Shown here: piece by piece, positions 1-64,000 of the stretch | How the letters are laid out: each line of letters opens with the position of its first letter | How positions within the stretch are numbered: the first letter of the stretch is position 1 | Source: Dehalogenimonas sp. W | GTDB lineage: Bacteria; Chloroflexota; Dehalococcoidia; Dehalococcoidales; Dehalococcoidaceae | Direction: 5' to 3' | DNA length: 64,000 nucleotides | NCBI RefSeq assembly: GCF_037094495.1 | Contig: NZ_CP146612.1 | Location: 1,426,001-1,490,000 of the forward strand | The notes under the pieces: model-generated | What the model was told of the DNA's origin: nothing | The model's database searches: none | Seen by the model: only the letters and a program-made list of their open reading frames with translations | Translations under genes and position numbers: made by a program

Positions 1-2105
<2,105 letters not shown>

Positions 2106-2136
2106 TTTTAATGATGTTACTTAACGGAGTGCGGTT

Positions 2137-2586
2137 GTGGCAACAATTAGATTAGAAATAGTGACCCCGGAGCGCCAGGTGTTTTCCGATGACGTGGATC
2201 TGGTAGTCGCACCCGGCAGTGAGGGAGAACTGGGTATTTTGCCGCATCACACCCCGCTGATGACGGCCCTCAAGACCGGTGAACTGCGGGCCAAAAAAGG
2301 TAGTGAAGAATATCTGCTGCTGGTTTCGGGCGGTTTTCTGGAAGTCAGACCTGACCGGGTGATCGTGCTGGCTGACGTTGCGGAACGGGCTGAAGATATT
2401 GACCTGGCCAGAGCTGAAGAAGCCCGCAAGCGGGCCGAGCAGCGTATGGCTGAGAAGTATGAACCCGGTGTTGATGCCGCGGAAACCGAGGCGGCCCTGC
2501 ACCGCGCCATGGCCCGGTTGGCCATCGCCGAAAAATCCCGGCGCCGCGGTAAGCGGTCTCACGGCGGCCCGCCTCAGGTAGGGTAG
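2137..2586 (+). CDS. atpC: F1 ATP synthase subunit epsilon
   Basis: Epsilon subunit of F1: an N-terminal beta sandwich (about residues 1-85, with [19 protein letters not shown] and the [14 protein letters not shown] motif) and a C-terminal helical hairpin (about 88-140) that can inhibit hydrolysis. It starts at GTG 2137 with GGAG at 2126-2129. The 149-residue length is slightly above the usual 135-140 because of a basic tail ([11 protein letters not shown]), which may only be a lineage extension. It is the last gene of the atp operon, followed by a strong terminator at 2605-2635. Confidence 0.95.
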
Positions 2587-2604
2587 AATTATTTAAAAAC
2601 ACTT

Positions 2605-2635
2605 AAGCCCTCCGGTTAACCGGAGGGCTTTTTTA
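2605..2635 (+). terminator. Rho-independent terminator of the atp operon
   Basis: A perfect inverted repeat with 11-bp arms (AAGCCCTCCGG at 2605-2615 and its complement at 2620-2630) and a TTAA tetraloop runs into a TTTTTTA tract. It sits 19 bases after the atpC stop, so it ends the ATP synthase transcript. Confidence 0.93.
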
Positions 2636-2680
2636 TTGGGGCGGACCATCCGGTCAGGGCGCTCTAACGGCAATGACCGA

Positions 2681-2707
2681 AAGGGCATAGTAACATACTA
2701 TGCCCTT
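2681..2707 (-). terminator. Strong hairpin after rpsP-khpA (probable terminator without a U-tract)
   Basis: Two perfect 12-bp arms (AAGGGCATAGTA at 2681-2692 and its complement at 2696-2707) with a three-base loop lie 30 bases past the khpA stop. The bases beyond the hairpin on the minus strand are not T-rich, so this may be a hairpin-only terminator or an RNA 3'-end stabiliser. Confidence 0.55.
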
Positions 2708-2737
2708 GATTGGTGCTGTAGGAAACAGAGGGTGGAA

Positions 2738-2965
2738 TTACAGGATTTCAAGACGGGCTTTGATGCCGGCCTTGGCTGCCTTCACCCGGATCAGGGTGCG
2801 CATGGCCTGGGCGATTCGGCCCTGCTTGCCGATGATGCGGCCCTTGTCGCCGTCATCAACCTGCAGGCTGATCTTCAGCCCTTCTTCTTCCTGTTCTTCC
2901 GTTACGACCACCGCTTCAGGCTTGTCTGCCAGAGACTTGGCGATGTACTCAACTAGCTCCCTCAT
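2738..2965 (-). CDS. khpA: KH-domain RNA-binding protein KhpA
   Basis: A 75-residue single KH-domain protein of the KhpA (YlqC) family, a small cytoplasmic RNA chaperone. The KH core is seen in the GKRxxGKxGxxxxAxR-type loop, here GRIIGKQGRIAQAMRTLIR at about residues 42-60. The start is ATG 2965 with AAGGAGCC just upstream. It lies 27 bases behind rpsP, the usual rpsP-khpA arrangement, but the rimM and trmD genes that often follow are absent here; a hairpin ends the unit instead. Confidence 0.92.
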   Translation of the reverse strand: MRELVEYIAKSLADKPEAVVVTEEQEEEGLKISLQVDDGDKGRIIGKQGRIAQAMRTLIRVKAAKAGIKARLEIL

Positions 2966-2992
2966 GGAGGCTCCTTTTCGGCGGGAGTCAGG

Positions 2993-3235
2993 TTACTCCA
3001 GAACCCCGGCCTTTTTTAGAAGTCTGGTGACAGTATCCGTCGGCTGGGCACCCTTGGTCATCCAGTCCTTGGCTTTGTCAGCTTCAATGCTGACGGTTTC
3101 CGGGTTGGTCATCGGGTCATAATGACCGATAATCTCCAGGAACGCGCCGTTGCGCGCTGACCGGGAGTCAGAAATGACGATCCGGTAACTTGGTTTCTTT
3201 GGGGCACCCATTCTTCGTAATTTGATTTTCAGCAT
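2993..3235 (-). CDS. rpsP: 30S ribosomal protein S16
   Basis: An 80-residue S16 protein of the 30S subunit body. The diagnostic N-terminus ([20 protein letters not shown]) is followed by the conserved [18 protein letters not shown] segment and the C-terminal [13 protein letters not shown] region. Length is typical for the short form of the family. It is first in the rpsP-khpA operon, and a near-consensus promoter (3270-3298, minus) lies 35 bases upstream of its ATG. Confidence 0.97.
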
Positions 3236-3269
3236 TGTGTTGAGGATAACTCGCTTGTCTTTTTAGGGT

Positions 3270-3298
3270 ATTATCCGATATGCCAGCTTTGGTGTCAA
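3270..3298 (-). promoter_or_regulatory. Promoter of rpsP-khpA
   Basis: On the minus strand a perfect TTGACA (3298-3293) is separated by 17 bases from GATAAT (3275-3270). It faces rpsP and is back to back with the prfB promoter. Confidence 0.82.
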
Positions 3299-3330
3299 CT
3301 ATGTAATATTTGGCGGACTACGCGGCAGGT

Positions 3331-3359
3331 TTGGCAGGAAAGCAGGCAGCCGGTATAAT
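3331..3359 (+). promoter_or_regulatory. Promoter of prfB
   Basis: TTGGCA (3331-3336), a 17-base spacer and a perfect TATAAT (3354-3359) face prfB. The predicted start near 3366 gives a leader of about 93 bases. Confidence 0.8.
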
Positions 3360-3458
3360 CAGGGGGATTTATCCGGCGAGGCAGGAATCGGCGTCTCAGG
3401 CTGCTGATTATCTGGTGAAGGGGCTATCCCGGAGCCGGAATTAACGTTTAATGGAGTG

Positions 3459-4560
3459 ATGCTGTTGGAAATACCGGAGAAATTCAGAGGGCTGTTAGAG
3501 CGGATTAACCACGATATGGTGTGTCTTTGACGTTGTCGAAAAAGAAAAAGAAGTAACCAGCCTGGAACACCTGATTACCGGAGACGGTTTTTGGGAGGAT
3601 AGTGATAATTCCCAACGGGTAATGCGCCGGTTGAGCGGCTTGAAAAAGACGGTGGACCAGTGGCGCGGCCTGGAAAAACGGGTTGTGGAATTGGCGGAAC
3701 TGGCGGGACTGGCTGGAGCCGATTCTGAAATGACTGAGGTGGTGGAGTCCGAAACCTCTGAACTTGAAACCGAGCTGGATAAGCTGGAATTTGAGCTGGC
3801 TTACAGCGGCGAATATGATGAACGCAATGCCATTTTGGCTATTCACGCCGGTGCCGGGGGTGTAGAGAGCCAGGACTGGGCGGAGATGCTGCTTAATATG
3901 TACCTGAAATGGGCGGAACGGCGGGATTATGAGGCGGAAATACTGGAAACTTCCGCCGGGGATGAAGCCGGCATCAAGAGTGTGACGGTGATGGTTCGCG
4001 GCCGTTACGCTTACGGCAGCCTGCGGAGTGAACACGGGGTGCACCGGTTGATCCGGTTGTCGCCTTTTGACTCCGATCACGCCCGGCATACCTCCTTCGC
4101 ACTGGTGGAGATTATGCCCGAAGCTGAAGAGGATACCGATATTGAGATCAATCCGGATGACATAAAATTAGAAGCATTCCGCGCCAGCGGCGCCGGCGGC
4201 CAGAATGTTCAAAAAGTTTCCTCGGCGGTGCGGATTACCCATGTACCCAGCGGACTTGTGGTTACTGCCCAGACTGAACGCTCGCAGCATCAGAACCGGG
4301 AAATGGCCATGGGGTTACTCAAGGCGCGGTTGTTGAAACGCAAGATTGCCGAACAGGAAGCGGAGCGGGCGCGCATCAAGGGCGACCGGATTTCCAATGA
4401 ATGGGGCAGCCAGATCCGCAGTTATGTGCTACATCCGTATAAGATGATTAAGGATCACCGCACCGGTGTTGAAACCGGAAATCCCCAGGTGGTGCTGGAA
4501 GAGGGGCAACTGGATATGTTTATTGAAGCCTATCTGAAAGGTCAGATTACCAGTGAGTAA
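3459..4560 (+). CDS. prfB: Peptide chain release factor 2 (programmed +1 frameshift)
   Basis: RF2 recognises UGA and UAA stops and triggers peptide release. The gene is in two frames. Frame one runs from ATG 3459 (GGAG two bases upstream) through 23 codons to CTT TGA at 3525-3530; skipping T3528 continues with GAC at 3529 and gives 343 more residues, 366 in all, the normal family length. The CTTTGAC slip site matches the autoregulatory RF2 frameshift. The second part carries the RF2-type SPF anticodon tripeptide (RLIRLSPFDSDHARH) and the catalytic GGQ (ASGAGGQNVQK). The usual purine-rich SD-like stimulator before CTT is weak here (ATGGTGTGT). A downstream start at 3622 would miss the N-terminal domain, so frameshifting is the better model. 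Confidence 0.93.
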
Positions 4561-5785
4561 GCGGTTTTTGGGCCTGATAGCGACCGGTATATTGCTGTTG
4601 GCGGCGATAGCGCCGGTACCCGCGGCGGCTGAAGAGCTGAATATCAGCAGTATGAATTACGCCGCTTCATTTCCGAATTCCCTCAGTTTCACCCTGAAGG
4701 CTACAGCACCGGTTGAAATTGTGGATGCCCGGTTGCATTATCAGGTGCAGCGGCAGGGCTTCGCCGAGGTGTTCAATGAAGTCATCGTGAAGGTGGCTCC
4801 GGCGACGGACGTCAGCCTGAGTTATTCACTTAATTTGCGCCGGGTAGGGGGCTTGCCGCCCGGAGTCGTCATAGATTATTGGTGGACGCTTTATGACGCC
4901 GGCGGGCGGGAATATGTCACTGAAGTGAATAAGCTGACTTTTAACGATGAGCGCTACCAATGGCGGGCGCTGTCTGAAGGGTTGGTAACATTATACTGGT
5001 ATAACGGTTCAGATTCATTCGCCGGCCAACTGATGGCTACGGCCCAGCAAGCTCTGGATAAACTGGAGAACGATACCGGTGCCCGATTGAGCGAACCGGT
5101 TAATATTTACATTTACGATAGTGCCCAGTCACTTCAGGGTTCCATGGTGTTTCCTCAGGAATGGACCGGCGGGGTCGCCTTTACTAATTTCAATACCATA
5201 GCCATCGGTATAGAAACCTCCAGTTTGACCTGGGGAAAGCGGGCCATCGTCCACGAGTTGGCGCATGTGGTAACCAACCAGGTGACGGCTAACCCATACA
5301 ACAGCATTCCGACGTGGTTGAACGAAGGCTTGTCTATGTATGCCGAAGGGCCGCTGGATGCCCTGTATGTCGTTTTTTATAACAGCGCCCGGGATCAGCA
5401 AAGCCTGATTTCAGTGCGCAGTCTGACCAGTCCGTTTTCGGCTGACCCCGCATTGGCGTATCTGTCCTATGCAGAAAGTTATCATGTGGTGAAATACCTG
5501 ATTGATACCTACGGTCAGGACAAGATGAGCCGCTTTCTCGATCAGTTTGCTGAAGGCGCCAGCGCCGACGGTGCCTTGGAGGCAGTGTACGGTTTTGACT
5601 TGGAGGGGTTGGACGCCGAATGGCAGGAATACGCCTATAATGCCGTGCCGGACCGGTTTCAGTCCGCTGTGATATGGACACCATGGCTGGTGCTGCTTAT
5701 AGTCCTCGTATCTGGAGCTTCGGTAATTATTGCCGTGTGGCTGTTTTATCCCCGGATGGTCAGGGTGGAAAGGGTGGATCAATGA
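4553..5785 (+). CDS. Secreted/membrane-anchored HExxH metallopeptidase (peptidase MA-like)
   Basis: A 410-residue protein with an N-terminal signal peptide (about 1-26, ending APVPAAAEE), an extracytoplasmic beta-rich region (30-140), a zinc peptidase domain and a C-terminal membrane segment (about 373-398). Zinc ligands are visible as HELAH (234-238) and the glutamate of WLNEGLSMYAEG (E258), the spacing of gluzincin MA-clan peptidases. It starts at GTG 4553, overlapping the prfB stop by eight bases (GTGAGTAA), and its TGA overlaps the ATG of the next gene, so it is co-transcribed with prfB and the lipoprotein. The substrate is unknown; an outward-facing, membrane-tethered protease is the inference. 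Confidence 0.8.
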   Translation: MSKRFLGLIATGILLLAAIAPVPAAAEELNISSMNYAASFPNSLSFTLKATAPVEIVDARLHYQVQRQGFAEVFNEVIVKVAPATDVSLSYSLNLRRVGGLPPGVVIDYWWTLYDAGGREYVTEVNKLTFNDERYQWRALSEGLVTLYWYNGSDSFAGQLMATAQQALDKLENDTGARLSEPVNIYIYDSAQSLQGSMVFPQEWTGGVAFTNFNTIAIGIETSSLTWGKRAIVHELAHVVTNQVTANPYNSIPTWLNEGLSMYAEGPLDALYVVFYNSARDQQSLISVRSLTSPFSADPALAYLSYAESYHVVKYLIDTYGQDKMSRFLDQFAEGASADGALEAVYGFDLEGLDAEWQEYAYNAVPDRFQSAVIWTPWLVLLIVLVSGASVIIAVWLFYPRMVRVERVDQ

Positions 5786-7407
5786 TCAGACGGTTGCTGA
5801 CTCCCGTGCTGAGCGCGGTACTGGTTTTCTCAATAATTCTCACCGGTTGTACCCCTGGAGGCGGCGACACGCTACCCCCCCCCGGCAGTGGCGGCCGATT
5901 GAATCTGGCGGCAACTGAGCCTTATAACCTGGACCCGGCGCTGGTGGGGGATGCCGGCGGCCTGACGTTTGTCAGCCAGATTTTCACCGGGCTGGTGAAA
6001 GTGACCGCGACCGGTGTTGAGCCGGATATCGCCGCCGGCTGGGTGATTAGCAATGACGGTACCGTTTATACTTTTACCCTGCGGCAGGACGTCCTTTTTC
6101 AGGACGGCACCCCGGTGACGGCCGCTGACTTTAAGTATTCCTGGGAACGGGCGCTGACGCCGGCCACCGGCAGCACCACCGCCCGGACCTATCTGGGCGA
6201 TATTCTCGGTGCTGAGGCAATGCTGGCCGGGGAATCGTCGTCATTGGCTGGAGTCAGGGTGATTGACGACTATACCTTGGAAATCACCATAGATACCGCC
6301 CGGTCCTATTTTCTGTCCAAACTGACGTATGCCACCGCTTTTGTGGTGGACGCGGCTAACGTTGCCGAAGGCGGGGAATGGTGGCGCAGCCCCAACGGCA
6401 CCGGGCCGTTCAAGATGGACCAGTGGGCGACTGACGCCTACATCATGCTAAAAAAGAATGAAAGCTACTACGGCGGCGTGCCGTCGCTGGATTCGGTAGT
6501 ATTTAAATTCTTGGCCGGGCGGGCCATGGACCTTTATGAACTGGGTGAAGTTGACGTGGCCGGGGTTGACCTGGCCTATATTGACCGGGCGCTGGATCCC
6601 GCAGGTGTATTTGCCGCGGATGCGCAGGTGATATCTCAGCTAAGTCTGTATTTTCTGGGTTTCAACAGCGCCGAAGCCCCTTTTGATGACCCGCTGATCC
6701 GTCAGGCTTTCTCCCTGGCGTTGAACCGGAATCAACTGATGGCACTGGTTTTCAACAACATGAACCAGGCGGCGGAAGGTATTGTACCGCCGGGTATTCC
6801 CGGGTATGACCCGGATAAAACGGGCATCGGCTTTGATCCGGAATTGGCTCGGGAGCTGATTGCCCGGTCATCATACGGCAGTGTAGCCAATTTACCCGAG
6901 ATAACGCTGACTACTCTGGGTTATGGGGGTCTTATTGGCTCTGATCTGGAAGCGGTTATTCATCAGTGGCAGGTGAATCTGGGAGTAGAAGTTAAAGTCC
7001 GGCAACTGGAGCCGGAGGTCTTTCTGTATAACCTGAAACAGGAAAAAGATCAGATATTTTACCAGGGCTGGATCGCGGACTACCCGCATCCGCAGAATTT
7101 TCTGGAAATTCTGTTTCAGACCGGAGCCGACAACAACTGGGGTGGATACAGCAATCCCTTGGTTGACCAGTTGCTGGCGCAAGCCGCGATGTTGACCGAT
7201 GAGGCGGCCAGCGAAGCGCTGTACCGGCAGGTGGAGGAGATACTGGTGGCGGATGCGGCAGTCTGGCCGTATTATTTTGGCCGCAGCTACCTGCTGGTCA
7301 AACCGTATGTGAAAGGCTATGAACTCAGTCCGCTGGGTGTGCCTGTGCTGCAAAACGTCAGCGTTGACCGGGCGGTGGAGGCTCCGACCGGGCTTACGGT
7401 GAGTTAA
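5782..7407 (+). CDS. ABC-type oligopeptide/nickel-like solute-binding lipoprotein (SBP family 5)
   Basis: A 541-residue family 5 extracellular solute-binding protein of the DppA/OppA kind. The start at ATG 5782 overlaps the previous stop (ATGA) and gives a clean lipoprotein signal with lipobox ILTGC (Cys23). Family features include the N-terminal ATEPYNLDPALVGD segment, the VLFQDGTPVTAADFKYSWER motif and the C-terminal YQGWIADYPHPQNFLEILF stretch. No ABC permease or ATPase genes are adjacent, so it is an orphan binding protein that must either work with a transporter encoded elsewhere or act alone. The ligand cannot be told from sequence. Confidence 0.9.
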   Translation: MIRRLLTPVLSAVLVFSIILTGCTPGGGDTLPPPGSGGRLNLAATEPYNLDPALVGDAGGLTFVSQIFTGLVKVTATGVEPDIAAGWVISNDGTVYTFTLRQDVLFQDGTPVTAADFKYSWERALTPATGSTTARTYLGDILGAEAMLAGESSSLAGVRVIDDYTLEITIDTARSYFLSKLTYATAFVVDAANVAEGGEWWRSPNGTGPFKMDQWATDAYIMLKKNESYYGGVPSLDSVVFKFLAGRAMDLYELGEVDVAGVDLAYIDRALDPAGVFAADAQVISQLSLYFLGFNSAEAPFDDPLIRQAFSLALNRNQLMALVFNNMNQAAEGIVPPGIPGYDPDKTGIGFDPELARELIARSSYGSVANLPEITLTTLGYGGLIGSDLEAVIHQWQVNLGVEVKVRQLEPEVFLYNLKQEKDQIFYQGWIADYPHPQNFLEILFQTGADNNWGGYSNPLVDQLLAQAAMLTDEAASEALYRQVEEILVADAAVWPYYFGRSYLLVKPYVKGYELSPLGVPVLQNVSVDRAVEAPTGLTVS

Positions 7408-7440
7408 TTCCGGGAAGCCTATCGGGAACGGTGGGGAAAA

Positions 7441-7530
7441 TGGCGGAGGGTGTGGGATTCGAACCCACGGTTCCCTTGCAGGAACAACGGTTTTCAAGAC
7501 CGTCACCTTAAACCGCTCGGACAACCCTCC
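7441..7530 (-). tRNA. tRNA-Ser (UGA anticodon)
   Basis: On the minus strand a class II tRNA of 90 bases begins GGAGGGTTGTCCGAGCGG and ends in an encoded CCA (7443-7441). The acceptor stem is GGAGGGT/ACCCTCC, the T loop is GGGTTCGAATCCC, and a long variable arm is present as expected for serine. The anticodon loop CTTGAAA gives anticodon TGA at 7496-7494, reading UCA-type codons. It sits between the convergent lipoprotein and sensor kinase genes. Confidence 0.97.
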
Positions 7531-7584
7531 ATGGCAGGCCCGGAAACCAGCGGGCGTGAGCGTTATTTTATCACGAGCGGCTGT

Positions 7585-10137
7585 TTATTGCACGGCTGCG
7601 ACGGTGGGATCCAGCGGTAACTCAATGATAAAAGCGGTATCCTGACCCTCGGCGCTTTTAACCCGGACCGTGCCGCCATGGCTGGTGACAATGCCATACA
7701 CAATGGACAGCCCCAGTCCGGTACCCTGACCCTCCGGTTTGGTGGTGAAAAAGGGATCAAAAAGGTGTTTCTGTTGCTCCGGACTGATAGCCGGCCCTGT
7801 ATTGGCCAGCGTCACCCGGATTTTGCTGCCGGCAACTTCTGTGGCCACCGTCAGACGGCCTCCGTTGCGGGATTCCCGCATGACATATTCGGCATTGATG
7901 ATGATATTCAGAAAAACCTGTTGCATTTGCGCCGGGTCGGCCTTGATCTCCGGCAACTCCGGTGATAGATGTAAAACAACCTCAATATTATTAACTTTGT
8001 GCTCGTAAGCTCGAAGCAAAAAGGTCTCAGTGAGGACGTCGTTGAGCTGAGTCGGGCGTTTGAATGCCTCGTGGCGGCGGGCAAAGGTCAGCATATTGCG
8101 AACAACCTTAACGGTGCGCTGGGCTTCGGAGTAGATGGTGTTTACGTCCTCCCTGATGTCAGCCGGCAAGGTTTTCTCCTTGAGCAGTTCGGCAAAACCC
8201 AGGACACCGGTCAGGGGGTTGTTGATTTCGTGGGCGATTCCCGCGGCGAGTTCGCCGACTGAGGCCAGCCGGTCGGTGATGATCAATTTTTCCTGCATGG
8301 CTTTACGGTCGGTTATATCCCGGGCCAATCCCATCATAAAGGTTTGACCGTTGATATCAACTTTTTGCGCATGTATCTCCACCGGAACGTTGTGTCCGTC
8401 TTTGTGGTGGTGAACGGTCTCAAAGACCGCGCTGTTTTGCTCCAGCACCCGGGAAATGTTTTGTGGTAAGGCTGAAAGGTTTTCGGGCGCCACGATTTTA
8501 TCCAGTGTCAGGTCCATGAATTCAGACTGAGTATAGCCCAGCGATTTGTGAGCCTGTTCGTTAAAATACTTGAATTTGCGAGAACCGGCCTCTACCACGA
8601 AGATACTGTCCAACGAAGCGTCCAGTAACCGGGCCCGGAGCGCCAGGTCCTGTTGCGCCCGATTACGATCAGTTACGTCCCAGACGGTGGAGATCATCAG
8701 GTTTTGCTCCGGCAGCGGGATATTGATGGCGCTGATGACATGTTCCGACCCATCCTGGTGGACAATCGGAATATTTTCCCAGACCATACGTTCCGGGTCT
8801 CCGGAGTTGATGTCGGACATGATTCTTTGCTGAATCTTGTGACGATACTCCGGATCAGGGTAGACGTGTTTGAAGAATTCAGTCACATCGGAAATTATTG
8901 CCGCCGGCCAGCCGTAGATAGCCTCAAATTGTCGGTTAATATATTCAAAAGGTTGATCCGGTGCGTTGACCGCCAGGCCGATCGGCAGATTGTCGGTAAC
9001 TGTTTCAATAAACTGATTGCGGCGCGCCAGTTCCGCCAGATGGCGCGCCGCTTCAGCGCGTTTGCGGATTTTTTCAATACCGAGCGATAAATCCTGGGAT
9101 ACTTCCTCAATCAGATCGAATTCTTCCTGGTCAGCAAAGGCCTGGGCATTGGCAGAGCAAATACTGAAAGCGCCGATTACCTGATTATGCACGATTAGGG
9201 GCATAGATATGGCCGTGGCAAGCAAGCTGTCAGCATAACTGGCGCGAACGACCGGGTGGATGTCCTCTACTCGCTCGCTGCCAAATTCCTGCAGACAGCG
9301 TTCATAATCGGCCAGTTCACCGGCATGGACTGCCGGTTGCAGCAGCCCGTCGGTGTCAGCCAGCGCAATCCAGGCGACGTTATAATCCGGATGCTGGACG
9401 GTTCTCCGGCAGGCCTTGGCCAGCAAGGCGGTTTCTTCTTCCTCCTGGACGATGAGTTGATTGATATCCCTGATCAAGCTCAAAACCCTATTCAGGTAGA
9501 CGATTTTTTCCGTGTGCTTGCGGCGTTCAGAAACATCCTCCAGCAGGGTAACAATGCCCCATGGTGAGCCTTCAGTACCTTTGAGCAGGGCCGAGCTATA
9601 GCGGGCCGGGAAAGAAGTGCCGTCAGGACGAATGATATCGTGTTCAATGACGCCGCTTTCACCTTCTCTGATGGTATGTCGTACCCCGGCGGTGAGCTCC
9701 GAATGTGATTCTGGCGTGAAAAAATCGTAAATACTCATACCGAAAAGTTCAGCCGGTTTATCCAGGCAGGACATACGGAATGCTGCGGGGTTGAATTCTA
9801 CGATTTTGCCGTTAAGGTCTGTGACTACCACCCCCTGGGTGAGGGCATCAAACATCACCCTCAATTTTTCTTCAGCCTGTTTCAGGAGCTGATTGGAACG
9901 CCTTAACCGGCTCATGGAAGATCGTATTAAGAAAAACAGGAGGGCGGCAGTGATGACGACGAACCCTAGTCCTTTAAACGTTTGTAGGGATGCGATAGAA
10001 CCAGGATCGCTGACTATCATAGCCACGAAACGGTCAGAAAATACGATCCAGATTACCGACACGACAAGATAAATGAGGGTGATGGTCAGCGGGGATAAAC
10101 TCCTGAGCCTGGTTGATCCGGAATCAGTTTGCAACAT
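7585..10137 (-). CDS. Membrane-anchored PAS/GAF sensor histidine kinase
   Basis: An 850-residue hybrid-free histidine kinase. Two N-terminal membrane helices (about 16-35 and 52-72) are followed by a coiled segment, a PAS domain (about 90-205), a GAF-type domain (about 220-365), two more PAS domains (about 375-495 and 495-620), then HisKA with the phospho-acceptor in GIAHEINNPLTG (His636) and a HATPase_c domain with N, G1 (DPFFTTKPEGQGTGLGL) and G2 boxes. GGAG lies ahead of ATG 10137. No response regulator is adjacent, so it is an orphan kinase; its partner may be elsewhere. It is divergent from glnA, with 184 bases between the start codons, so a nitrogen-related role is possible but unproven. 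Confidence 0.92.
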   Translation of the reverse strand: MLQTDSGSTRLRSLSPLTITLIYLVVSVIWIVFSDRFVAMIVSDPGSIASLQTFKGLGFVVITAALLFFLIRSSMSRLRRSNQLLKQAEEKLRVMFDALTQGVVVTDLNGKIVEFNPAAFRMSCLDKPAELFGMSIYDFFTPESHSELTAGVRHTIREGESGVIEHDIIRPDGTSFPARYSSALLKGTEGSPWGIVTLLEDVSERRKHTEKIVYLNRVLSLIRDINQLIVQEEEETALLAKACRRTVQHPDYNVAWIALADTDGLLQPAVHAGELADYERCLQEFGSERVEDIHPVVRASYADSLLATAISMPLIVHNQVIGAFSICSANAQAFADQEEFDLIEEVSQDLSLGIEKIRKRAEAARHLAELARRNQFIETVTDNLPIGLAVNAPDQPFEYINRQFEAIYGWPAAIISDVTEFFKHVYPDPEYRHKIQQRIMSDINSGDPERMVWENIPIVHQDGSEHVISAINIPLPEQNLMISTVWDVTDRNRAQQDLALRARLLDASLDSIFVVEAGSRKFKYFNEQAHKSLGYTQSEFMDLTLDKIVAPENLSALPQNISRVLEQNSAVFETVHHHKDGHNVPVEIHAQKVDINGQTFMMGLARDITDRKAMQEKLIITDRLASVGELAAGIAHEINNPLTGVLGFAELLKEKTLPADIREDVNTIYSEAQRTVKVVRNMLTFARRHEAFKRPTQLNDVLTETFLLRAYEHKVNNIEVVLHLSPELPEIKADPAQMQQVFLNIIINAEYVMRESRNGGRLTVATEVAGSKIRVTLANTGPAISPEQQKHLFDPFFTTKPEGQGTGLGLSIVYGIVTSHGGTVRVKSAEGQDTAFIIELPLDPTVAAVQ

Positions 10138-10201
10138 TTTCGGTCTCCAACCTCTGAACAGCTATACTCATTATTAGCACACAAATCTCATTAGGACAAC
10201 A

Positions 10202-10303
10202 GTTACAATGAATAACGGAAGATATTTTAGCGGGTGTTACAAAAACAGGCGGATTTTCTGTAACATACCTGAAACATTTATCGGGTAGAATGTTACCGAA
10301 AGA
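10202..10303 (+). promoter_or_regulatory. Repeated GTNAC sites and promoter ahead of glnA
   Basis: Four GTNAC pentamers lie in this intergenic region: GTTAC 10202-10206, GTTAC 10236-10240, GTAAC 10260-10264 and GTTAC 10292-10296. The third is followed after exactly six bases by GAAAC (10271-10275), the layout known for actinobacterial GlnR boxes (gTnAC-n6-GaAAC). A TAGAAT at 10286-10291 is a fair -10, with no good -35, so the GTAAC/GAAAC element would sit where an activator binds. The pattern is seen; its function as a nitrogen operator is inference. Confidence 0.45.
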
Positions 10304-10321
10304 AATAACATGGAGGGAACT

Positions 10322-11662
10322 ATGGCTAATACCCGTTCTGAGGCAATAGAATACGTTCTTAAACGAGCCCACGACGAAAAAGTGAGGTTCATCCGGTTAT
10401 GGTTTACCGATATTCTGGGGCACCTGAAGAGTTTTTCCATTTCCATTTCGGAACTTGAAGGTGCTCTGCAGGAAGGTATGGGTTTTGATGGTTCATCAAT
10501 TGAAGGCTATTGCCGGATTGATGAAAGCGACATGATGGCCTTGCCGGATCCTGATACCTTCATCACTCTGCCCTGGCGCAAAAAAGGTGAAGAGAATGTC
10601 GGTCGGATGTTTTGCGATATCAAGAAACCGGGTGGGGAACAGTTTGAAGGTGACCCCCGTTACGTTCTGAAGCGGATGCTTAAAAAGGCAGCCGAAAAGA
10701 ACTATACATACTACGTCGGTCCGGAACTGGAGTACTTCTACTTTAAAGATGACAAGACGACCGAGTTTCAGGATCAGGGCGGCTATTTTGACCTGACACC
10801 CCGCGATGTGGCCAGTGACTGGCGTCGGGAAACGGTGCTGACGCTGGAAGACGTGGGTATCCCCGTAGAGTATTCTCACCACGAAGTGGCGCCTTCCCAG
10901 CACGAAATTGATATTCGCTATGCCGATGCACTGACCATGGCTGATAACGTCATGACCTATCGCCTGGTGGTCAAGGAAATTGCTTTGAAATACGGTATCT
11001 ACGCTACATTCATGCCAAAACCGGTTTTTGGGGTGAACGGTTCCGGGATGCATTGCCACCAATCTTTGTTCAAGGGTGAACGGAATGCATTCTTTGACGC
11101 CAATGACCCTTACAACCTGTCCGATACCGCCCGCCAGTACATTGCCGGTATTCTTAAGCACGCCCCGGAGTTCACCGCGGTGACCAATCAGTGGGTCAAC
11201 TCCTATAAGCGCCTGGTACCTGGTTATGAGGCGCCTATCTATCTTTCCTGGGCTCGTCGTAATCGTTCTGATTTGGTACGTGTGCCGGAATACCGCGTCG
11301 GTCGGGAGAATGCCACCCGGATTGAACTGCGTTCGCCGGATCCAGCCTGCAATCCTTACCTGGCTTTCGCAGTCATGCTGGCTGCCGGTTTAAAGGGTAT
11401 TGAGGAAAAATATGAGGTGCCCGCGCCGGTGGAAGAGAACGTCTATGAGATGTCGGAAAAAGAACGCTCGCGCCGCGGAATTGCCACCTTGCCCAGTAGC
11501 CTGGAAGAAGCCGTGCATCTGATGGAGAAGAGTGAGTTGATACGCGAAACACTTGGGGAGCACGTCTTCAACGCCTATATTGAAAACAAGAAGATTGAAT
11601 GGGCTAAGTTCCGCGCTTACGTCACTGATTGGGAAAGGAATCAGTACCTGTCAGTTTTGTAG
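10322..11662 (+). CDS. glnA: Glutamine synthetase type I
   Basis: GSI condenses ammonia and glutamate to glutamine at the cost of ATP and is the main ammonia-assimilating enzyme. From ATG 10322 (GGAGGG five bases upstream; the in-frame ATG 10310 overlaps that RBS) the protein has 446 residues, the length of the GSI-alpha type. Visible signatures are GFDGSSIEG near the N-terminus, the GPELEYFYF metal-binding segment, the ATP-site stretch KPVFGVNGSGMHCHQSL and the glutamate-site NRSDLVRVPEY. The adenylylation tyrosine region of GSI-beta is not evident, so feedback control is more likely than adenylylation. It stands alone with its own upstream sites. Confidence 0.96.
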   Translation: MANTRSEAIEYVLKRAHDEKVRFIRLWFTDILGHLKSFSISISELEGALQEGMGFDGSSIEGYCRIDESDMMALPDPDTFITLPWRKKGEENVGRMFCDIKKPGGEQFEGDPRYVLKRMLKKAAEKNYTYYVGPELEYFYFKDDKTTEFQDQGGYFDLTPRDVASDWRRETVLTLEDVGIPVEYSHHEVAPSQHEIDIRYADALTMADNVMTYRLVVKEIALKYGIYATFMPKPVFGVNGSGMHCHQSLFKGERNAFFDANDPYNLSDTARQYIAGILKHAPEFTAVTNQWVNSYKRLVPGYEAPIYLSWARRNRSDLVRVPEYRVGRENATRIELRSPDPACNPYLAFAVMLAAGLKGIEEKYEVPAPVEENVYEMSEKERSRRGIATLPSSLEEAVHLMEKSELIRETLGEHVFNAYIENKKIEWAKFRAYVTDWERNQYLSVL

Positions 11663-11682
11663 GCCGTTACGGCCGATAAGGC

Positions 11683-11724
11683 AAGTTAAATCGGAGGCCC
11701 GCTAACAGGCTCCCGATTTAACTT
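11683..11724 (+). terminator. Long hairpin downstream of glnA
   Basis: Twelve-base arms (AAGTTAAATCGG at 11683-11694 and its complement at 11713-11724) enclose an 18-base segment that itself pairs (GGCC/GGCT). It begins 21 bases after the glnA stop and probably ends that transcript, but no T-run follows. Confidence 0.5.
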
Positions 11725-11860
11725 GGGAAAGTTATCTTCACACCGGTCTTAAGCGCCTTTAGATGTGGCGGCGGACTTTCTGCGCGGAAATCCACAAATG
11801 GCCAAACACATTACAAAATAACTCTTCCCATCACAGGGGAAGTAATGGTAAGATAGTACT

Positions 11861-12079
11861 ATGCTTGAAGGTAAATGTCCCAAATGCGGGTATCAATGCG
11901 CCGGATGGGGGTTAAGTTTCCCCCGGCATCAGGCTTGCGCGCATTGCGGGTCGGCTCTGGTGATTTCCGAAGACGGAAAAGTGATTGGAACCGGGTACTC
12001 ACCGTTCACCGCCGAAAAGACACGGTGCGATAATACTGCCGCCGATACTAAAGAACGACGGGAATCCCGTTCCAGCTGA
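11861..12079 (+). CDS. Small zinc-ribbon protein
   Basis: A 72-residue protein with two CxxC-type knuckles, KCPKCGY (Cys6, Cys9) and CAHCG (about Cys26, Cys29), enough for one zinc ribbon, followed by a polar tail. I do not recognise a named family. There is no ribosome binding site before ATG 11861, but TAAGAT (11849-11854) ends exactly six bases upstream of the ATG, so the mRNA may be leaderless. It stands alone between glnA and the convergent isochorismatase-like gene. The reading frame is short and its reality rests on the cysteine pattern. Confidence 0.6.
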   Translation: MLEGKCPKCGYQCAGWGLSFPRHQACAHCGSALVISEDGKVIGTGYSPFTAEKTRCDNTAADTKERRESRSS

Positions 12080-12082
12080 CGC

Positions 12083-12622
12083 CTATTTTATCAAAGTGCT
12101 GACCGCTTTAAACTGCTCCGACCGGGCAGTTTTTAACATTTCAAAGAGAGCCATTTCCACACCAGTCAGTCGTATCCCCTCATTTTGCAGTCTGGTCAGC
12201 GCCAGCTTACGGTTGGCGGGTGATCGGGAGGCGACTCCGTCAGTGACAATCTGCACCTCGTATCCGGCTTTTTGAAGTTCCAAGGCGGTCTGATAAACGC
12301 AGATGTGGCTTTCAATGCCGCAGATGATGATTTGCCGGCGGCCGGTATTCCGCAGCGTTTCTAAAAATCCGTTTTCGGCACAGCAACTGAAGGTGAATTT
12401 CTCAATTGTTGCTGTCTCCGGCGTTAATGAGGCGATTTCCGGGATGGTGGGGCCCAGGCCGGCGGTATTCTGTTCGGTGATTATGGCCGGTACGCCCAGT
12501 AGCGCACAACCCTGAATCAGGTTCCCGATTTTTTTCAGCAGTTCCTCTTTATCCGGCATGACCCGGAACAGTTTCACTTGAACATCAATAATCAGCAATA
12601 GCGCATTGTCGGCTGTCAGCAT
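12083..12622 (-). CDS. Isochorismatase-like cysteine hydrolase
   Basis: A 179-residue member of the isochorismatase/nicotinamidase fold. The catalytic triad is visible as Asp13 (LLIIDVQ), Lys75 (ATIEKFTFSC) and Cys108 (GIESHICVYQTA), with the cis-peptide region just before the cysteine. Short single-domain members like this (YcaC-like) often have unknown substrates, so neither isochorismate nor nicotinamide should be assumed. It lies 11 bases downstream of the flavodiiron gene on the same strand and is almost certainly co-transcribed with it, suggesting a stress or detoxification setting. Confidence 0.88.
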   Translation of the reverse strand: MLTADNALLLIIDVQVKLFRVMPDKEELLKKIGNLIQGCALLGVPAIITEQNTAGLGPTIPEIASLTPETATIEKFTFSCCAENGFLETLRNTGRRQIIICGIESHICVYQTALELQKAGYEVQIVTDGVASRSPANRKLALTRLQNEGIRLTGVEMALFEMLKTARSEQFKAVSTLIK

Positions 12623-12633
12623 TTTACCCTCTT

Positions 12634-13830
12634 TCAGGCAGGATTATTTTGCATTGCGGCGGCCAGCGAAATGCCCAACCGGCGACAGGCTTCCAGATCC
12701 GATGGATCAGGTTGCCATTTTGCTTTGACACCGGGGACGACGACCGGGATACCGCTGTCATTAAGGTGTTGTTCCAGTATGGACAGGCTCTCTCCACTCC
12801 AGCCGTAACTGCCGAAGGCGGCCCCGATCTTATTCTTGAATTTGAGACCTTTGAGGTCTGTCAGTATCGGCGACAGGGTGGGGAGGATGCCCTGGTTGAA
12901 GGTTGGAGAGCCCAGGACTACCCCTTTGGAACGGAAAACATCGGTAATAACGTCGTTCCGGTCAGAGGCGGCAGCATTAAACAGTTTGTAAGAAATACCA
13001 GCGGTGACCAGTCCTTCACCGACGGCTTCAGCCATTAACCGGGTGGCCTGCCACATGGTATCGTAGATAATTACGGCATCGTTATTTGGTTGTTGGGCGG
13101 CCCATTGCTGGTATTGAGCGACAATCTGGCTCGGGTTTTGCCGCCAGATCAATCCATGGCTGGGGGCTATCATATTAAGCGATAGGTTCAGTGCCAAAAA
13201 CTCCTCAATTTTGCGGGAAACCATCGGGCTGAAGGGCGTTAAGATATTAGCATAATATTTTTCAGCCTCAGCAAAAAGCGCCGCGGTGTCCACTTCATCA
13301 TTGAATCGTCCGGAAGATGCGAAATGTTGCCCGAAGGCGTCGCTGGAAAATAGAACATTATCTGGTGCGCTGTAAGTCAGCAGATTATCCGGCCAATGGA
13401 GCATGGGAGCCTCTATGAAGGTTAGAGTTTTTTCTCCCAGGTTCAATTGTTCTCCGGTCTTAACGGACCTGAAATGCCAGGGCTGACGATAGTAGCGGGG
13501 AATGCTTTCCAAGCCTCGGGGAGAAACGATAATTTCCGCTTCGGGACAATGTCGCATCACGGCAGGGAGTGAGCCTGAATGATCAACTTCAGCATGGGCG
13601 GCGATAACATAATCAATTTTACCAGGATCAATGATTTCGCTGATGTTGGACAATAGTTGATCTGCGAACGGAGTCCACACGGTATCAATCAGGGTGACTT
13701 TCTCGTCAATAATCAGATAGGCATTATAGGTTGAACCCTGGTGGGTTGATAACTCGTGTCCGTGAAATTGGCGTAAATCCCAGTCTGTCACGCCGACCCA
13801 AAAAATATTGTTGGAAATTTCAGTTTTCAC
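12634..13830 (-). CDS. Flavodiiron protein (O2/NO reductase, FprA/ROO family)
   Basis: A 398-residue A-type flavodiiron protein that reduces dioxygen to water and/or nitric oxide to nitrous oxide, protecting anaerobes. The N-terminal metallo-beta-lactamase-like domain (about 1-245) keeps the full diiron set: His79-x-Glu81-x-Asp83 (HAEVDHSG), His145, Asp164 and His225, matching the positions in Desulfovibrio ROO. The C-terminal flavodoxin domain (about 250-395) carries FMN-binding loops (IIYDTMWQAT; GSPTFNQG; GSYGWSGE). It starts at GTG 13830 after GGGGA. The electron donor (rubredoxin or F420H2) is not encoded next door. A good promoter lies at 13862-13890. Confidence 0.95.
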   Translation of the reverse strand: MKTEISNNIFWVGVTDWDLRQFHGHELSTHQGSTYNAYLIIDEKVTLIDTVWTPFADQLLSNISEIIDPGKIDYVIAAHAEVDHSGSLPAVMRHCPEAEIIVSPRGLESIPRYYRQPWHFRSVKTGEQLNLGEKTLTFIEAPMLHWPDNLLTYSAPDNVLFSSDAFGQHFASSGRFNDEVDTAALFAEAEKYYANILTPFSPMVSRKIEEFLALNLSLNMIAPSHGLIWRQNPSQIVAQYQQWAAQQPNNDAVIIYDTMWQATRLMAEAVGEGLVTAGISYKLFNAAASDRNDVITDVFRSKGVVLGSPTFNQGILPTLSPILTDLKGLKFKNKIGAAFGSYGWSGESLSILEQHLNDSGIPVVVPGVKAKWQPDPSDLEACRRLGISLAAAMQNNPA

Positions 13831-13861
13831 AGATATTCCCCATATTCAAAAATCCTTGTTT

Positions 13862-13890
13862 ATTCTATCGCGAACGGCGATTTGTAGCAA
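13862..13890 (-). promoter_or_regulatory. Promoter of the flavodiiron operon
   Basis: Minus strand: TTGCTA (13890-13885), 17-base spacer, TAGAAT (13867-13862). It is the only good promoter facing the flavodiiron and isochorismatase-like genes. Confidence 0.7.
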
Positions 13891-13979
13891 AAGGAGGTTT
13901 GAGAAAAGTATAATAAAGTAAAATAATATAACAATGTCCCAAACAAGGTGTAGTATACAAAAATATTTAAAAGAGCAAT

Positions 13980-14008
13980 TTGCAATATGGTACTAGTTCC
14001 TGTATGAT
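13980..14008 (+). promoter_or_regulatory. Promoter of the USP-MFS unit
   Basis: TTGCAA (13980-13985), 17-base spacer, TATGAT (14003-14008). The predicted start near 14015 leaves an unusually long leader of about 134 bases before the USP start codon. Confidence 0.72.
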
Positions 14009-14014
14009 ACCTGC

Positions 14015-14148
14015 ATCAAATCTTCGGAGGAGGCGAAGTTACCCCTTGGGACCTAATATCGGGCAGGGTCTGATTGAGTAATTCCGCTCCAGTCTTGTCA
14101 CAAGGAAATTGTCCGGAATGGGCAAAACTCAGAGAAAGGGAGGGAGGC
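14015..14148 (+). promoter_or_regulatory. Structured 5' leader of unknown class before the USP gene
   Basis: The predicted leader holds several short helices: CTTCG/CGAAG (14022-14038), GACC/GGTC arms (from about 14050 to 14070), CTTG-TCA-CAAG (14094-14104) and TTGTCC/GGGCAA (14109-14125), ending in a very strong GGGAGGGAGG ribosome binding site. I compared it by eye with the consensus of common riboswitches (TPP, cobalamin, SAM, glycine, fluoride, guanidine, cyclic di-GMP and di-AMP) and found no match. The whole 13831-14148 gap otherwise holds only the two divergent promoters. Confidence 0.4.
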
Positions 14149-14589
14149 ATGTACAAAAAGATTTTGGTGCCCCTGGACGGGTCCAAAACTGCAGAGGTTG
14201 TTTTGGCACACGCCAAAGCACTGGCATATTCGGAAGGCGCGGAAATAGCTTTACTGAATGTGGCAGCCAATCCGGCTCAGGAGTTTGCTTTTGAGGACCC
14301 GGCTATCGCAGGTTATTCTGTTGCCGAACAGGAGCAAAAGGCGGCCACATACATGAGTAAGGTTTGTGATGAAATTAAAGCGGCAGGTTTTAAAGTCTCG
14401 TGTCATCTCCGTGAAGGTTCACCGGCTAACACCATTCTTAAAGTGTCCGAAGAACTGGGAGTGGATGCCATTGCTATGGCTACTCACGGCCGAAACTGGC
14501 CGGCTACCTGGCTTATCGGCAGCGTAGCCGAAAGGGTTGTACGTCATTCCAAGGTGCCGGTTTTGATGATACGCGCCAACGAAAGTTAA
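14149..14589 (+). CDS. Universal stress protein (single UspA domain)
   Basis: A 146-residue UspA-fold protein. It begins with the typical MYKKILVPLDGSKTAE at ATG 14149, set by GGGAGGGAGG immediately upstream; a longer reading frame exists but lacks a site. The C-terminal nucleotide loop is ATHGRNWPATWLIGSVAE: the usual G-2x-G-9x-GS motif is altered because the second Gly is Trp, so ATP binding is doubtful. It precedes an MFS transporter by 51 bases with no terminator, and the pair is probably one transcript. Confidence 0.92.
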   Translation: MYKKILVPLDGSKTAEVVLAHAKALAYSEGAEIALLNVAANPAQEFAFEDPAIAGYSVAEQEQKAATYMSKVCDEIKAAGFKVSCHLREGSPANTILKVSEELGVDAIAMATHGRNWPATWLIGSVAERVVRHSKVPVLMIRANES

Positions 14590-14640
14590 ATCACGTACTG
14601 ATTATTCTGTTTTGAAGGAAAATTAAAAGAGGGAGGGATC

Positions 14641-16044
14641 ATGGCGAATATAGTTCAATCCGCCAAAAACGGAGCGCAAAGCCTGAAAAAGGTTATTTTT
14701 GCGTCATCCGCCGGTACCATGATTGAATGGTACGATTTTTATATCTTCGGCTCCCTGGGCACCATTGTTGCGCCCAAGTTCTACGCGTCCGATACTGAAC
14801 TCGGCAGTATTATTGCCTGGCTGGCGACATTTGCGGTCGGCTTCATTGTGCGTCCGTTCGGTGCAATATTCTTCGGACGTATCGGTGACGTTGTTGGCCG
14901 AAAATTCACCTTTATGCTCACCATGGCAATCATGGGGCTGGCCACTTTTACCGTTGGTATCCTGCCTACCAAAGAAGTGCTGGGTGACTTTGCCGGCATT
15001 ATCCTGATTACCCTGCGTATCCTGCAAGGTCTGGCGCTCGGTGGTGAATACGGGGGTGCCGCGACTTATATCGCGGAGCATACCCCTCACGGCCGCCGCG
15101 GCTTCTTTACCAGTTTTATTCAGACCACCGCAACGCTCGGTATGCTGATGTCCCTGGGTGTTATTTTGGCCACCCGTTTAATTGTTGGCGACGACGCCAT
15201 GAATGAATACGGCTGGCGTATACCGTTTATCATCTCCATATTCCTGGTGGGTATTTCTCTGTGGATACGTTTATCCTTGCGTGAATCACCCATGTTCCAG
15301 AAACTTAAAGATACCAAAACTGTATCCAAGAATCCCCTGAAGGAAAGTTTTGCCAATCCATATAACCTGAAATGGGTGGCGCTGGCGTTGTTTGGCGCGA
15401 CCATGGGTCAGGGTGTGGTTTGGTATACCGGTCAGTTCTATGCGTTATACTACCTGCAGAACATCTTTAAAGTGACCCTTCTTGACTCCAACATGATTAT
15501 GGCCGGGGCTATCATTGTGGCTACCCCGCTTTTCGTCTTTTGGGGCTGGCTGTCAGACCGGATAGGGCGCAAAAAGATAATGATGGCCGGTATGCTGCTG
15601 GCGGTACTGACCTACTATCCGATCTATGGTGCCATGGCGGCTTTTGCTCCGGTGGATACCGGTCAACCATTCCTGTTTGACTATGTCAGTTATCAACCGG
15701 TAATTCTGAGCTTCTTGATTTTTCTCCAGATCTTGTATGTCACCATGGTGTACGGTCCCATTGCCGCCTTCCTGGTGGAGCTGTTCCCGACCAAGATCCG
15801 CTATACATCAATGTCTTTACCGTATCATATCGGTAACGGCGTCTTCGGCGGATTGGTACCCATCATCGGTTTGCAGATGATCCAGGCGACCGGCAATAAT
15901 TACGCCGGTTTGTGGTGGCCGATGCTTATCGCAGGTGTCTGCTTTGTGGTTGGTTCAACGCTGTTAAAGGAAACCAACCGCGTTGATATTGACGACGATA
16001 CAGCCTCCTTCGGTGCCCAGGACAAAGCTAAAGCCGAAGCCTAG
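14641..16044 (+). CDS. MFS transporter, metabolite:H+ symporter (MHS) family
   Basis: A 467-residue twelve-helix major facilitator. The N-terminal SSAGTMIEWYDFYIFG and RPFGAIFFGRIGDVVGRK segments place it in the MHS subgroup (shikimate, proline/betaine and dicarboxylate symporters), and the second half repeats the DRIGRKK loop. It starts at ATG 14641 after GGGAGGG. The substrate cannot be read from sequence; a carboxylate or compatible solute is the family's usual cargo. A strong hairpin terminator follows at 16061-16099. Confidence 0.9.
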   Translation: MANIVQSAKNGAQSLKKVIFASSAGTMIEWYDFYIFGSLGTIVAPKFYASDTELGSIIAWLATFAVGFIVRPFGAIFFGRIGDVVGRKFTFMLTMAIMGLATFTVGILPTKEVLGDFAGIILITLRILQGLALGGEYGGAATYIAEHTPHGRRGFFTSFIQTTATLGMLMSLGVILATRLIVGDDAMNEYGWRIPFIISIFLVGISLWIRLSLRESPMFQKLKDTKTVSKNPLKESFANPYNLKWVALALFGATMGQGVVWYTGQFYALYYLQNIFKVTLLDSNMIMAGAIIVATPLFVFWGWLSDRIGRKKIMMAGMLLAVLTYYPIYGAMAAFAPVDTGQPFLFDYVSYQPVILSFLIFLQILYVTMVYGPIAAFLVELFPTKIRYTSMSLPYHIGNGVFGGLVPIIGLQMIQATGNNYAGLWWPMLIAGVCFVVGSTLLKETNRVDIDDDTASFGAQDKAKAEA

Positions 16045-16060
16045 TTCTGTAAATTCAACA

Positions 16061-16099
16061 AAAAAGCTATCGCCGGGTTTTTCCCGGCGATAGCTTTTT
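16061..16099. terminator. Bidirectional terminator between the MFS gene and ABC permease
   Basis: Perfect 17-bp arms (16061-16077 and 16083-16099) with a TTTTT loop; the arms start with AAAAA and end with TTTTT, so it can terminate in both directions for these convergent units. Confidence 0.93.
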
Positions 16100-16225
16100 A
16101 TTATTTTAAGGGGTTAGTTTTTGATTAGGCCGGTGTAAGACACTCAGTGTTGGTTGTATTCCTTGATAGGGTGAAGTGTTCCAACCGGCTTCAGTGCCCT
16201 TGGGTGTTACTGTTACGACGGTTAA

Positions 16226-17029
16226 TTATAATTCCTCCCGGTTAATGCGGTGCAGGGCCATATAGATAAAAAATGCCGACAGCGCCAGAGTAATGAATAC
16301 AGTCAACGGCCAATATTCTCCGCCCTCGGAGGTGACGAATCCGGTACCGATTGACAGTAGGCTGCCGGGCAGGACATAAGGCAACCATTCGGCAATATTC
16401 TCCAGCGCACTCAGCAGGAATATCTGAATCAGGATCAGGGCCAGGGGAATGCCCATTACCGGCACCCGGCTGTTAAACATGGTGCCGAGCATAAGCGACA
16501 GGGAGATATAAAAAATCACCGCCAATACGATGGTGAAAAAGGCTCCGAGAAAGGCGCTGACGGGGATAAACATTTGCTGGGCTAGTGATAATTGTGCATA
16601 GGCAATGACACCTTGAAGTACCACCGCCGTCACCAAAATGCTGGAGCTTAGGGCGATGAATTTGGCAATAACAAAACCGGAACGCGATACTGGTTTGGAC
16701 AGAATCCAGGCCGCGGTGCCGGTAATCTTTTCTCCAATGAGGGCGCCAGCGGTAATTACCGCAGCACCCATCGGCACCAGGACCCCGGAAAGCAGGACAT
16801 ATGTGATGAAGCTGGTGGTCACCAAGCCGCTGTTGGATTCAAGCTCAATGACCAGTGCCAGAATCATATTGATTAGCACCATCCAGACCAGACTGTGGAT
16901 CAGGAAGGTCTTGATGTTCCAAACCCGTTCCATTTCACGTTTGAAGACATTGGCGAACCCCATTCGCCAACCTTTGGCAGTGACCGGCTCCAGTTCGGCG
17001 GCATTATGAAAAACGGTAACTTCAGCCAC
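16226..17029 (-). CDS. ABC-2 type transporter permease
   Basis: A 267-residue membrane protein with six predicted helices, of the ABC-2/NosY-like export permease kind (the first cytoplasmic segment FKREMERVWNIKTFLIHSLVW and the GEKITGTAAWILSKPVSRSGFVIAKF loop are typical). I prefer GTG 17029: AAGGAG lies six bases upstream and it overlaps the ATPase stop by eight bases. A TTG at 17044 would add five residues but lacks a site. With the ATPase it forms a two-gene exporter; the substrate is unknown. Confidence 0.88.
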   Translation of the reverse strand: MAEVTVFHNAAELEPVTAKGWRMGFANVFKREMERVWNIKTFLIHSLVWMVLINMILALVIELESNSGLVTTSFITYVLLSGVLVPMGAAVITAGALIGEKITGTAAWILSKPVSRSGFVIAKFIALSSSILVTAVVLQGVIAYAQLSLAQQMFIPVSAFLGAFFTIVLAVIFYISLSLMLGTMFNSRVPVMGIPLALILIQIFLLSALENIAEWLPYVLPGSLLSIGTGFVTSEGGEYWPLTVFITLALSAFFIYMALHRINREEL

Positions 17030-17978
17030 TCTTTTCTCCTTCAACCAAGTTCATGAAAACTTCCTCCAGATGGTGTTTGCGGCGACCGAAATCAACAACA
17101 AAAACACCATTCGCGGTCAGGGCTAACTTGAGCAGGTGGCCTTCGGCGATTTCAATGTCTTTAACAGAAATATCCCAGTGGTACTGACCGTTCTCAACAT
17201 TGTGCAGCACCCGGCCGATCCAGGCCTGGGCACTGAAAATATCATGGAGAACGTCAGAGTCACCACGAGTTACCAGAGAATAAGAAGAATCCTTATCGGC
17301 CAGCAAACGGTCAATGTTAGACTGCGTTACCAGCTTGCCCTTGTTAATGATTATGACTTCGTCGCTGACCCGCTGGACATCACTTAAAATATGAGTGGAG
17401 TAAAGGATGGTGGTTTTCTTCCGGAGCTGCATAAGTAGTTCCAACACGTCACGTCGTCCCATGGGATCCAGGGAAGCCGCCGGTTCATCAAGGATAAGCA
17501 GGTCCGGAGCGTGGATATAAGCTTGGGCGATACCCAGCCGCTGGCGTTCACCGACTGAAAAACCTTTGATGGGTCGGTCAGCAACCTCCGTTAAACTGAC
17601 AATATCCAAGGTTTCGTTGATCCGTTCTTCAATCATGTCTCTGGGGCCTTCATAAAAAAAACGGCAGACATAACGCAGTGTCTGCCGGGCGGACATGTAA
17701 TCATAAAACCGGGGGTCTTGAGCCAGATAGCCGACCCGCTTGCGGATATCCAGACTATCTGGGCCGATATCCATACCGAAAACTGAGGCCGAACCGCTGG
17801 TGGGGTGCTGGAGACCCAGCAACAATTTGATCGTGGTAGTTTTACCAGCGCCGTTAGGCCCCAGAAAGCCGATGATGGCATTCTCCCGGACTGTGATGTT
17901 CAGGGAGTCAACCGCGGTAACGGTTTCGTCAAACACCTTGGTAAGGTCAGTTGTGCGGACCACGACGGCATCAGACAT
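17022..17978 (-). CDS. ABC transporter ATP-binding protein
   Basis: A 318-residue ATPase with Walker A GPNGAGKT (about 37-44), Q-loop LAQDPRFYDY, signature SVGERQRLG, Walker B LLILDEPAASLDP and the H-loop STHILSD. The extra C-terminal ~100 residues resemble the tail domain of CcmA/NatA-like exporters. It is the first gene of a two-gene ABC exporter with the permease, and divergent from the DOMON-like gene. Confidence 0.94.
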   Translation of the reverse strand: MSDAVVVRTTDLTKVFDETVTAVDSLNITVRENAIIGFLGPNGAGKTTTIKLLLGLQHPTSGSASVFGMDIGPDSLDIRKRVGYLAQDPRFYDYMSARQTLRYVCRFFYEGPRDMIEERINETLDIVSLTEVADRPIKGFSVGERQRLGIAQAYIHAPDLLILDEPAASLDPMGRRDVLELLMQLRKKTTILYSTHILSDVQRVSDEVIIINKGKLVTQSNIDRLLADKDSSYSLVTRGDSDVLHDIFSAQAWIGRVLHNVENGQYHWDISVKDIEIAEGHLLKLALTANGVFVVDFGRRKHHLEEVFMNLVEGEKSG

Positions 17979-18102
17979 ATTGTGGGTACTCCCTGCTATG
18001 TTGTTAAATTATTATTATCAGGAAAACCGGCATAACTCTAGGATGAAACCCGTTATTTGTCAAGCATGAGTTAATTCCTGATCAGGAGTAATATATGAAA
18101 TA

Positions 18103-18130
18103 TTTCAATTTAAGTGCCGAATCATATAAT
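18103..18130 (+). promoter_or_regulatory. Promoter of the DOMON-like protein gene
   Basis: TTTCAA (18103-18108), 16-base spacer, perfect TATAAT (18125-18130), about 58 bases upstream of the start codon. Confidence 0.6.
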
Positions 18131-18194
18131 ATATAGGCGTTCTTCAGGTGTTGGATAATTACTCCCATTACAGGGATCATAACAGGAGGCACTA

Positions 18195-18983
18195 ATGGGT
18201 GGTGAAGTCTTGGTTCTCGGTATTATCGCGATGGGTACATGGCTGATTCCGTTCTTCGGATTGCCGGTTCCTATCATCGGTCTGGTCTGGGGTATTATGA
18301 TTCTGCGCCGACGACCAGCCAAAAAAGGTATGACCATCAGCGGAGTGATTCTCAGCTCCATCGGCCTGTTTCTAGCTGTCAGCTATACCATCATTACCGT
18401 TATCGGCGGGCAACCTGATATTATCAATCTCAATCCCGGCGGTGACTCAAATCTACCACCTCCAGGCCCGGTAGATTGGGAAGCTGACGGCGATATTTCC
18501 GCGGGTGAATATGAAAACTACCTGAGTCTGGGATCAGGATTGCAGATATACTGGAAAAATGACGGCCAATTCATTTATGCCGGAGTCCAGGCCACCACCG
18601 AAGGCTGGGTCAGTGTCGGCTTTATTGACGCTCTGCGGAGCGGGCCCAAAGATCTAATTATCGGATATACCGACGATACCGGTGTCGGACATATTTATGA
18701 TCGCTGGGCGGCGACACAACCCGGCGGTAGTTTTCAGGATGATGAACAGCTTGGCGGCCAGAAGAGTCTTTTAGAATGGGCGGTAGCTTACGTTCCGCCG
18801 GTGGAAGAAGAAGAAGAAGTGGCTTTCACGGTTATGGAATTCCGACGCCGGTTGAATACCGGTGATGCATATGATCTGCAATTACTCACCGGTCCTAATT
18901 TGTTTACCTGGGCTTACGGTTATTCTGATGACATAAACACAGGTGCGGCGGAAAGCGGTTACGGGGTTCTGGAGATAAAATAA
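18195..18983 (+). CDS. Membrane-anchored DOMON-like domain protein
   Basis: A 262-residue protein starting at ATG 18195 after AGGAGG. Two hydrophobic helices (about 3-34 and 44-68) with a basic RRRPAKK turn between them are followed by a proline/glycine linker (80-95) and a beta-rich domain (95-262) with the DGDISAGEYEN, WKNDGQFIYAGV and EGWVSVGF pattern of DOMON domains, which bind heme or sugars in redox proteins. The end (VMEFRRRLNTGD, LLTGPNLFTWAYG) fits this family. The two helices would put the DOMON domain outside the cell. No partner cytochrome is nearby, and whether it binds heme is unknown. Confidence 0.75.
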   Translation: MGGEVLVLGIIAMGTWLIPFFGLPVPIIGLVWGIMILRRRPAKKGMTISGVILSSIGLFLAVSYTIITVIGGQPDIINLNPGGDSNLPPPGPVDWEADGDISAGEYENYLSLGSGLQIYWKNDGQFIYAGVQATTEGWVSVGFIDALRSGPKDLIIGYTDDTGVGHIYDRWAATQPGGSFQDDEQLGGQKSLLEWAVAYVPPVEEEEEVAFTVMEFRRRLNTGDAYDLQLLTGPNLFTWAYGYSDDINTGAAESGYGVLEIK

Positions 18984-19006
18984 CCCCGCCCGGACAGGCG
19001 AAGTTT

Positions 19007-19042
19007 AAACGGGCGTCTTTTCAAGGGCGCCCGTTTCTGTTT
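19007..19042. terminator. Terminator between the DOMON-like gene and EamA gene
   Basis: Nine-base arms AAACGGGCG (19007-19015) and its complement (19028-19036) with a 12-base loop, followed by CTGTTT. It lies 23 bases past the DOMON-like stop and just beyond the convergent EamA stop. Confidence 0.72.
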
Positions 19043-19047
19043 GCTGT

Positions 19048-19926
19048 TTAGCGCACGCTTCTGGCGGTGATGATAACACCGGTTAGCGCTAACAGGCCGC
19101 CCAAGGCGGCTATCGCCGAAGGAATTTCCCCCAGCCAGACGAAGGCTATCAGGGTGGCCACAATCGGGTTAAGGTACATGAAACTGGTGGCCACCGAAGC
19201 GGTGGTGCGGGTAAAGACATAATTCCAGGTCAGGTACGCCAGCGCCGCGGGGAAAATACCGAGATAAATGACTGCAGTGGTTGGCCCGGCAGCAGCGGAC
19301 GGCAGATCCCGCACCAGGTCCGGGAGAAAAACCAACATTAAGGCAGTCCCAGCCCAGAATGAATAACAGGTTACTTCAAGCGGCTTGTAATATTTCAACA
19401 GGCGTTTCTGAATTACAAAAAATATTGAAGTACTCAAGGCTGCAAGCAGGATAAGCAGAGCCCCGGTTTCAAATTCAAGGTGGCCACCTTCACCAAAGGC
19501 AATCAACACGATACCACTAAAGCTGACGGCAATACCTATCCATTGCCTGACGGTTAGTTTTTCATGCAGCGTTATTGCCGCCAGTAGGCCGGTGAAAATA
19601 GGTACCGCACCGATGATAAAGCTGGCCGAGCCGGCGGTTACGGTTAATTGGCCGTTTGCCAGTAGGGTATGGTAAGCAGTGATGCCGATAGCTCCACCGA
19701 AAATTATCCATCCCAGGTCAGACTTCCGCGGCCATCGGATTCCACGGGTAAACCAAGCATAGGTGCCCAGGACGGCGGAAGCCGTTAGAAAGCGCAACAG
19801 GATCATGGCTCCCGGACTGTAACTTTCCAGACCGGCACGGTTGCCGGCAAACGACGATGCCCAGAAAATCAAGGTGACGCTGATAGCGAGTAAGGCTTTT
19901 TTGTCCACGCCAGGGAATAAGTTCAA
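19048..19926 (-). CDS. EamA/DMT-family transporter
   Basis: A 292-residue drug/metabolite transporter with ten predicted helices in two EamA repeats (about 12-140 and 150-288). Typical features are the N-terminal FWASSFAGNRAGLESYSPG segment and the end of repeat two, YLNPIVATLIAFVWLGE. It starts at TTG 19926, overlapping the recN stop by two bases, so it appears to be translationally coupled to recN. Substrate unknown. Confidence 0.88.
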   Translation of the reverse strand: MNLFPGVDKKALLAISVTLIFWASSFAGNRAGLESYSPGAMILLRFLTASAVLGTYAWFTRGIRWPRKSDLGWIIFGGAIGITAYHTLLANGQLTVTAGSASFIIGAVPIFTGLLAAITLHEKLTVRQWIGIAVSFSGIVLIAFGEGGHLEFETGALLILLAALSTSIFFVIQKRLLKYYKPLEVTCYSFWAGTALMLVFLPDLVRDLPSAAAGPTTAVIYLGIFPAALAYLTWNYVFTRTTASVATSFMYLNPIVATLIAFVWLGEIPSAIAALGGLLALTGVIITARSVR

Positions 19927-21671
19927 ATTGAGGAGCCCTTCTGCTCGGCGATGAATTGGGCAGCCCGTTCAAGAAGTTCCAACGCCCCCGCTTGTGAAGA
20001 CGCCGAAACCGAATCACCTGAGAGCATCAGAGCCAATTCCCGTATGCGGGTTACAGTATTCAGTTCATCCAGTCGGCTGGAAGTGTGGCCGTTGGAAACG
20101 GTCTTATTGACGCAATAATGGTGTGCAGCGTATGCGGCTATCTGCGGCAGATGGGTAACGCAGATTACCTGATGCGTCAGAGCCAGCGTGGCCAGCTTGC
20201 GCCCGATAATGTCGCCTGATCTGCCGCCGACGCCGATATCAATTTCATCAAAGATGAGGACCGGAATCCGGTCTGCCTTTGCCAGGGCAGTTTTTACTGC
20301 CAGGGTGAATCTGGATAGTTCACCGGTGGATGCAATACGTTCCAGTGCTTTTGCAGGCTCTCCCGGGTTTGTGGCCGCCAGGAATTCCACCTTGTCCGCT
20401 CCGTTATTGGAGTATGCCACCTGACGGCCATCCGGCAAGGGTAATCCGTCCGGTGCCTCAACATATCCGAGGTTGATTTCAAATTTGACCATTTCCATTG
20501 CCAGATCAACCAATTCCTGGTTTATGGCTTTGGTTAGCTCGGCAGCACCCAGCTTGCGTTGGGTGGATAGCTGCAGTGCTTTTTCGGCTAGTAGTTGTTG
20601 CACCTGGTCGGCATTCCGACGTAACGACTCTATCCTTTCTCCGGAACTGTCCAGGTCACTAAGTTCATTGCTGGTTTTTCGGGCAAATTCCAGAATATCC
20701 GATATGCTGCCGCCGTATTTTCGCTTGAGTTCACGAATGAGATGCAAACGGCTTTCCACTATTTCAAGGCGTGCGGGGTCAAAATCCAATCCAGAGGCAT
20801 AGGAGTTCAAGTCTCTGGCAGTTTCAGTAACGGTATATAGAGCTTCACGCAGGGATTGAGCTTGAGCCGATATGGAATGATCAATCCCACTGAGTTTTTC
20901 CAAGCCGGACAGCGCCTGGGACAGGCGGGAAACGGCAGAAGTTTCCCCCTGCGAGTCTTCGTCATCCAGCGCCTGTAATGTCTCAAAAACCAGCGCCTTT
21001 AATTTTTCGGCTGATGTGAGAACGATGGCTTCCTGTTCCAATTCTTTGTCTTCACCAGGGCAAAGCGTTGCCCTGTCAATTTCCTGAACTTGAAATTTCA
21101 AATAATCCGTCTGGCGGGAGCGTTCGGCCGCAGTGTGGGCAAAATCTGCAATAGATTTTTGTATTTGATTCATCTTCAGACTGAGCTGGCTGAATTCCTG
21201 CCTTGCGCCGGTAGTTCCGGCATAGGCATCCAGAAAATCCAAGTGGCTGGTGCGATCCAGCAAAGACAGGTGCTGGCTTTGACCGTGAATATCTATCAGT
21301 TGTCGGCCCAGTTCAACTATCAGAGTGCGGGGGACACTATCGCCGTTAAGCCGGATGACGGCACGGCCGCTTCGCTTCAAATTGAGGGTGATGATCAGGG
21401 GGTCGTTCCGGCAATCAATGCCTTTATGAATCAGATATTCAATGAGATCGGTGCGGGCAGACAGGTCAAAGATGCCTTCCAGACGAATTTCATCGGCACC
21501 ATGACGTACCGAGGTTTCATCCAGCCGACCGGATAACAAAGCACTGACCGCGTCAATGACCAGCGATTTACCGGCGCCTGTTTCTCCCGTCAGTACATTA
21601 AAGCCGGCTCCGGGCAGCCAGTCAAAATCTTCAATTATGCCAAAATTCTGGACGCGCAGGTGTAAAAGCAA
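19923..21671 (-). CDS. recN: DNA repair protein RecN
   Basis: RecN is an SMC-like ATPase that acts early in double-strand break repair. The 582-residue protein has the N-terminal LRVQNFGIIEDF strand, Walker A GETGAGKS (about 30-37), two long coiled coils (about 150-360), and the C-terminal Walker B LIFDEIDIGVGG and CVTHLPQIAAYAA segments. It begins at TTG 21671; I see no clear ribosome binding site. It is upstream of and overlapping the EamA gene. Confidence 0.95.
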   Translation of the reverse strand: MLLHLRVQNFGIIEDFDWLPGAGFNVLTGETGAGKSLVIDAVSALLSGRLDETSVRHGADEIRLEGIFDLSARTDLIEYLIHKGIDCRNDPLIITLNLKRSGRAVIRLNGDSVPRTLIVELGRQLIDIHGQSQHLSLLDRTSHLDFLDAYAGTTGARQEFSQLSLKMNQIQKSIADFAHTAAERSRQTDYLKFQVQEIDRATLCPGEDKELEQEAIVLTSAEKLKALVFETLQALDDEDSQGETSAVSRLSQALSGLEKLSGIDHSISAQAQSLREALYTVTETARDLNSYASGLDFDPARLEIVESRLHLIRELKRKYGGSISDILEFARKTSNELSDLDSSGERIESLRRNADQVQQLLAEKALQLSTQRKLGAAELTKAINQELVDLAMEMVKFEINLGYVEAPDGLPLPDGRQVAYSNNGADKVEFLAATNPGEPAKALERIASTGELSRFTLAVKTALAKADRIPVLIFDEIDIGVGGRSGDIIGRKLATLALTHQVICVTHLPQIAAYAAHHYCVNKTVSNGHTSSRLDELNTVTRIRELALMLSGDSVSASSQAGALELLERAAQFIAEQKGSSI

Positions 21672-21767
21672 AGTGTGTGTCTACCGCAAATTTTGGTTTC
21701 AATTGTGGCATAAAAGCCGGAGCGGTACAAATAAAAAAAGGTTGCACCGGATGGTTCGGCGGGGTGG

Positions 21768-23741
21768 TCAGGGGGATGGATCATTGACTGTGGCGATTAC
21801 GCCGTGGTGGTCAGAAGCTGTCCCGGTGGTCAGACTGACTTCAGACCAGGTGAGATCGGGTGACACCCAAATATAATCAATGCGTTGGAACGGGTCATCG
21901 GAACGGAAGGTATATGCCGGCGGAGGTTCAATGGACAGCAGTACATCCCGTAATCCGGCGGCCCGCATCAATTTGATTTCCGGATCATTGGGTTCGGCGT
22001 TAAAATCACCCATGATTACAGTGCGGGCGGTATTGCCGTAGAAACTCAACAGTGCCGATACTTGTTCAACCCGGATGTCTGAATCATCAGCTACATGATG
22101 CAGATGTACGGCAATTACCTGGAAATTGCGGCCGTTTATTTCCAGAATAGCAGCGATAAACGAACGTTCAAGCGGCAAACCTTCAGATGGTAGGGGGATA
22201 TTAACCGCTGAGGCAATGGGGTAACGTGAAAGTATGGCATTGCCCCAGAATGGGCCGGAAGACGGACCGAAATAGTAAGGCATATTTAACCTTTGGGACA
22301 GCCATTCCAGCATATCAACCCGGCCACTGACCAGCCAGCCGCGTGAAATCTCCTGTAAGGCGACGACATCGGCGCCGCTTTCTTCTATATCAAGTGCCAG
22401 CGCCTCAAGGTTTAGAGTACCTTCGGCACTAAAACCGTTGTGCAGGTTGTAAGTCGCAATTCGCAGGGGGAAGCCGGTGTCAGTGCCGGCAGAAACCGCC
22501 GGTGTGGTAAATAAAAGGGCCACAGGTAGAATGACAGCGGCGATTACGGCGATTAAGCTTTGGGACCACTGGCGATGGCCGATGCGCAATCGGGGGCCCA
22601 TATGGCGGAGGGAGGTCATAGCGCCGCCAGCGACCAGAACCGCCGCTAGAGCCAGCAGAATGGAATTATTATAAGGCAGAGCTATCTGATAAGAGGCGTA
22701 ATAGCCCAGGATAAAAACCATCAACAGCGTCATACCGATGCCGTTGGAGATCGGCAGGCTGAGCGCGCCGCTACGCCGGGAGCCTGATGCCATTCCAGTA
22801 ACAATGGCAAAAAACAGTTGACTGGCGGCTATCTGGCCCAGGAATAATAAAATTGCTCCCGGCCACCCTGAGAGGTAAGGGAACAGAGAAAACGTTAACA
22901 GGATTCCGGCAGAAAACAAAGTGATGAAATAGATGGTATCTTCCTGAAGGCTGTGAAAGTAGTAGGCGGCCATGATGCCGAAGGCTTGCGAAACGATTAT
23001 CCAGAGAAAAGCCCCGTTGGTACCCCATCCGGTAAGTGTGGTCAGGGCAGGGATATTCTGCAGGATAATGAGTTGCAGGAAGATGAAGGGTCCGATGGCC
23101 AGCCAGGCACCGGCTTTGCCCTTGAAATTGAATGATGCCGAATCATTGTGATTTTCTAAATATTTAAAAACGAGCCCAACCAGTAACCCGGCGTTGATGA
23201 CCGTGACGATTATCGGTAATGGTGTTTGTTGCCAGACCAGGTCATAGGTGCCGGCTCCGCCATAGAGCAGCGTATCCAGGACAATACCCCCCAAGAACCC
23301 GCCGGCGAATAACGGCATGGCGGCGTTGCCCTCACGCCGGACCTCATCCAGATAAATCGGGAGGAAGATAACTAAGGCGATAACTGCAAGTCCTGCCCAA
23401 ACCACCGTCAGCAGCGGTAGTCCGTGCCAGAACTGGAGAAACAAACGGAATAAAATCAGAGATCCGAGGCTGAATAAGATAAGGTGGCGGTATGACAGAC
23501 GGCGGCGCAGTGGTCCGGCGAGAAAGGAGGCACCGAAAATCAGCAAAGCTACAGCGCCTAATATGGGGGCGCCCAGGGAGTAGGTGTCGCCCAATGTCCA
23601 GGTTAGGCCTGCAACCAATGACCGGATGCTTTGTAGCCCGAACACCAGCGCGAGTGCCGGCAGTCCGACTGCAGGAAATATTTCCGGCAAGCCGATATCC
23701 AGTTTGGACAACAAATCGCCACGGAGCATAGGCTTCATCAT
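21768..23741 (-). CDS. Polytopic membrane protein with C-terminal endonuclease/exonuclease/phosphatase domain
   Basis: A 657-residue protein: about ten to twelve membrane helices (25-385) followed by an EEP (DNase I-like) domain (about 395-655). Catalytic motifs are all present: RIATYNLHNG, VVALQEIS (catalytic Glu), VIAVHLHH, IMGDFNAEPND and the final GTASDHHGVIATV. The EEP domain would lie after the last helix and probably on the outer face, as in membrane-linked DNase- or phosphodiesterase-like proteins. It overlaps the upstream exonuclease gene by four bases (ATGA). Substrate could be nucleic acid, phospholipid or inositol-phosphate; the sequence does not decide. Confidence 0.85.
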   Translation of the reverse strand: MMKPMLRGDLLSKLDIGLPEIFPAVGLPALALVFGLQSIRSLVAGLTWTLGDTYSLGAPILGAVALLIFGASFLAGPLRRRLSYRHLILFSLGSLILFRLFLQFWHGLPLLTVVWAGLAVIALVIFLPIYLDEVRREGNAAMPLFAGGFLGGIVLDTLLYGGAGTYDLVWQQTPLPIIVTVINAGLLVGLVFKYLENHNDSASFNFKGKAGAWLAIGPFIFLQLIILQNIPALTTLTGWGTNGAFLWIIVSQAFGIMAAYYFHSLQEDTIYFITLFSAGILLTFSLFPYLSGWPGAILLFLGQIAASQLFFAIVTGMASGSRRSGALSLPISNGIGMTLLMVFILGYYASYQIALPYNNSILLALAAVLVAGGAMTSLRHMGPRLRIGHRQWSQSLIAVIAAVILPVALLFTTPAVSAGTDTGFPLRIATYNLHNGFSAEGTLNLEALALDIEESGADVVALQEISRGWLVSGRVDMLEWLSQRLNMPYYFGPSSGPFWGNAILSRYPIASAVNIPLPSEGLPLERSFIAAILEINGRNFQVIAVHLHHVADDSDIRVEQVSALLSFYGNTARTVIMGDFNAEPNDPEIKLMRAAGLRDVLLSIEPPPAYTFRSDDPFQRIDYIWVSPDLTWSEVSLTTGTASDHHGVIATVNDPSP

Positions 23742-24268
23742 ACCATGTCCGTGTCCGGTATGGTACCAATAATCAGCCGATGCCGGATAATTTTCAGGTT
23801 CTGAGTGTCTTCCTTATTATATTCGAGCAGGGTGGTCAGCGCGGTTTGGTCCAAATCGTTAATAAAGCGCCACCACAGGCGAACAGCTTCATATCCGTTG
23901 ACTTCGGGCAGGATACGTTTGATACCGAGTAATGGCTCCACTTTTTTCAGGCCGCCGTAAAGCCCATGGCGGTGGCAATGGTTCATCAGGTCGCAGTGGT
24001 TAAAACCTTCTGCCAGCAGGTCAACACCGAGTCGGCGTTTGATGTAGGGCAGGTCAAAACGGGCACCGTTATAGGTGTATATGGTTCCCACTCCGGCCAG
24101 TGCATTCAGCAGGGATTCAGAGGTAATATCGTCGCCGACCAATTGGATAAACTCCTCAGCCTGTTCGGGGCGGCAGATGTGAATACCGATAACGGTAATG
24201 GGGCAGGATTCCGGACTCAATCCGGTTGTTTCAATATCAAGGTAAGCATCGCCAAATGATTCACTCAT
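23738..24268 (-). CDS. YprB-like RNase H-fold 3'-5' exonuclease
   Basis: A 176-residue DEDD-type nuclease domain. The exo motifs are visible: AYLDIETTGLS (motif I, Asp and Glu), YNGARFDLPYI (motif II) and LLEYNKEDTQNL (motif III, Tyr and Asp). It matches the ribonuclease H-like family of YprB proteins but without their extra domains. I place the start at ATG 24268: a TATAAT on the minus strand ends six bases upstream and there is no ribosome binding site, so the mRNA may be leaderless; a GTG one codon earlier is the alternative. It overlaps the membrane EEP gene, pairing two nuclease-fold genes. Confidence 0.83.
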   Translation of the reverse strand: MSESFGDAYLDIETTGLSPESCPITVIGIHICRPEQAEEFIQLVGDDITSESLLNALAGVGTIYTYNGARFDLPYIKRRLGVDLLAEGFNHCDLMNHCHRHGLYGGLKKVEPLLGIKRILPEVNGYEAVRLWWRFINDLDQTALTTLLEYNKEDTQNLKIIRHRLIIGTIPDTDMV

Positions 24269-24441
24269 CACATAATTATAACAAAACTCAGCCTTTGCCC
24301 TGACAAGAGTAGTAACTAGACATAATCACTGGAAAATAAGTATAAAATAATTATTATGCGAACCATTAAATAGGCACAAGTGGTGTGCGTTAAATTAGGT
24401 GAACACCAGAAGTCAGGGAAAAAGAAACTCAGGGGTGGAGA

Positions 24442-25146
24442 TTATTTGCGGTTGTCGGCCATGATACGCTGAAGTTTATCAAAGGTTTCAAACCAGCGGA
24501 GTTTGACTTCATCTGTCCAGTTGGGGTCAAAGGTTGGAAATTTTGCCAGTAATAGTTGATTGGCATCAGGCGTCGAACCGTCCTGAGCAGAGACAGGGGA
24601 TAAGGATTGTGGCTGTGAATTAGTGTCGGCGTCCTGGGGGGGGTGGTGTGTAGTTTTACGGACCTTTTTTGCGGTAGTCGCTCGGGAAGTACGGGATTTT
24701 CGGGTGATGAATGACGACAGGGTAATGCCGGCTTCATCTGCCATGCCGATAAAGAATTTGATGCACTTGCGGTTAACGTCGGCGGTAATCGGGAAATTCT
24801 CCCGTAGTTTTTCCTCCAGCTGGGAATAGGTAGCAGTGGCTGGATCAAGCGCCTGCAGAAAGAACGGATAGGCTTCATGAGCCAGTTGCTGCAGCAAATC
24901 GGAGCGCTGTTGCCCTTTGGCGAACACTATCTGCCGTAAGCGGAGAGTTGGTATGCCGGCGGCGTCAATCATTTTGAGATATTTCAGCGCCGAGATTAAC
25001 TGCCCGCCGGTGCTGCCGGAGAATTTATCCCCCCAGAAACTGCGGTCTATACGCGCAGGTATGGCAGCCTTCAGCCCGTCCAAAAAATTCCAGAACGTGC
25101 GGTAGGACACATAAGGCGGTAGTGATTTGGTAACTGGTAAATTCAT
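24442..25146 (-). CDS. DUF5343-like protein
   Basis: A 234-residue protein with an N-terminal region (about 1-150) resembling DUF5343 (LPPYVSYRTFWNFLDGLK, IDRSFWGDKFSGSTGGQLISALKYLKMID), a winged-helix-like fold of unknown role, a basic serine/threonine-rich linker (150-190) and a short C-terminal helix (PNWTDEVKLRWFETFDKLQRIM). The gene is monocistronic. A very good promoter (TTGTCA-17-TAGAAT, 25161-25189) lies only 14 bases from the ATG, leaving a leader of about seven bases with no ribosome binding site. Confidence 0.7.
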   Translation of the reverse strand: MNLPVTKSLPPYVSYRTFWNFLDGLKAAIPARIDRSFWGDKFSGSTGGQLISALKYLKMIDAAGIPTLRLRQIVFAKGQQRSDLLQQLAHEAYPFFLQALDPATATYSQLEEKLRENFPITADVNRKCIKFFIGMADEAGITLSSFITRKSRTSRATTAKKVRKTTHHPPQDADTNSQPQSLSPVSAQDGSTPDANQLLLAKFPTFDPNWTDEVKLRWFETFDKLQRIMADNRK

Positions 25147-25160
25147 AGCTAAACAACCTC

Positions 25161-25189
25161 ATTCTATGCCAGCCGGACAAAAATGACAA
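25161..25189 (-). promoter_or_regulatory. Promoter of the DUF5343-like gene
   Basis: Minus strand TTGTCA (25189-25184), 17-base spacer, TAGAAT (25166-25161). Its predicted start is within about seven bases of the ATG. Confidence 0.7.
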
Positions 25190-25259
25190 GGATTTTTGGT
25201 GGATGAAAGGACAAAAAATATTATGGCTTGGTAACAGTTAGGACGATTTTGGACAGTTG

Positions 25260-25289
25260 TTGACGGGTGCTTTTTCCAGCGCTTAAGAT
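25260..25289 (+). promoter_or_regulatory. Promoter of the small ORF-ftsA-ftsZ unit
   Basis: TTGACG (25260-25265), 18-base spacer, TAAGAT (25284-25289). No other convincing promoter is seen between here and ftsZ. Confidence 0.55.
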
Positions 25290-25322
25290 AGCTGCAATTC
25301 TTTCAGAAAGGCGGAAAAAATC

Positions 25323-25535
25323 ATGGGGACAGCAATTGATTATCAAAAATTAATGACGGAGATTGTGTTCATCAATCTGCCAGGCCCGCAAGAACCCCAG
25401 CCGGGGATGAGCGGCGGTGAACTTCTTCACGGCTTCCTGGCAGAACTCAAGCGAGCGCCTGATGCCAACACCCGGGCTTTCATTGATAGTGTGGCTGCTA
25501 AATGGAGCGTCCGCTACCGCGAAGCCGGGAAATAG
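25323..25535 (+). CDS. Small protein of unknown function upstream of ftsA
   Basis: A 70-residue protein starting at ATG 25323 with AAAGGCGGA upstream. It has a proline/glycine-rich middle (LPGPQEPQPGMSGG) and an amphipathic C-terminal helix (ELLHGFLAELKRAP, FIDSVAAKWSVRYRE). No membrane segment, no cysteine, no family I recognise. It lies 51 bases before ftsA, behind the only promoter of the division operon, so a link with cell division is suggested by position only. Confidence 0.6.
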   Translation: MGTAIDYQKLMTEIVFINLPGPQEPQPGMSGGELLHGFLAELKRAPDANTRAFIDSVAAKWSVRYREAGK

Positions 25536-25586
25536 AACGGCTGCAAAATTCGACTACATTAACAGTAGGAATAATAAGGAGACAAA

Positions 25587-26786
25587 ATGAAAAAAACGAG
25601 ACTTGCAGCCATTGACGTCGGCACTACCAAAGTGTGTACGATCATGGCTGACGCTGATGAGGCCGGTATCCGGGTGCTCGGCGTCGGCGTGACGCCGTCT
25701 CGTGGCCTCCAAAAGGGTATGGTCGTCAATCTCAATGAAGCACGGGACGCCATCAAGCGTTCGGTTGGTATGGCTGAACAGTCAGCCGGTTATAAGCTTG
25801 ATACTGCCACAGTCAGTATTACCGGACGGCACATTCATTCCACCAACAACCGCGGAGTGGTGGCTATATCAAGGAGAGAAGAGACGGTCAGACCACCGGA
25901 TGTTGCCAGGGTGTTGGAAGTGGCGCGTAACGTCACCATACCCGGTGATAGGCGGATGCTGCATTTGCTGCCCCTGGCATATACGGTTGATGGGCAGGAA
26001 GGGGTCAAGAATCCGGTGGGAATGCACGGGTTCAAGCTGGAAGTGGAAACCCACATGGTCACGGCCTCGGCTACCTCACTGGAGAACCTGGTTAAGTGTT
26101 TTAAGGGCGCAGGTGTCAGTGTGGATGAAATGATTTTCAGCCCATTATCCAGTGCTGAGGCTACACTGTCCACTGATGAGATGCAAAATGGCGTGGTTCT
26201 GGCTGATATCGGCGGCGGCACCACCGATATTGCCGTATATAAAGACGGCAATATTATCCATACCTCAGTGTTACCGGTTGCCGGCTACCAGATTACTCAC
26301 GATATTTCGGTCGGTTTGGGTGTCAGTTGGGAACTGGCCGAGCAAATTAAAATGAAGTACGGTTCGGTCTTTCCGATTGCCGGCGATTCTGAAGAAATGC
26401 TTTCTGAAGGTGGTAATTCATTTCCCCATTCACAACTAACGGAGATTATCCGTTCCCGGCTGGAGGAAATGGTGCGGCTGGTTCTTATGGAAGTGCCCAC
26501 TGAAGATTATCAGAATCTACTGCGGGGCGGAATGGTATTTACCGGCGGGAGCGCCAATCTACCAGGACTGGCTGAGCTTGGAGCCGAGGTAACCAGACTC
26601 CCGGTACGAGTGGGAATGCCTCCGGCAATGTACGGTGTATCTGAAAAACTTAATGACCCGGCTTTTGCCACGGCAATCGGTCTAATCATGTGGAAAGCCA
26701 ATGACCGCACTGGTATTCCGGTAAAGGCCACCGCGGGTCCGTCAGAAGGCGGCGGCAAATTCCTTGGTCTATTCAGAAAAAAATAA
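25587..26786 (+). CDS. ftsA: Cell division protein FtsA
   Basis: Actin-fold ATPase that tethers FtsZ to the membrane. The 399 residues show the phosphate-1 loop (AAIDVGTTKVCTIM, near the N-terminus), the SHS2/1C insert with GYKLDTATVSITGRHI, phosphate-2 VLADIGGGTTDIAVY and the adenosine loop GGMVFTGGSANLPGL. The C-terminus ends in a short amphipathic KFLGLFRKK that fits a membrane-targeting helix. It starts at ATG 25587 after AAGGAG and precedes ftsZ by 25 bases. Confidence 0.93.
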   Translation: MKKTRLAAIDVGTTKVCTIMADADEAGIRVLGVGVTPSRGLQKGMVVNLNEARDAIKRSVGMAEQSAGYKLDTATVSITGRHIHSTNNRGVVAISRREETVRPPDVARVLEVARNVTIPGDRRMLHLLPLAYTVDGQEGVKNPVGMHGFKLEVETHMVTASATSLENLVKCFKGAGVSVDEMIFSPLSSAEATLSTDEMQNGVVLADIGGGTTDIAVYKDGNIIHTSVLPVAGYQITHDISVGLGVSWELAEQIKMKYGSVFPIAGDSEEMLSEGGNSFPHSQLTEIIRSRLEEMVRLVLMEVPTEDYQNLLRGGMVFTGGSANLPGLAELGAEVTRLPVRVGMPPAMYGVSEKLNDPAFATAIGLIMWKANDRTGIPVKATAGPSEGGGKFLGLFRKK

Positions 26787-26811
26787 CAGGTCAAAATAAG
26801 AAGGAGTAAAA

Positions 26812-27942
26812 ATGGCTAAGACTATCTATGTCCCCAGTGGTGCCAGGATCAAGGTTATCGGTTGCGGCGGTGCCGGTTGTAATGCGGTGACCCGTATGGT
26901 GCGGGAGCAGATTCGCGGCGTTGAATTTGTCGCGATGAATACCGATGCTCAGGCGTTAGCAGTGACCGAAGCCCCGTTGCGGATCCAGTTGGGTGAACGC
27001 TGTACCCGTGGTTTGGGCGCCGGTGGTGATAATAAAATGGGGCGCAAAGCGGCTGAAGAAAGCAAAGAAGAGATTAAACAGGTCGTCGGGGAATCCGACA
27101 TGGTTTTTGTTACTGCCGGTATGGGCGGCGGTACTGGTACCGGTTCGGCGGCGGTAGTTGCTGCGGCTGCCAAAGCCAGCGGGGCGCTGACTATAGCCGT
27201 AGTGACTAAGCCTTTCAGCTTTGAAGGCACCCACCGCACCAAAGTTGCGGAAGAAGGTATCAACGAACTCATGGAGAATGTGGATACTCTTATCCTGATT
27301 CCCAATGATAGATTGTTTGAAATCTGCGATCAGAAAACCGGCGTGGATGGGGCTTTCCGCATGGCGGATGAAGTCCTGCATCACGGCGTACAGGCTATCG
27401 CCGAGGTTATTACAGTCCCTGGTATTATCAATCTGGATTTTGCTGATGTACGCGCCGTCATGAAAGATGCAGGTCCGGCCTGGATGAGCATCGGCCACGG
27501 CAAAGGGCAGAAACGTGCCATTGAAGCGGCGCGGCAAGCTCTGACCAGCCCATTGCTGGATGTCTCGGTTGAGGGTTCCAAAGGTTGCATCTTTAACGTG
27601 GTCGGGGACAGTTCATTGTCGCTTTTTGAAGTCAACGAAGCTGCCGATGTCATCCGTCAGGCGGTTGACCCGGAAGCGAACGTTATCTTCGGCGTTACGG
27701 TTGACGATTCTATGAAAGACGAAGTTCGTCTGACCTTGATTGCCACTGGTTTTGCCGACCATACCACGGCGCTGGATAGCCGGGACAAGGAAATAACCCG
27801 GTTGCTCCGCAATATCAAAACTGAAAAAGAATTGGAAATCCCGGCATTTCTGCGGCAACGCGGCTTGATGGGTTCTACCCGCCGGCCGGAGCCGGTTCGT
27901 CCGGCTGCGCCCGCTTCACATAGCTTCCAAAAACGCTGGTAA
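26812..27942 (+). CDS. ftsZ: Cell division GTPase FtsZ
   Basis: Tubulin-fold GTPase that polymerises into the Z ring. The 376 residues carry GCGGAGCNAVTRM, the GTP signature GGGTGTGSA, and the T7 loop NLDFADVRAVM. The usual C-terminal FtsA-binding peptide is recognisable as EIPAFLRQRG (about 342-351), but it follows the GTPase core almost directly, without the long disordered linker, and a 25-residue basic/proline tail comes after it. It starts at ATG 26812 after AAGGAG. No murein or MinCDE genes are nearby, consistent with division in a wall-less or S-layered cell. Confidence 0.96.
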   Translation: MAKTIYVPSGARIKVIGCGGAGCNAVTRMVREQIRGVEFVAMNTDAQALAVTEAPLRIQLGERCTRGLGAGGDNKMGRKAAEESKEEIKQVVGESDMVFVTAGMGGGTGTGSAAVVAAAAKASGALTIAVVTKPFSFEGTHRTKVAEEGINELMENVDTLILIPNDRLFEICDQKTGVDGAFRMADEVLHHGVQAIAEVITVPGIINLDFADVRAVMKDAGPAWMSIGHGKGQKRAIEAARQALTSPLLDVSVEGSKGCIFNVVGDSSLSLFEVNEAADVIRQAVDPEANVIFGVTVDDSMKDEVRLTLIATGFADHTTALDSRDKEITRLLRNIKTEKELEIPAFLRQRGLMGSTRRPEPVRPAAPASHSFQKRW

Positions 27943-27965
27943 CCCTGGTTTGTTCCCTTAGACTA

Positions 27966-27992
27966 GGGGTGGCGGTTGGTTACCGCCACCCC
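27966..27992 (+). terminator. Hairpin after ftsZ
   Basis: Eleven-base arms GGGGTGGCGGT (27966-27976) and its complement (27982-27992) with a TGGTT loop, 23 bases past the ftsZ stop. There is no T-run, so it may act with the stronger terminator downstream. Confidence 0.5.
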
Positions 27993-28076
27993 GCCTGGAC
28001 CTAGGTTTGTGGTTCAACCTAACAATTTGCTATTGGGGCGATCCGTTAATTATTTGATTTATTCCGCCTCATCTAT

Positions 28077-28129
28077 AAAAAGAAGAAGACCGTCGGGACT
28101 CCTCCTCCCCCGACGGTCTTCTTCTTTTT
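28077..28129. terminator. Bidirectional terminator between ftsZ and the coiled-coil gene
   Basis: Perfect 21-bp arms (28077-28097 and 28109-28129) flank an 11-base loop; arms begin with AAAAAGAAGAAG and end with CTTCTTCTTTTT, giving U-tracts in both directions. Confidence 0.95.
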
Positions 28130-28142
28130 AGGCACGGGTGTT

Positions 28143-30578
28143 TTAGTTGATGGCACCGAGGGCAACGGCGAACAGCACCGCAGCCAGTACGATACTGAGG
28201 TTGATTACCACCAGTAACGTTATCCAGGTGCCGCTGGTGAGTCTTTTGATAACGGCCCTGACCATGGCCTCCTCAGCCTTGGAGAGGGCCTCATTGGCCG
28301 CCTCACGGGCAGAGGCAGCAACATCTGATGCCCGGGCGGATGACTCACGGGATGATTTTGCCGAATCTTCAGCAGCCCGTACTGCGGTATCGGCGGCAAT
28401 CCTAGCTGATGACTCAGCGTGTTCAGCCCGAGCGCCGGCTGCGTCTGCGGCTTTCTTGGCGGCAGCGGCGGTCATCTCCGCATCTTTGGCGGCCTGTTCC
28501 GACCGACCGGCGGCTTCGGCCGCCAATCTGGCGGCTTTTTCAATGGCCTCTTTGGCACCAGCTTCGGCCCGGGCGGCGGCATCAGCAGCTGATTTTGAAG
28601 CGACTTCAGCCCTAGCAGCGGCTTCGGCCGCCGAACGTATGGCTTCCTCAGCTGCGGTTTTGGCAGCTCTGGAAGACTCTTCTGCCGCCTGTCGGGCGAC
28701 GGTTTCTGCATGTTCGGCGGCCTTTCTGGCTGCTTGTTCTGCGCGAGTAGCCGCTTCGTCAGCTAATTTGCCTGCTGTTTCAATAGCTTCTTTAGCTCCG
28801 GCTTCCGCGCGGGCAGCGGCCTCGGAGGCTGAAGTGGAGGCCACTCCGGCTCGGGCTGAAGCTTCGGCGGCTGAGCGGATGGCTTCATCCGCGGCCTTTT
28901 TAGCCACCTGGGCGGCCTGTTCGGAAGCCTCAAGAGAGGCAGCCACGGCTGCTTCACTAGCCTGGCGTGCGGCGACTCCGGCCTCCTCGGCGTGTTTGAT
29001 GGCATCAGCGGCGGCACTTTCTGCCCTGGCGGTGGCCGTTTCAGTGGTTTGTTTGAAACTCTCCATCGCTTGTTGTGCCCGCTGGTCAACGGCTTCGGCT
29101 TTTTCTGATGCGGCTTCAGCAGCTTGACGGGCCAGGCGGGAAATCTCTGATGCCCTGGCAGCCGCATCTTCGGCAGATTTTTTTACCGCTTCGGCATGAG
29201 TGTTGGCGGATTCTACGGTGGCAGAGGTTAATTTGTCGGCGGCCTCCCCTGAGGTATCTATCAAGTTGTCAGCGGCGTTGTCAGCCAGTTCGGCGATACT
29301 CTTGACATCCGCCGCAACTTTGAAACCGTGCCGGGCTGCTTCTTTGGCGCCGTTGCCGGCCTCGTTAACGCCCGATGCGGCATCCCCGGTAATTTGGGTG
29401 GCGGCTTCAAGCGCGACGTCACCGGCGATATTAGCCAGTTCGCTGCGACGGGCGGTATCTTCTGCGGCACGGAAGGCCGCCGCTGCGGCTGATTTGGCAG
29501 CACGCCCAGCCTTAAGGGCATGAGTAACGGTCTCTCTATTAGGATTATTAGTCAAGGCCTTTGCAGCGCCGGAGGCATTTTCAACGGCGCTTTCAGCGTT
29601 CCGACCGGCGATCAGGGCCTCTTCTATGGATTTCTCCAGAGCTTCCCGAGTGGCCAAAGCGGTTAGTTCAGCCCGGGAGGCAGCCTCCTCGGCTGCGCGA
29701 GCAGCGGCTTGAGCGGATTCACGGGCCGCCATTTCAACGTCCTGAGCCTTGGCGGTAGCTTCTTCAGCAGCATATTTAGCGGCGCGGGCGGTTTTTTCCG
29801 CCTGAGATGCGGCTTCTTCCGCGCGGTGGGCGGCATCAGAAGCAATCTGAGTTGCCTGTTCAGCGGCGTCTTTAGCGGTATTGGAGGCCGATTCTGAACG
29901 GGCGGCGGCTTCTTCCGCCAAACGTTTTGCGGCCTCGGCGGATGCCAAAGCCCGGTCAGCGGCTTCCTTAGCCTTTATCATGGCTTCGGCGGCGGCTCTC
30001 TGGGCAGCCGAGGACGCGTTTTCCGCCTTGGTTGCCGCGGCTTCAGCCGCAGTTCGGGCACTTTCTGATGCTGCCTTGGCTTCTGCTGCCATTTTCTGGG
30101 CGGCCAAACCGGCGGCTTCAGCTCGTTTAGCGGCCTCGTCCGACACTTTAGCGGCGGCTTCTGCGGCTGTTTTAGCCGAGGCACCGGCTATTTCAGCCTT
30201 CTCGGCGGCTTCAGCAGCGGTTTTCTGGAAAACCTGAGCGGCCGCCGCGGCACCCTTTTTAGCTTCTTCTGCCTTGCTGACGGCATCGTCAGCGGCTTTT
30301 TTAGCCTCACCAGCGGCTTTTGCAGCTGACTCGGTTGCCTGTTGGGCAGCCTTTTCCCCGGCTTGGCGGGCTTCCACCGCCCTTTTTTCAGCTTCCTGAG
30401 CGGCTTGAGTAGCATTTCCGGCAGCTCCGGATGCCTGGGCAGCCGCGGCTTCAGCTTGACGGGCAGCCTGGATAGCCGCCCGGATATTGGCATCCATTTC
30501 ATCAAGTATTTGAGGCAACGGCTTGGTTAGAATCTGGGGTTCTTCGCCATGAGATTCGGAATCAATGTTGTCAGACAC
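28143..30578 (-). CDS. Giant alanine-rich repetitive coiled-coil protein with C-terminal membrane anchor
   Basis: An 811-residue protein starting at GTG 30578 (GGAGG at 30590-30586, seven bases away). After an acidic 25-residue N-terminus, about 750 residues are low-complexity Ala/Glu/Lys/Arg helix built from AAExAxRAExA-like blocks, and a single hydrophobic helix closes the protein (about 785-808, WITLLVVINLSIVLAAVLFAVALG). An 80-residue unit (240 bases) is repeated near the C-terminal end, starting AADEAIRSAAEA and AAEEAIRSAAEA. This predicts a long rigid rod, tail-anchored in the membrane. I recognise no family beyond generic apolipoprotein/LEA-like helices. It converges on ftsZ and has its own transcription unit; a scaffold or envelope role is only a guess. 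Confidence 0.85.
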   Translation of the reverse strand: MSDNIDSESHGEEPQILTKPLPQILDEMDANIRAAIQAARQAEAAAAQASGAAGNATQAAQEAEKRAVEARQAGEKAAQQATESAAKAAGEAKKAADDAVSKAEEAKKGAAAAAQVFQKTAAEAAEKAEIAGASAKTAAEAAAKVSDEAAKRAEAAGLAAQKMAAEAKAASESARTAAEAAATKAENASSAAQRAAAEAMIKAKEAADRALASAEAAKRLAEEAAARSESASNTAKDAAEQATQIASDAAHRAEEAASQAEKTARAAKYAAEEATAKAQDVEMAARESAQAAARAAEEAASRAELTALATREALEKSIEEALIAGRNAESAVENASGAAKALTNNPNRETVTHALKAGRAAKSAAAAAFRAAEDTARRSELANIAGDVALEAATQITGDAASGVNEAGNGAKEAARHGFKVAADVKSIAELADNAADNLIDTSGEAADKLTSATVESANTHAEAVKKSAEDAAARASEISRLARQAAEAASEKAEAVDQRAQQAMESFKQTTETATARAESAAADAIKHAEEAGVAARQASEAAVAASLEASEQAAQVAKKAADEAIRSAAEASARAGVASTSASEAAARAEAGAKEAIETAGKLADEAATRAEQAARKAAEHAETVARQAAEESSRAAKTAAEEAIRSAAEAAARAEVASKSAADAAARAEAGAKEAIEKAARLAAEAAGRSEQAAKDAEMTAAAAKKAADAAGARAEHAESSARIAADTAVRAAEDSAKSSRESSARASDVAASAREAANEALSKAEEAMVRAVIKRLTSGTWITLLVVINLSIVLAAVLFAVALGAIN

Positions 30579-30728
30579 CGCATTTCCTCCAGCCTATTAT
30601 TTAAAGCAACAGTGTAAGCTCCTAATTGAAGGAGCAAAAATCGCTTGTGAATAAATCTAATGCTTAGGGTGACGGGTGTCAACTTAAAATATTAGCTGTC
30701 GGATAGCAGAATCAACGTAGCAGGTCCG

Positions 30729-30758
30729 TTGGCGGCAGTTTAGCGGTTATGCTACTAT
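30729..30758 (+). promoter_or_regulatory. Possible promoter of hemW-lepA
   Basis: TTGGCG (30729-30734), 18-base spacer, TACTAT (30753-30758). A perfect TTGACA at 30758-30763 is also present but has no -10 at the right distance. Confidence 0.4.
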
Positions 30759-30780
30759 TGACATAAAAAAATAATGTTTA

Positions 30781-31911
30781 ATGACTGATATTTCGCTCTA
30801 TATTCATATTCCTTTCTGTGCTCGTCGCTGCGCCTACTGTTCGTTTACCTCCTTTACGGGTCGGAACCGGCAGATTCCCGAATATATTGAAGCTTTGGCC
30901 AGGGAAATAAGCCTGACCCGGCGACCACAGCGAAGTGTTGCGACTATATACTTCGGCGGCGGCACACCCAGTCTGATTCAGCCGGAAGATATTCAACGGC
31001 TGATTGCAGAAGTGAACCGGCATTATTGTATAACCGAGGGCGCTGAGATTACATTGGAAGCCAATCCCGGTACCGTGAACCCGGGGTATTTAAGGAATAT
31101 CCGGTTGGCCGGGGTTAACCGCTTGAGTCTGGGGGCACAAAGTCTGGACGACCGTGATTTGGGATCGCTTGGCCGAACACATTCACAATCGGACATTTAT
31201 ATGGCCATTGCAGATGCCCGTGGGGCGGGATTTGATAACATCAGTCTTGATTTCATATACGGTTTGTCTCGAAGCCGCCCTGATGGCTGGGAATTGATGC
31301 TGGGCCGAATTGCTGAGCTTTCCGTGGAGCATTTGTCTTTGTACGGCTTAACGGTGGAGGAAGGCACGCCGCTGGCGGCTGCGGTCAGGAGTGGTGAAGC
31401 TGCGGTCCCTGATCCTGATGCCGCGGCGGCGGAATATGAGCAGGCAACGGAAATGCTTAAAGTGGCCGGTTACCAGCAGTATGAGATTTCCAATTGGGCG
31501 CGGCCTGGACGTGAAAGCCGCCACAATCTGGTGTACTGGCGGCGCGGAGAATATCTGGGGCTGGGAGTGGGCGCCCATTCATTATTGGATAACCAGCGTT
31601 TGTCCAATACGGCTGACCTTGATGATTATCTGGCGGCTTTAAGCCACGGTTGGATGCCGTGCGTTACCGAAGATACGATTAATACGGAAACTGCGTTGGC
31701 TGAAGCGGTCATCCTGGGGTTACGGTTGAACCGCGGGGTCAGTGCGGATGACATTGCCAGCTGGTATAATATAGACTTATTCCATCGGTTTGAGACCGAA
31801 ATCAACGAACTGATTGGCCTTGGGTTAATGGATATCAGCGACGGGCGGCTGCGTCTGACCAGTCGTGGGCGATTGCTGGGCAATGAGGTTTTTCTGCGCT
31901 TTTTACCCTGA
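30781..31911 (+). CDS. hemW: Radical SAM heme chaperone HemW
   Basis: A 376-residue HemN/HemW-like radical SAM protein. The cluster motif is CARRCAYCSF (Cys13, Cys17, Cys20), and the residue after the third cysteine region is Phe-containing (CSF), which together with the downstream HNLVYWRRGEYLGLGVGAHS motif (HNxxYW) points to HemW, a heme carrier, not coproporphyrinogen dehydrogenase HemN. The C-terminal HemN_C domain is present (about 300-375). It starts at ATG 30781 with no clear ribosome binding site, and lepA follows after 21 bases. Confidence 0.9.
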   Translation: MTDISLYIHIPFCARRCAYCSFTSFTGRNRQIPEYIEALAREISLTRRPQRSVATIYFGGGTPSLIQPEDIQRLIAEVNRHYCITEGAEITLEANPGTVNPGYLRNIRLAGVNRLSLGAQSLDDRDLGSLGRTHSQSDIYMAIADARGAGFDNISLDFIYGLSRSRPDGWELMLGRIAELSVEHLSLYGLTVEEGTPLAAAVRSGEAAVPDPDAAAAEYEQATEMLKVAGYQQYEISNWARPGRESRHNLVYWRRGEYLGLGVGAHSLLDNQRLSNTADLDDYLAALSHGWMPCVTEDTINTETALAEAVILGLRLNRGVSADDIASWYNIDLFHRFETEINELIGLGLMDISDGRLRLTSRGRLLGNEVFLRFLP

Positions 31912-31932
31912 TTTTAAATATAAAGGAAACGT

Positions 31933-33756
31933 ATGCGACAAAGTCATATCCGGAATTTCTGCATTATCGCTCATATTGATCACGGGAAGTCAACTCTGGC
32001 TGACCGGTTGATTGAGAGTACTGGTGCGATGCGCCGAGAGGAAATGAGTGAGCAGGTCATGGACCGCATGGAACTGGAGCGAGAACGCGGGATAACCATT
32101 AAGGCCAAGGCTATCAGGTTGAATTATACAGCCGCGGATGGGAACAGTTACCTTTTGAACCTGATTGACACTCCCGGTCATGTTGATTTTTCGTATGAGG
32201 TTTCGCGCACTCTGGCTGCCTGCGAGGGAGCGGTACTGCTGGTTGACGTTACTCAGGGCATTCAGGCTCAGACCCTGGCTAATGTGTATCTGGCCATGGA
32301 ACACAATCTGGAAATCATTCCCACCTTGAATAAGGTGGACCTGCCCAGCGGAGAACCGGAACGGGTGATGGATGAAGTGGAAAGTGTTCTCGGTTTTAGC
32401 GAAGCAGAAACCCTCAGGATTTCCGGCAAGACCGGTGTAGGCGTCCCGGAACTGCTGGAAACCATAGTTAAACGGGTGCCGCCGCCCGGAGGCGACCCGA
32501 AAGCGCCCTTGAGGGCGTTGATTTTTGACTCCCATTACGACCAATATAAGGGCGTGATTGCCTATCTTAGAGTGGTGGACGGCCGGATTAAAACTGGTGA
32601 CCGGTTAAAATTAATGGGGCAGGGTACTACCCTTGAGGTGCTTGAGGTCGGGTATTTTAACCCCCGGGAGTGCCCGGTGTCCAGTCTTGAGGCCGGCGAG
32701 GTCGGATATATCGCGACCGGATTGAAAACGGTTGGTGATTGTTCGGTGGGTGATACCGTAACCTCTCTGGTCGAACCGGCACATGCAGCACTGGCGGCCT
32801 ATCGGCCAGCCAAACCGATGGTCTTTGCCGGGATTTATCCCACTCAGGCATCCGACTATCACGAACTGCGTGAAGCAATGGAAAGATTGAAGTTGAACGA
32901 TGCGTCGCTTTCCTACGAAATGGAAAACAGCCCCTTATTAGGGCATGGTTTTCGTTGCGGCTTTTTGGGTTTGCTGCACATGGATATTGTTTATGAGCGC
33001 CTGGAAAGAGAATTCGGTCTGTCGCTGGTGGTTACGGCACCGGCGGTCAGTTACTACATCACCCGAACCGACGGTGAAGTTATTACGGTGGTCAATCCAT
33101 CCGAATTGCCGGCCCCGGCGGATATCGCCAGGATGGAAGAGCCATGGGTGAAGATTCGAATTCTGGTGCCTTCCAACTATATCGGCACGGTGATGGAAAT
33201 GGAGAGAGAATTCGGTGGCATCCATCGCCATACTGAATTTTTGGGTCATGCCACCGGAACAGAAGGTACCCAGCGGGTACAGTTGGATTATGATATGCCG
33301 CTGCGATCTATGCTAACGTCATTCTACGATCAGTTGAAGAGCCGAACCAATGGATATGCTTCGCTGGACTATGAGTTTGACGGATATCGGGACGCCCGTC
33401 TGGTGAAGATTGACGTGTTGGTTAACAATCTGCTGGTGGACGCCTTTAGCCGCATCGTTCCGCCGGAGCAAGCCCAGGACGTTGGTAAATCCCTGGTACA
33501 CAAGTTGAAGGAAGTCATACCGCGGCAATTGTTCAATATTCCTATTCAGGCGGCAGTTGGCGGCCGGATTGTTGCCCGGGCTGATATCGCAGCGAAACGT
33601 AAAGATGTACTGGCGAAGTGTTACGGCGGCGATATTACGCGTAAGCGGAAGCTGCTGGAAAAACAGAAGGAAGGTAAAAAGAAAATGAAATCCATCGGGC
33701 AGGTGGAAGTGCCCAAGGAAGCCTTCTTTAGTGTGCTTAAGACTGACATCAAATAA
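31933..33756 (+). CDS. lepA: Elongation factor 4 (LepA)
   Basis: EF4 is a ribosome-associated GTPase that affects translation under stress and 30S assembly. The 607 residues show G1 AHIDHGKST, G2 RGITIKA, G3 DTPGHVD and G4 NKVDLP, then domains II, III and V and the LepA-specific C-terminal domain ending in YGGDITRKRKLLEKQKEGKKKMK. It starts at ATG 31933 after AAAGGA and shares an operon with hemW. Confidence 0.97.
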   Translation: MRQSHIRNFCIIAHIDHGKSTLADRLIESTGAMRREEMSEQVMDRMELERERGITIKAKAIRLNYTAADGNSYLLNLIDTPGHVDFSYEVSRTLAACEGAVLLVDVTQGIQAQTLANVYLAMEHNLEIIPTLNKVDLPSGEPERVMDEVESVLGFSEAETLRISGKTGVGVPELLETIVKRVPPPGGDPKAPLRALIFDSHYDQYKGVIAYLRVVDGRIKTGDRLKLMGQGTTLEVLEVGYFNPRECPVSSLEAGEVGYIATGLKTVGDCSVGDTVTSLVEPAHAALAAYRPAKPMVFAGIYPTQASDYHELREAMERLKLNDASLSYEMENSPLLGHGFRCGFLGLLHMDIVYERLEREFGLSLVVTAPAVSYYITRTDGEVITVVNPSELPAPADIARMEEPWVKIRILVPSNYIGTVMEMEREFGGIHRHTEFLGHATGTEGTQRVQLDYDMPLRSMLTSFYDQLKSRTNGYASLDYEFDGYRDARLVKIDVLVNNLLVDAFSRIVPPEQAQDVGKSLVHKLKEVIPRQLFNIPIQAAVGGRIVARADIAAKRKDVLAKCYGGDITRKRKLLEKQKEGKKKMKSIGQVEVPKEAFFSVLKTDIK

Positions 33757-33836
33757 TGTAATACACGCTTATTTCTGGAATGGTTTAAAATATGTTAATA
33801 TTTTGTATCCAAGAAAAAAAGGAGTCTGTTGAGTTA

Positions 33837-34538
33837 ATGAATCAGGCCAATAAACCTGTTTGCTACATCGTGGGAATCGGTCCAGGGGGGTCTTCCAAGT
33901 GGCTCACCCATGCCGCTGAAGAGGCGATTAAGGAATCCGATATCATTTTGGCCTGGGATTGGTCATTGAAGCCGGTTAAGGAACTGGCTAACGGGAAAGT
34001 GATTTTTTTCCAGGGAACCAAAGATTATCTGCAAAAGGAAAAAGAGGCCGCGGAGCGGGCGCTGCAGACCGGGGAGACCGTCGCAGTGTTGAGGGTCGGC
34101 GACCCTTGCGTGTCTTCCAGTTTGGCTCAGGTGCTGAGTGTTTTTAAAGATTTTGAAGTCCGAATTATTCCGTCGGCCGGTGCCGCACAGTTTGCCGCCG
34201 CTAAGGCACAGATCTGTTTGGATGAATCGGTACTGGTGTCCTTCCATGATGGTCGGGAAGAAGTTAAACAGCTTAAGCTGAAATTCCTGGTGGACAGTTT
34301 TAATATGGGGCGAAATCCCCTGATGCTGACCAACGAAACTCAGGTACCGCGGCAGACCGCTGAATATCTGGTTGAGCACGGTATACCGGCCACAACAACC
34401 ACTCTTATTTGCGAATACCTGACTATGGAAGACGAGCAGGTTTACGAGGTGACGCTGGGCGATGTGGTCAACAACGATTACCGGTTGACCTCGGTCATGG
34501 TGGTCAAAAACCCGGCACCGCATGAATGTTGCGTTTAA
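33837..34538 (+). CDS. Cobalt-precorrin-7 C5-methyltransferase-like protein (CbiE family)
   Basis: A 233-residue SAM-dependent tetrapyrrole methylase. The N-terminal VGIGPGG loop, RVGDPCVSS (usual SGDPxF) and the PSAGAAQFAAAK region fit the CbiE half of the corrin C5,15-methyltransferase; the CbiT half is not adjacent. I prefer ATG 33837 since family members begin just before the YIVGIGPG strand; an in-frame ATG at 33792 would add 15 odd residues. The SAM-loop Cys-Val-Ser-Ser is unusual. It precedes cobO by 21 bases, so corrinoid synthesis or remodelling is the context. A related tetrapyrrole methylase activity cannot be excluded. Confidence 0.78.
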   Translation: MNQANKPVCYIVGIGPGGSSKWLTHAAEEAIKESDIILAWDWSLKPVKELANGKVIFFQGTKDYLQKEKEAAERALQTGETVAVLRVGDPCVSSSLAQVLSVFKDFEVRIIPSAGAAQFAAAKAQICLDESVLVSFHDGREEVKQLKLKFLVDSFNMGRNPLMLTNETQVPRQTAEYLVEHGIPATTTTLICEYLTMEDEQVYEVTLGDVVNNDYRLTSVMVVKNPAPHECCV

Positions 34539-34559
34539 CTGTCGACGAATTAAATCTTC

Positions 34560-35120
34560 ATGGTTGAAAAAATTGAGACACCTATCGTTCGTGAACCACT
34601 AAAGCAGGGATTGGTTCAGGTTTTTACCGGCGGCGGCAAGGGTAAAACCTCCGCCGGCCTGGGGACCGTACTGCGGGCATCGGGACGCGGCCTCAGGGTC
34701 TATGTCATATACTTCATGAATACCAGCTATGATTCCGGGGAGCATGAAGTTCTTCATCAGTTGCCAGGCGTCAAGTGGGCTGCCTTTGGACCGGGACTGG
34801 TACGCCATCCGGAAAAACCGTCGTCTGAGATCAGGGAACGCGCCGGTCAGGCACTGAGGGAAGCCCGAAGGGCAATGCTGTCGGGTGATTTTGACGTCAT
34901 CGTCCTGGACGAGATTAATATTGTCACCGGCTGGGGCTGGTTGGATATCAAAGATGTGTTGCAACTGGTTAAAGATAAGCCTGAGCAGGTGGAACTGGTG
35001 ATGACGGGGCGCCTTGCGCCCCCGGAACTGATTGAAGTTGCCGATCTGGTGACCGAGATGGTGAAAATCAAGCACCCTTACGACCGCGGTATTCCGGCGC
35101 GCAAAGGGATTGAGTATTAG
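34560..35120 (+). CDS. cobO: Corrinoid adenosyltransferase (CobO/BtuR)
   Basis: ATP:cob(I)alamin adenosyltransferase that forms the Co-C bond of adenosylcobalamin. The 186 residues carry the P-loop GGGKGKTSAGLG (about 26-37, one of the few P-loops that binds ATP in reverse), the VIVLDEIN Walker B segment and the final VKIKHPYDRGIPARKGIEY, which is characteristic of CobO. It follows the CbiE-like gene closely. Confidence 0.95.
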   Translation: MVEKIETPIVREPLKQGLVQVFTGGGKGKTSAGLGTVLRASGRGLRVYVIYFMNTSYDSGEHEVLHQLPGVKWAAFGPGLVRHPEKPSSEIRERAGQALREARRAMLSGDFDVIVLDEINIVTGWGWLDIKDVLQLVKDKPEQVELVMTGRLAPPELIEVADLVTEMVKIKHPYDRGIPARKGIEY

Positions 35121-35238
35121 GCGGTTTTTGACTCTGGCGGTTACCCTCTTTTCCTGATTGACCAAATTCCGAACTGTCTGTTACTTATCGTAATCATTCC
35201 CTTTTTCTGCTACAATATATTCAATTTATTAAGGAGTT

Positions 35239-35868
35239 ATGATGTCACCGGAAAACAAGGAATCCACGAACGATTTGAATGAAATAAGAATTACCACTGG
35301 GTGCAGTGAGGAAGAGGCGTGCCCCAAGGTGAAACGCAAGCGCATTGCCAAACATGAAGATATGATTCTGACTATCCTCATTGAGATACCCAAAGGCAGC
35401 CGCAATAAGTATGAATATGATAAGGAACGCAAGGTCATCAAGTTTGACCGGATGCTGTTCTCGGCTGTCCATTATCCTTCGGATTATGGCTTTATCGTTG
35501 AAACCCTGGCGGGAGATTCCGATCCGCTGGACGCATTGGTTTTGGTATCGGAGCCGACCTTTCCGGGTTGTCTGATTGAAGCTAAGCCGGTTGGGCTTTT
35601 CCGCATGCGCGATGAAAAGGGTCCGGATGAAAAAATTCTGTGTGTGCCTATGGGGGATCCGCACTGGAATTTTATCAAGGAATTATCGGACGTGCCCGCG
35701 CATCTGCTGAAAGAAATAGAGCACTTTTTCAATATCTATAAGGAGCTGGAAAAGAAGAAGACCGGTGTTGATGGCTGGGAAGACAGAGAGTCCGCCATTA
35801 AAGCAGTGCTGGAATCTCAAAAGCGTTATCAGGATGATCTTAAGGAATTAGGCAACAGCCGAATTTAA
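35239..35868 (+). CDS. ppa: Inorganic pyrophosphatase (family I)
   Basis: Soluble PPase hydrolyses pyrophosphate and pulls biosynthetic reactions. The metal motif DSDPLDALV, the EIPKGSRNKYEYD substrate loop and HYPSDYGF are all present. At 209 residues it is longer than usual (about 175) owing to a charged N-terminal extension of about 40 residues (with Cys22 and Cys28) and a C-terminal helix. The start at ATG 35239 is fixed by AAGGAG at 35231-35236. Its stop overlaps the convergent GT4-like gene by four bases. Confidence 0.93.
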   Translation: MMSPENKESTNDLNEIRITTGCSEEEACPKVKRKRIAKHEDMILTILIEIPKGSRNKYEYDKERKVIKFDRMLFSAVHYPSDYGFIVETLAGDSDPLDALVLVSEPTFPGCLIEAKPVGLFRMRDEKGPDEKILCVPMGDPHWNFIKELSDVPAHLLKEIEHFFNIYKELEKKKTGVDGWEDRESAIKAVLESQKRYQDDLKELGNSRI

Positions 35869-36461
35869 AAATTTTCAGGTTGACCGTCGCCGCTCAGCAG
35901 TCTGGTATAGATTCCCACCAGTTGTTCGGCGGCGGTTTTTGTTGTTTTGGCATTATCAGCGTTCAAAATCATAAGGCGGTCCTTTGAGATTGCCATCCGG
36001 TCCAATTCCGCCAGTATTTCATCGTCTTCGGCTGTGACAACTGCCTCAAACATTTTCAAGGCATGTTCCGCTGACCAGCGGGTCATACCTTGCCGTGCGT
36101 CCTTGAGGATGTCAGGGCCGCTAACGGTCAGCACCATAGGCTTGAAACGAAGAAAGCGCCGATGGACGGCGGCCATAATGCCATAACTGCTCAGTCCGCA
36201 GGCATGAACAATGTCCGGTTTCAATGAGAGAATCAAGGGCGCGGCAAACAGGAAAGCCGCATAGGTGAGCGGATAATCTGCGCTGACGGGCAGATGGCGA
36301 TATTTAATTCCCGGGTGTAATGCCGTTCCGGGCATCGGGCGATGAGCACTGATAAAATTCACCATCCATCCCAGATTAACCAATTCACCCAGTTGGGCGG
36401 CCGTTGCTTGAGATGCGGCATCACCGAGGTATACCAAAATTTTCCGTGTCCTGTCAGTCAT
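35865..36461 (-). CDS. Minimal GT4-like glycosyltransferase (N-terminal domain only)
   Basis: A 198-residue protein that matches the N-terminal Rossmann domain of family GT4 (GT-B) glycosyltransferases: LVYLGDAASQATAAQLGELVNLG, the HPGIKYRHLPVSADYP segment, SLKPDIVHACGLSSYG and LTVSGPDI. The nucleotide-sugar-binding C-terminal domain with its E(x7)E motif is missing, yet the end (AAEQLVGIYTRLL) looks like the closing helix of a full GT4. It is thus either an internally deleted enzyme or an acceptor-binding subunit. No frameshift or leftover C-terminal domain is seen nearby. TATAGT ends six bases before the ATG, with no ribosome binding site. Confidence 0.7.
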   Translation of the reverse strand: MTDRTRKILVYLGDAASQATAAQLGELVNLGWMVNFISAHRPMPGTALHPGIKYRHLPVSADYPLTYAAFLFAAPLILSLKPDIVHACGLSSYGIMAAVHRRFLRFKPMVLTVSGPDILKDARQGMTRWSAEHALKMFEAVVTAEDDEILAELDRMAISKDRLMILNADNAKTTKTAAEQLVGIYTRLLSGDGQPENF

Positions 36462-36524
36462 GAGGTAACTATAGCCTAATTGACGACCCGCCGTAAATCC
36501 AAGAGGAACCTGAGTTTACGGCCA

Positions 36525-36552
36525 TTGACAGCGTATTAGGTTGTGTTAGAAT
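36525..36552 (+). promoter_or_regulatory. Promoter of the nucleotidylyltransferase-glmS operon
   Basis: Perfect TTGACA (36525-36530), 16-base spacer, TAGAAT (36547-36552), giving a leader of about 35 bases. Confidence 0.83.
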
Positions 36553-36593
36553 GACTTTGGTATTAACTTATGCTTGAGAGGCAATAAACTGCT

Positions 36594-37796
36594 GTGACTT
36601 CATTAGCGGTAATTTTGGCGGCTGGCGAAGGGGCCCGCATGCGGCCCTTAACGGCAACCAGACCCAAAGCGATGTTGCCGGTGGCCGGCCGGCCGATCCT
36701 AGAGCACCTGCTGGTTGAATGCCGCGCGGCGGGGATATCTGATTTTATTTTTGTGGTTGGTTTTCGGGAAGAGATTATCAGAAATTATTTTAATGACGGT
36801 AGCAGTTGGGGAGTCAGGATCAGGTACGTTTCCCAGCGACACCCGCTAGGTACTGCTGATGCTCTGCGGCAAGCCGGTCCGTGGCTGCATGCCCCTTTTG
36901 TCCTGATTAACGGGGACGTTGTGGTTAAAGCGGAAGATATCCGATTACTGAAGGAAATGGCGCCGCCGGCTATCAGCCTGGTTGAATGTGATGATGTTAC
37001 CGGAATGGGGGTCGCTGAGGTTTCTGGTTGCCGAGTTGTGAAGCTTCATGAAAAACCTGCTGTGCCGCCGACCCGGCTGGTTAATGCCGGTATATATCAC
37101 CTGTCATCAAACGTGTTGGCGACCGCCGCCAACACGGGTACTTCATCCCGGGGTGAATATGAAATTACAGCCACCCTTCAGTTGCTGATTGATTCAGGGG
37201 TTGAGGTTGGGTATCGGATGATAAATACCTGGCGGGATATCGGCAATCCCTGGGAACTCCTGTCGGCTAACGAAGACTATCTCAGCACCATTGAAAGCTA
37301 TTCTGAAGGCAAGCTGGAACCGGGCTCAATGATTACCGGTCCGGTCTCTATCGGTCGGGATAGTCTGATACGGTCCGGTTGTTATATCACCGGGCCCGTG
37401 ATCATCGGCGCAAATTGTGATATTGGCCCTAATTGTTACATTCGGCCGGCAACCACCATCGGGGACCATTGTCGGCTGGGTGCCGCGGTGGAAATAAAGA
37501 ATTCGGTAATCATGTCTGGTACACACATTCCTCATCTCAGCTATGTTGGCGACAGCGTGATCGGCGAACGATGCAATTTGGGTGCCGGTACCAATGTGGC
37601 CAACGTCCGACTGGACGGTCAAATGGTAATAACCGGACGCGGCGGTCGCCGCAAAGCCGGCGTTATTATGGGAGACAAGGTGCAAACAGGGATTAATTCG
37701 AGCATTAATCCGGGTACCATCATTGGCTGCGAAGCTGTTATCGGTCCGGGGGCGGTAGTTGCCGGTAATATCGGTGCCGGAGCCAGGGTTTTTTAG
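36594..37796 (+). CDS. Bifunctional sugar-1-phosphate nucleotidylyltransferase/acyltransferase-like protein (copy 1)
   Basis: A 400-residue GlmU-like protein of the archaeal ST0452 kind. Residues 1-235 are the nucleotidyltransferase domain (LAAGEGARMRPLTATRPKAMLPVAGRP signature; INGDVVV metal site; NAGIYHL), and 250-400 a left-handed beta-helix of hexapeptide repeats ending in NVRLDGQMVITGRGGRRKAGVIMGDKVQTG. It may convert glucosamine-1-phosphate to UDP-GlcNAc or make a UDP/dTDP-sugar. It starts at GTG 36594; no good ribosome binding site is near. A paralogue and glmS follow, which favours the amino-sugar route. Confidence 0.87.
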   Translation: MTSLAVILAAGEGARMRPLTATRPKAMLPVAGRPILEHLLVECRAAGISDFIFVVGFREEIIRNYFNDGSSWGVRIRYVSQRHPLGTADALRQAGPWLHAPFVLINGDVVVKAEDIRLLKEMAPPAISLVECDDVTGMGVAEVSGCRVVKLHEKPAVPPTRLVNAGIYHLSSNVLATAANTGTSSRGEYEITATLQLLIDSGVEVGYRMINTWRDIGNPWELLSANEDYLSTIESYSEGKLEPGSMITGPVSIGRDSLIRSGCYITGPVIIGANCDIGPNCYIRPATTIGDHCRLGAAVEIKNSVIMSGTHIPHLSYVGDSVIGERCNLGAGTNVANVRLDGQMVITGRGGRRKAGVIMGDKVQTGINSSINPGTIIGCEAVIGPGAVVAGNIGAGARVF

Positions 37797-37802
37797 GGAC
37801 AA

Positions 37803-39011
37803 TTGAGTGGGGCGCTATATAATCAAATGGTGAGACAGGCGATCATACTAGCCGCTGGCGAAGGACAACGACTGAGGCCGTTTACGGCGGCCAAACCTAA
37901 GGTCATGTTACGGGTCGGCGGCAAAGCTATCATTGAACATGTTATTGAGGCACTGGCTGGATGTCGTATCTGCGATATTATTATTGTTGCCGGCTATCAC
38001 CGTGAACAGATTTATGATGCTGTCGGGGACGGTCGAAAGTTCGGTGTTAGTGTCCGATATGTCGTCCAGGAACAGCAGATTGGGACAGCTCACGCTTTAA
38101 TGCAGGCAGCTGATTTAGCGTCTGATACTTTTTTGGTATTGCCAGGCGATCAATATATCACCGCTGACACCGTCAGATGGCTTTCCGATACAGCACCCTG
38201 GGCATTATTGAGCACAACGGTGGCCGATAACCAGACAGTACGGTATGGTGTTGTTAATTCAGAAAACGGGGCATTGCGGTCAATTATTGAGAAACCAAGA
38301 CAGCCCTGCCATGCAAGGGTCAGTACTGGGATATTTGCCCTGAGCCGGGCAATATTTGATCATATTAAAACTGATGGTGATATGCCGGCAGTGGTAAATC
38401 GGATGATCGGCAGCGGCATAGCATTTCAGGAAGTTGAAACTCAAGCCCCCTGGCTGGATGTAATCTATCCGTGGGATTTAATTGCCTTGAACGACCGGAT
38501 ACTGAGGCAACAGGCACCGTTAAATGAAGGGACGATGGAGGCCGGTGTTTACGTTCAAGGTGGTGTTACCATCGGAGTCGGCAGCCGGCTCTGCTCAGGA
38601 GGTTACCTGAAGAGCCCTGTTAAAATTGGACAGGGATGCCGGATAGGGCCGAATGTGGTTATTGGTGCCGGGGTCAGTATCGGGGATAATGTTAACATCG
38701 GGCCTTTCAGCGTCATTGAAGACAGCATCATAGGCAATGATATTACAATCGGCCCTGGGTCATATTTATACAAGTCAGTGGTGGACTCCGGATGTCAAAT
38801 CGGCAGTGGTTTTAAGGCGGTAGCCGGCCCGGCTGAGATACACTTGAACGGAGAGTTCCTCCAGATTGACACCGGTTCCATGGTCGGCGGCAATTGCCGG
38901 ATTGCCGAGGGAGTCGTCGCTTCCCCCGGCAGTATTATCGGTAACGGCTGCTCCGTGGCGGCGTTAAAAGTGATTAAAGGCAATATTGCCGACGGCAGTC
39001 AGGTGGTCTGA
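37803..39011 (+). CDS. Bifunctional sugar-1-phosphate nucleotidylyltransferase-like protein (copy 2)
   Basis: A 402-residue paralogue of the previous gene: NTP-transferase domain (LAAGEGQRLRPFTAAKPKVML; VLPGDQYIT; STGIFAL) and a C-terminal hexapeptide beta-helix (250-400). It differs at the metal-binding segment (PGDQ in place of NGD) and lacks the NVRLDG/GGRRKAG motif of copy 1, so the second domain may not acetylate. The start at TTG 37803 has AGGG upstream; ATG 37827 is an alternative. The tandem pair suggests two sugar nucleotides or a divided GlmU. Confidence 0.85.
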   Translation: MSGALYNQMVRQAIILAAGEGQRLRPFTAAKPKVMLRVGGKAIIEHVIEALAGCRICDIIIVAGYHREQIYDAVGDGRKFGVSVRYVVQEQQIGTAHALMQAADLASDTFLVLPGDQYITADTVRWLSDTAPWALLSTTVADNQTVRYGVVNSENGALRSIIEKPRQPCHARVSTGIFALSRAIFDHIKTDGDMPAVVNRMIGSGIAFQEVETQAPWLDVIYPWDLIALNDRILRQQAPLNEGTMEAGVYVQGGVTIGVGSRLCSGGYLKSPVKIGQGCRIGPNVVIGAGVSIGDNVNIGPFSVIEDSIIGNDITIGPGSYLYKSVVDSGCQIGSGFKAVAGPAEIHLNGEFLQIDTGSMVGGNCRIAEGVVASPGSIIGNGCSVAALKVIKGNIADGSQVV

Positions 39012-39012
39012 C

Positions 39013-40800
39013 ATGTGCGGTATTGCAGGGTACGTTGGGCACCGCGCGGCTCAGCCCATTTTGCACACCGCCCTGGCCAGGCTGGAATACCGCGGCTATG
39101 ATTCCTGCGGTATTGCCGTAGTCGGGGAACAAATGGTTGTGTATAAAAACTCGGGACGGGTTGAGGAAATGACGGCTACCGCTCCAGTGCTTTCAGGAAA
39201 TGCCGGTATCGGTCATACCCGCTGGGCGAGTTGCGGCTTGCCGACCGCGGAAAACGCTCATCCTCACCTGGACTGTAGCAGGCACATTGCGGTGGTGCAT
39301 AACGGTAATATCACCAATTATTTGAGTCTTAAAATCGATCTGGAAACCCGGGGGCATGTTTTCCTGTCCGGTACGGACAGTGAAGTTATCGTCCATCTCA
39401 TTGAAGAGCATTACCATGGGAATGTGGCCGACGCTCTGTCATTGGCGGTCAGACAATTAGAGGGTTCGTATGCGATTGTAGCCCTGCATCAGGAAGAAGC
39501 ACGATTGGCGGCGGTGAAACGTGGCAGTGCTCTGGTTGTCGGATTAGGCGATGGTGAAAATTGGGTTGCTTCTGACGTTAACGCTTTAGCGGAGCATACC
39601 GGTCGGGTTATGTATCTGGAAGAAGGGGACCTGGCGGTTATTGAGCGCGGAGCGGTTGTTATTCTCAATGAAGGCCGACCCGTTGAAAGATTCGTTCATC
39701 CCATAGAATGGCAACCAGATGATGGCGGTAAAGGCGGTTATGCACATTTTATGCTCAAGGAAATCCATGAGCAACCGAGAGTTTTACGGGAAAATATAGG
39801 TAATTGGTTGACCACCGAAATGTCTCCAAAACTCCGTTTATTATGGAACAGATTGTATCAGCCGCCGATGATTTTGGGTTGTGGTAGTTCCTATTACGCC
39901 GGTTTGACAGCCCGCTATTTTATGGAAGAAATGACCAGCCGTCCGGTGAGAGTGGAATTGGCGTCTGAGTTGAATCACCGGCCGGAGACTCCGGAGGCTG
40001 GGCGCCTGGTAATTGGATTAACCCAGTCTGGAGAGACGGCTGATACTTTGAATGCCCTGAATCGTCTCCGACAGTCCGGGGCTGGAATACTAGCCTTCGC
40101 CAATGTGGTCCGTTCCAGCGTTACCAGAATTGCCGATCAGACGATGTTACTTCGGGCCGGGCCGGAGATCAGTGTTGCGGCGACAAAAACCTTTACCGCT
40201 CAATTGGTAAGTTTATATGCGGCGACATTGGCAGCAGTAGGCAGGGATTACAATAGTAATAATGGCCTGGAGGCCCGGCTCAAGGAGCTGCCGGCGCTGG
40301 TCCAGATGTCTCTGGATGATACTGAAGAAGTAATTGATGCTGCCCAATGGCTGACGGGCTTTAGCAACGTTATCTGCATCGGACGGGGTGCTCATTATCC
40401 AATCGCCATGGAAGCTGCCCTGAAATTGAAGGAAGTTGCTTATATTCATGCCGAGGCTTGTTCAGCCGGGGAACTGAAACATGGGCCGTTGGCATTGCTG
40501 AACAGCCGCACTCCGGTAATTGCTGTTTTCGGGTCCCGTGACGATACATGGGAAACAATGTTGACTGCGGTCAGGGAAGTGAAGGTGCGCGGGGCACCGG
40601 TTCTTGCGCTGGTCCCGGGTGATAACGCCAGCGTCAGGCAACTGGCGGACCGGGTCATTTCGGTGCCGCAGGCGGACCGGCGGTTTCAGCCGGCCATCAC
40701 GGCAGTAACAGTGCAACTCCTGGCGTACTACACAGCTCTGGCCCTGGGTTGTCCCATTGATCGGCCTCGGCACCTGGCAAAAAGTGTCACTGTGGAATAA
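39013..40800 (+). CDS. glmS: Glutamine-fructose-6-phosphate aminotransferase
   Basis: GlmS makes glucosamine-6-phosphate from fructose-6-phosphate and glutamine, the first step to UDP-GlcNAc. ATG 39013 (AGGTGG upstream) exposes the nucleophile Cys in MCGIAGYVGHR; an upstream start would bury it. The N-terminal Ntn amidotransferase domain (about 1-215, HTRWASCGLPTAENAHPH, HNGNITNYLSLK) is followed by two SIS domains (280-590; GCGSSYYAG, TQSGETADTL, EACSAGELKHGPLAL) and ends LAKSVTVE. Length 595 is typical. It is the third gene of the sugar-nucleotide operon and overlaps none. Confidence 0.96.
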   Translation: MCGIAGYVGHRAAQPILHTALARLEYRGYDSCGIAVVGEQMVVYKNSGRVEEMTATAPVLSGNAGIGHTRWASCGLPTAENAHPHLDCSRHIAVVHNGNITNYLSLKIDLETRGHVFLSGTDSEVIVHLIEEHYHGNVADALSLAVRQLEGSYAIVALHQEEARLAAVKRGSALVVGLGDGENWVASDVNALAEHTGRVMYLEEGDLAVIERGAVVILNEGRPVERFVHPIEWQPDDGGKGGYAHFMLKEIHEQPRVLRENIGNWLTTEMSPKLRLLWNRLYQPPMILGCGSSYYAGLTARYFMEEMTSRPVRVELASELNHRPETPEAGRLVIGLTQSGETADTLNALNRLRQSGAGILAFANVVRSSVTRIADQTMLLRAGPEISVAATKTFTAQLVSLYAATLAAVGRDYNSNNGLEARLKELPALVQMSLDDTEEVIDAAQWLTGFSNVICIGRGAHYPIAMEAALKLKEVAYIHAEACSAGELKHGPLALLNSRTPVIAVFGSRDDTWETMLTAVREVKVRGAPVLALVPGDNASVRQLADRVISVPQADRRFQPAITAVTVQLLAYYTALALGCPIDRPRHLAKSVTVE

Positions 40801-40824
40801 AGAAATAAAGGGAGACCGTAGAAA

Positions 40825-41277
40825 ATGTTCAATAAAATTTTGGTACCTCTGGACGGCTCAGTGTTATCCGAGTCCGTTTTGCCGCAGGCGGTTGCGATAG
40901 CAGAACCATCCGATTCTCTGATTACACTTTTCCGGGTGATGGAACCATTGGATAAAGGCGTTCGGGATACGATGGGCAGTGATCTGGCTTCCAAATTAGA
41001 TGAAGTAAATCAGGATGAAGCAACAGACTATCTGGCTAAAATTGCTGCCGAACTTAAACGTCAGGGGTTAAAAGTGGAAACGGCCATCGTCACCGGCAAG
41101 CCGGCCGAGGCGATTATTGAATATATTGGGATGCACGCAGTGGATATGGTGGTAATGGCCACCCACGGACGGAGCGGGCTGTCCCGGTGGGCCTTCGGCA
41201 GTGTCACTGACAAGGTTTTGCATCAGTCTCCGGTACCTGTTTTAGTCGGTCCGGTACCGGGGGCCGCCCGCGGTTAG
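40825..41277 (+). CDS. Universal stress protein
   Basis: A 150-residue UspA domain protein (FNKILVPLDGSVLSESVLP start). The ATP loop ATHGRSGLSRWAFGSVTDK keeps the G-2x-G-9x-GS pattern, so nucleotide binding is likely, unlike the 14.1 kb paralogue. It starts at ATG 40825 after AAGGGAGA and lies 24 bases after glmS. Its stop overlaps the convergent PEBP gene by four bases. Confidence 0.92.
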   Translation: MFNKILVPLDGSVLSESVLPQAVAIAEPSDSLITLFRVMEPLDKGVRDTMGSDLASKLDEVNQDEATDYLAKIAAELKRQGLKVETAIVTGKPAEAIIEYIGMHAVDMVVMATHGRSGLSRWAFGSVTDKVLHQSPVPVLVGPVPGAARG

Positions 41278-41729
41278 CGGGAGTACAGGCCGGTAACACA
41301 GGCTTCAGCCAAAACGTGCCCTGTTATTGACTGGTCAAATTGTTCCCGCCCGGAGCCGGCAGGGAGGTATGGCATATAATCAAGAGCCAGCAGTTTATAG
41401 ACGTAACGATGAGCTGGCCCGGGCGGCGGACATGATGGATAAAATCCGAAGGTTCCGCCGGAATTAACACCCTGGCGGATACCCGTCGGTAATTCAGCCT
41501 TACGGGCCAGATTGGCCTGGAGGCGGCGCGTGTCGGCTGGGATACGCCATACCGTCCAATGGGTGAAAGTGCCCCGGGGGGCGTCGGGATCTTCCATGAC
41601 CAGCGCCAGGCTTACGGCGTCGACGGGGATCTGTTCCCATGAAATTTCGGGCGAGAACCCGGGCCCGTTGCAGGTATAGCGGTCAGGGATTGTTGCTCCG
41701 TCGCCAATACCATCAATAATGAGTTTCAT
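41274..41729 (-). CDS. PEBP family protein (YbhB/YbcL-like)
   Basis: A 151-residue phosphatidylethanolamine-binding-protein fold. Hallmarks are IPDRYTCNGPGFSPEISW, VMEDPDAPRGTFTHW and the GPAHRYVYKLLALD anion-binding strand. Bacterial members have no settled function; they may bind phosphorylated ligands. It follows the HAD gene by 20 bases and is probably in the same unit. Confidence 0.9.
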   Translation of the reverse strand: MKLIIDGIGDGATIPDRYTCNGPGFSPEISWEQIPVDAVSLALVMEDPDAPRGTFTHWTVWRIPADTRRLQANLARKAELPTGIRQGVNSGGTFGFYPSCPPPGPAHRYVYKLLALDYMPYLPAGSGREQFDQSITGHVLAEACVTGLYSR

Positions 41730-41749
41730 CCCGCCTCCTTGGTAATTTA

Positions 41750-42448
41750 TTACAGGTAAGCAGTCACCTGGGGGAGGCTACTGATTTGCAGACAGTCCCT
41801 GGGGGCTTCACTAAATCCGCCGCGGTCAATCAGAACAGCCTTCATTCCAACGGCAGAAGCGCCCTGGACATCTATCTGAAATTGGTCGCCTACAAATATT
41901 GAATTGTCAGCCGCGGAGTTGGAACGCCTTAATGCCTCTTGAAATATTTCCGGATGAGGTTTGGTGAAACCTGTTTCCCGAGAAGTGACGACAGTGGTTA
42001 GGAAAGGGCTCAGTCCTAAATCATCCAGCATAGGGGTGATATCTTTATCTACGTTTGAAACCAATCCTAGTGCAATATCACGGCGCCGGAGTTCGTTCAG
42101 TGCGGGCAATACGTCATCAAAGAGAACATGATTGAATTTGGTATTCTGCCAGCGGAGCAGGATGGATCTCACTAAATCCGGGGCAGGTTCAACCCCTCCT
42201 TCTTTGAGGACGATGGATTGATGTTTGGCGTAAACTCGGTTGATTTCATCAGGAGCACGCTTGCTTAAGGGTAAGCGCGCGTTCTCATTATAGAAATATT
42301 CGTCTGCCGCGTTAAAAGCCCGCCGGAATGCTTTCGCCGGCATTTTAATGCCAAGTTCATTCAGTACTTCTGATTCCCAATCTTCCCTTGAAGGCTTATA
42401 GGTAATCAGGGTTTGGTAGAGATCAAAAAAGACCGTGTTAATCAACAA
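41750..42448 (-). CDS. HAD-superfamily hydrolase
   Basis: A 232-residue haloacid dehalogenase-fold hydrolase. Motif I is FFDLYQTLI (the second Asp of DxD replaced by Tyr: DLYQT), motif II LVSNVD, motif III the Lys of FTKPHPEIF and motif IV FVGDQFQIDVQGA. The DLYQT variant occurs in subfamily I (two-helix cap, residues 20-95) enzymes of the YjjG/REG-2 type. Its phosphatase substrate is unknown. It is divergent from the tandem USP gene. Confidence 0.87.
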   Translation of the reverse strand: MLINTVFFDLYQTLITYKPSREDWESEVLNELGIKMPAKAFRRAFNAADEYFYNENARLPLSKRAPDEINRVYAKHQSIVLKEGGVEPAPDLVRSILLRWQNTKFNHVLFDDVLPALNELRRRDIALGLVSNVDKDITPMLDDLGLSPFLTTVVTSRETGFTKPHPEIFQEALRRSNSAADNSIFVGDQFQIDVQGASAVGMKAVLIDRGGFSEAPRDCLQISSLPQVTAYL

Positions 42449-42524
42449 GAGGATTCTCCTTGAATTGTGGTTTGTTGTAAGTCCATTCTATCTCAGTCCA
42501 CGCTCATGGCGCAATGGTAAAGGC

Positions 42525-42554
42525 TTTGGCCTGACTGATTTATTGGGGTATAAT
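42525..42554 (+). promoter_or_regulatory. Promoter of the tandem USP gene
   Basis: TTTGGC (42525-42530), 18-base spacer, perfect TATAAT (42549-42554), 35 bases before the start codon. Confidence 0.65.
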
Positions 42555-42589
42555 CTGAAATGATAACCAACTCTAGACACGGAGGCCGC

Positions 42590-43438
42590 ATGACATATAG
42601 CAGGATACTCATACCTCTTGATGGCTCTGAATCTGCTGAGCAGGCGTTGCTTTTTGCTCGCGAAGTGGCGGGTCCCGGGACCGAATTGGTTTTGTTCAGC
42701 GTGTGCCCCGAAGATGATTTACGGCTTTGCCGTCTCAACAATGTTTATTTAGAGGTTCAAGCAAGGTCGTTAAATGCGGACGGCGTTAATACCAGGGTAC
42801 ATACCGAGCCAGGGGAAATGGGCGAGAGTCTTAAACGATACGCAGCAAAAGAAAAAATTGACCTGGTGGTGGCGTGTCGCCAGCCTCACACTGACTTGAA
42901 TCGGGAAGACAAGGTTCTGAACAATCTAGTTTCCAAAAAATGTTCGTTGCTTTTAATAAAACCCGGTGAAGTTAATACCAAAATCAAACGCATTATCCTG
43001 CCTCTGGACGGTTCAATTACGTCCGAGGACGTATTGCCGTATGTGATGGAGTTAGCCGGAGCAACCGGCGCTGAAATCATTCTGCTTTCGGTCAACTCAT
43101 TCCCGGATATTCCCTCGGACCGGCCGGCATCGGCCAAACCGAGCTGGGAAGAATACGCACTGATCTTGATGAAAGAAGTCCGTGAACAGGCTTCCAGTTA
43201 TCTGGAACGCATCAGTGAAGAGTTTGATCAACATGGTATTAAGAAACAGACCCAGGTGGTTTTCGGCGGGGTAGCTGAAAGTATTCTTAAGGCTGCCGAG
43301 GATGAAAAGGCCGACCTTATCGCCATGGGTACCCATGCTCGGACCGGTTTTGACCGCTGGGTTTTTGGTTCAGTGGCGGCGACGGTGAGCGCCATGACCA
43401 GATTGCCAATGCTTCTGGTTCGCTCGACTGAGAATTGA
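42590..43438 (+). CDS. Tandem universal stress protein (two UspA domains)
   Basis: A 282-residue protein with two UspA domains: residues 1-125 (YSRILIPLDGSESAEQA) and 130-280 (KRIILPLDGSITSEDVL). The first domain lacks the nucleotide loop; the second ends GTHARTGFDRWVFGSVAAT, close to the ATP-binding pattern but with Ala in place of the first Gly. GGAGG just before ATG 42590 sets the start. It is followed by rpe. Confidence 0.9.
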   Translation: MTYSRILIPLDGSESAEQALLFAREVAGPGTELVLFSVCPEDDLRLCRLNNVYLEVQARSLNADGVNTRVHTEPGEMGESLKRYAAKEKIDLVVACRQPHTDLNREDKVLNNLVSKKCSLLLIKPGEVNTKIKRIILPLDGSITSEDVLPYVMELAGATGAEIILLSVNSFPDIPSDRPASAKPSWEEYALILMKEVREQASSYLERISEEFDQHGIKKQTQVVFGGVAESILKAAEDEKADLIAMGTHARTGFDRWVFGSVAATVSAMTRLPMLLVRSTEN

Positions 43439-43502
43439 TAGCATAAAGATCTCTTGGACATTCGTGGCAACGAATGAAATTAACTTAATTAAGGATGAAG
43501 TT

Positions 43503-44153
43503 TTGGGAAAAATCAGGATCGTCCCGGCAATTTTGACCGATGACTCGGTTGCTCTTAAAACCATGGCGTATATGATTAAAGATGTGGCTGACTGGGTGCA
43601 AGTGGATATAATGGATGGTGAATTTGTGCCTTCCCACAGTATCAACTGGCAGGAGGTCAAGGCAACTCAAATGCCTTTTGAGTGGGAGGCTCATCTGATG
43701 GTGATGGAGCCCGGAGATTTTATCAGCGGTTTTAAATCTGCTGGCGCCCAAAGAATTATTTTTCATTTTGAAGCTACTCATGATCCTACCGGAGTGATTA
43801 CAGCCGCTCGAGAGCAAGGCGTAGGTATTGGCATGGCAATCAATCCGGAAACTACGGTAACTCAGGTGGCTGGATTACTGCCGTTGCTGGACAGCGTACT
43901 GTTGTTGTCGGTTCACCCCGGTTTTTATGGGGCGGAATATATCCCTGAAGTGCTGGATAAGGTCGGGCAGTTACGAACACTGGTTCCCGATATCAGCATA
44001 AGTATTGACGGCGGCATCAAGGAAGACAATATTCTGGAAGTGGCTGCCAGTGGCGTCAATGATATCTGTGTCGGCAGCGGTATTTTTCGTGCCGATGATC
44101 CGGCGGCAGCTTATCTTAAATTTCAAGGAATATTAGACGCGGCCAGTCTCTAG
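43503..44153 (+). CDS. rpe: Ribulose-phosphate 3-epimerase
   Basis: Interconverts ribulose-5-phosphate and xylulose-5-phosphate. The 216-residue TIM barrel shows IVPAILTDD, VQVDIMDGEFVPS (metal Asp), EAHLMVMEPG, HFEAT and the phosphate loop ISIDGGIKEDNI. I choose TTG 43503 because AAGGA (43491-43495) is seven bases upstream and it gives the family's normal length; an in-frame GTG at 43464 would add 13 residues without a site. It converges on rpiB, its pathway partner. Confidence 0.9.
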   Translation: MGKIRIVPAILTDDSVALKTMAYMIKDVADWVQVDIMDGEFVPSHSINWQEVKATQMPFEWEAHLMVMEPGDFISGFKSAGAQRIIFHFEATHDPTGVITAAREQGVGIGMAINPETTVTQVAGLLPLLDSVLLLSVHPGFYGAEYIPEVLDKVGQLRTLVPDISISIDGGIKEDNILEVAASGVNDICVGSGIFRADDPAAAYLKFQGILDAASL

Positions 44154-44156
44154 CGG

Positions 44157-44630
44157 TTAGTGGTCAAGTAACGCCCGTCTTTCAATCTCAATCATCTTAT
44201 CCAGACGGCGACGGTAACGTGGTTCGTCGCGAAAAGTCGCCTTTAGAAAGGCAACGGCGAGTTCCTGAGCCAGTGACAATCCGATAACTCGCGCACCCAG
44301 ACAAAGAACGTTCATATCATCGTGCTCAACAGCCTGGTGGGCGGAGTAGGAGTCATGGCAGACAGATGCTCGGATGCCGGGAATCTTATTGGCGGCCATG
44401 CAGGCCCCAGCCCCCGAACCGCAAATCAATATACCTTTTTTCACCCGGCCGGAATTTACCTCTCTGGCCAATTTCTCGGCGTAATCAGGATAGTCGTCGT
44501 CTTGCAGGAATTCATGGGCTCCCAGATCCTGAATTTTGTAACCTTCACGTTGCAACAGCGGCATCAAAGCCTGTTTTAAGGCAAATCCGCCGTGATCGGA
44601 AGCGACCGCCAGCTGGTGTCCGTTATTCAC
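44157..44630 (-). CDS. rpiB: Ribose-5-phosphate isomerase B
   Basis: RpiB interconverts ribose-5-phosphate and ribulose-5-phosphate. The 157 residues begin LAVASDHGGFALKQ, have the catalytic cysteine region GILICGSGAGACMAANKIPGIRA and the DDMNVLCLGARVIG segment. It overlaps the end of the transketolase gene by eight bases, so tkt and rpiB are one unit. Confidence 0.96.
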   Translation of the reverse strand: MNNGHQLAVASDHGGFALKQALMPLLQREGYKIQDLGAHEFLQDDDYPDYAEKLAREVNSGRVKKGILICGSGAGACMAANKIPGIRASVCHDSYSAHQAVEHDDMNVLCLGARVIGLSLAQELAVAFLKATFRDEPRYRRRLDKMIEIERRALLDH

Positions 44631-46635
44631 TGTAGCTATCCATCAGGTTAATTGCTGCTTTGACAATATCAGCTGTCGAGAAACCGAATTTTTCAAAGAG
44701 AATATCGGCGGGTGCTGAGGCTCCGAAGTGGTCCAGGCCGATGCATACGCCTTTTTCACCAGCGTAACGTTCCCAGCCGATAGTGCGGCCGGCTTCAACG
44801 GTAATACGCCGGTGGATTTCCGGCGGTATAACTTCGCGACGGTATGACTCTGGCTGGGATTCAAAGAGTTCCCATGACGGCAAAGAAACAACCCGGGCAC
44901 CGATACCTTTGGTCTCTAACTCCTGACCTGCTTCCAGCGCCGGAGTGACTTCGGAACCGGTAGCGATGATAATCAATTCCGGTGCATTAGCGGACTGCCA
45001 CAAGGTATAGCCGCCGCGGCGGACGGCGGACAACGGTGCCAGCAAGCCTCTATCAAGTATCGGTAATTTCTGTCTGGTGAGCACCAGAGCGGTTGGTCCG
45101 TCACGGCGCTCCAGTGCCATCTGCCAGGCGACGGCGGTTTCAGTGGCGTCCGCCGGCCTAAAAGTTACCAGATTTGGAACCGAACGTAGGCCTAAAGTTT
45201 GCTCAACTGGCTGATGGGTGGGGCCGTCTTCGCCCAGACCAATGGAGTCATGGGTAAAGACAAAAATAACCTGAAGTCCCATTAAGGCAGCCAGACGCAC
45301 TGGCGGCCGCATATAGTCGTAAAATACCAGGAAAGTTGCGCCATAAGGAATTATGCCGCCATGGAGGGCTAGTCCGTTGGCGATAGCGCCCATGGCGTGC
45401 TCTCGGACACCAAATTGCAGATTCCGACCGGACGGATTTTGGGTGCTGAAGATAGTACTGAAATCCATAACAGTCTTGGTGGATGGAGCCAGATCTCCGG
45501 AACCGCCCAGCAGATTTTCAATTTTCCGACCGAGGAAATTAATTACCTTGCCGGAAGCCTCGCGGGTGGCCAGCGGTTTGTCAGCTGATTTAAAAAGACT
45601 ATCAAGTCCATCAGTCCAGCCATCCGGCAACTGCCCGGAGATAAAACTTCGGAGTTGGGCCGCTTCATCGGGGAAGGCGGCGGTATAGGCATCCAGTCGT
45701 TTTTGCCAGTCGGCTTGCCGGACGTGTCCGGCCTCAGTTGCCGACATATGCTGTTTAACTTTATCCGGGACATAGAATGACTCAGAGAACGGCCAACCAA
45801 GGTGTTCCTTCGCGGCAGCCAATTCTTCCACCCCCAATGGCTCGCCGTGAGCACTCCCGGTGCCGGCCTTGTGGGGGGCACCATAACCGATTACTGTACG
45901 GCAGATTATCAGCTTGGGTTTGTCTGTATTCAGCCGGGCTTCAGCGATGGCGTTTCTAACGGCGTCCGTATCAAGACCGTCTACTGGGCCGATGACGTGC
46001 CAGCCATAAGCACGAAAACGTCCGGCAACGTCCTCATTAAAATAGTTGGCCGTGTCACCTTCAATAGAAATATTATTGTCATCATACAAATAGATAAGTT
46101 TACTCAGTTTCAATGTGCCAGCCAGTGATGCTGTCTCAGAAGTGACGCCTTCCATCAGGTCGCCGTCAGATACCAATGCATAAATATAATGGTCAATGAT
46201 GTCAAATCCGGGGCGATTGAAGCGGTCGGCCAGCCATGTTTCGGCCATTGCCATGCCGACGCCGCTGCTAAATCCCTGACCCAAGGGGCCGGTAGTCATT
46301 TCCACTCCGGGAGTCAGCCCGTGCTCCGGGTGCCCGGGTGTTTTTGAATCCCATTGTCGGAATTGTTTTATCTCGTCAATAGGCAAGTCGTAGCCGGTCA
46401 GATGCAGCATTGAATAGAGCAGGGCGGAGGCATGGCCGGCGGAAAGAATAAAACGATCACGGTCAAACCATGTTGGGTCTGCCGGGTTATGTTTTAAAAA
46501 GTGATGCCATAATGCGTAAGTCAGGGCTGCGGCGCCCATCGGTGCTCCTGGATGTCCCGAATTGGCTTTCTGGACCATATCAGCAGCGAGAAAACGAATG
46601 GTGTTTACAGCCAGGTTGTCTAGAGTATCGCTCAT
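44623..46635 (-). CDS. tkt: Transketolase
   Basis: TPP-dependent transfer of two-carbon units in the non-oxidative pentose phosphate pathway. The 670 residues show GHPGAPMGAAALTYALW, the TPP motif SDGDLMEGVTSETASLAG...DDNNISIEG, the central pyrimidine-binding domain (FGVREHAMGAIANGLALHGG) and the C-terminal domain (350-670 holds both). It starts at ATG 46635; a promoter lies at 46677-46705. With rpe and rpiB it completes sugar-phosphate interconversion in this window. Confidence 0.97.
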   Translation of the reverse strand: MSDTLDNLAVNTIRFLAADMVQKANSGHPGAPMGAAALTYALWHHFLKHNPADPTWFDRDRFILSAGHASALLYSMLHLTGYDLPIDEIKQFRQWDSKTPGHPEHGLTPGVEMTTGPLGQGFSSGVGMAMAETWLADRFNRPGFDIIDHYIYALVSDGDLMEGVTSETASLAGTLKLSKLIYLYDDNNISIEGDTANYFNEDVAGRFRAYGWHVIGPVDGLDTDAVRNAIAEARLNTDKPKLIICRTVIGYGAPHKAGTGSAHGEPLGVEELAAAKEHLGWPFSESFYVPDKVKQHMSATEAGHVRQADWQKRLDAYTAAFPDEAAQLRSFISGQLPDGWTDGLDSLFKSADKPLATREASGKVINFLGRKIENLLGGSGDLAPSTKTVMDFSTIFSTQNPSGRNLQFGVREHAMGAIANGLALHGGIIPYGATFLVFYDYMRPPVRLAALMGLQVIFVFTHDSIGLGEDGPTHQPVEQTLGLRSVPNLVTFRPADATETAVAWQMALERRDGPTALVLTRQKLPILDRGLLAPLSAVRRGGYTLWQSANAPELIIIATGSEVTPALEAGQELETKGIGARVVSLPSWELFESQPESYRREVIPPEIHRRITVEAGRTIGWERYAGEKGVCIGLDHFGASAPADILFEKFGFSTADIVKAAINLMDSYSE

Positions 46636-46676
46636 CCGAAACCTTTCAAGTGAAATCTATCTTGTTTAGCTTTTAC

Positions 46677-46705
46677 ATTATAACGATTTCGCCCGGTTGC
46701 TCCAA
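46677..46705 (-). promoter_or_regulatory. Promoter of tkt-rpiB
   Basis: Minus strand TTGGAG (46705-46700), 17-base spacer, perfect TATAAT (46682-46677). Confidence 0.72.
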
Positions 46706-46825
46706 GCAAAATTTTCCAAAAAAGTGCCCGGAACAGTGATTCAAGGCAGCATCAAACAATCGTTATAGGATGGTTTGATGCGATGGTCGGGTATTCCGTT
46801 TGGTGGAAAATGGGTCTCTATGATA

Positions 46826-47866
46826 TCAGGTGCCGGTGCTCATGGCTTGAGTTATAACGTGGCGGGCCTGAAAAAAGGCTTCGGCAACCGCCAGATCAAA
46901 TTGTGTTCCCGAACAGCGGCGAATTTCATCCATGGCAAAATCAACACTCTTGGCAGCACGGTAAGGCCTTTCCGAGGTCATGGCATCAAAGGTGTCCGCC
47001 AGAGCCATGATACGGGCTCCCAGCGGAATGCTTTCGCCGGCCAGTTTATCCGGATAGCCTGCACCGTCCCAGCGTTCATGATGATTGCGCACCATAGCCA
47101 GAATTTCCACATCATCCACGACTGGCTTCAAAATTCGTTCGCCAATACCAGGGTGTTTTTCCATCTCGTCACGTTCTTCCTGAGTTAAAATCCCCGGTTT
47201 GTGCAAAACGTTGCCGTCAATGCCGATTTTACCAATGTCATGAACCAACCCGGCCAGCCGGATTTGCTCAATCAGGGTTGATGGCAAGCCCATTTCAATC
47301 GCGATACCGACAGCCATTTCCGAAACCCGCTGTGAATGTCCGGCGGTATAACCGTCTTTGGCATCCAAAGCGTAGGCGAGTGAGGTGATGGAGTTGAAGA
47401 AAGAGGAGCGTATTTTTTCCGCCTGGACCTCAACTTTATCTTCTAGGTTGCGGCGATATTCGCGGTTTTCAAGTTGCAATCGTCGTTTTTCCAACGCCCG
47501 CCAGACCGAAAAGACTACTTCATCAAGTTTGAATGGTTTTGTCAGGTAGTCATAAGCGCCCTGTTTCATGCATTCAATGGCTGTAGCGGTTTCGGTGACT
47601 GCGGTTGCCATAATTACGCCTATATCCGCATAATGCGTCTTGATTTCCGCCAGAAGTTCTATACCGGTTTTTCCGGGCATCTTCATATCCGAGATGACCA
47701 GTGCGATATCCGGATTATCTCTGATTAGGCTGAGCGCTTCGTCCGCAGACGAAGCTTCCAAACACTCGTAACCCTCATTGGCCAATTTTTGGTGCAACAG
47801 ACGGCGGACGATCATCTCGTCGTCAACTATCAGAATAATGTCATTGCCGTGATTGTTATTTATCAT
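46826..47866 (-). CDS. Response regulator with HD-GYP domain
   Basis: A 346-residue protein: receiver domain (about 8-122; acidic DDE near the N-terminus and phospho-acceptor Asp in LVISDMKMPGKTG), a linker coiled coil (125-155) and an HD-GYP phosphodiesterase domain (160-340) with LVHDIGKIGI, HPGIGERIL, NHHERWDGAGYPD and ADTFDAMTSERPYR. HD-GYP proteins usually hydrolyse cyclic di-GMP. It overlaps the upstream receiver gene by four bases; no kinase is adjacent. Confidence 0.93.
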   Translation of the reverse strand: MINNNHGNDIILIVDDEMIVRRLLHQKLANEGYECLEASSADEALSLIRDNPDIALVISDMKMPGKTGIELLAEIKTHYADIGVIMATAVTETATAIECMKQGAYDYLTKPFKLDEVVFSVWRALEKRRLQLENREYRRNLEDKVEVQAEKIRSSFFNSITSLAYALDAKDGYTAGHSQRVSEMAVGIAIEMGLPSTLIEQIRLAGLVHDIGKIGIDGNVLHKPGILTQEERDEMEKHPGIGERILKPVVDDVEILAMVRNHHERWDGAGYPDKLAGESIPLGARIMALADTFDAMTSERPYRAAKSVDFAMDEIRRCSGTQFDLAVAEAFFQARHVITQAMSTGT

Positions 47867-48249
47867 AGTGAAGATACTACTTTTTCAATAATTGTTGTTA
47901 ATTCTTTAGGGGAAAACGGTTTGGGGAGATACGGCTGGTTCACCGAGGTGAGGAAGTTCTCTGTGTTATGGGAAATGACGTCTCCAGTGGTGAAGATAAT
48001 ACCCGGCAATAGAGACGGCTGATGTTTGGTAATCCAATTATACAGTTCTTCGCCGTTCATCAGCGGTGTCCGGATATCAATTAAAGCCAGATCAAAAGCC
48101 TGGGCGTTGATGAGTTCCATCGCCGTCTGGCCATTGGGGGTCAAGGTGATTTCGTAAGCTTTTTCCAAGGTACGGCGGCATACTTCGCTGATGACCTTTT
48201 CATCTTCAACGATCAATACCTTGAGGCGTTTATGGCCGGCTTCTTTCAT
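47863..48249 (-). CDS. Single-domain response regulator
   Basis: A 128-residue CheY-like receiver with the acidic pair EDEK (about 16-19), phospho-acceptor Asp in LALIDIRTPLMNGEEL (about 58), the Thr of IIFTTGD and the Lys of YLPKPFSPKEL. It has no output domain and may be a phosphate shuttle for the HD-GYP protein with which it is coupled. Confidence 0.9.
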   Translation of the reverse strand: MKEAGHKRLKVLIVEDEKVISEVCRRTLEKAYEITLTPNGQTAMELINAQAFDLALIDIRTPLMNGEELYNWITKHQPSLLPGIIFTTGDVISHNTENFLTSVNQPYLPKPFSPKELTTIIEKVVSSL

Positions 48250-48375
48250 ATTCCTGCGGTTTCTCTCAGTAGAATTATTGATTCAACTTAAGCGTAAGAT
48301 AACATAATCCCGATTTTAAAAGCAATTAAAAAGCGGGGGTACTTTGGTACTACACTGCAGGTCTTAATTCAATCG

Positions 48376-50757
48376 TCAATGAACGAAATAATTCAATCGG
48401 GCCGCCAGACGATGGAAAGCAGCCACCCATGAGGCTGACGCAGGGTCGTCCTTTAGCCGGGGGTAGGTTTCTAACCGCAGTTGATGGAGGCTATTCTGTA
48501 ATTGCTGGACATCAGGTAAAACCCCCTGGTTTTCAAACATATCCAGTAGGGCGACGAAGTTGTCCAGCGTGGGCTCATCCGGTGTGGCAACCAGTAATCT
48601 TTCTAAATACCTGGTCAGGCTTTCCGTCAGGGGAACCAGGTCCAGATTGAGCTTCCATGATGAGATTTCATTAAGAACCGACTCTAGTGCGGGTATGTTT
48701 ATGTTATGGCCTTTTAACTCCGCTACAAGCCTCGAGTTGAGGGCTCTTTCCGCGGCGGCGGTAAAAAGAGCCGGGGCTTTCAGGCCGAGGTCAGTGCCGG
48801 ATTTCATCACGGAACGGGTACGATTGAAGATTTGCAGATATGACTCTTCGGCGTCGGTCAAAGCATCGGCCAGAAGTTTACCGATGATTTGGCGTTGCAT
48901 ATCCGGTGACAAATCGGCCGGACGGTAAGTATTTCCTGGAAACTCTGTTGTCAGAAAATTCTGAATCTGATTGATTCCAAAATTGTTTTTGACTAAATCG
49001 GCAGCATATTGTGCCAAAGCATCATAATCATTTTCGGTGGTAAAGGTTTTTATTCCAGCCTGAAGAAGATTTCCGGTTAAGAATGCGGTGAACACAAACC
49101 GTTGGCGCTCACCCGTCGTTAGTGAGGTGATAACGACGTCACCCACGGAACCGCGGCCTGATCCAGCACCATAAAACCTGATGCCGGTATTATCTACTCT
49201 AAAGTTAAAGATATTCGTAGTTGGCCCGGGATTTTCAAAAATACTGGTCAAGGCAAAATGGGCGGCGATTTTTTCTAACCCGACAAATAACGGAGGGACG
49301 TTTCTCAGATAGATATCTCGTCCGGTGCCCCATTCCGGCCGATTGGAAACGGCAGTTTCAAGGATTGTCAGAAAAGAAGTTTCCGGGGATGTGCCGAATA
49401 GGTTTTTTGACAACTCCAAGGCCCGGCCGGCCTGTCTGAGTACCAGTATGGATTCCAGACCGCCGATATCGTCAAAGAACCAGCCGCAACTGGTAAAGCA
49501 TGCCATTAACGTTCGCTGGAGTTCCAACAGTTTCAACGCTTGTGATGTTTCAACCGCGGAAAGAGGACGGATGGCCCATTGATTGAAGAAATTCACGATA
49601 TTTTCGGAGCTGCGGTTCACGATGACCCGGCAGTAGTCGTCACGGGCTGCCCACGGGTCGGACAATAATTTTACGGCTTCAGATTCAAATAGGGGGTTTA
49701 GACGATCTCGGAGCAGTTCCATAGCTTGACGTAACGGGGCACGCCAACGCTGGTTCCAAAGAGGGTGTTTTCCAGTAGAACAACAACAACCGGAACGCCA
49801 GCGCTCAATGCCGTGGTCACAACTCCAGGAGGTGTTTTCCAGTATTTCCACCTCATGATCCGGAGGGTTTAAAGCCAGATACTCCGCGATACTGGTGACC
49901 CGGATGCCGGTTTGTTTCAGTTTGTCCACCGCGTAAGCCAGAGCCATTTCTCCGAAACGGTGATGATGACCGAAGGTTTCACCGTCTGTGGCAATGGTGA
50001 TAAGTTCGGGGGTATCTGTGGTTGACTGGAAAGACTCCAGTATCCGGTTAGTGAAGTTGTCACCATTCCGCAATAAATTTCCGAAAGCGACATCCCGTGA
50101 AAGCTGAGGGTGGAAAAAGGCAATATTGATGTGACCTCCGGAAGGGAGAGCGCAACGATATAACCGTGAGGTATTGATACCGTCAGGTAATTCTTGCCAC
50201 TCACCGCCGGGTGGTTTGAAACGGCCGGCCTGGTGCGAAGCGAGAATGGTGTATTTAATACCTTGCGAGGCCATGATTTCCAATGTCTTTAAGTCAACTG
50301 CTGTTTCCGGCAACCACATTCCTTCTGGGTGATGACCAAACCGGTGACGAAAGTCAGCAATCCCCCATATCACCTGTGTGCGCTTATCACGGTGGTCAGC
50401 CAGCGGCATAATCTGGTGGTTATAAGGCTGAGCGATCGGATTTCCCGGGTGGTTGTTGGATAGACTTGGCTTGGTCAAACCGGAATATAGCCTGGGATGG
50501 TTTGTTTGCATCCATGACAGCAGGGTAGGCCCGAAATTGAAACTCAAGTCGGTGTAATTATTGACGATGCGGATAATACGCCCCTGATTGTCTAGTATTC
50601 GGGCATTTAGATTTGCGGCGTAACATTCATCGGTAATGCGTTCATTCCAATTGTGATACGGGGCGGCGGACTCCTCAGTTTCTATCGTTTCCAGCCATGG
50701 ATTTTCCCGTGGCGGCTGATAAAAATGGCCGTGGATGCATAAGTATCTTTCGTTCAT
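48376..50757 (-). CDS. Glycoside hydrolase family 57 protein (with DUF3536 region)
   Basis: A 793-residue GH57-type protein. The N-terminal barrel (about 1-330) opens with YLCIHGHFYQPPRENPW and has the ATDGETFGHHHRFGEMAL segment; the SWSCDHGIERW motif is also typical of GH57 with DUF3536, which fills residues 350-790. Family members act on alpha-glucans as amylases, transferases or branching enzymes. The gene starts one base after the glgB stop, so it is co-transcribed with malQ and glgB and likely handles the same polymer. Confidence 0.88.
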   Translation of the reverse strand: MNERYLCIHGHFYQPPRENPWLETIETEESAAPYHNWNERITDECYAANLNARILDNQGRIIRIVNNYTDLSFNFGPTLLSWMQTNHPRLYSGLTKPSLSNNHPGNPIAQPYNHQIMPLADHRDKRTQVIWGIADFRHRFGHHPEGMWLPETAVDLKTLEIMASQGIKYTILASHQAGRFKPPGGEWQELPDGINTSRLYRCALPSGGHINIAFFHPQLSRDVAFGNLLRNGDNFTNRILESFQSTTDTPELITIATDGETFGHHHRFGEMALAYAVDKLKQTGIRVTSIAEYLALNPPDHEVEILENTSWSCDHGIERWRSGCCCSTGKHPLWNQRWRAPLRQAMELLRDRLNPLFESEAVKLLSDPWAARDDYCRVIVNRSSENIVNFFNQWAIRPLSAVETSQALKLLELQRTLMACFTSCGWFFDDIGGLESILVLRQAGRALELSKNLFGTSPETSFLTILETAVSNRPEWGTGRDIYLRNVPPLFVGLEKIAAHFALTSIFENPGPTTNIFNFRVDNTGIRFYGAGSGRGSVGDVVITSLTTGERQRFVFTAFLTGNLLQAGIKTFTTENDYDALAQYAADLVKNNFGINQIQNFLTTEFPGNTYRPADLSPDMQRQIIGKLLADALTDAEESYLQIFNRTRSVMKSGTDLGLKAPALFTAAAERALNSRLVAELKGHNINIPALESVLNEISSWKLNLDLVPLTESLTRYLERLLVATPDEPTLDNFVALLDMFENQGVLPDVQQLQNSLHQLRLETYPRLKDDPASASWVAAFHRLAARLNYFVH

Positions 50758-50758
50758 A

Positions 50759-52672
50759 TCAATCCGATGTTACCGGGGCCAGTATAAGGCCTCCCAAGGG
50801 CGGTAAATCAAGGGAAAGAATCTGGGTTTCATGTTCAGGGAAGGTATTAAATATTTCTGGAACCGGCATTCCTGAACCTCCGTAGCAGACAGCGTCGCTG
50901 GAAAAGATGACTTGCCAGCGACCCGCCTCCGGCAACGTTGCCCGATAACCCTGGCGGGTTACCGGAGTCATGTTTAGAGCGACGATTAATGGATTCTCTG
51001 AGGCTTGGCCCAGGCGCATGAAGATGATGACACTGGAAACGGAGTCGTCAGGAACCAGCCACTTAAAGCCTTCGGGTGCCGTATCCAGCTGATAAAGGGC
51101 TGGGTACTCGGAATACAGGCGGTTTAATTCGGCAACCAGTTTGAGCAGCTGATGATGCCGGGCAAAATCCAGGAGACCCCAATTCAGCTCTTCATCGTGT
51201 TGCCACTCGTGCCATTGCCCGAATTCGCCGCCCATGAATAACAATTTCTTGCCTGGGGCGGCGAACATGTAAGTAAATAACAATCGCAGATTGGCAAATT
51301 TTTGCCAATCATCTCCCGGCATTTTTGCCAGCAGGGATGCTTTTCCGTGGACAACTTCATCGTGTGAGAGGGGCAGGACGTAGTTTTCGCTGAAGGCATA
51401 CAGCCCACGGAAGGTCAACTTACCATGATGATACCCGCGGTTAATCGGGTCCTGGTTAAAATAACTGAGCGTATCGTGCATCCAACCCATGTCCCATTTG
51501 AATCCAAAGCCCAATCCACCCAGGTGTACCGGACGAGAAACCATCGGCCAGGCGGTGGATTCTTCGGCGATACTGTGAGTATCCGGGAAACGACGATAAA
51601 TCTCAGTATTTAACTTTTTTATGAAATCCACCGCCGCCAGGTTCTCCCGACCGCCGTATTTATTGGGCTCCCACTGGCTGGGTTGGCGGGCATAGTCCAG
51701 ATATAGCATGGAGGCTACTCCGTCGACCCGCAGTCCGTCCGCGTGATAGATATCCAGCCAGAACAGGGCATTGGAGATTAGAAACGCCTGGACCTCGTGA
51801 CGGCCGTAATTAAAAATACAGGATTTCCATTCCGGGTGGAAACCCTGACGTCGGTCGGCGTGCTCATAAAGATGGGTACCGTCAAAACCAGCTAATCCGT
51901 GGCTATCATTTGGAAAATGAGATGGAACCCAATCCAGAATCACGCCGACACCACTGCGGTGCAGATAGTCAATCAGATACATCAAATCATCAGGATTACC
52001 GTAACGGGCGGTAGGCGCAAAATAGCCGCTGATCTGGTAGCCCCATGAACCATAGAAAGGGTGCTCCATCAACGGCATAAATTCTACATGACTGAAATTA
52101 TTTGATTTAACATAATCTGTGAGTAGCGGCCCTATTTCTCTATAACTGAGGAAGCTGCCGTCTTGTCGGCGACGCCAGGAACCCAGGTGGACCTCGTAGA
52201 TGCTGATCGGGGAATTCAATCCGTTTTTGGTGCCGCGGCAACTCATCCAATCATGGTCTTGCCATTGATAACCAAAATCCCAGACTCGGGACGCGGTTCC
52301 GGGCGGTGATTCAGCGGCGAAGGCCACAGGGTCGGCTTTGATAAGGGGGAGTTTGTTATGGCGGGAAGTAATCTGGTACTTATAAAGGGTGCCGGCAGCT
52401 GCCGGAATGAAACCTTCCCAGATACCGGAATCGCCCCGTGGTTGCAGCCGATGGCTATCAGGGTTCCATTGGTTGAAATCGCCGATGACCGAGACTTCAG
52501 TGGCATCTGGCGCCCAGACGGCAAAAAAACATCCTGGTTCGCCAAGTCTTACCGTCGTGTGGGCGCCCAATTTGTTGTAAAGTTGATAATGGGTTCCTTC
52601 ATTGAAGAGATGAAGGTCGGTGTCACTCAACAGAGTAAAATCATAATAAACCAGGCTATGCTTGTGAGGCAT
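50759..52672 (-). CDS. glgB: 1,4-alpha-glucan branching enzyme (GH13)
   Basis: GlgB cuts alpha-1,4 chains and re-joins them as alpha-1,6 branches. The 637 residues include the N-terminal CBM48 (about 35-130, FFAVWAPDATEVSVIGDFNQW), the GH13 barrel with ILDWVPSHF, the nucleophile Asp in GLRVDGVASMLY, the acid/base Glu in SIAEEST and PLSHDEVVHGK, and a C-terminal beta domain. The ATG at 52672 abuts the malQ stop at 52673 without a gap. Confidence 0.94.
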   Translation of the reverse strand: MPHKHSLVYYDFTLLSDTDLHLFNEGTHYQLYNKLGAHTTVRLGEPGCFFAVWAPDATEVSVIGDFNQWNPDSHRLQPRGDSGIWEGFIPAAAGTLYKYQITSRHNKLPLIKADPVAFAAESPPGTASRVWDFGYQWQDHDWMSCRGTKNGLNSPISIYEVHLGSWRRRQDGSFLSYREIGPLLTDYVKSNNFSHVEFMPLMEHPFYGSWGYQISGYFAPTARYGNPDDLMYLIDYLHRSGVGVILDWVPSHFPNDSHGLAGFDGTHLYEHADRRQGFHPEWKSCIFNYGRHEVQAFLISNALFWLDIYHADGLRVDGVASMLYLDYARQPSQWEPNKYGGRENLAAVDFIKKLNTEIYRRFPDTHSIAEESTAWPMVSRPVHLGGLGFGFKWDMGWMHDTLSYFNQDPINRGYHHGKLTFRGLYAFSENYVLPLSHDEVVHGKASLLAKMPGDDWQKFANLRLLFTYMFAAPGKKLLFMGGEFGQWHEWQHDEELNWGLLDFARHHQLLKLVAELNRLYSEYPALYQLDTAPEGFKWLVPDDSVSSVIIFMRLGQASENPLIVALNMTPVTRQGYRATLPEAGRWQVIFSSDAVCYGGSGMPVPEIFNTFPEHETQILSLDLPPLGGLILAPVTSD

Positions 52673-54796
52673 TTAGTTAGACTTCCGCATTTCGTTTATT
52701 TTCATCAGGAAACTTCTGATACCGGCATTTTGTTCCAACTTTTCCAGGGAGAGGGCGGTTTTAATTCTCCAATTAGCCCGCTGGTCGGTGGTACCCGGGA
52801 TATTTTGGGATTGATGCTCGTCCCAGAGATCGGCCAGGTTAATCAGGAGCAACGGCGCGGGGCTTTGAGCTAATATTTCCATAACCGCTTTGCCGATACG
52901 ACCCGCCGGCACTCCCTCCAGGTCAGTCGCCAAACCACTGGCTGCAAGCTCCTTTAGGAGTCTGTTTTTGCCGTTGAGACGAAGGGCTGTTTCAACTTCA
53001 GCTCGTTCTGGTGTCAGGACGCCGAGTGCCAAACGTTCCGGTATATCTTCTGAATTCCAAAAGGCCGCAAATGGAGGCAGATCATGGGTGTTCAAAGCGG
53101 CTGCCGAAAATCGCGGCGAGGCCGGAACAGTGTTTTCGGCGCCTCCGACTATTTCATACTGGGCGATATAACTCCGGTGAATGCGGTGATGGTCCATCAT
53201 CGGTCTGACCTCGGGCGGCACCAAGCCTAAATCTTCGCCGATTATAACGGTATTGTGCCGCCGACTCTCCAAACACAGAATAGCATAAATCTCTTCGGCA
53301 TTATATCTAAGATACACTCCTTCCGAAGGTGCTTTACCTGATGGGATACAAAACAGCCGATGCAAACCCATGATGTGGTCAAGTCTCAAAGCGCCGGAAA
53401 ATTTCAGATGGTGGCGCAAAGCTTTGATAAAAGAACGGTAGCCGTTTTCCCGTTGCCGAATCGGGTGAGGTGGTTTGAATCCCCAGTCCTGTCCGCTGGG
53501 GAAAGCCGGATCGGGGGGTGCGCCAACCGATACGTTCGGTAGGTACTCTGTTTGATCCCGCCAGGCATCAAATCCATCCGGATGGACTCCTAACGGCAGG
53601 TCAAGATATAGCGCCTGACCCGTCTGGTGAATTGTCGTAATGGTGTCTGCCAGTTGAGTTTGAATAACAAACTGGCTGTAGCGGTAATAATTCAGTGTTT
53701 CGGGGCAGCAATCTGTTTCCTCAATTAAGCCTGATTGCTGTCTTTGGGGCCAATCCGGCCACGGAGTGCGGTGTTCTTCTGAGAAAGCGCGGAAGCGGGC
53801 GTAGAGCTCCATATCGGGATTGGCAGCAACGTGGTCTGTGAATTGTGTCCAGCGAGGTTCCGGACGCAGGTGAAAAAAATCTTCTGCGAGTATTTCCAGC
53901 AATGATCGCTTGAGTTCACCGACCAGGTGGTAATCGACGGTTTTGGTGCTTCTTGAATAACTCAGCTTTTGTTGAAAATCAACGGAGTGTAATAATGATA
54001 CCGCTTCCGGGCAGTCGGATAATTCAGGGATTATTGCAGGCTCAATATATAGCTCATTCCAGAATTCACGGCTTACCGGTGAATAGGGGCTGGGATTAAA
54101 GTGTTCTCTAAGGAATACCGGTAACAACGGCAAGAGCGCGATTATTTCGCCTCCTAAGTCTGAACAGAACCGGGTCAGACGGCGTAAATCACCGAGGTCG
54201 CCAATGCCCCAATTTATACTGGAACGCAATGCATATAATGGACAAAACAATCCCCAGGGTTTTTGGGTTTCGTTATAAGTGAAGGCGTCGAAAGGAGCTG
54301 AAATGATCAGACTGGCCGTATTCGTGCCTCCAATGTCAAGGCACATTTGGTGATAGCCCCACGGTAATACCTCCGTGAAAGGCAACTCAAGCTTAAGATA
54401 ATCCGCGGATTGGCCTGATGATTTGCAGAACTGATTGACGTCGTTCCAAACGTAACGTCTGACTTCACCGTTTTCCAATGTTAAACAGGCATTTATGGAG
54501 CCTTCAACTGAGGTTGTTTTTACCGTAAGGAAATTCAGTTGCCCAGACCAGGCGGTGAGTACCGGCTCAATCACTCTCCGGCAGCGATTTTCCTTAAGTT
54601 TTTCGGCTGCTCCTGAGGCTTCGGAAATATCGTTTACTTGCACGTCCATTGACCGGGCCAGCGCCAGCACGGAATCCGCACTGGGAACAACGGTCTGTCC
54701 CGTCATATCCAAATAACCGGGCAGGATGCCGCATTCGTTAGCCAGTGAAGTGATACCGTTGTCCAATGAACTTGAATGACTGGTGTTATTGTCCAT
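52673..54796 (-). CDS. malQ: 4-alpha-glucanotransferase (GH77)
   Basis: MalQ/amylomaltase transfers alpha-1,4-glucan segments between chains. The 707 residues are of the long bacterial type, with a ~170-residue N-terminal extension before the catalytic barrel (WGLFCPLYALRSSINWGIGDLGDL). Catalytic segments are GALRLDHIMGLHRLF (nucleophile Asp), IIGEDLGLVPPEV (acid/base Glu) and LNTHDLPPFAAF (Asp). First gene of malQ-glgB-GH57, divergent from glgP; a TATAAT on the minus strand (54848-54843) could be its -10. Confidence 0.94.
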   Translation of the reverse strand: MDNNTSHSSSLDNGITSLANECGILPGYLDMTGQTVVPSADSVLALARSMDVQVNDISEASGAAEKLKENRCRRVIEPVLTAWSGQLNFLTVKTTSVEGSINACLTLENGEVRRYVWNDVNQFCKSSGQSADYLKLELPFTEVLPWGYHQMCLDIGGTNTASLIISAPFDAFTYNETQKPWGLFCPLYALRSSINWGIGDLGDLRRLTRFCSDLGGEIIALLPLLPVFLREHFNPSPYSPVSREFWNELYIEPAIIPELSDCPEAVSLLHSVDFQQKLSYSRSTKTVDYHLVGELKRSLLEILAEDFFHLRPEPRWTQFTDHVAANPDMELYARFRAFSEEHRTPWPDWPQRQQSGLIEETDCCPETLNYYRYSQFVIQTQLADTITTIHQTGQALYLDLPLGVHPDGFDAWRDQTEYLPNVSVGAPPDPAFPSGQDWGFKPPHPIRQRENGYRSFIKALRHHLKFSGALRLDHIMGLHRLFCIPSGKAPSEGVYLRYNAEEIYAILCLESRRHNTVIIGEDLGLVPPEVRPMMDHHRIHRSYIAQYEIVGGAENTVPASPRFSAAALNTHDLPPFAAFWNSEDIPERLALGVLTPERAEVETALRLNGKNRLLKELAASGLATDLEGVPAGRIGKAVMEILAQSPAPLLLINLADLWDEHQSQNIPGTTDQRANWRIKTALSLEKLEQNAGIRSFLMKINEMRKSN

Positions 54797-54860
54797 GAGC
54801 CTCTGATTTCATAGCTGTCTCTTACCGATATTTAATAAAATAATTATACTTGTTGCTTAC

Positions 54861-54888
54861 TTGACTTGCCATCGGCAGCCGATATAAT
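54861..54888 (+). promoter_or_regulatory. Promoter of glgP
   Basis: TTGACT (54861-54866), 16-base spacer, perfect TATAAT (54883-54888). It is back to back with the presumed malQ -10 (54843-54848, minus), only 12 bases apart, so the two units may be controlled together. Confidence 0.8.
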
Positions 54889-54933
54889 GGTAGGCTGTTA
54901 GGTTCGGTCTGGTTGCCGGGGAGGCGTTTAGAA

Positions 54934-57057
54934 TTGGAAGTTCAACATCTTAAATCAAAGTTGCCTGTTAGAATTAATCAATTGGCTGATTTATCAGCCA
55001 ATTTGTGGTGGAGCTGGCATCGTGACGCAAGGGATATGTTTAATAAAATTGACCGGCGGTTGTGGCAGGTAACGGGTCATAATCCAGTAAAAATGCTGTA
55101 TGATATAAATCCGGGACGGCTGGAAATTTTGGCCACAGATCCTGAGTTTTTAGAAATTTACGATGACGTAATTGCATCATTCGGGGCTGAAATCAGCGGC
55201 AGCGATGCCTGGTTAGCCCGGGAAGCCAAAACATCATTGAGCAGGCCGGTGGCCTATTTTTCCATGGAGTTCGCAGTTCATAACTCTTTGCCGATCTACG
55301 CCGGAGGGTTGGGCGTTCTGGCGGGGGACACCTGCAAAGAAGCTTCAGATCTGGGAATCCCCTTTGTCGGAGTGGGATTCATGTATCCCGAAGGCTATTT
55401 TCATCAACGTATCAGTGAAGACGGGTGGCAGACCGAAGATTATCTTTTGCTTGATTTTGAACGTGCCCCAATCAGCCGTGTTTGTACGGCGGACGGCCAG
55501 CGTTTATTGTTGAATCTTTCGGTCGGCGATAGGCAGGTTTATGTGGCTGCCTGGCAGGTACTGGCGGGCAGCAGTAAGCTTTATCTTCTGGATACCAATG
55601 TGCCGGAAAATGATTTGGAGGACCGGGGACTTTCAGCCCGGCTTTACAGCCCGGGTAAAGAGATGCGCTTGCAGCAGGAATATCTGTTGGGTTTCGGCGG
55701 TGTCATGCTGTTGCGGGCATTGGGGATTGAACCTGCTGTATGGCACTGTAACGAAGGCCATACAGCCTTTTTACTGATTGCGCGGTTGAAAGAATATATG
55801 ACAGCGGGGCACTCCAGGATTGAAGCCGAAGAGTTGGTGCGGCGGTGCTCGGTGTTTACGACTCATACGCCTGTTCCTGCCGGGCATGATGTTTTTGAAC
55901 TTGGCTTGATTGATCGCTACTTCTCATGGTTGTGGAATAAACTCGGAATAACCCGCGAAGAATTAATATCATTGGGACAGGTTCCCGGCGGACAGGATTT
56001 CAACATGACTGTGCTGGGATTAAAATTGGCAGCCAGCGCGAATGGTGTCAGTCAGGTTCACGGCGAAGTCAGCCGAAACATGTGGCGAAGCCTGTATCCG
56101 GGTCGGACCGCAGCTGAAGTACCAATCAGGCATATTACCAATGGGGTGCATATCCCCACCTGGGTGGCACCTGAGATCGCCCGTCTATATGAGGAATATG
56201 TTGATAAGGAATGGTATCGGCGACAGGATGACGCAGGGTTATGGGAGTCGCGGGTTCCGTTGATACCTGATGAAGAATTGTGGCATACGCATCAAGGGCG
56301 TAAACAAAGATTACTGCATTATATCCGGGAAAGGGTGCGTCGCGATTGGAAGGCCGGTGTTGATTCCGCCCCCAGACTGGCAGCCATGGGGGCTATGCTG
56401 GATCCGGAGGTACTTACGGTTGGTTTCGTCAGGCGTTTCGTTGAATATAAGCGACCGACCTTGTTGTTTCGTGATCTTGAACAGCTCAAGGAGTTGATTC
56501 GTGATTCCCAGCGCCCGGTCCAATTTATTTTTGCCGGCAAATCTCATCCAGCGGACTCCATGGCCAAGGAATTGATACATCGGGTTTATACTCAAGCCAA
56601 AGAGAATGATTTTGAAGGACGCCTCTGTTTCGTTGAAGATTATGATCTTCACCTGGCCCATTATCTGGTTCAGGGCGTAGATGTCTGGTTAAATAGCCCC
56701 CGGCGCTGGTTGGAAGCTTCCGGTACCTCGGGGATGAAAGCTGCGGTCAACGGGGTGCCGAATTTATCAGTCCGGGATGGCTGGTGGCACGAAGGATTCA
56801 ATGGGAAAAACGGCTGGGCGATAGGAGATATCTCCAAGCCCGAAAGCGTTGATGAAGAAGACGCACTGGATGCCGGTGCTCTTTTGTATGTCCTTAAAGA
56901 ACTTGTGGTACCGAAGTATTATGACCGAAATTTGGAGGATATTCCGTTAAAGTGGATGGCGGTTGTGAAGGAATCCGTCAGTACCGTACTGCCGCATTTT
57001 GCAGCCGCCAGAATGATGAAGGAATACACTCGTGAAATGTATCTGCCGCTAATTTAG
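54934..57057 (+). CDS. glgP: Alpha-glucan phosphorylase (GT35)
   Basis: PLP-dependent phosphorolysis of alpha-1,4-glucan to glucose-1-phosphate. The 707 residues belong to the short alpha-glucan phosphorylase type (N-terminal LADLSANLWWSWHRDARDMF region). The PLP lysine lies in EASGTSGMKAAVNGVPNLS, and YAGGLGVLAGD and HCNEGHTAFL are also typical. I prefer TTG 54934, nine bases after GGGGAGG (54918-54924); an in-frame TTG at 54913 precedes that site. It converges on the GT2 gene with a four-base overlap. Confidence 0.93.
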   Translation: MEVQHLKSKLPVRINQLADLSANLWWSWHRDARDMFNKIDRRLWQVTGHNPVKMLYDINPGRLEILATDPEFLEIYDDVIASFGAEISGSDAWLAREAKTSLSRPVAYFSMEFAVHNSLPIYAGGLGVLAGDTCKEASDLGIPFVGVGFMYPEGYFHQRISEDGWQTEDYLLLDFERAPISRVCTADGQRLLLNLSVGDRQVYVAAWQVLAGSSKLYLLDTNVPENDLEDRGLSARLYSPGKEMRLQQEYLLGFGGVMLLRALGIEPAVWHCNEGHTAFLLIARLKEYMTAGHSRIEAEELVRRCSVFTTHTPVPAGHDVFELGLIDRYFSWLWNKLGITREELISLGQVPGGQDFNMTVLGLKLAASANGVSQVHGEVSRNMWRSLYPGRTAAEVPIRHITNGVHIPTWVAPEIARLYEEYVDKEWYRRQDDAGLWESRVPLIPDEELWHTHQGRKQRLLHYIRERVRRDWKAGVDSAPRLAAMGAMLDPEVLTVGFVRRFVEYKRPTLLFRDLEQLKELIRDSQRPVQFIFAGKSHPADSMAKELIHRVYTQAKENDFEGRLCFVEDYDLHLAHYLVQGVDVWLNSPRRWLEASGTSGMKAAVNGVPNLSVRDGWWHEGFNGKNGWAIGDISKPESVDEEDALDAGALLYVLKELVVPKYYDRNLEDIPLKWMAVVKESVSTVLPHFAAARMMKEYTREMYLPLI

Positions 57058-58136
57058 CGCCAGGTCCACCAGCTGTTAGACAGAAAGTTCCAGCCAAAGG
57101 CAGCAATGATACCGATTGCCGCCGAAATAATATAGTGAAATCCGGTAGTTTCGGTCAGTAATCCCAGTATCCCCAGGTAGATAACCAACCCGCCCAGACT
57201 GACCAGGTTGAAACGTGCCAGGCGTCCGATATAATTTGAGCCAGTTGTGACGCGGCCTTTGAAGGTGAATCGGTCATTCAGTATAAAATTCCAGATAACC
57301 GCAGTTTCAAAGGCGACCGCACCCGAGGCCAGATAGGGTAATAGTCCGTTTTCAGTCAGTAGAGCGAGGATGGACAAATTGACAATTGAGCCGCTGGCGC
57401 CGACCGCAATAAATATAATAATCCGCTTATGTTCCCCCGAACGGCGCATCAGGCTGAACAGGTGGCGAAGATAGTCACCCTGGGTCAGTAATGAGAGTTT
57501 GGTCTGACCGGCACGCCGGTTCTCAAAACGGTATGGCACTTCCTTGATTTGTTGGGTATTGGACAGACACAGTATCTCCAGTAGGATCTTATAACCTACT
57601 GGACTAAGACTGGTACCTTGGAGTATTTCCCGGCGGAACAGAAAGCAACCGCTCATGGGGTCCTTGACGGAGCGGGTCTGCGGCAACAACAAATGCGCCA
57701 ACCAGCCGGCTCCGGAGGAAATGAAACGTCGAAACGCCGACCAGTTACCGACACTGCCGCCCGGAATATATCGGCTTGCGATAGTCAGGTCTGCCCCATT
57801 TTGGCAGGCAGTTAGCAAATCAGCCATGACTTCCGGCGGGTGCTGCAGGTCGGCGTCCATAACCGCCAGCAGTTGACCCTGGGCTAGCGAAAAACCATCA
57901 ACCACGGCGGAAGCCAATCCTCTTTTGTCGGTTCGGACCACGACAGTTACCGGGAAATCGGCGGCAAGTCGGCCGACTTCAGCCGCGGTGCCGTCAGGAC
58001 TATTGTCGTCAACGATCAAAACATCGTAAGGGTAGCTTTTCAAGGCGATATGAATGCGTTCCAAAAGGGGGTGGATGTTAGCCACTTCATTGTATGTCGG
58101 GATAATAATGCTGAGATGTAGTTTGGAGTTCTTCAT
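57054..58136 (-). CDS. Polyprenol-phosphate glycosyltransferase fused to GtrA-like membrane domain
   Basis: A 360-residue fusion. Residues 1-225 are a GT2 (DPM1-like) domain (IIIPTYNEVANI, VDDNSPDGTA, MDADLQHPPEV, SRYIPGG) that loads a sugar on polyprenyl phosphate; 235-360 is a four-helix GtrA domain (LILT-type WNFILNDRFTFKGR and a C-terminal NFLSNSWWTWR), which helps to move or present the lipid-linked sugar. TTGACG-17-TAGCAT (58174-58146, minus) ends nine bases before the ATG, so the mRNA may be almost leaderless. Confidence 0.92.
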   Translation of the reverse strand: MKNSKLHLSIIIPTYNEVANIHPLLERIHIALKSYPYDVLIVDDNSPDGTAAEVGRLAADFPVTVVVRTDKRGLASAVVDGFSLAQGQLLAVMDADLQHPPEVMADLLTACQNGADLTIASRYIPGGSVGNWSAFRRFISSGAGWLAHLLLPQTRSVKDPMSGCFLFRREILQGTSLSPVGYKILLEILCLSNTQQIKEVPYRFENRRAGQTKLSLLTQGDYLRHLFSLMRRSGEHKRIIIFIAVGASGSIVNLSILALLTENGLLPYLASGAVAFETAVIWNFILNDRFTFKGRVTTGSNYIGRLARFNLVSLGGLVIYLGILGLLTETTGFHYIISAAIGIIAAFGWNFLSNSWWTWR

Positions 58137-58145
58137 TGAGGTTTA

Positions 58146-58174
58146 ATGCTAATGGAGACGAGGTGCGACGTCAA
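58146..58174 (-). promoter_or_regulatory. Promoter of the GT2-GtrA gene
   Basis: Minus strand TTGACG (58174-58169), 17-base spacer, TAGCAT (58151-58146), with only nine bases to the start codon and no ribosome binding site. Confidence 0.62.
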
Positions 58175-58223
58175 GTCCATGTAAGGGTGCGGCACTGACC
58201 GGCCTGGGTAATTCTCCGCGCTG

Positions 58224-58253
58224 TTTGCTCTCAAACCTCAGCTCTCTTATAAT
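58224..58253 (+). promoter_or_regulatory. Promoter of the Crp/Fnr gene
   Basis: TTTGCT (58224-58229), 18-base spacer, perfect TATAAT (58248-58253). The predicted start lies within a base or two of ATG 58262. Confidence 0.6.
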
Positions 58254-58261
58254 CAATGGCA

Positions 58262-58960
58262 ATGTCAAATACGACTATTCCCAAGAACAAGATTGCTCTA
58301 CCGGTTATCGGACGACGGGAACTGTTGATGAAAAGTCCGTATTTTGCGGGCTTATCGGAGGAAAACCTGTTACGCGTTGAAGAGATGATGCGTGAGGAGC
58401 ACTTTGACCGGGACCATTTTATCTTTACTGAAGGTGATGATAATCATTACCTTTACCTCACTGCCAGTGGGGCGGTTAAAGTTTTTGGAACATCGGCGGA
58501 TGGCAAGGAGCAAATTCTCTCCCTGGCCCGACCAGGTGACAGCTTTAATGATGTTGCGGCCTTTGACGGACGTTTATCACCGGCGGGCGCCCAGGCATTG
58601 ACCCCGGTGATACTTTACCGGCTCAGCGGTCCTGAGTTGTTATCCCGTTCCTGTAGTTATGGTGCGTTGGCGGCGAATATTATCCGCGCTTTGGGCCAGC
58701 GAATCCGGGAGTTAGGTGACCTGGTGTCTGACCTCTCCTTTAGGCCGGTAGCGGGTCGTCTGGCGAAATTACTACTGGAGCAGCTACCCCACTCAGGCTC
58801 GGTTAAACTCACTCAACGTGATATGGCATCTATGGCTGGAACCGCGCGCGAAGTGGTAGCCAGAGCACTAAAGAGCATGGAAGATGACGGAATACTCAGA
58901 ATTGAACGTCAACATATCATTATATTGAAGCGGGACGTTCTGGAGAAAATGGCGGCCTGA
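58262..58960 (+). CDS. Crp/Fnr-family transcriptional regulator
   Basis: A 232-residue regulator with an N-terminal cyclic-nucleotide-binding-like beta barrel (about 20-135: FTEGDDNHYLYLTASGAVKVF, LARPGDSFNDVAAFDG) and a C-terminal winged helix (150-228; TQRDMASMAGTAREVVARALKSMEDDG recognition region). No FNR-type cysteine cluster is seen. The effector is unknown. A perfect TATAAT ends eight bases before ATG 58262 and there is no ribosome binding site; ATG 58256 is an alternative that would be inside the presumed -10 to +1 gap. It is followed by a ferredoxin gene. Confidence 0.88.
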   Translation: MSNTTIPKNKIALPVIGRRELLMKSPYFAGLSEENLLRVEEMMREEHFDRDHFIFTEGDDNHYLYLTASGAVKVFGTSADGKEQILSLARPGDSFNDVAAFDGRLSPAGAQALTPVILYRLSGPELLSRSCSYGALAANIIRALGQRIRELGDLVSDLSFRPVAGRLAKLLLEQLPHSGSVKLTQRDMASMAGTAREVVARALKSMEDDGILRIERQHIIILKRDVLEKMAA

Positions 58961-59011
58961 CGATGACATATATCACAGACATCTATCATAAGTCCGGGTA
59001 CCATTACTAAG

Positions 59012-59227
59012 ATGGTGTATATTTTTGTTGACAATGCCCGATGTGACGGATGCATGCTTTGTCTGGCTGCCTGTAATCGGGACGGTTTGATGTTGACGGA
59101 CAGCGGAATTACCCATGACCGCAGTTGTGATTGTCTGGATTGCCGTAAGTGCGAGTACATCTGTGCCCGGGGTGCCATTACTTGGGGCTATGAGGTAACC
59201 GAAGCCGGTTGCCGTAATATCAAATAG
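59012..59227 (+). CDS. Small dicluster ferredoxin (2[4Fe-4S])
   Basis: A 71-residue ferredoxin with CDGCMLCLAAC (Cys11, 14, 17, 21) and CDCLDCRKCEYIC (Cys39, 41, 44, 47, 51), enough for two [4Fe-4S] clusters plus one extra cysteine. It starts at ATG 59012 with no clear ribosome binding site. It follows the Crp/Fnr gene and slightly overlaps the convergent YihY gene. Its electron partner is not evident. Confidence 0.88.
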   Translation: MVYIFVDNARCDGCMLCLAACNRDGLMLTDSGITHDRSCDCLDCRKCEYICARGAITWGYEVTEAGCRNIK

Positions 59228-60107
59228 GTTTATCTGCGTCCAGGTTCAAAGTGCCTTCTGCTAATCTTTTCAGCTGTCCGTTGAATTCTGCGCCGATCAG
59301 CAGGATAAATGCTGACAGATATATCCACATCATTAATGCGATTGCGGAACCGATTGTTCCGTAAACGAGCTGGAAATTACTGAAGTTAGATAGAAAAACA
59401 ATAAATCCGTATCGCAATAATTCAAATAATAGTGTGCCCAGCAAGGCGCCAGGCCAGATAAAACGCCAAAGATTGCGGTGGGTGGGCAGGAAGCTGTAAA
59501 GCACCAGAAATACCAGTAAGGACAACCCGGCACCTGTCAGGGTAAGGATAAGGCTGGCTGTATCGCCGAACAAGGGCAATTTGACCGACGGAATCAGGCT
59601 GATCACCGTAGGTAGCACCCCCGAAAAGAGGAATAGAAACCCGGCACTCAGAGACAAAGCGATATCCCTTGGCTTTCTCAGGTAAAAAGGGTGTCGTTCG
59701 CATATGCCGCAACTGCGATTCAGCGCTACAGCGATGGCGGTGAACATGTTGGAACTTGTCCAGAACAAAGCCAGCAAACTCACGACTCCGATGACACCCC
59801 TTGAAGCAATGATACTGTCAATATTTTCTACGATAACCTCTGAGGCGATAGGCAGGTTCTGTTCCATGAATTCAAAAATGGCTTGCTGAACTGTTTCCGA
59901 AGGCAGAAAAATACCAGCGATGGATATGAATCCCAATAGCAGGGGAAACAGCGAAAGAACGGCAAAATAAGCCACTCCGGCTGCCAGATGTGAGGCATCG
60001 TCACGGCCGAGAGCTTCAATAGTGCCGACGATGACACGAAACTGCCTGACGGATAAAAACCGATCTTTAATCCGGTTGATTCTATTTCTCAAAAGTTGTG
60101 CTGTCAT
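59220..60107 (-). CDS. YihY/BrkB-family membrane protein
   Basis: A 295-residue protein with six predicted helices of the YihY family, including DASHLAAGVAYFAVLSLFPLLLGF, the LLALFWTSSNMFTAI segment and the RFIWPGALLGTLLFELLRYGF motif near the end. Function is unclear despite the older ribonuclease BN label. I take ATG 60107; an upstream in-frame start at 60149 lies deeper in the AI-2E gene. It overlaps the AI-2E transporter end by 26 bases. Confidence 0.87.
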   Translation of the reverse strand: MTAQLLRNRINRIKDRFLSVRQFRVIVGTIEALGRDDASHLAAGVAYFAVLSLFPLLLGFISIAGIFLPSETVQQAIFEFMEQNLPIASEVIVENIDSIIASRGVIGVVSLLALFWTSSNMFTAIAVALNRSCGICERHPFYLRKPRDIALSLSAGFLFLFSGVLPTVISLIPSVKLPLFGDTASLILTLTGAGLSLLVFLVLYSFLPTHRNLWRFIWPGALLGTLLFELLRYGFIVFLSNFSNFQLVYGTIGSAIALMMWIYLSAFILLIGAEFNGQLKRLAEGTLNLDADKPI

Positions 60108-61206
60108 AATGTAAAAGGGGCCGGTTGTCTTCCATCCGGGCGAGGTCATCGGTGTACTGGAAAATTTTGACTAATGTTGCTGCCAGTGGGACTGCCAATA
60201 AAACGCCCCAAATTCCCGCCAGATACGCCCCGAGTACCAGGAGCAGCAGGGCGATAGCCGGATGAATATGTAATAGCTGTCCCTGAACCCGAGGCACCAG
60301 CAAGTTGTTCTCCAGGCCCTGAATAAGAAGAAATAGTATTATTACCCATAAAATCAGGTCGGGATAGGTGGCAAGGATAATGAATATCGCGAAAATCCCG
60401 CTAATCCACGGACCGATGGTTGGCACCATTTCAAATAATCCGGCGACGATTGCCAGAAGCAGCGCCAGACCAAAGTTGACGTTTAATAGCAAAAGGCCGA
60501 TAAAGGTAACACTGCCGACGATGCTGCCCAGAAGTATTTGGGCTCTGAGGTAACGGCCTAATACGCCCGAGATGATATTCAGAATATTCCGAGTGTGTAC
60601 CGCCGCCAGCCCCGGCAAACCACGGTACATCGCATCGCGCAGTTTCTCCCAGTCTTTGAGCATGTAAAATAGAAACATCGGCAGGGCAGCGAAACCAAAG
60701 ATGAAACCGATGGTGGTGGGGATAACAGTCACGCTGCGGGAGAAAAACCCTTGAGCGGCATTAGCGATTTCCTTGCCGGCATCTGCCACAAATTCATCAA
60801 TACTGGCCTGAACATCGGGTGGGAACTGGGTCCGGATACTTTCCAGAAGATTAGAAAAGTAGTTGGTTACCGCGGTAAAAATCTGAGAAGTATTGTTAGA
60901 GAGTTCGGTTACAGTATTAAACAACGTAGCCAGCATATAGCTGGCAACCGCTATGATTAAGGCCAGCAGGACAAGCAAAACGAAGGTCACGAAGATAAGA
61001 CGCTGGTAACGATTTAATCGGCCGGGCAGGGAAATGTGTTTTTCCATCAACAGGATTAGCGGGTGGAGGATATAAGCCGCCAGCAGCCCCAGCATAAACG
61101 GCAACAATACGCTTCTCAGGCTGTAAATGAGTACGGAGAATACACTTAGGACAACCAGAAAAACAATCATTCGCCAATGCCGGCTGATGATGTGCTGCAA
61201 TTGCAT
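60082..61206 (-). CDS. AI-2E family transporter (PerM-like)
   Basis: A 374-residue eight-helix membrane protein of the AI-2 exporter/PerM family: paired N-terminal helices, a soluble middle region (about 85-150), and the diagnostic LFEMVPTIGPWISGIFAI and NLLVPRVQGQLLHIHPAIALLLL segments. Members export AI-2-like signals, sodium or other small solutes; which one is unknown. It starts at ATG 61206 after AAAGG. Confidence 0.9.
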   Translation of the reverse strand: MQLQHIISRHWRMIVFLVVLSVFSVLIYSLRSVLLPFMLGLLAAYILHPLILLMEKHISLPGRLNRYQRLIFVTFVLLVLLALIIAVASYMLATLFNTVTELSNNTSQIFTAVTNYFSNLLESIRTQFPPDVQASIDEFVADAGKEIANAAQGFFSRSVTVIPTTIGFIFGFAALPMFLFYMLKDWEKLRDAMYRGLPGLAAVHTRNILNIISGVLGRYLRAQILLGSIVGSVTFIGLLLLNVNFGLALLLAIVAGLFEMVPTIGPWISGIFAIFIILATYPDLILWVIILFLLIQGLENNLLVPRVQGQLLHIHPAIALLLLVLGAYLAGIWGVLLAVPLAATLVKIFQYTDDLARMEDNRPLLHYDSTTFEK

Positions 61207-61234
61207 ACTGCTACCTTTTGGCCGCGAACGGGTT

Positions 61235-61282
61235 AAAAAACACAGTCTCTCCGATATCCGGCGCTGACGCCGGGAGAGACTG
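61235..61282 (-). terminator. Terminator of the DUF948-YtxH unit
   Basis: Arms CAGTCTCTCC (61243-61252) and its near-complement (61272-61282), with an inner CCGGCG/CGCCGG stem, are followed on the minus strand by TTTTTT (61240-61235). It separates the ytxH unit from the AI-2E gene. Confidence 0.85.
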
Positions 61283-61299
61283 GTTTTTCAGCGGCGGGA

Positions 61300-61527
61300 T
61301 TATTCGGCTTCTGAGAGCCGTGATTCCAGGTTGTTCTTGGCGATAGCCGCCCCCTCTTTAACCCGGTCTGCGAATTCATCAGCCCGGTCACCGAATTCAA
61401 CTGCTTTATCTCGTAAGATAGCCCGGGTTTCGTCGCCCGGGTGAGGAGCGTAAAGCAATCCGATACCAATGCCGATGGCGGTGCCCAAAATCAACCCTAA
61501 TGCGAAGTTGCCGGAATCGTTGCTCAT
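61300..61527 (-). CDS. YtxH-domain protein
   Basis: A 75-residue protein with one N-terminal helix (LGLILGTAIGIGIGLLYAPHPGDETR, the YtxH signature) and a charged helical C-terminus (AVEFGDRADEFADRVKEGAA). General stress-associated in other bacteria. GGAG precedes its ATG; the gene follows the DUF948-like gene after three bases. Confidence 0.9.
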   Translation of the reverse strand: MSNDSGNFALGLILGTAIGIGIGLLYAPHPGDETRAILRDKAVEFGDRADEFADRVKEGAAIAKNNLESRLSEAE

Positions 61528-61530
61528 AAT

Positions 61531-61815
61531 CTATTTTCTCCTTCTGAAAAAACTATCAAATCCAGTTTTGAGACCCTGAAACAAGGCGGCGATTTCAATT
61601 ATTGGTCTGACCAGCTCCCTGGTGGCGTATTGGGTAAACCCTTCAATAGCGCCTGAGGTGTTCTCAAGGGATTTTAAGATGTTTTGCGAACGGTCATAAA
61701 TCCGGTTGGTTTTTTTATAAATAGAAATCACCAACAATAAGACAACAAAGCTGATTAAGATAATGAGGACTCCGGCGATAATGATAACCAGATCCCGATA
61801 CCATTCAATGCCCAT
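61531..61815 (-). CDS. DUF948-like small membrane protein
   Basis: A 94-residue protein with one N-terminal membrane helix (about 9-32) and a helical tail, resembling DUF948 proteins that accompany YtxH in other genomes. It begins at ATG 61815 after GGAGG. First gene of a two-gene stress/envelope unit. Functional assignment beyond the family resemblance is not possible. Confidence 0.65.
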   Translation of the reverse strand: MGIEWYRDLVIIIAGVLIILISFVVLLLVISIYKKTNRIYDRSQNILKSLENTSGAIEGFTQYATRELVRPIIEIAALFQGLKTGFDSFFRRRK

Positions 61816-61861
61816 TTACGACCTCCGTTTGGGTTGGTGGTAGCGTCTCAACCACGGTTTG

Positions 61862-61890
61862 ATGATAACATGCGACCTTGGCAGGCGCAA
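61862..61890 (-). promoter_or_regulatory. Promoter of the DUF948-YtxH unit
   Basis: Minus strand TTGCGC (61890-61885), 17-base spacer, TATCAT (61867-61862). Confidence 0.55.
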
Positions 61891-61920
61891 GTAGTATGAT
61901 TTGTCAGAATAGTCAAAATC

Positions 61921-62511
61921 TCAAACCAGAAAGACCTGCCGCAGCACTGCTAACAACCAGTTGATAAAAAATGACAGCAAATGAAAAAGCCATCGTGTTG
62001 CCAGAGCAGCTAAAATGCCGATGCCGGCGCCACTGATAATATCCAGAGGGTAATACATCCCGGCATATATTCTGGCGAATGAATGTACTCCTGCGATCAG
62101 GAAAAAGAAATTTCCTGCTTTGCGGTTTCCTAACCAGACCGCAGCAGCAACAGCGAACAGAATAGCCGCTGAATTAGCCGGAAAAGAAGAGTCAGTCGGT
62201 TGATACAGCAACACGTTTATCGGCAGCTCGTCAAAAGGGCGGGGCCGGAAGATAACCAGATTTAGTAAACTGACCAGTCCGGTCCCGATACCCAGTGCAG
62301 CCATGGCTTGAAGAGTCAGTTTCTGGTTGGTCAGACGTTGCCGTGGCTCAGAAGCGGACAACCAAAGAAAAACCAATCCCAAGTTGGTGCTGATCAACAG
62401 AAAATAATCATTAGCCAATCCCTTAAACAATTCGTCCAAAATTCGGATATATCCGACCAGGGAATTGATGGCCTGTACCACCGCCTGGTCAAAATGAATC
62501 AGGTTCTCCAA
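61921..62511 (-). CDS. PAP2-fold membrane protein lacking both catalytic histidines
   Basis: A 196-residue protein with five to six helices and the outline of the PAP2 (BcrC-like) lipid phosphatase fold: FRPRPF (Arg89, Arg91) for motif 1, DSSFPANSAA (107-115) for motif 2 and FARIYAGMYYPLDIISG for motif 3. In active enzymes motif 2 ends in His (FPSDH/PSGH) and motif 3 has HYPxD; here these are Ser114 and Tyr153. It may be catalytically dead or have another chemistry. It starts at TTG 62511, overlapping the upstream gene by 13 bases, with AGGA seven bases before. Confidence 0.78.
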   Translation of the reverse strand: MENLIHFDQAVVQAINSLVGYIRILDELFKGLANDYFLLISTNLGLVFLWLSASEPRQRLTNQKLTLQAMAALGIGTGLVSLLNLVIFRPRPFDELPINVLLYQPTDSSFPANSAAILFAVAAAVWLGNRKAGNFFFLIAGVHSFARIYAGMYYPLDIISGAGIGILAALATRWLFHLLSFFINWLLAVLRQVFLV

Positions 62512-62888
62512 TATCGTATCCTGATCGCCTGGAAGAAGGTCATCTGCTTTAGGGATTCAATCCCGTTGACTATGGTGCCAACCGGGGGAGTGAACTTAGG
62601 GTGATTCACCAGGGACGACATGATAAATGTAAATGACCCGGCTGACAAAACAGCCAGACTGAATAGTCCGGCCTGTTGGGCGCCTTCAATAATTCCGGTC
62701 GGATTCCGGGCATTCCAGGTAAAAAACAGCACTGCCGGTATTACCAGAGCAACGATGGAGGTGATGCTATTGAACAGCCGATTTTGACTGAATAGCAAGC
62801 CGAGAAGACCACTTCTGATGGCGGCCAGTTGAATAACCGCAACTGTGGCGATAAGACTGGACAGAAAGTATTCAACAGAGAGGGTCAT
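62499..62888 (-). CDS. Four-helix membrane protein of unknown function
   Basis: A 129-residue protein starting at ATG 62888 (GAGG six bases upstream) with about four hydrophobic segments (about 5-27, 40-60, 75-95 and 100-120 weakly). I recognise no family. A much longer reading frame extends upstream to 63218, but its extra part is low-information and runs through the HNH-like gene in another frame. The gene lies between the HNH-like and PAP2-like genes with overlap to the latter, so the three form one unit. Confidence 0.65.
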   Translation of the reverse strand: MTLSVEYFLSSLIATVAVIQLAAIRSGLLGLLFSQNRLFNSITSIVALVIPAVLFFTWNARNPTGIIEGAQQAGLFSLAVLSAGSFTFIMSSLVNHPKFTPPVGTIVNGIESLKQMTFFQAIRIRYWRT

Positions 62889-62931
62889 AAAGTGCCTCGC
62901 GCGTGAATTGGAATAAAAGTTGAAAGGGGTA

Positions 62932-63159
62932 TCACCCGGAGTTGTTGCAAAACCAGCAGATAACTTCGCAATCATCAACGCTCTTGGTGAATTTACCGCT
63001 CTTGCTGGCCGCGACCCAGCCACCGGGCCCACTTTCAGCCCGCCGTTCCCAGACCAGCGGACGATTACAGCGTCCGAAGTGCTGGTGGGTGCCCCGAGCG
63101 CACTCACATCTACCCGAAGACCTGATCCATGCCTGTTGAATAATGCCGGTGGAAAACAT
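62932..63159 (-). CDS. Degenerate HNH-like zinc protein
   Basis: A 75-residue protein whose outline is that of small HNH nucleases: AWIRSSGRCEC (Cys18, Cys20), HxHFGRCNRPLVWERR (Cys31), a GWVAAS stretch where active members have WEAHH, and DDCEVICWFCNNS (Cys64, Cys68, Cys71) where they have CxxCH. So the zinc cysteines are kept while the catalytic histidines are lost. I prefer ATG 63159, about 20 bases after the predicted transcription start; an in-frame TTG at 63186 is an alternative. It has its own strong promoter and begins the operon with the membrane and PAP2-like genes. The family assignment rests on pattern by eye. Confidence 0.65.
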   Translation of the reverse strand: MFSTGIIQQAWIRSSGRCECARGTHQHFGRCNRPLVWERRAESGPGGWVAASKSGKFTKSVDDCEVICWFCNNSG

Positions 63160-63186
63160 TGGCCGCCAATTCCCCAGTTTTGGCAA

Positions 63187-63214
63187 ATTATAACACCTGA
63201 GCCGGATTTTGCAA
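63187..63214 (-). promoter_or_regulatory. Promoter of the HNH-like operon
   Basis: Minus strand TTGCAA (63214-63209), 16-base spacer, perfect TATAAT (63192-63187). Confidence 0.72.
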
Positions 63215-63256
63215 TCACCCGGATTATTCAGCTTGTGATGAGTCTCACCGAAGCAG

Positions 63257-63286
63257 TTTCCACTGCTCCGCAGTTTGTGTTAAAAT
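63257..63286 (+). promoter_or_regulatory. Possible promoter of the tubulin/FtsZ-like gene
   Basis: TTTCCA (63257-63262), 18-base spacer, TAAAAT (63281-63286), 46 bases before the ATG and divergent from the HNH-like promoter. Confidence 0.45.
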
Positions 63287-63332
63287 CGCGTCAATACACG
63301 AATAAAAAGCTTCAATAAGGCGAGGGAATAAT

Positions 63333-64000
63333 ATGAAATTAATGGTTGTGGGCTGCGGGCAGTGCGGCGGTCGTATTGCCGACCAGTTTTCTAAATTAAA
63401 CCGGGTTGCCCATGTGCGTCGGGGTGTGGATATCGCCACCAATGTGGTCGCAGTAAATTCGGACGTGGCCGATCTTTCCGGGTTGGAGCATATCCGGGCT
63501 GATTACCAGCACCGGATTCTCATCGGTTCTCAAAAGACGTCCGGTCACGGTGTTGGTAAGATCAACGAGATGGGAGCTGAAATTGCTCGTGACGACGGCG
63601 ATAAACTGATTGAGGCAATCAAAAACACCCCTAATTTTGGGGAAACCGACGCCTTTCTGCTGATCGCCGGCGCCGCCGGTGGTACCGGTTCCGGTTCCAT
63701 TTCGGTGCTGTCTCAGCAGATTAAGGAAAGATTTCCGGAAAAGCCGGTATATAACATGCTGGTTTTGCCCTTCGCCTACGAAGAGGCGACTGAGGAACGC
63801 TCGGTTTTCAATGTCGGTATCTGCCTGAAATCCTGCTATCTGGTGGCCGACGCGATATTCCTGGTGGACAACCAGCGGTTTATTAAAGCCAGCCACTCAC
63901 TAAGAGCGAATCTGGATAAGATTAACTATCACATGGTCAAACCGTTTTATAATTTATTATGTGCCGGAGAAGAAAAGAATTCCAAGTATATCGGTTCTAA
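63333..64000 (+). CDS. Second tubulin/FtsZ-superfamily GTPase (3' truncated by window edge)
   Basis: The frame opens at ATG 63333 (GAGGGA upstream) and is still open at base 64000, giving 222 residues. It has the glycine-rich VVGCGQCGGRIADQF start of tubulin/FtsZ proteins, a SQKTSGHGVGKINEMG insert and the GTP-binding tubulin signature as GAAGGTGSGS (113-122), closer to the tubulin form than to the GGGTGTGS of the ftsZ at 26.8 kb. It is therefore a divergent paralogue (CetZ- or FtsZL-like), not the division FtsZ. The C-terminal half with the T7 loop lies outside the window. Role unknown; shape or compartment organisation is possible. Confidence 0.85.
   Translation, partial: MKLMVVGCGQCGGRIADQFSKLNRVAHVRRGVDIATNVVAVNSDVADLSGLEHIRADYQHRILIGSQKTSGHGVGKINEMGAEIARDDGDKLIEAIKNTPNFGETDAFLLIAGAAGGTGSGSISVLSQQIKERFPEKPVYNMLVLPFAYEEATEERSVFNVGICLKSCYLVADAIFLVDNQRFIKASHSLRANLDKINYHMVKPFYNLLCAGEEKNSKYIGS

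Follow-up and report, generated by a model that had tools for sequence, protein, structure and literature searches.

We analysed a 64,000-nucleotide stretch of DNA (the window), bases 1426001-1490000 of the single-contig 1.77-Mb genome of Dehalogenimonas sp. W. On its reverse strand the window carries a gene for an 811-residue, alanine-rich protein with a C-terminal membrane anchor (hereafter, the rod), which converges on the ftsA-ftsZ pair (Table 1). As the original prediction held, the two units meet across a shared terminator, whose hairpin is strong (-36.9 kcal/mol, z -8.5) and had no equal among 200 shuffled sequences. Promoter-like sites of the kind seen upstream of the rod gene numbered 3 against 1.0 expected in shuffles, which is weak evidence. 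A 326-aa frame antisense to the rod gene (28147-29127, +) was considered as a gene and set aside, being most likely a by-product of the alanine codons.

Table 1. Features of the rod locus and of the CetZ-type gene at the end of the window (window positions).
Feature	Position	Strand	Basis or remark
ftsA	25587..26786	+	
ftsZ, convergent neighbour of the rod gene	26812..27942	+	201 bp from the rod gene
Shared bidirectional terminator, ftsZ / rod gene	28076..28130	.	22-bp stem
811-aa tail-anchored alanine-rich rod gene (family A, ftsZ-linked member)	28143..30578	-	GTG start, ORF open throughout
C-terminal transmembrane anchor, residues 785-808	28155..28226	-	hydropathy, conserved tail alignment, charge pattern
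C-terminal arm, residues 466-770	28269..29183	-	AF2 mostly helix, low confidence
Central three-helix domain (predicted), residues 296-465	29184..29693	-	AF2, alignment, profile
N-terminal arm, residues 33-295, Ala-striped helix	29694..30482	-	period ~3.58 in windows
N-terminal motif, residues 14-32, PQILTKPLPQILDEMDANI	30483..30539	-	conserved in alignment
Ribosome-binding site GGAGGA, just 5' of the rod GTG start	30585..30590	-	read from sequence
Promoter-like TTGACA-17-TAGATT	30654..30682	-	10/12 consensus positions
CetZ-type tubulin gene start, runs off the window	63333..64000	+	homologues match Pfam Tubulin, CetZ_C

On the far side of ftsA lies a gene for a 234-aa protein (orf234; 24442-25146, -) with a DUF5343 match below threshold, and this gene is divergent from ftsA in several families, with or without a rod. 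Two tandem genes that we take to be GlmU-like sugar-nucleotide genes, together with a presumed glmS, occupy 36594-40800; they are retained although the lineage is reported to be murein-less. The window ftsZ locus adjoins hemW-lepA and is one of two ftsZ loci in the genome (the other at G000:C1:446928-447992). FtsZ is 66-95% identical at the rod-linked loci of relatives. The other ftsAZ of genus relatives comes after genes that are presumably mraZ- and mraW-like, as the remnant of the division cluster that PMC10608941 describes.

Comparison with the closest relative (G000 vs G001) gave a dN/dS of 0.04 for the N-terminus, 0.15 for the rod and 0.08 for the tail (range over segments, 0.04-0.20), beside 0.02 for FtsZ and 0.22 for HemW, all rough values with dS near saturation. 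Given a dN/dS of 0.04-0.20, the rod gene is under purifying selection.

The protein consists of 36% Ala, has no Cys and only four Pro, and is net acidic (129 D+E vs 101 K+R). It bears all four marks of what we call family A, namely an N-terminal motif, an alanine stripe, a central domain and a C-terminal anchor. The motif has the consensus KILTKPLPxILDEMExNI (core KPLPxILDE); in 45 aligned members the P, P, L and following A are invariant and the L, I, D and E nearly so. PLPxIL has a possible likeness to PAFL in the C-terminal peptide of FtsZ. The Ala/hydrophobic stripe of the window protein has a period of 3.60 (power 7.9 vs at most 4.1 in 1000 shuffles), and periods of 3.57-3.61 were found in 29/29 long family A members read. 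When each residue was assigned by the protein's own phase with the tested residue left out, stripe alanines were still Ala in 83% of the aligned relatives and off-stripe alanines in 27%, a difference that is inflated because Ala tends to be paired with Ala when such repeats are aligned.

The original prediction saw no other domain in this protein, which proved incorrect: apart from the conserved motif, residues 296-465 form a predicted three-helix domain. Modelled alone with AlphaFold2, this centre gave three helices with a mean pLDDT of 95.9 and a pTM of 0.83, and 16 proteins align over its 170 columns without a gap. A profile built from 19 members matched 66/68 long family A proteins, the two exceptions being the split gene of G056 and the protein of G026. 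Outside the domain, the top score within each rod had a median of -84 bits, with a second match above zero in 19/67 long rods, and a profile search showed the domain to be absent from 13/13 proteins of the second coiled-coil family described below (family B). The arms are predicted with low confidence: the N-terminal arm is modelled as helix with a break at 170-172 (pLDDT about 70), and the full-length AF2 model (mean pLDDT 66, pTM 0.36) is poor outside the centre.

The anchor is the single hydrophobic segment of the window protein, centred on residue 797, in agreement with the anchored alanine-rich protein first predicted. Rod length varies widely; the anchor is conserved, and none of the 70 members that bear a transmembrane segment has a second hydrophobic segment. 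In these 70 proteins the 15 residues before the tail carry a net charge of zero or more (70/70; mean +2.3), and the anchor helix is followed by ~6 residues with a charge near zero. With its single C-terminal helix and short outer tail, the window protein fits the tail-anchored class. The charge pattern, the short outer tail and the lack of any other hydrophobic segment indicate that the rod is most likely cytoplasmic and anchored at the inner membrane face, an orientation read from charge alone.

To follow family A we used a profile of the N-terminal 62 residues of members (A1), which found relatives in 53/156 genomes of the order (E<=1e-8) and, at the looser E<=0.001, in 33/393 genomes across the class (eight outside the order, some with weak scores). 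A scan for PLPxILDE[MIL][ED] across 84,980 species, each represented by a single genome, returned 112 stretches. Of these, 81 could be confirmed, 78 loci were retained, and every title is Dehalococcoidia, Dehalococcoidales, Dehalococcoidaceae or Chloroflexi/Chloroflexota. In the genomes searched here, family A therefore appears confined to Dehalococcoidia. At the fetched loci we read 107 members (65 long anchored, 5 short anchored and 37 anchorless, three of the last being cut or split long ones), with lengths from 72 to 915 residues, some of them too long because the first possible start codon was used. The window's genome has three members: the 811-aa rod, a second rod of 443 aa whose gene immediately precedes thrS, and a soluble mini-protein of 100 aa. 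Elsewhere, mini-proteins occur in pairs, with a 127-128-aa protein of motif and anchor beside a 72-78-aa soluble motif protein (L057:4585-5241, L058:192-844, L059:5002-5677).

The window protein had no Pfam or NCBIfam match at E<=1, and among 16 relatives three families were matched, each by a single protein; these matches were weak and to unrelated families, the best being DUF3043 (E 0.0012). No description of family A turned up in the literature searched, which mostly lay outside subscription journals, and the family is apparently undescribed. The trees of the ends and of the centre are in conflict: by the two ends, rods linked to ftsZ in the window's genus cluster with thrS-linked rods, and by the central domain they cluster with other ftsAZ-linked and with unlinked rods. 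The tree of ends is shallow and was not used for counting independent gains.

Rod lengths vary in a constrained manner. The distance from the motif to the central domain took 29 values between 135 and 552 residues, and these values shared a helical phase more closely than any of 2000 random sets (R 0.77, period 3.59 residues). The distance from the centre to the tail motif was also phase-locked (R 0.64; 2/2000 random sets), this end point having been chosen second, after the distance from the centre to the last residue showed no phase-locking (1551/2000 random sets as coherent). Phase-locking implies that both end faces must keep register, or that the arms lengthen in steps of one entire repeat unit or more, or both; duplication of repeat units could produce it. 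Because its alanine positions are conserved, its centre is predicted to be folded and its lengths are phase-locked, the rod is not the plain spacer that had been offered as one possibility.

A conserved neighbourhood with ftsAZ, which the original prediction proposed to look for in relatives, was present in part. A long anchored rod lies within 6 kb of ftsA or ftsZ in 18/48 genomes with such rods, spread over five families (f1, f2, f35, f36 and f16), but 30/48 have no ftsAZ within 6 kb of the fetched long rods, some of these on short contigs, and four congeners are rod-less. These counts depend on the fetched loci and on short contigs; they include G427, whose rod is nonetheless a member of the thrS group, and leave out the rod of G056, which is split in the assembly. 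The chance of a rod falling near ftsAZ is ~2% per rod, in genomes that are related. The arrangement differs between families: the rod is convergent after ftsZ in four genomes of the window's genus, lies past orf234, at the ftsA end of the pair, in three genomes of f2, stands directly or nearly directly before ftsA in five genomes of f35, and is found some 3-4.5 kb from ftsAZ in five genomes of f36; the remaining genome is of f16. A sister group, equally widespread, sits just upstream of thrS-infC-rplT in 22 genomes, a neighbourhood that says nothing about division, and nine genomes have both ftsAZ- and thrS-linked rods. In two genomes, G430 and G444, a CetZ-type gene is found within 1 kb of a rod. 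Seven soluble members of ~203-290 residues, with the motif and no anchor, are encoded between what we take to be a XerC/D-like recombinase gene and uvrC (L060, L061, L063, L064, L065, L067, L068).

The CetZ-type gene that runs off the window leads to family B, a second group of alanine-rich coiled coils with neither anchor nor KPLPxILDE motif. Just outside the window, in the next 3 kb, a 757-aa anchorless family B protein converges on this gene (L126: CetZ-type 5334-6503, family B 6571-8844). Family B proteins have a stripe period of 3.56-3.61 (16/16) and a conserved C-terminal RLExLxxMY segment. The pairing with CetZ recurs across the order: by profile, family B occurs in 78/156 of its genomes, and all 78 have a CetZ-type gene, as do 52/78 order genomes lacking family B. 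A CetZ gene lies within 5 kb of at least 55/81 family B matches and on both sides of at least 18. CetZ-like proteins have already been reported in Chloroflexota-Dehalococcoidia (PMC9871819). Within the order, CetZ is present in 50/53 genomes with family A and in 80/103 without it (Fisher p 0.011, not corrected for kinship), a modest phyletic tie; 35/53 family A genomes also have family B.

Of the 11 genomes of family f1 with >=99% completeness, seven have family A and four do not. Among the seven, G000, G001, G005 and G006 each encode three CetZ, one B and 3-4 members of family A, while G008-G010 each encode two CetZ, one B and three A. The remaining four (G002, G003, G004, G007) have no A, no B and 0-1 diverged CetZ; like the other genomes, each has two FtsZ. 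Since these four form one clade (100% support), the joint loss counts as one event, in which several unlinked loci went missing in one lineage. Their ftsZ-hemW gaps (504-529 bp) contain no rod remnant, and in 3/4 the strongest hairpin is of the window terminator type, its loop being CTCCTCC-like. In two of the four (G002 and G007; L093:10278-10739, L096:10546-11007) ftsA is immediately preceded by a partial FtsA-like gene of 153 aa. FtsAZ is kept where the rod is absent, and the rod is therefore not essential for ftsAZ function; the joint loss suggests that it is the CetZ set, and not FtsZ itself, to which the rods are tied.

We favour, at about even confidence, the reading that the window protein is a cytoplasmic, tail-anchored, spectrin-like rod coupled as a cortical scaffold to FtsZ or CetZ filaments, with a role in division or shape. 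It draws on the anatomy of the sequence, its conservation, the predicted fold of the centre, gene neighbourhoods and joint presence and absence. The C-terminal helix would hold the rod at the inner membrane face; the alanine stripe would pack helices together, with itself or with a partner, so that the rods may self-assemble; and the central three-helix bundle would form a spectrin-like node. The free KPLPxILDE motif would dock on a shared partner away from the membrane. This putative partner would most likely be a tubulin-superfamily filament or an adaptor, FtsZ/FtsA for the window copy and CetZ for others. The ftsZ-linked copy in the window's genome would then serve the division apparatus, and the short soluble motif-only paralogues would compete for, or cap, the same site.

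The main rival, possible though in our view doubtful, is a general cortical scaffold in which the rods stiffen or organise the inner membrane of a cell lacking a wall and have no direct link to tubulin-type filaments, so that adjacency to ftsAZ is inherited gene order. Conservation of anchor and rod throughout, the limited ftsAZ linkage set beside the 22 thrS-linked genomes, and a rod that is dispensable beside FtsAZ are as this rival would have it. However, the rods stand beside ftsAZ in several arrangements rather than in one inherited order, they were lost together with CetZ and family B, and the conserved N-terminal motif along with soluble motif-only paralogues points to a specific partner. 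The scaffold or cytoskeletal element originally proposed is partly supported: it gains from the joint absence with CetZ-type tubulins and with the coiled-coil neighbours of the latter, and loses from the 30 genomes whose rods have no ftsAZ nearby.

A membrane tether for the nucleoid or for another cytoplasmic machine (translation, chromosome resolution) would account for the long rod upstream of thrS and for the soluble members between the presumed recombinase gene and uvrC, but we consider it improbable: the rod is net acidic, unlike DNA binders, and neither Pfam nor NCBIfam shows a DNA- or ribosome-binding domain. Very little speaks for a stress-protectant or lipid-coating amphipathic helix of LEA or perilipin type beyond a composition rich in Ala, Glu and Lys, low hydrophobicity and long helices. 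The 11-residue repeat of such proteins has a period of 11/3 = 3.67, which differs from that of the long members; there is no Pfam LEA match (group 3) for the window protein or its 16 relatives; and a predicted folded centre and a membrane anchor do not suit this type, making it highly unlikely. No more credit attaches to an extracytoplasmic surface-layer stalk like tetrabrachion. A long membrane-anchored coiled coil would fit the S-layer-like wall reported for the lineage in PMC10608941, but the window protein has no signal peptide and no other hydrophobic segment, and in the 70 anchored members the net charge is zero or positive on the rod side of the anchor and near zero beyond it, which places the rod inside the cell.

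Family A offers concrete candidates for how peptidoglycan-less bacteria divide and keep shape, in the form of a structured, membrane-anchored rod with genetic links to FtsZ and, across a bacterial class, to CetZ-type tubulins. The best-studied members of this class lack the usual cell wall, and Dehalococcoides mccartyi is reported to lack murein (PMC10608941). An unlikely but wider idea is a two-part cortical skeleton that replaces murein in Dehalococcoidia, in which alanine rods, tail-anchored and spectrin-like, act as rulers and link FtsZ/CetZ filaments to the membrane. Were this true, rod length would set the distance from filament to membrane, register-preserving indels would change length while the docking motif stays on its face, and the four rod-less congeners would amount to a naturally occurring knock-out. 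Since a single genus holds species with and without rods, the two can be compared directly, and phase-locked lengths allow a simple test of the molecular-ruler idea.

Structural matches to the models were largely of the kind that long helices produce. For the full-length model, Umb1 (8w20; Z 13.2, rmsd 6.1) and a chemoreceptor (2ch7; Z 11.8, rmsd 9.5) were at chance level for long helices, and spectrin repeats (Z 8.7, rmsd 46.7) were in the chance range. With the central domain, Foldseek returned no match at E<=0.001. A second comparison (VIA) listed SMAC/DIABLO (8e2i; Z 12.4, rmsd 3.7 over 160) and a chain of the ciliary central pair (7n6g_6A; Z 14.4, rmsd 2.0 over 146), both at a level borderline for helical bundles, and we claim no kinship with either. 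The maxi type I antifreeze protein 4ke2 shows similar Ala-rich helix packing (residues 531-740, Z 8.5, rmsd 5.5 over 196), and the designed helical repeat 5cwc is a weak sequence match (E 0.001; E 8e-5 for the centre profile); both are without a membrane anchor, and scores in the range of common helical arrangements imply no kinship. TolA also combines a long Ala-rich helix with one membrane helix, but its anchor is N-terminal and its helix periplasmic, unlike family A with its C-terminal anchor and presumably cytoplasmic rod.

Among archaea, coiled-coil genes of unknown function are reported beside tubulin-like genes (PMC9871819), and in Dehalococcoidia, likewise, Ala-rich coiled coils adjoin FtsZ and CetZ-type genes; the coiled-coil families of this class, the anchor, the motif and the phase-locked lengths lie outside the excerpts of PMC9871819. 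EzrA is the bacterial spectrin-like FtsZ regulator (PMC4243239). Neither the window protein nor the 16 aligned relatives matched the EzrA family (Pfam/NCBIfam), and EzrA was not among the 50 structural matches listed for the centre. EzrA has its anchor at the N-terminus and belongs to organisms that build murein. Family A departs from it by a C-terminal anchor, long Ala-striped arms and the KPLPxILDE motif, and is not known to have an FtsZ site. What the two would share is a membrane-linked cytoplasmic rod with a triple-helix bundle, of which family A has one that is confidently predicted, at its centre; failing on sequence family and on the anchored end as a member of EzrA, the rod is probably best regarded as its analogue.

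Follow-up and report, generated by a model that had tools for sequence, protein, structure and literature searches.

What becomes of a membrane phosphatase that has lost its catalytic histidines, and why would a bacterium keep it? The question is raised by one end of the 64,000-base stretch of the Dehalogenimonas sp. W genome analysed here (the window; positions 1426001-1490000 of a genome of one contig, 1,772,240 bases), where three small genes lie next to a divergent tubulin-like GTPase gene (Table 1). An earlier note on this DNA had read the outer two of the three, HNH-like and PAP2, as having lost their catalytic histidines in parallel, and had proposed their repurposing as binding or sensing parts of a membrane system. 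We suggest a different emphasis. The functional unit consists of only the last two genes. MID, the middle membrane gene, is the obligate partner of PAP2, a role missed in that reading, and what the sequences describe is a phylum-wide clade of putative PAP2 pseudo-enzymes with an obligate partner of an unclassified family.

Table 1. Features of the locus, in window coordinates.
Feature	Position	Strand	Description
Pseudo-PAP2, BcrC-like	61921..62511	minus	196 aa, TTG start; PF01569
PAP2 motif 3	62041..62073	minus	Residues 147-157, RIYAGMYYPLD (canonical SR-x5-H-x3-D); Arg147 and Asp157 kept, nucleophile His to Tyr153
PAP2 motif 2	62170..62181	minus	Residues 111-114, PANS (canonical PS[GD]H)
MID	62499..62888	minus	129 aa with three TM helices predicted; belongs to no classified family; upstream partner of pseudo-PAP2
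HNH-like small cysteine-rich protein	62932..63159	minus	75 aa; retains the Cys/His pattern but not the HNH catalytic His residues
Promoter	63187..63214	minus	-35 TTGCAA, 16-base spacer, extended -10 TGTTATAAT
Tubulin/FtsZ-family GTPase	63333..64000, continues beyond window end	plus	389 aa

The three-gene unit and its neighbours

All three reading frames are open, and the three minus-strand genes and the promoter match the description in the earlier note, the promoter with the additional TG of an extended -10. This TGnTATAAT element is invariant in 8/8 genomes, and the -35 hexamer varies. The ATG of the HNH-like gene is consistent with the start region of every congener; the stop of this gene lies 43 bases from the MID start, and the MID and PAP2 frames overlap by 13 bases. 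The order HNH-MID-PAP2, which the note had asked to be sought in related genomes, is identical in all eight congeneric (Dehalogenimonas-like) genomes, and because order and substitutions recur in all eight, the pattern is not a matter of chance. Downstream of PAP2, at 61300-61815, lie two small genes (one YtxH-like, the other encoding a 94-aa single-TM protein) that are syntenic in 7/8 congener loci, own included. The same holds for a gene about 4 kb from the unit (57054-58136), whose product is a polyprenyl-phosphate mannose synthase-like GT2 with a C-terminal GtrA-like membrane part.

The GTPase gene starts at 63333 and the HNH-like gene with the ATG at 63159, a distance of 173 bases, in line with the gap of about 170 bases described before. 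Such closeness could mean that the HNH-like, MID and PAP2 proteins and the GTPase make up one membrane system, and the adjacency recurs in three congeners, so that in 4/8 genomes (G000, which is this one, G001, G005 and G006) the GTPase gene and an alanine-rich coiled-coil gene beyond it lie between the unit and rlmN. In G002, G003, G004 and G007, however, rlmN sits directly beside the intact unit and the GTPase is missing from the locus. The sole counterpart in G002, G003 and G007 is a 42-44% paralogue at another place, and nothing in G004 matches the GTPase protein. Nor was the adjacency seen at the MID-PAP2 loci examined outside the genus, and elsewhere in the phylum MID-PAP2 occurs with neither the GTPase nor the HNH-like gene. 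Since the unit persists in half of the congeners with no GTPase at the locus, we regard the GTPase as a neighbour and not a component: the link is not borne out, and a single system of all four proteins, largely refuted by synteny, is extremely improbable. Just past the window end, a gene for a 757-aa alanine-rich coiled-coil protein (L014:10570-12843) converges on the GTPase gene, and the two are jointly present or jointly absent at the locus in the eight congeners.

Only in this genus (8/8) does the HNH-like gene accompany MID-PAP2; degenerate homologues occur in the Dehalococcoides-like genomes G008-G010 and in G011, G042 and G191, none of them seen beside MID. Conserved in the family are the C-x-C, H-x-H, C and C-x3-C-x2-C positions; the catalytic HH and CH histidines are lost in 8/8 congeners, with AS and CN at these positions in the window protein; HH and CH are retained only in two small distant relatives (L075 and L076). 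The loss of catalytic residues that had been claimed stands, but the HNH label itself is weaker. None of the eight members matches the HNH endonuclease profile PF01844, even at E up to 5, and the AlphaFold model (8-row alignment; pLDDT 42) is too low in confidence to use. The family has no profile match of its own, and the label rests on alignment with L075 and L076, which touch PF01844 below its cut-off; the Cys/His pattern is kept. Descent from the HNH family is likely, and a cautious reading of the sequence is that of a small zinc-binding protein, perhaps regulatory.

MID and its linkage to PAP2

MID has no relative in Pfam, NCBIfam or PDB sequences. Its AlphaFold model, three long helices at pLDDT 92, gave no significant Foldseek match against the PDB and viral sets. 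MID lies beside PAP2 in 30/30 loci of the class Dehalococcoidia, and among Chloroflexota records found by sequence it is upstream and on the same strand in all 41 separate MID/PAP2 pairs, with carriers that include SAR202, Lucifugimonas, Ardenticatenaceae and Anaerolineales. Most pairs overlap, although the overlap lengths are approximate, the PAP2 start having been taken as the codon nearest the MID stop. On the chromosome of an uncultured Dehalococcoidia bacterium (L200), MID (residues 8-139) and PAP2 (195-389) are in one frame, joined by an extra hydrophobic segment. Adjacency, overlap and this one fusion suggest that the two proteins may form a complex. Two other candidates for fusion, G492 and G551, were rejected when their N-terminal half proved not to be MID by profile. 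At L153 and L154, two genomes carry PAP2 proteins of the same clade lacking the motif-2 His, in a frame extended at the N terminus by about 150 residues that the profile does not identify as MID. In at least 12 of 25 class loci examined (L120, L121, L124-L131, L133 and L134), a gene for a branched-chain aminotransferase (IlvE) precedes MID immediately or nearly so; a functional link was set aside and the arrangement taken as inherited gene order.

MID was found in 81/294 genomes of the class, with the same count from a narrow or a broad profile, so low profile sensitivity was rejected as the cause of its absence from genomes with MurG. No MID match was obtained in 13 sampled genomes from the same family or order, among them Dehalococcoides-like ones, and the pair is therefore dispensable in some relatives.

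Residue losses in PAP2 and their history

That the window protein is a PAP2 homologue is certain from its profile match (PF01569, E 6.3e-12, 45.8 bits against a gathering cut-off of 27.2). It scores 50.8 bits with NF008813, undecaprenyl-diphosphatase BcrC/YbjG, below the curated equivalog cut-off of 229. With the BcrC/YbjG type it shares this profile, its length, an R-P-R-P-F motif 1, the positions of motifs 2 and 3, Arg147 and Asp157, and the sister clade of the MID-linked proteins keeps PSDH. Unlike BcrC/YbjG, the whole MID-linked clade lacks the motif-2 His and has Asn in place of the Asp or Gly before it; the window protein in addition lacks the nucleophilic His, has an obligate partner and falls far below the NCBIfam cut-offs. 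The earlier note was right that Ser114 and Tyr153 occupy, by alignment, the motif-2 and motif-3 histidine positions. It did not list two further changes, motif-1 Lys to Asn84 and motif-2 Ser to Ala112, and the protein thus combines Asn84, Ala112, Asn113, Ser114 and Tyr153. It fails the canonical motif 1 (K-x6-RP) but keeps Arg91; Asn stands at the Lys position in 68/73 of the clade, and this change is weak evidence because most intact relatives compared also lack the Lys.

In an alignment and tree of 119 PAP2 proteins (trait columns were kept in the alignment, a minor bias), the motif-2 His is present in 0/73 proteins with MID against 41/43 without. The two exceptions among the latter, G492 and G551, fall inside the same clade, and the residue was lost once on the tree (support 100/99, every bootstrap tree). 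The motif-3 nucleophile has a different history: it is present in 50/73 of the MID-linked clade and underwent at least seven changes, to Tyr, Phe, Gln or Ser, with the gene retained. Asp157 is kept in 73/73, Arg147 and the motif-1 Arg each in 70/73, and 38/73 retain Ser, nucleophile His, both Arg and Asp. Within the genus, G002 and G007 keep His153, so nucleophile loss is not fixed there; Tyr153 is a late step, not common to these two of the eight congeners or to most of the phylum.

Values of dN/dS (Nei-Gojobori, close pairs only, larger distances being saturated and left out) were 0.11-0.16 for PAP2, 0.08-0.16 for MID and 0.03-0.09 for the HNH-like gene, and 0.11 for PAP2 in the pair G003/G004, where the nucleophile is already lost. 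These are not the values of decaying genes. Taken with the absence of the motif-2 His from every MID-linked protein and of the HNH-like residues from every congener, they show degeneration that is conserved and not local decay. The parallel losses first noticed in the two neighbours are thus real, but they are separate events of very different age.

A PAP2 fold kept with no catalytic residues may have a precedent in the vertebrate PLPPR/LPPR proteins, which are described as lacking such residues; these are eukaryotic and lack a MID partner. The literature searched yielded no description of a bacterial PAP2 that lacks activity and has a partner protein.

Possible function of the pair

Peptidoglycan is reportedly missing from Dehalogenimonas and its relatives, which nevertheless keep a cis-prenyltransferase; in this genome UppS is present and neither BacA nor MurG has a match. 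A single loss of peptidoglycan genes has been placed before Dehalococcoidales and the marine radiation (PMC10284905). One could then suppose that wall loss relaxed selection on a BcrC enzyme and that the pair is decaying. Inside Dehalococcoidia, MurG is indeed missing in 80/81 MID carriers against 84/213 other genomes (Fisher p 3e-24, a value that ignores shared ancestry). However, MurG is present in 15/16 tested genomes that carry the PAP2 clade outside the class or among unclassed Chloroflexota records, and because these carriers have MurG, wall loss did not create the module. The motif-2 loss is, moreover, one ancient event, and purifying selection on MID and PAP2 contradicts decay, which we consider very improbable. 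The module marks wall-less lineages within Dehalococcoidia but is not tied to wall loss.

What the remaining site might do can be gauged against PgpB of E. coli, our mechanistic yardstick, which has the same three motifs and at whose K97, S161, G162, H163 and H207 equivalents the window protein is naturally changed. With H163A (motif 2), PgpB retains 27% of its hydrolysis of C55-PP but 0.09% of that of PGP; with H207A (motif 3), activity is undetectable and phosphate makes the protein much more stable; S161A lowers activity to 0.14%, and K97A is tolerated (PMC7413402). Since H163A still hydrolyses C55-PP, the ancient motif-2 loss fits a specialisation for pyrophosphates; by the H207A result, later motif-3 losses, as here, fit a protein that has given up hydrolysis but retains much of its phosphate site. 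Our preferred reading, to which we give about an even chance, is that a BcrC-like undecaprenyl-diphosphatase was turned, together with an obligate partner, into a non-hydrolytic polyprenyl-(di)phosphate-binding module. An ancestral Chloroflexota BcrC-like PAP2 would have gained the three-TM protein MID and lost its motif-2 His once, leaving at most a C55-PP-selective pyrophosphatase. Several lineages, this genus included, would later have lost the nucleophile (and here also the motif-2 Ser), with Arg91, Arg147 and Asp157 remaining as phosphate contacts. Here the pair would have lost the ability to hydrolyse lipid phosphates; at the outer leaflet it could instead bind polyprenyl (di)phosphate and act as a store, gate, sensor or regulator when the lipid carrier is recycled for glycosylation of the envelope. 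The chemistry would be done elsewhere, by a canonical PAP2 with K-x6-RP, SGH and SR..H (L111:1722-2354, on G000:C1 near 986000), which may be the working C55-PP phosphatase because BacA was found in none of 31 genomes of the order.

Several points count against a binding module. The 38 proteins with a largely complete site may still hydrolyse C55-PP, and we therefore argue for a non-hydrolytic module only in lineages like this one; even here, Tyr could in principle take over as nucleophile, one phosphate contact is gone with Ala112, and the 13 sampled relatives lacking MID do without the pair. A less probable alternative is that the two proteins still act as an enzyme, namely a C55-PP pyrophosphatase that depends on MID and has no need of the motif-2 His, and that the Tyr and Phe lineages reflect changed chemistry or minor losses. 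The residual activity of PgpB H163A would allow this (PMC7413402), and the lack of BacA in the order makes PAP2 proteins the likely source of C55-P. An enzyme is harder to reconcile with repeated loss of the nucleophile while the gene was not lost, with Ala at the Ser161 equivalent of the window protein, and with a canonical PAP2 in the same genome. Alternatively, since both proteins are membrane proteins and a phosphate site once faced the extracytoplasmic side, the pair might be a polyprenyl-phosphate translocase or scramblase, functionally equivalent to DedA or DUF368 proteins; the lipid carrier has to return to the inner leaflet (PMC12826051), but we judge this unlikely. A bolder version of the binding-module reading, for which we see a modest chance at best, is that MID and PAP2 make up a two-protein system not described before, a carrier, gate or translocase of polyprenyl (di)phosphate that arose from a phosphatase through the single ancient His loss and is used across Chloroflexota, peptidoglycan-less lineages included.

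Binding or sensing in a membrane system, as first proposed, was a reasonable inference for PAP2, but the HNH-like gene, confined as an attachment to this genus, is no core part of it. Genome surveys have counted bcrC as widespread in Dehalococcoidia (PMC10284905). The presence of a bcrC gene cannot be equated with the presence of the enzyme when one large Chloroflexota clade lacks the motif-2 His and often the nucleophile, and bcrC calls in Dehalococcoidia need rechecking. The natural steps by which an enzyme may have become a binder can be followed in this clade, which also has a strict partner gene and one fusion, and the idea is testable with a few purified proteins. Our results suggest that a lipid-carrier recycling enzyme became a binding or regulatory device across Chloroflexota, including bacteria that have no wall.
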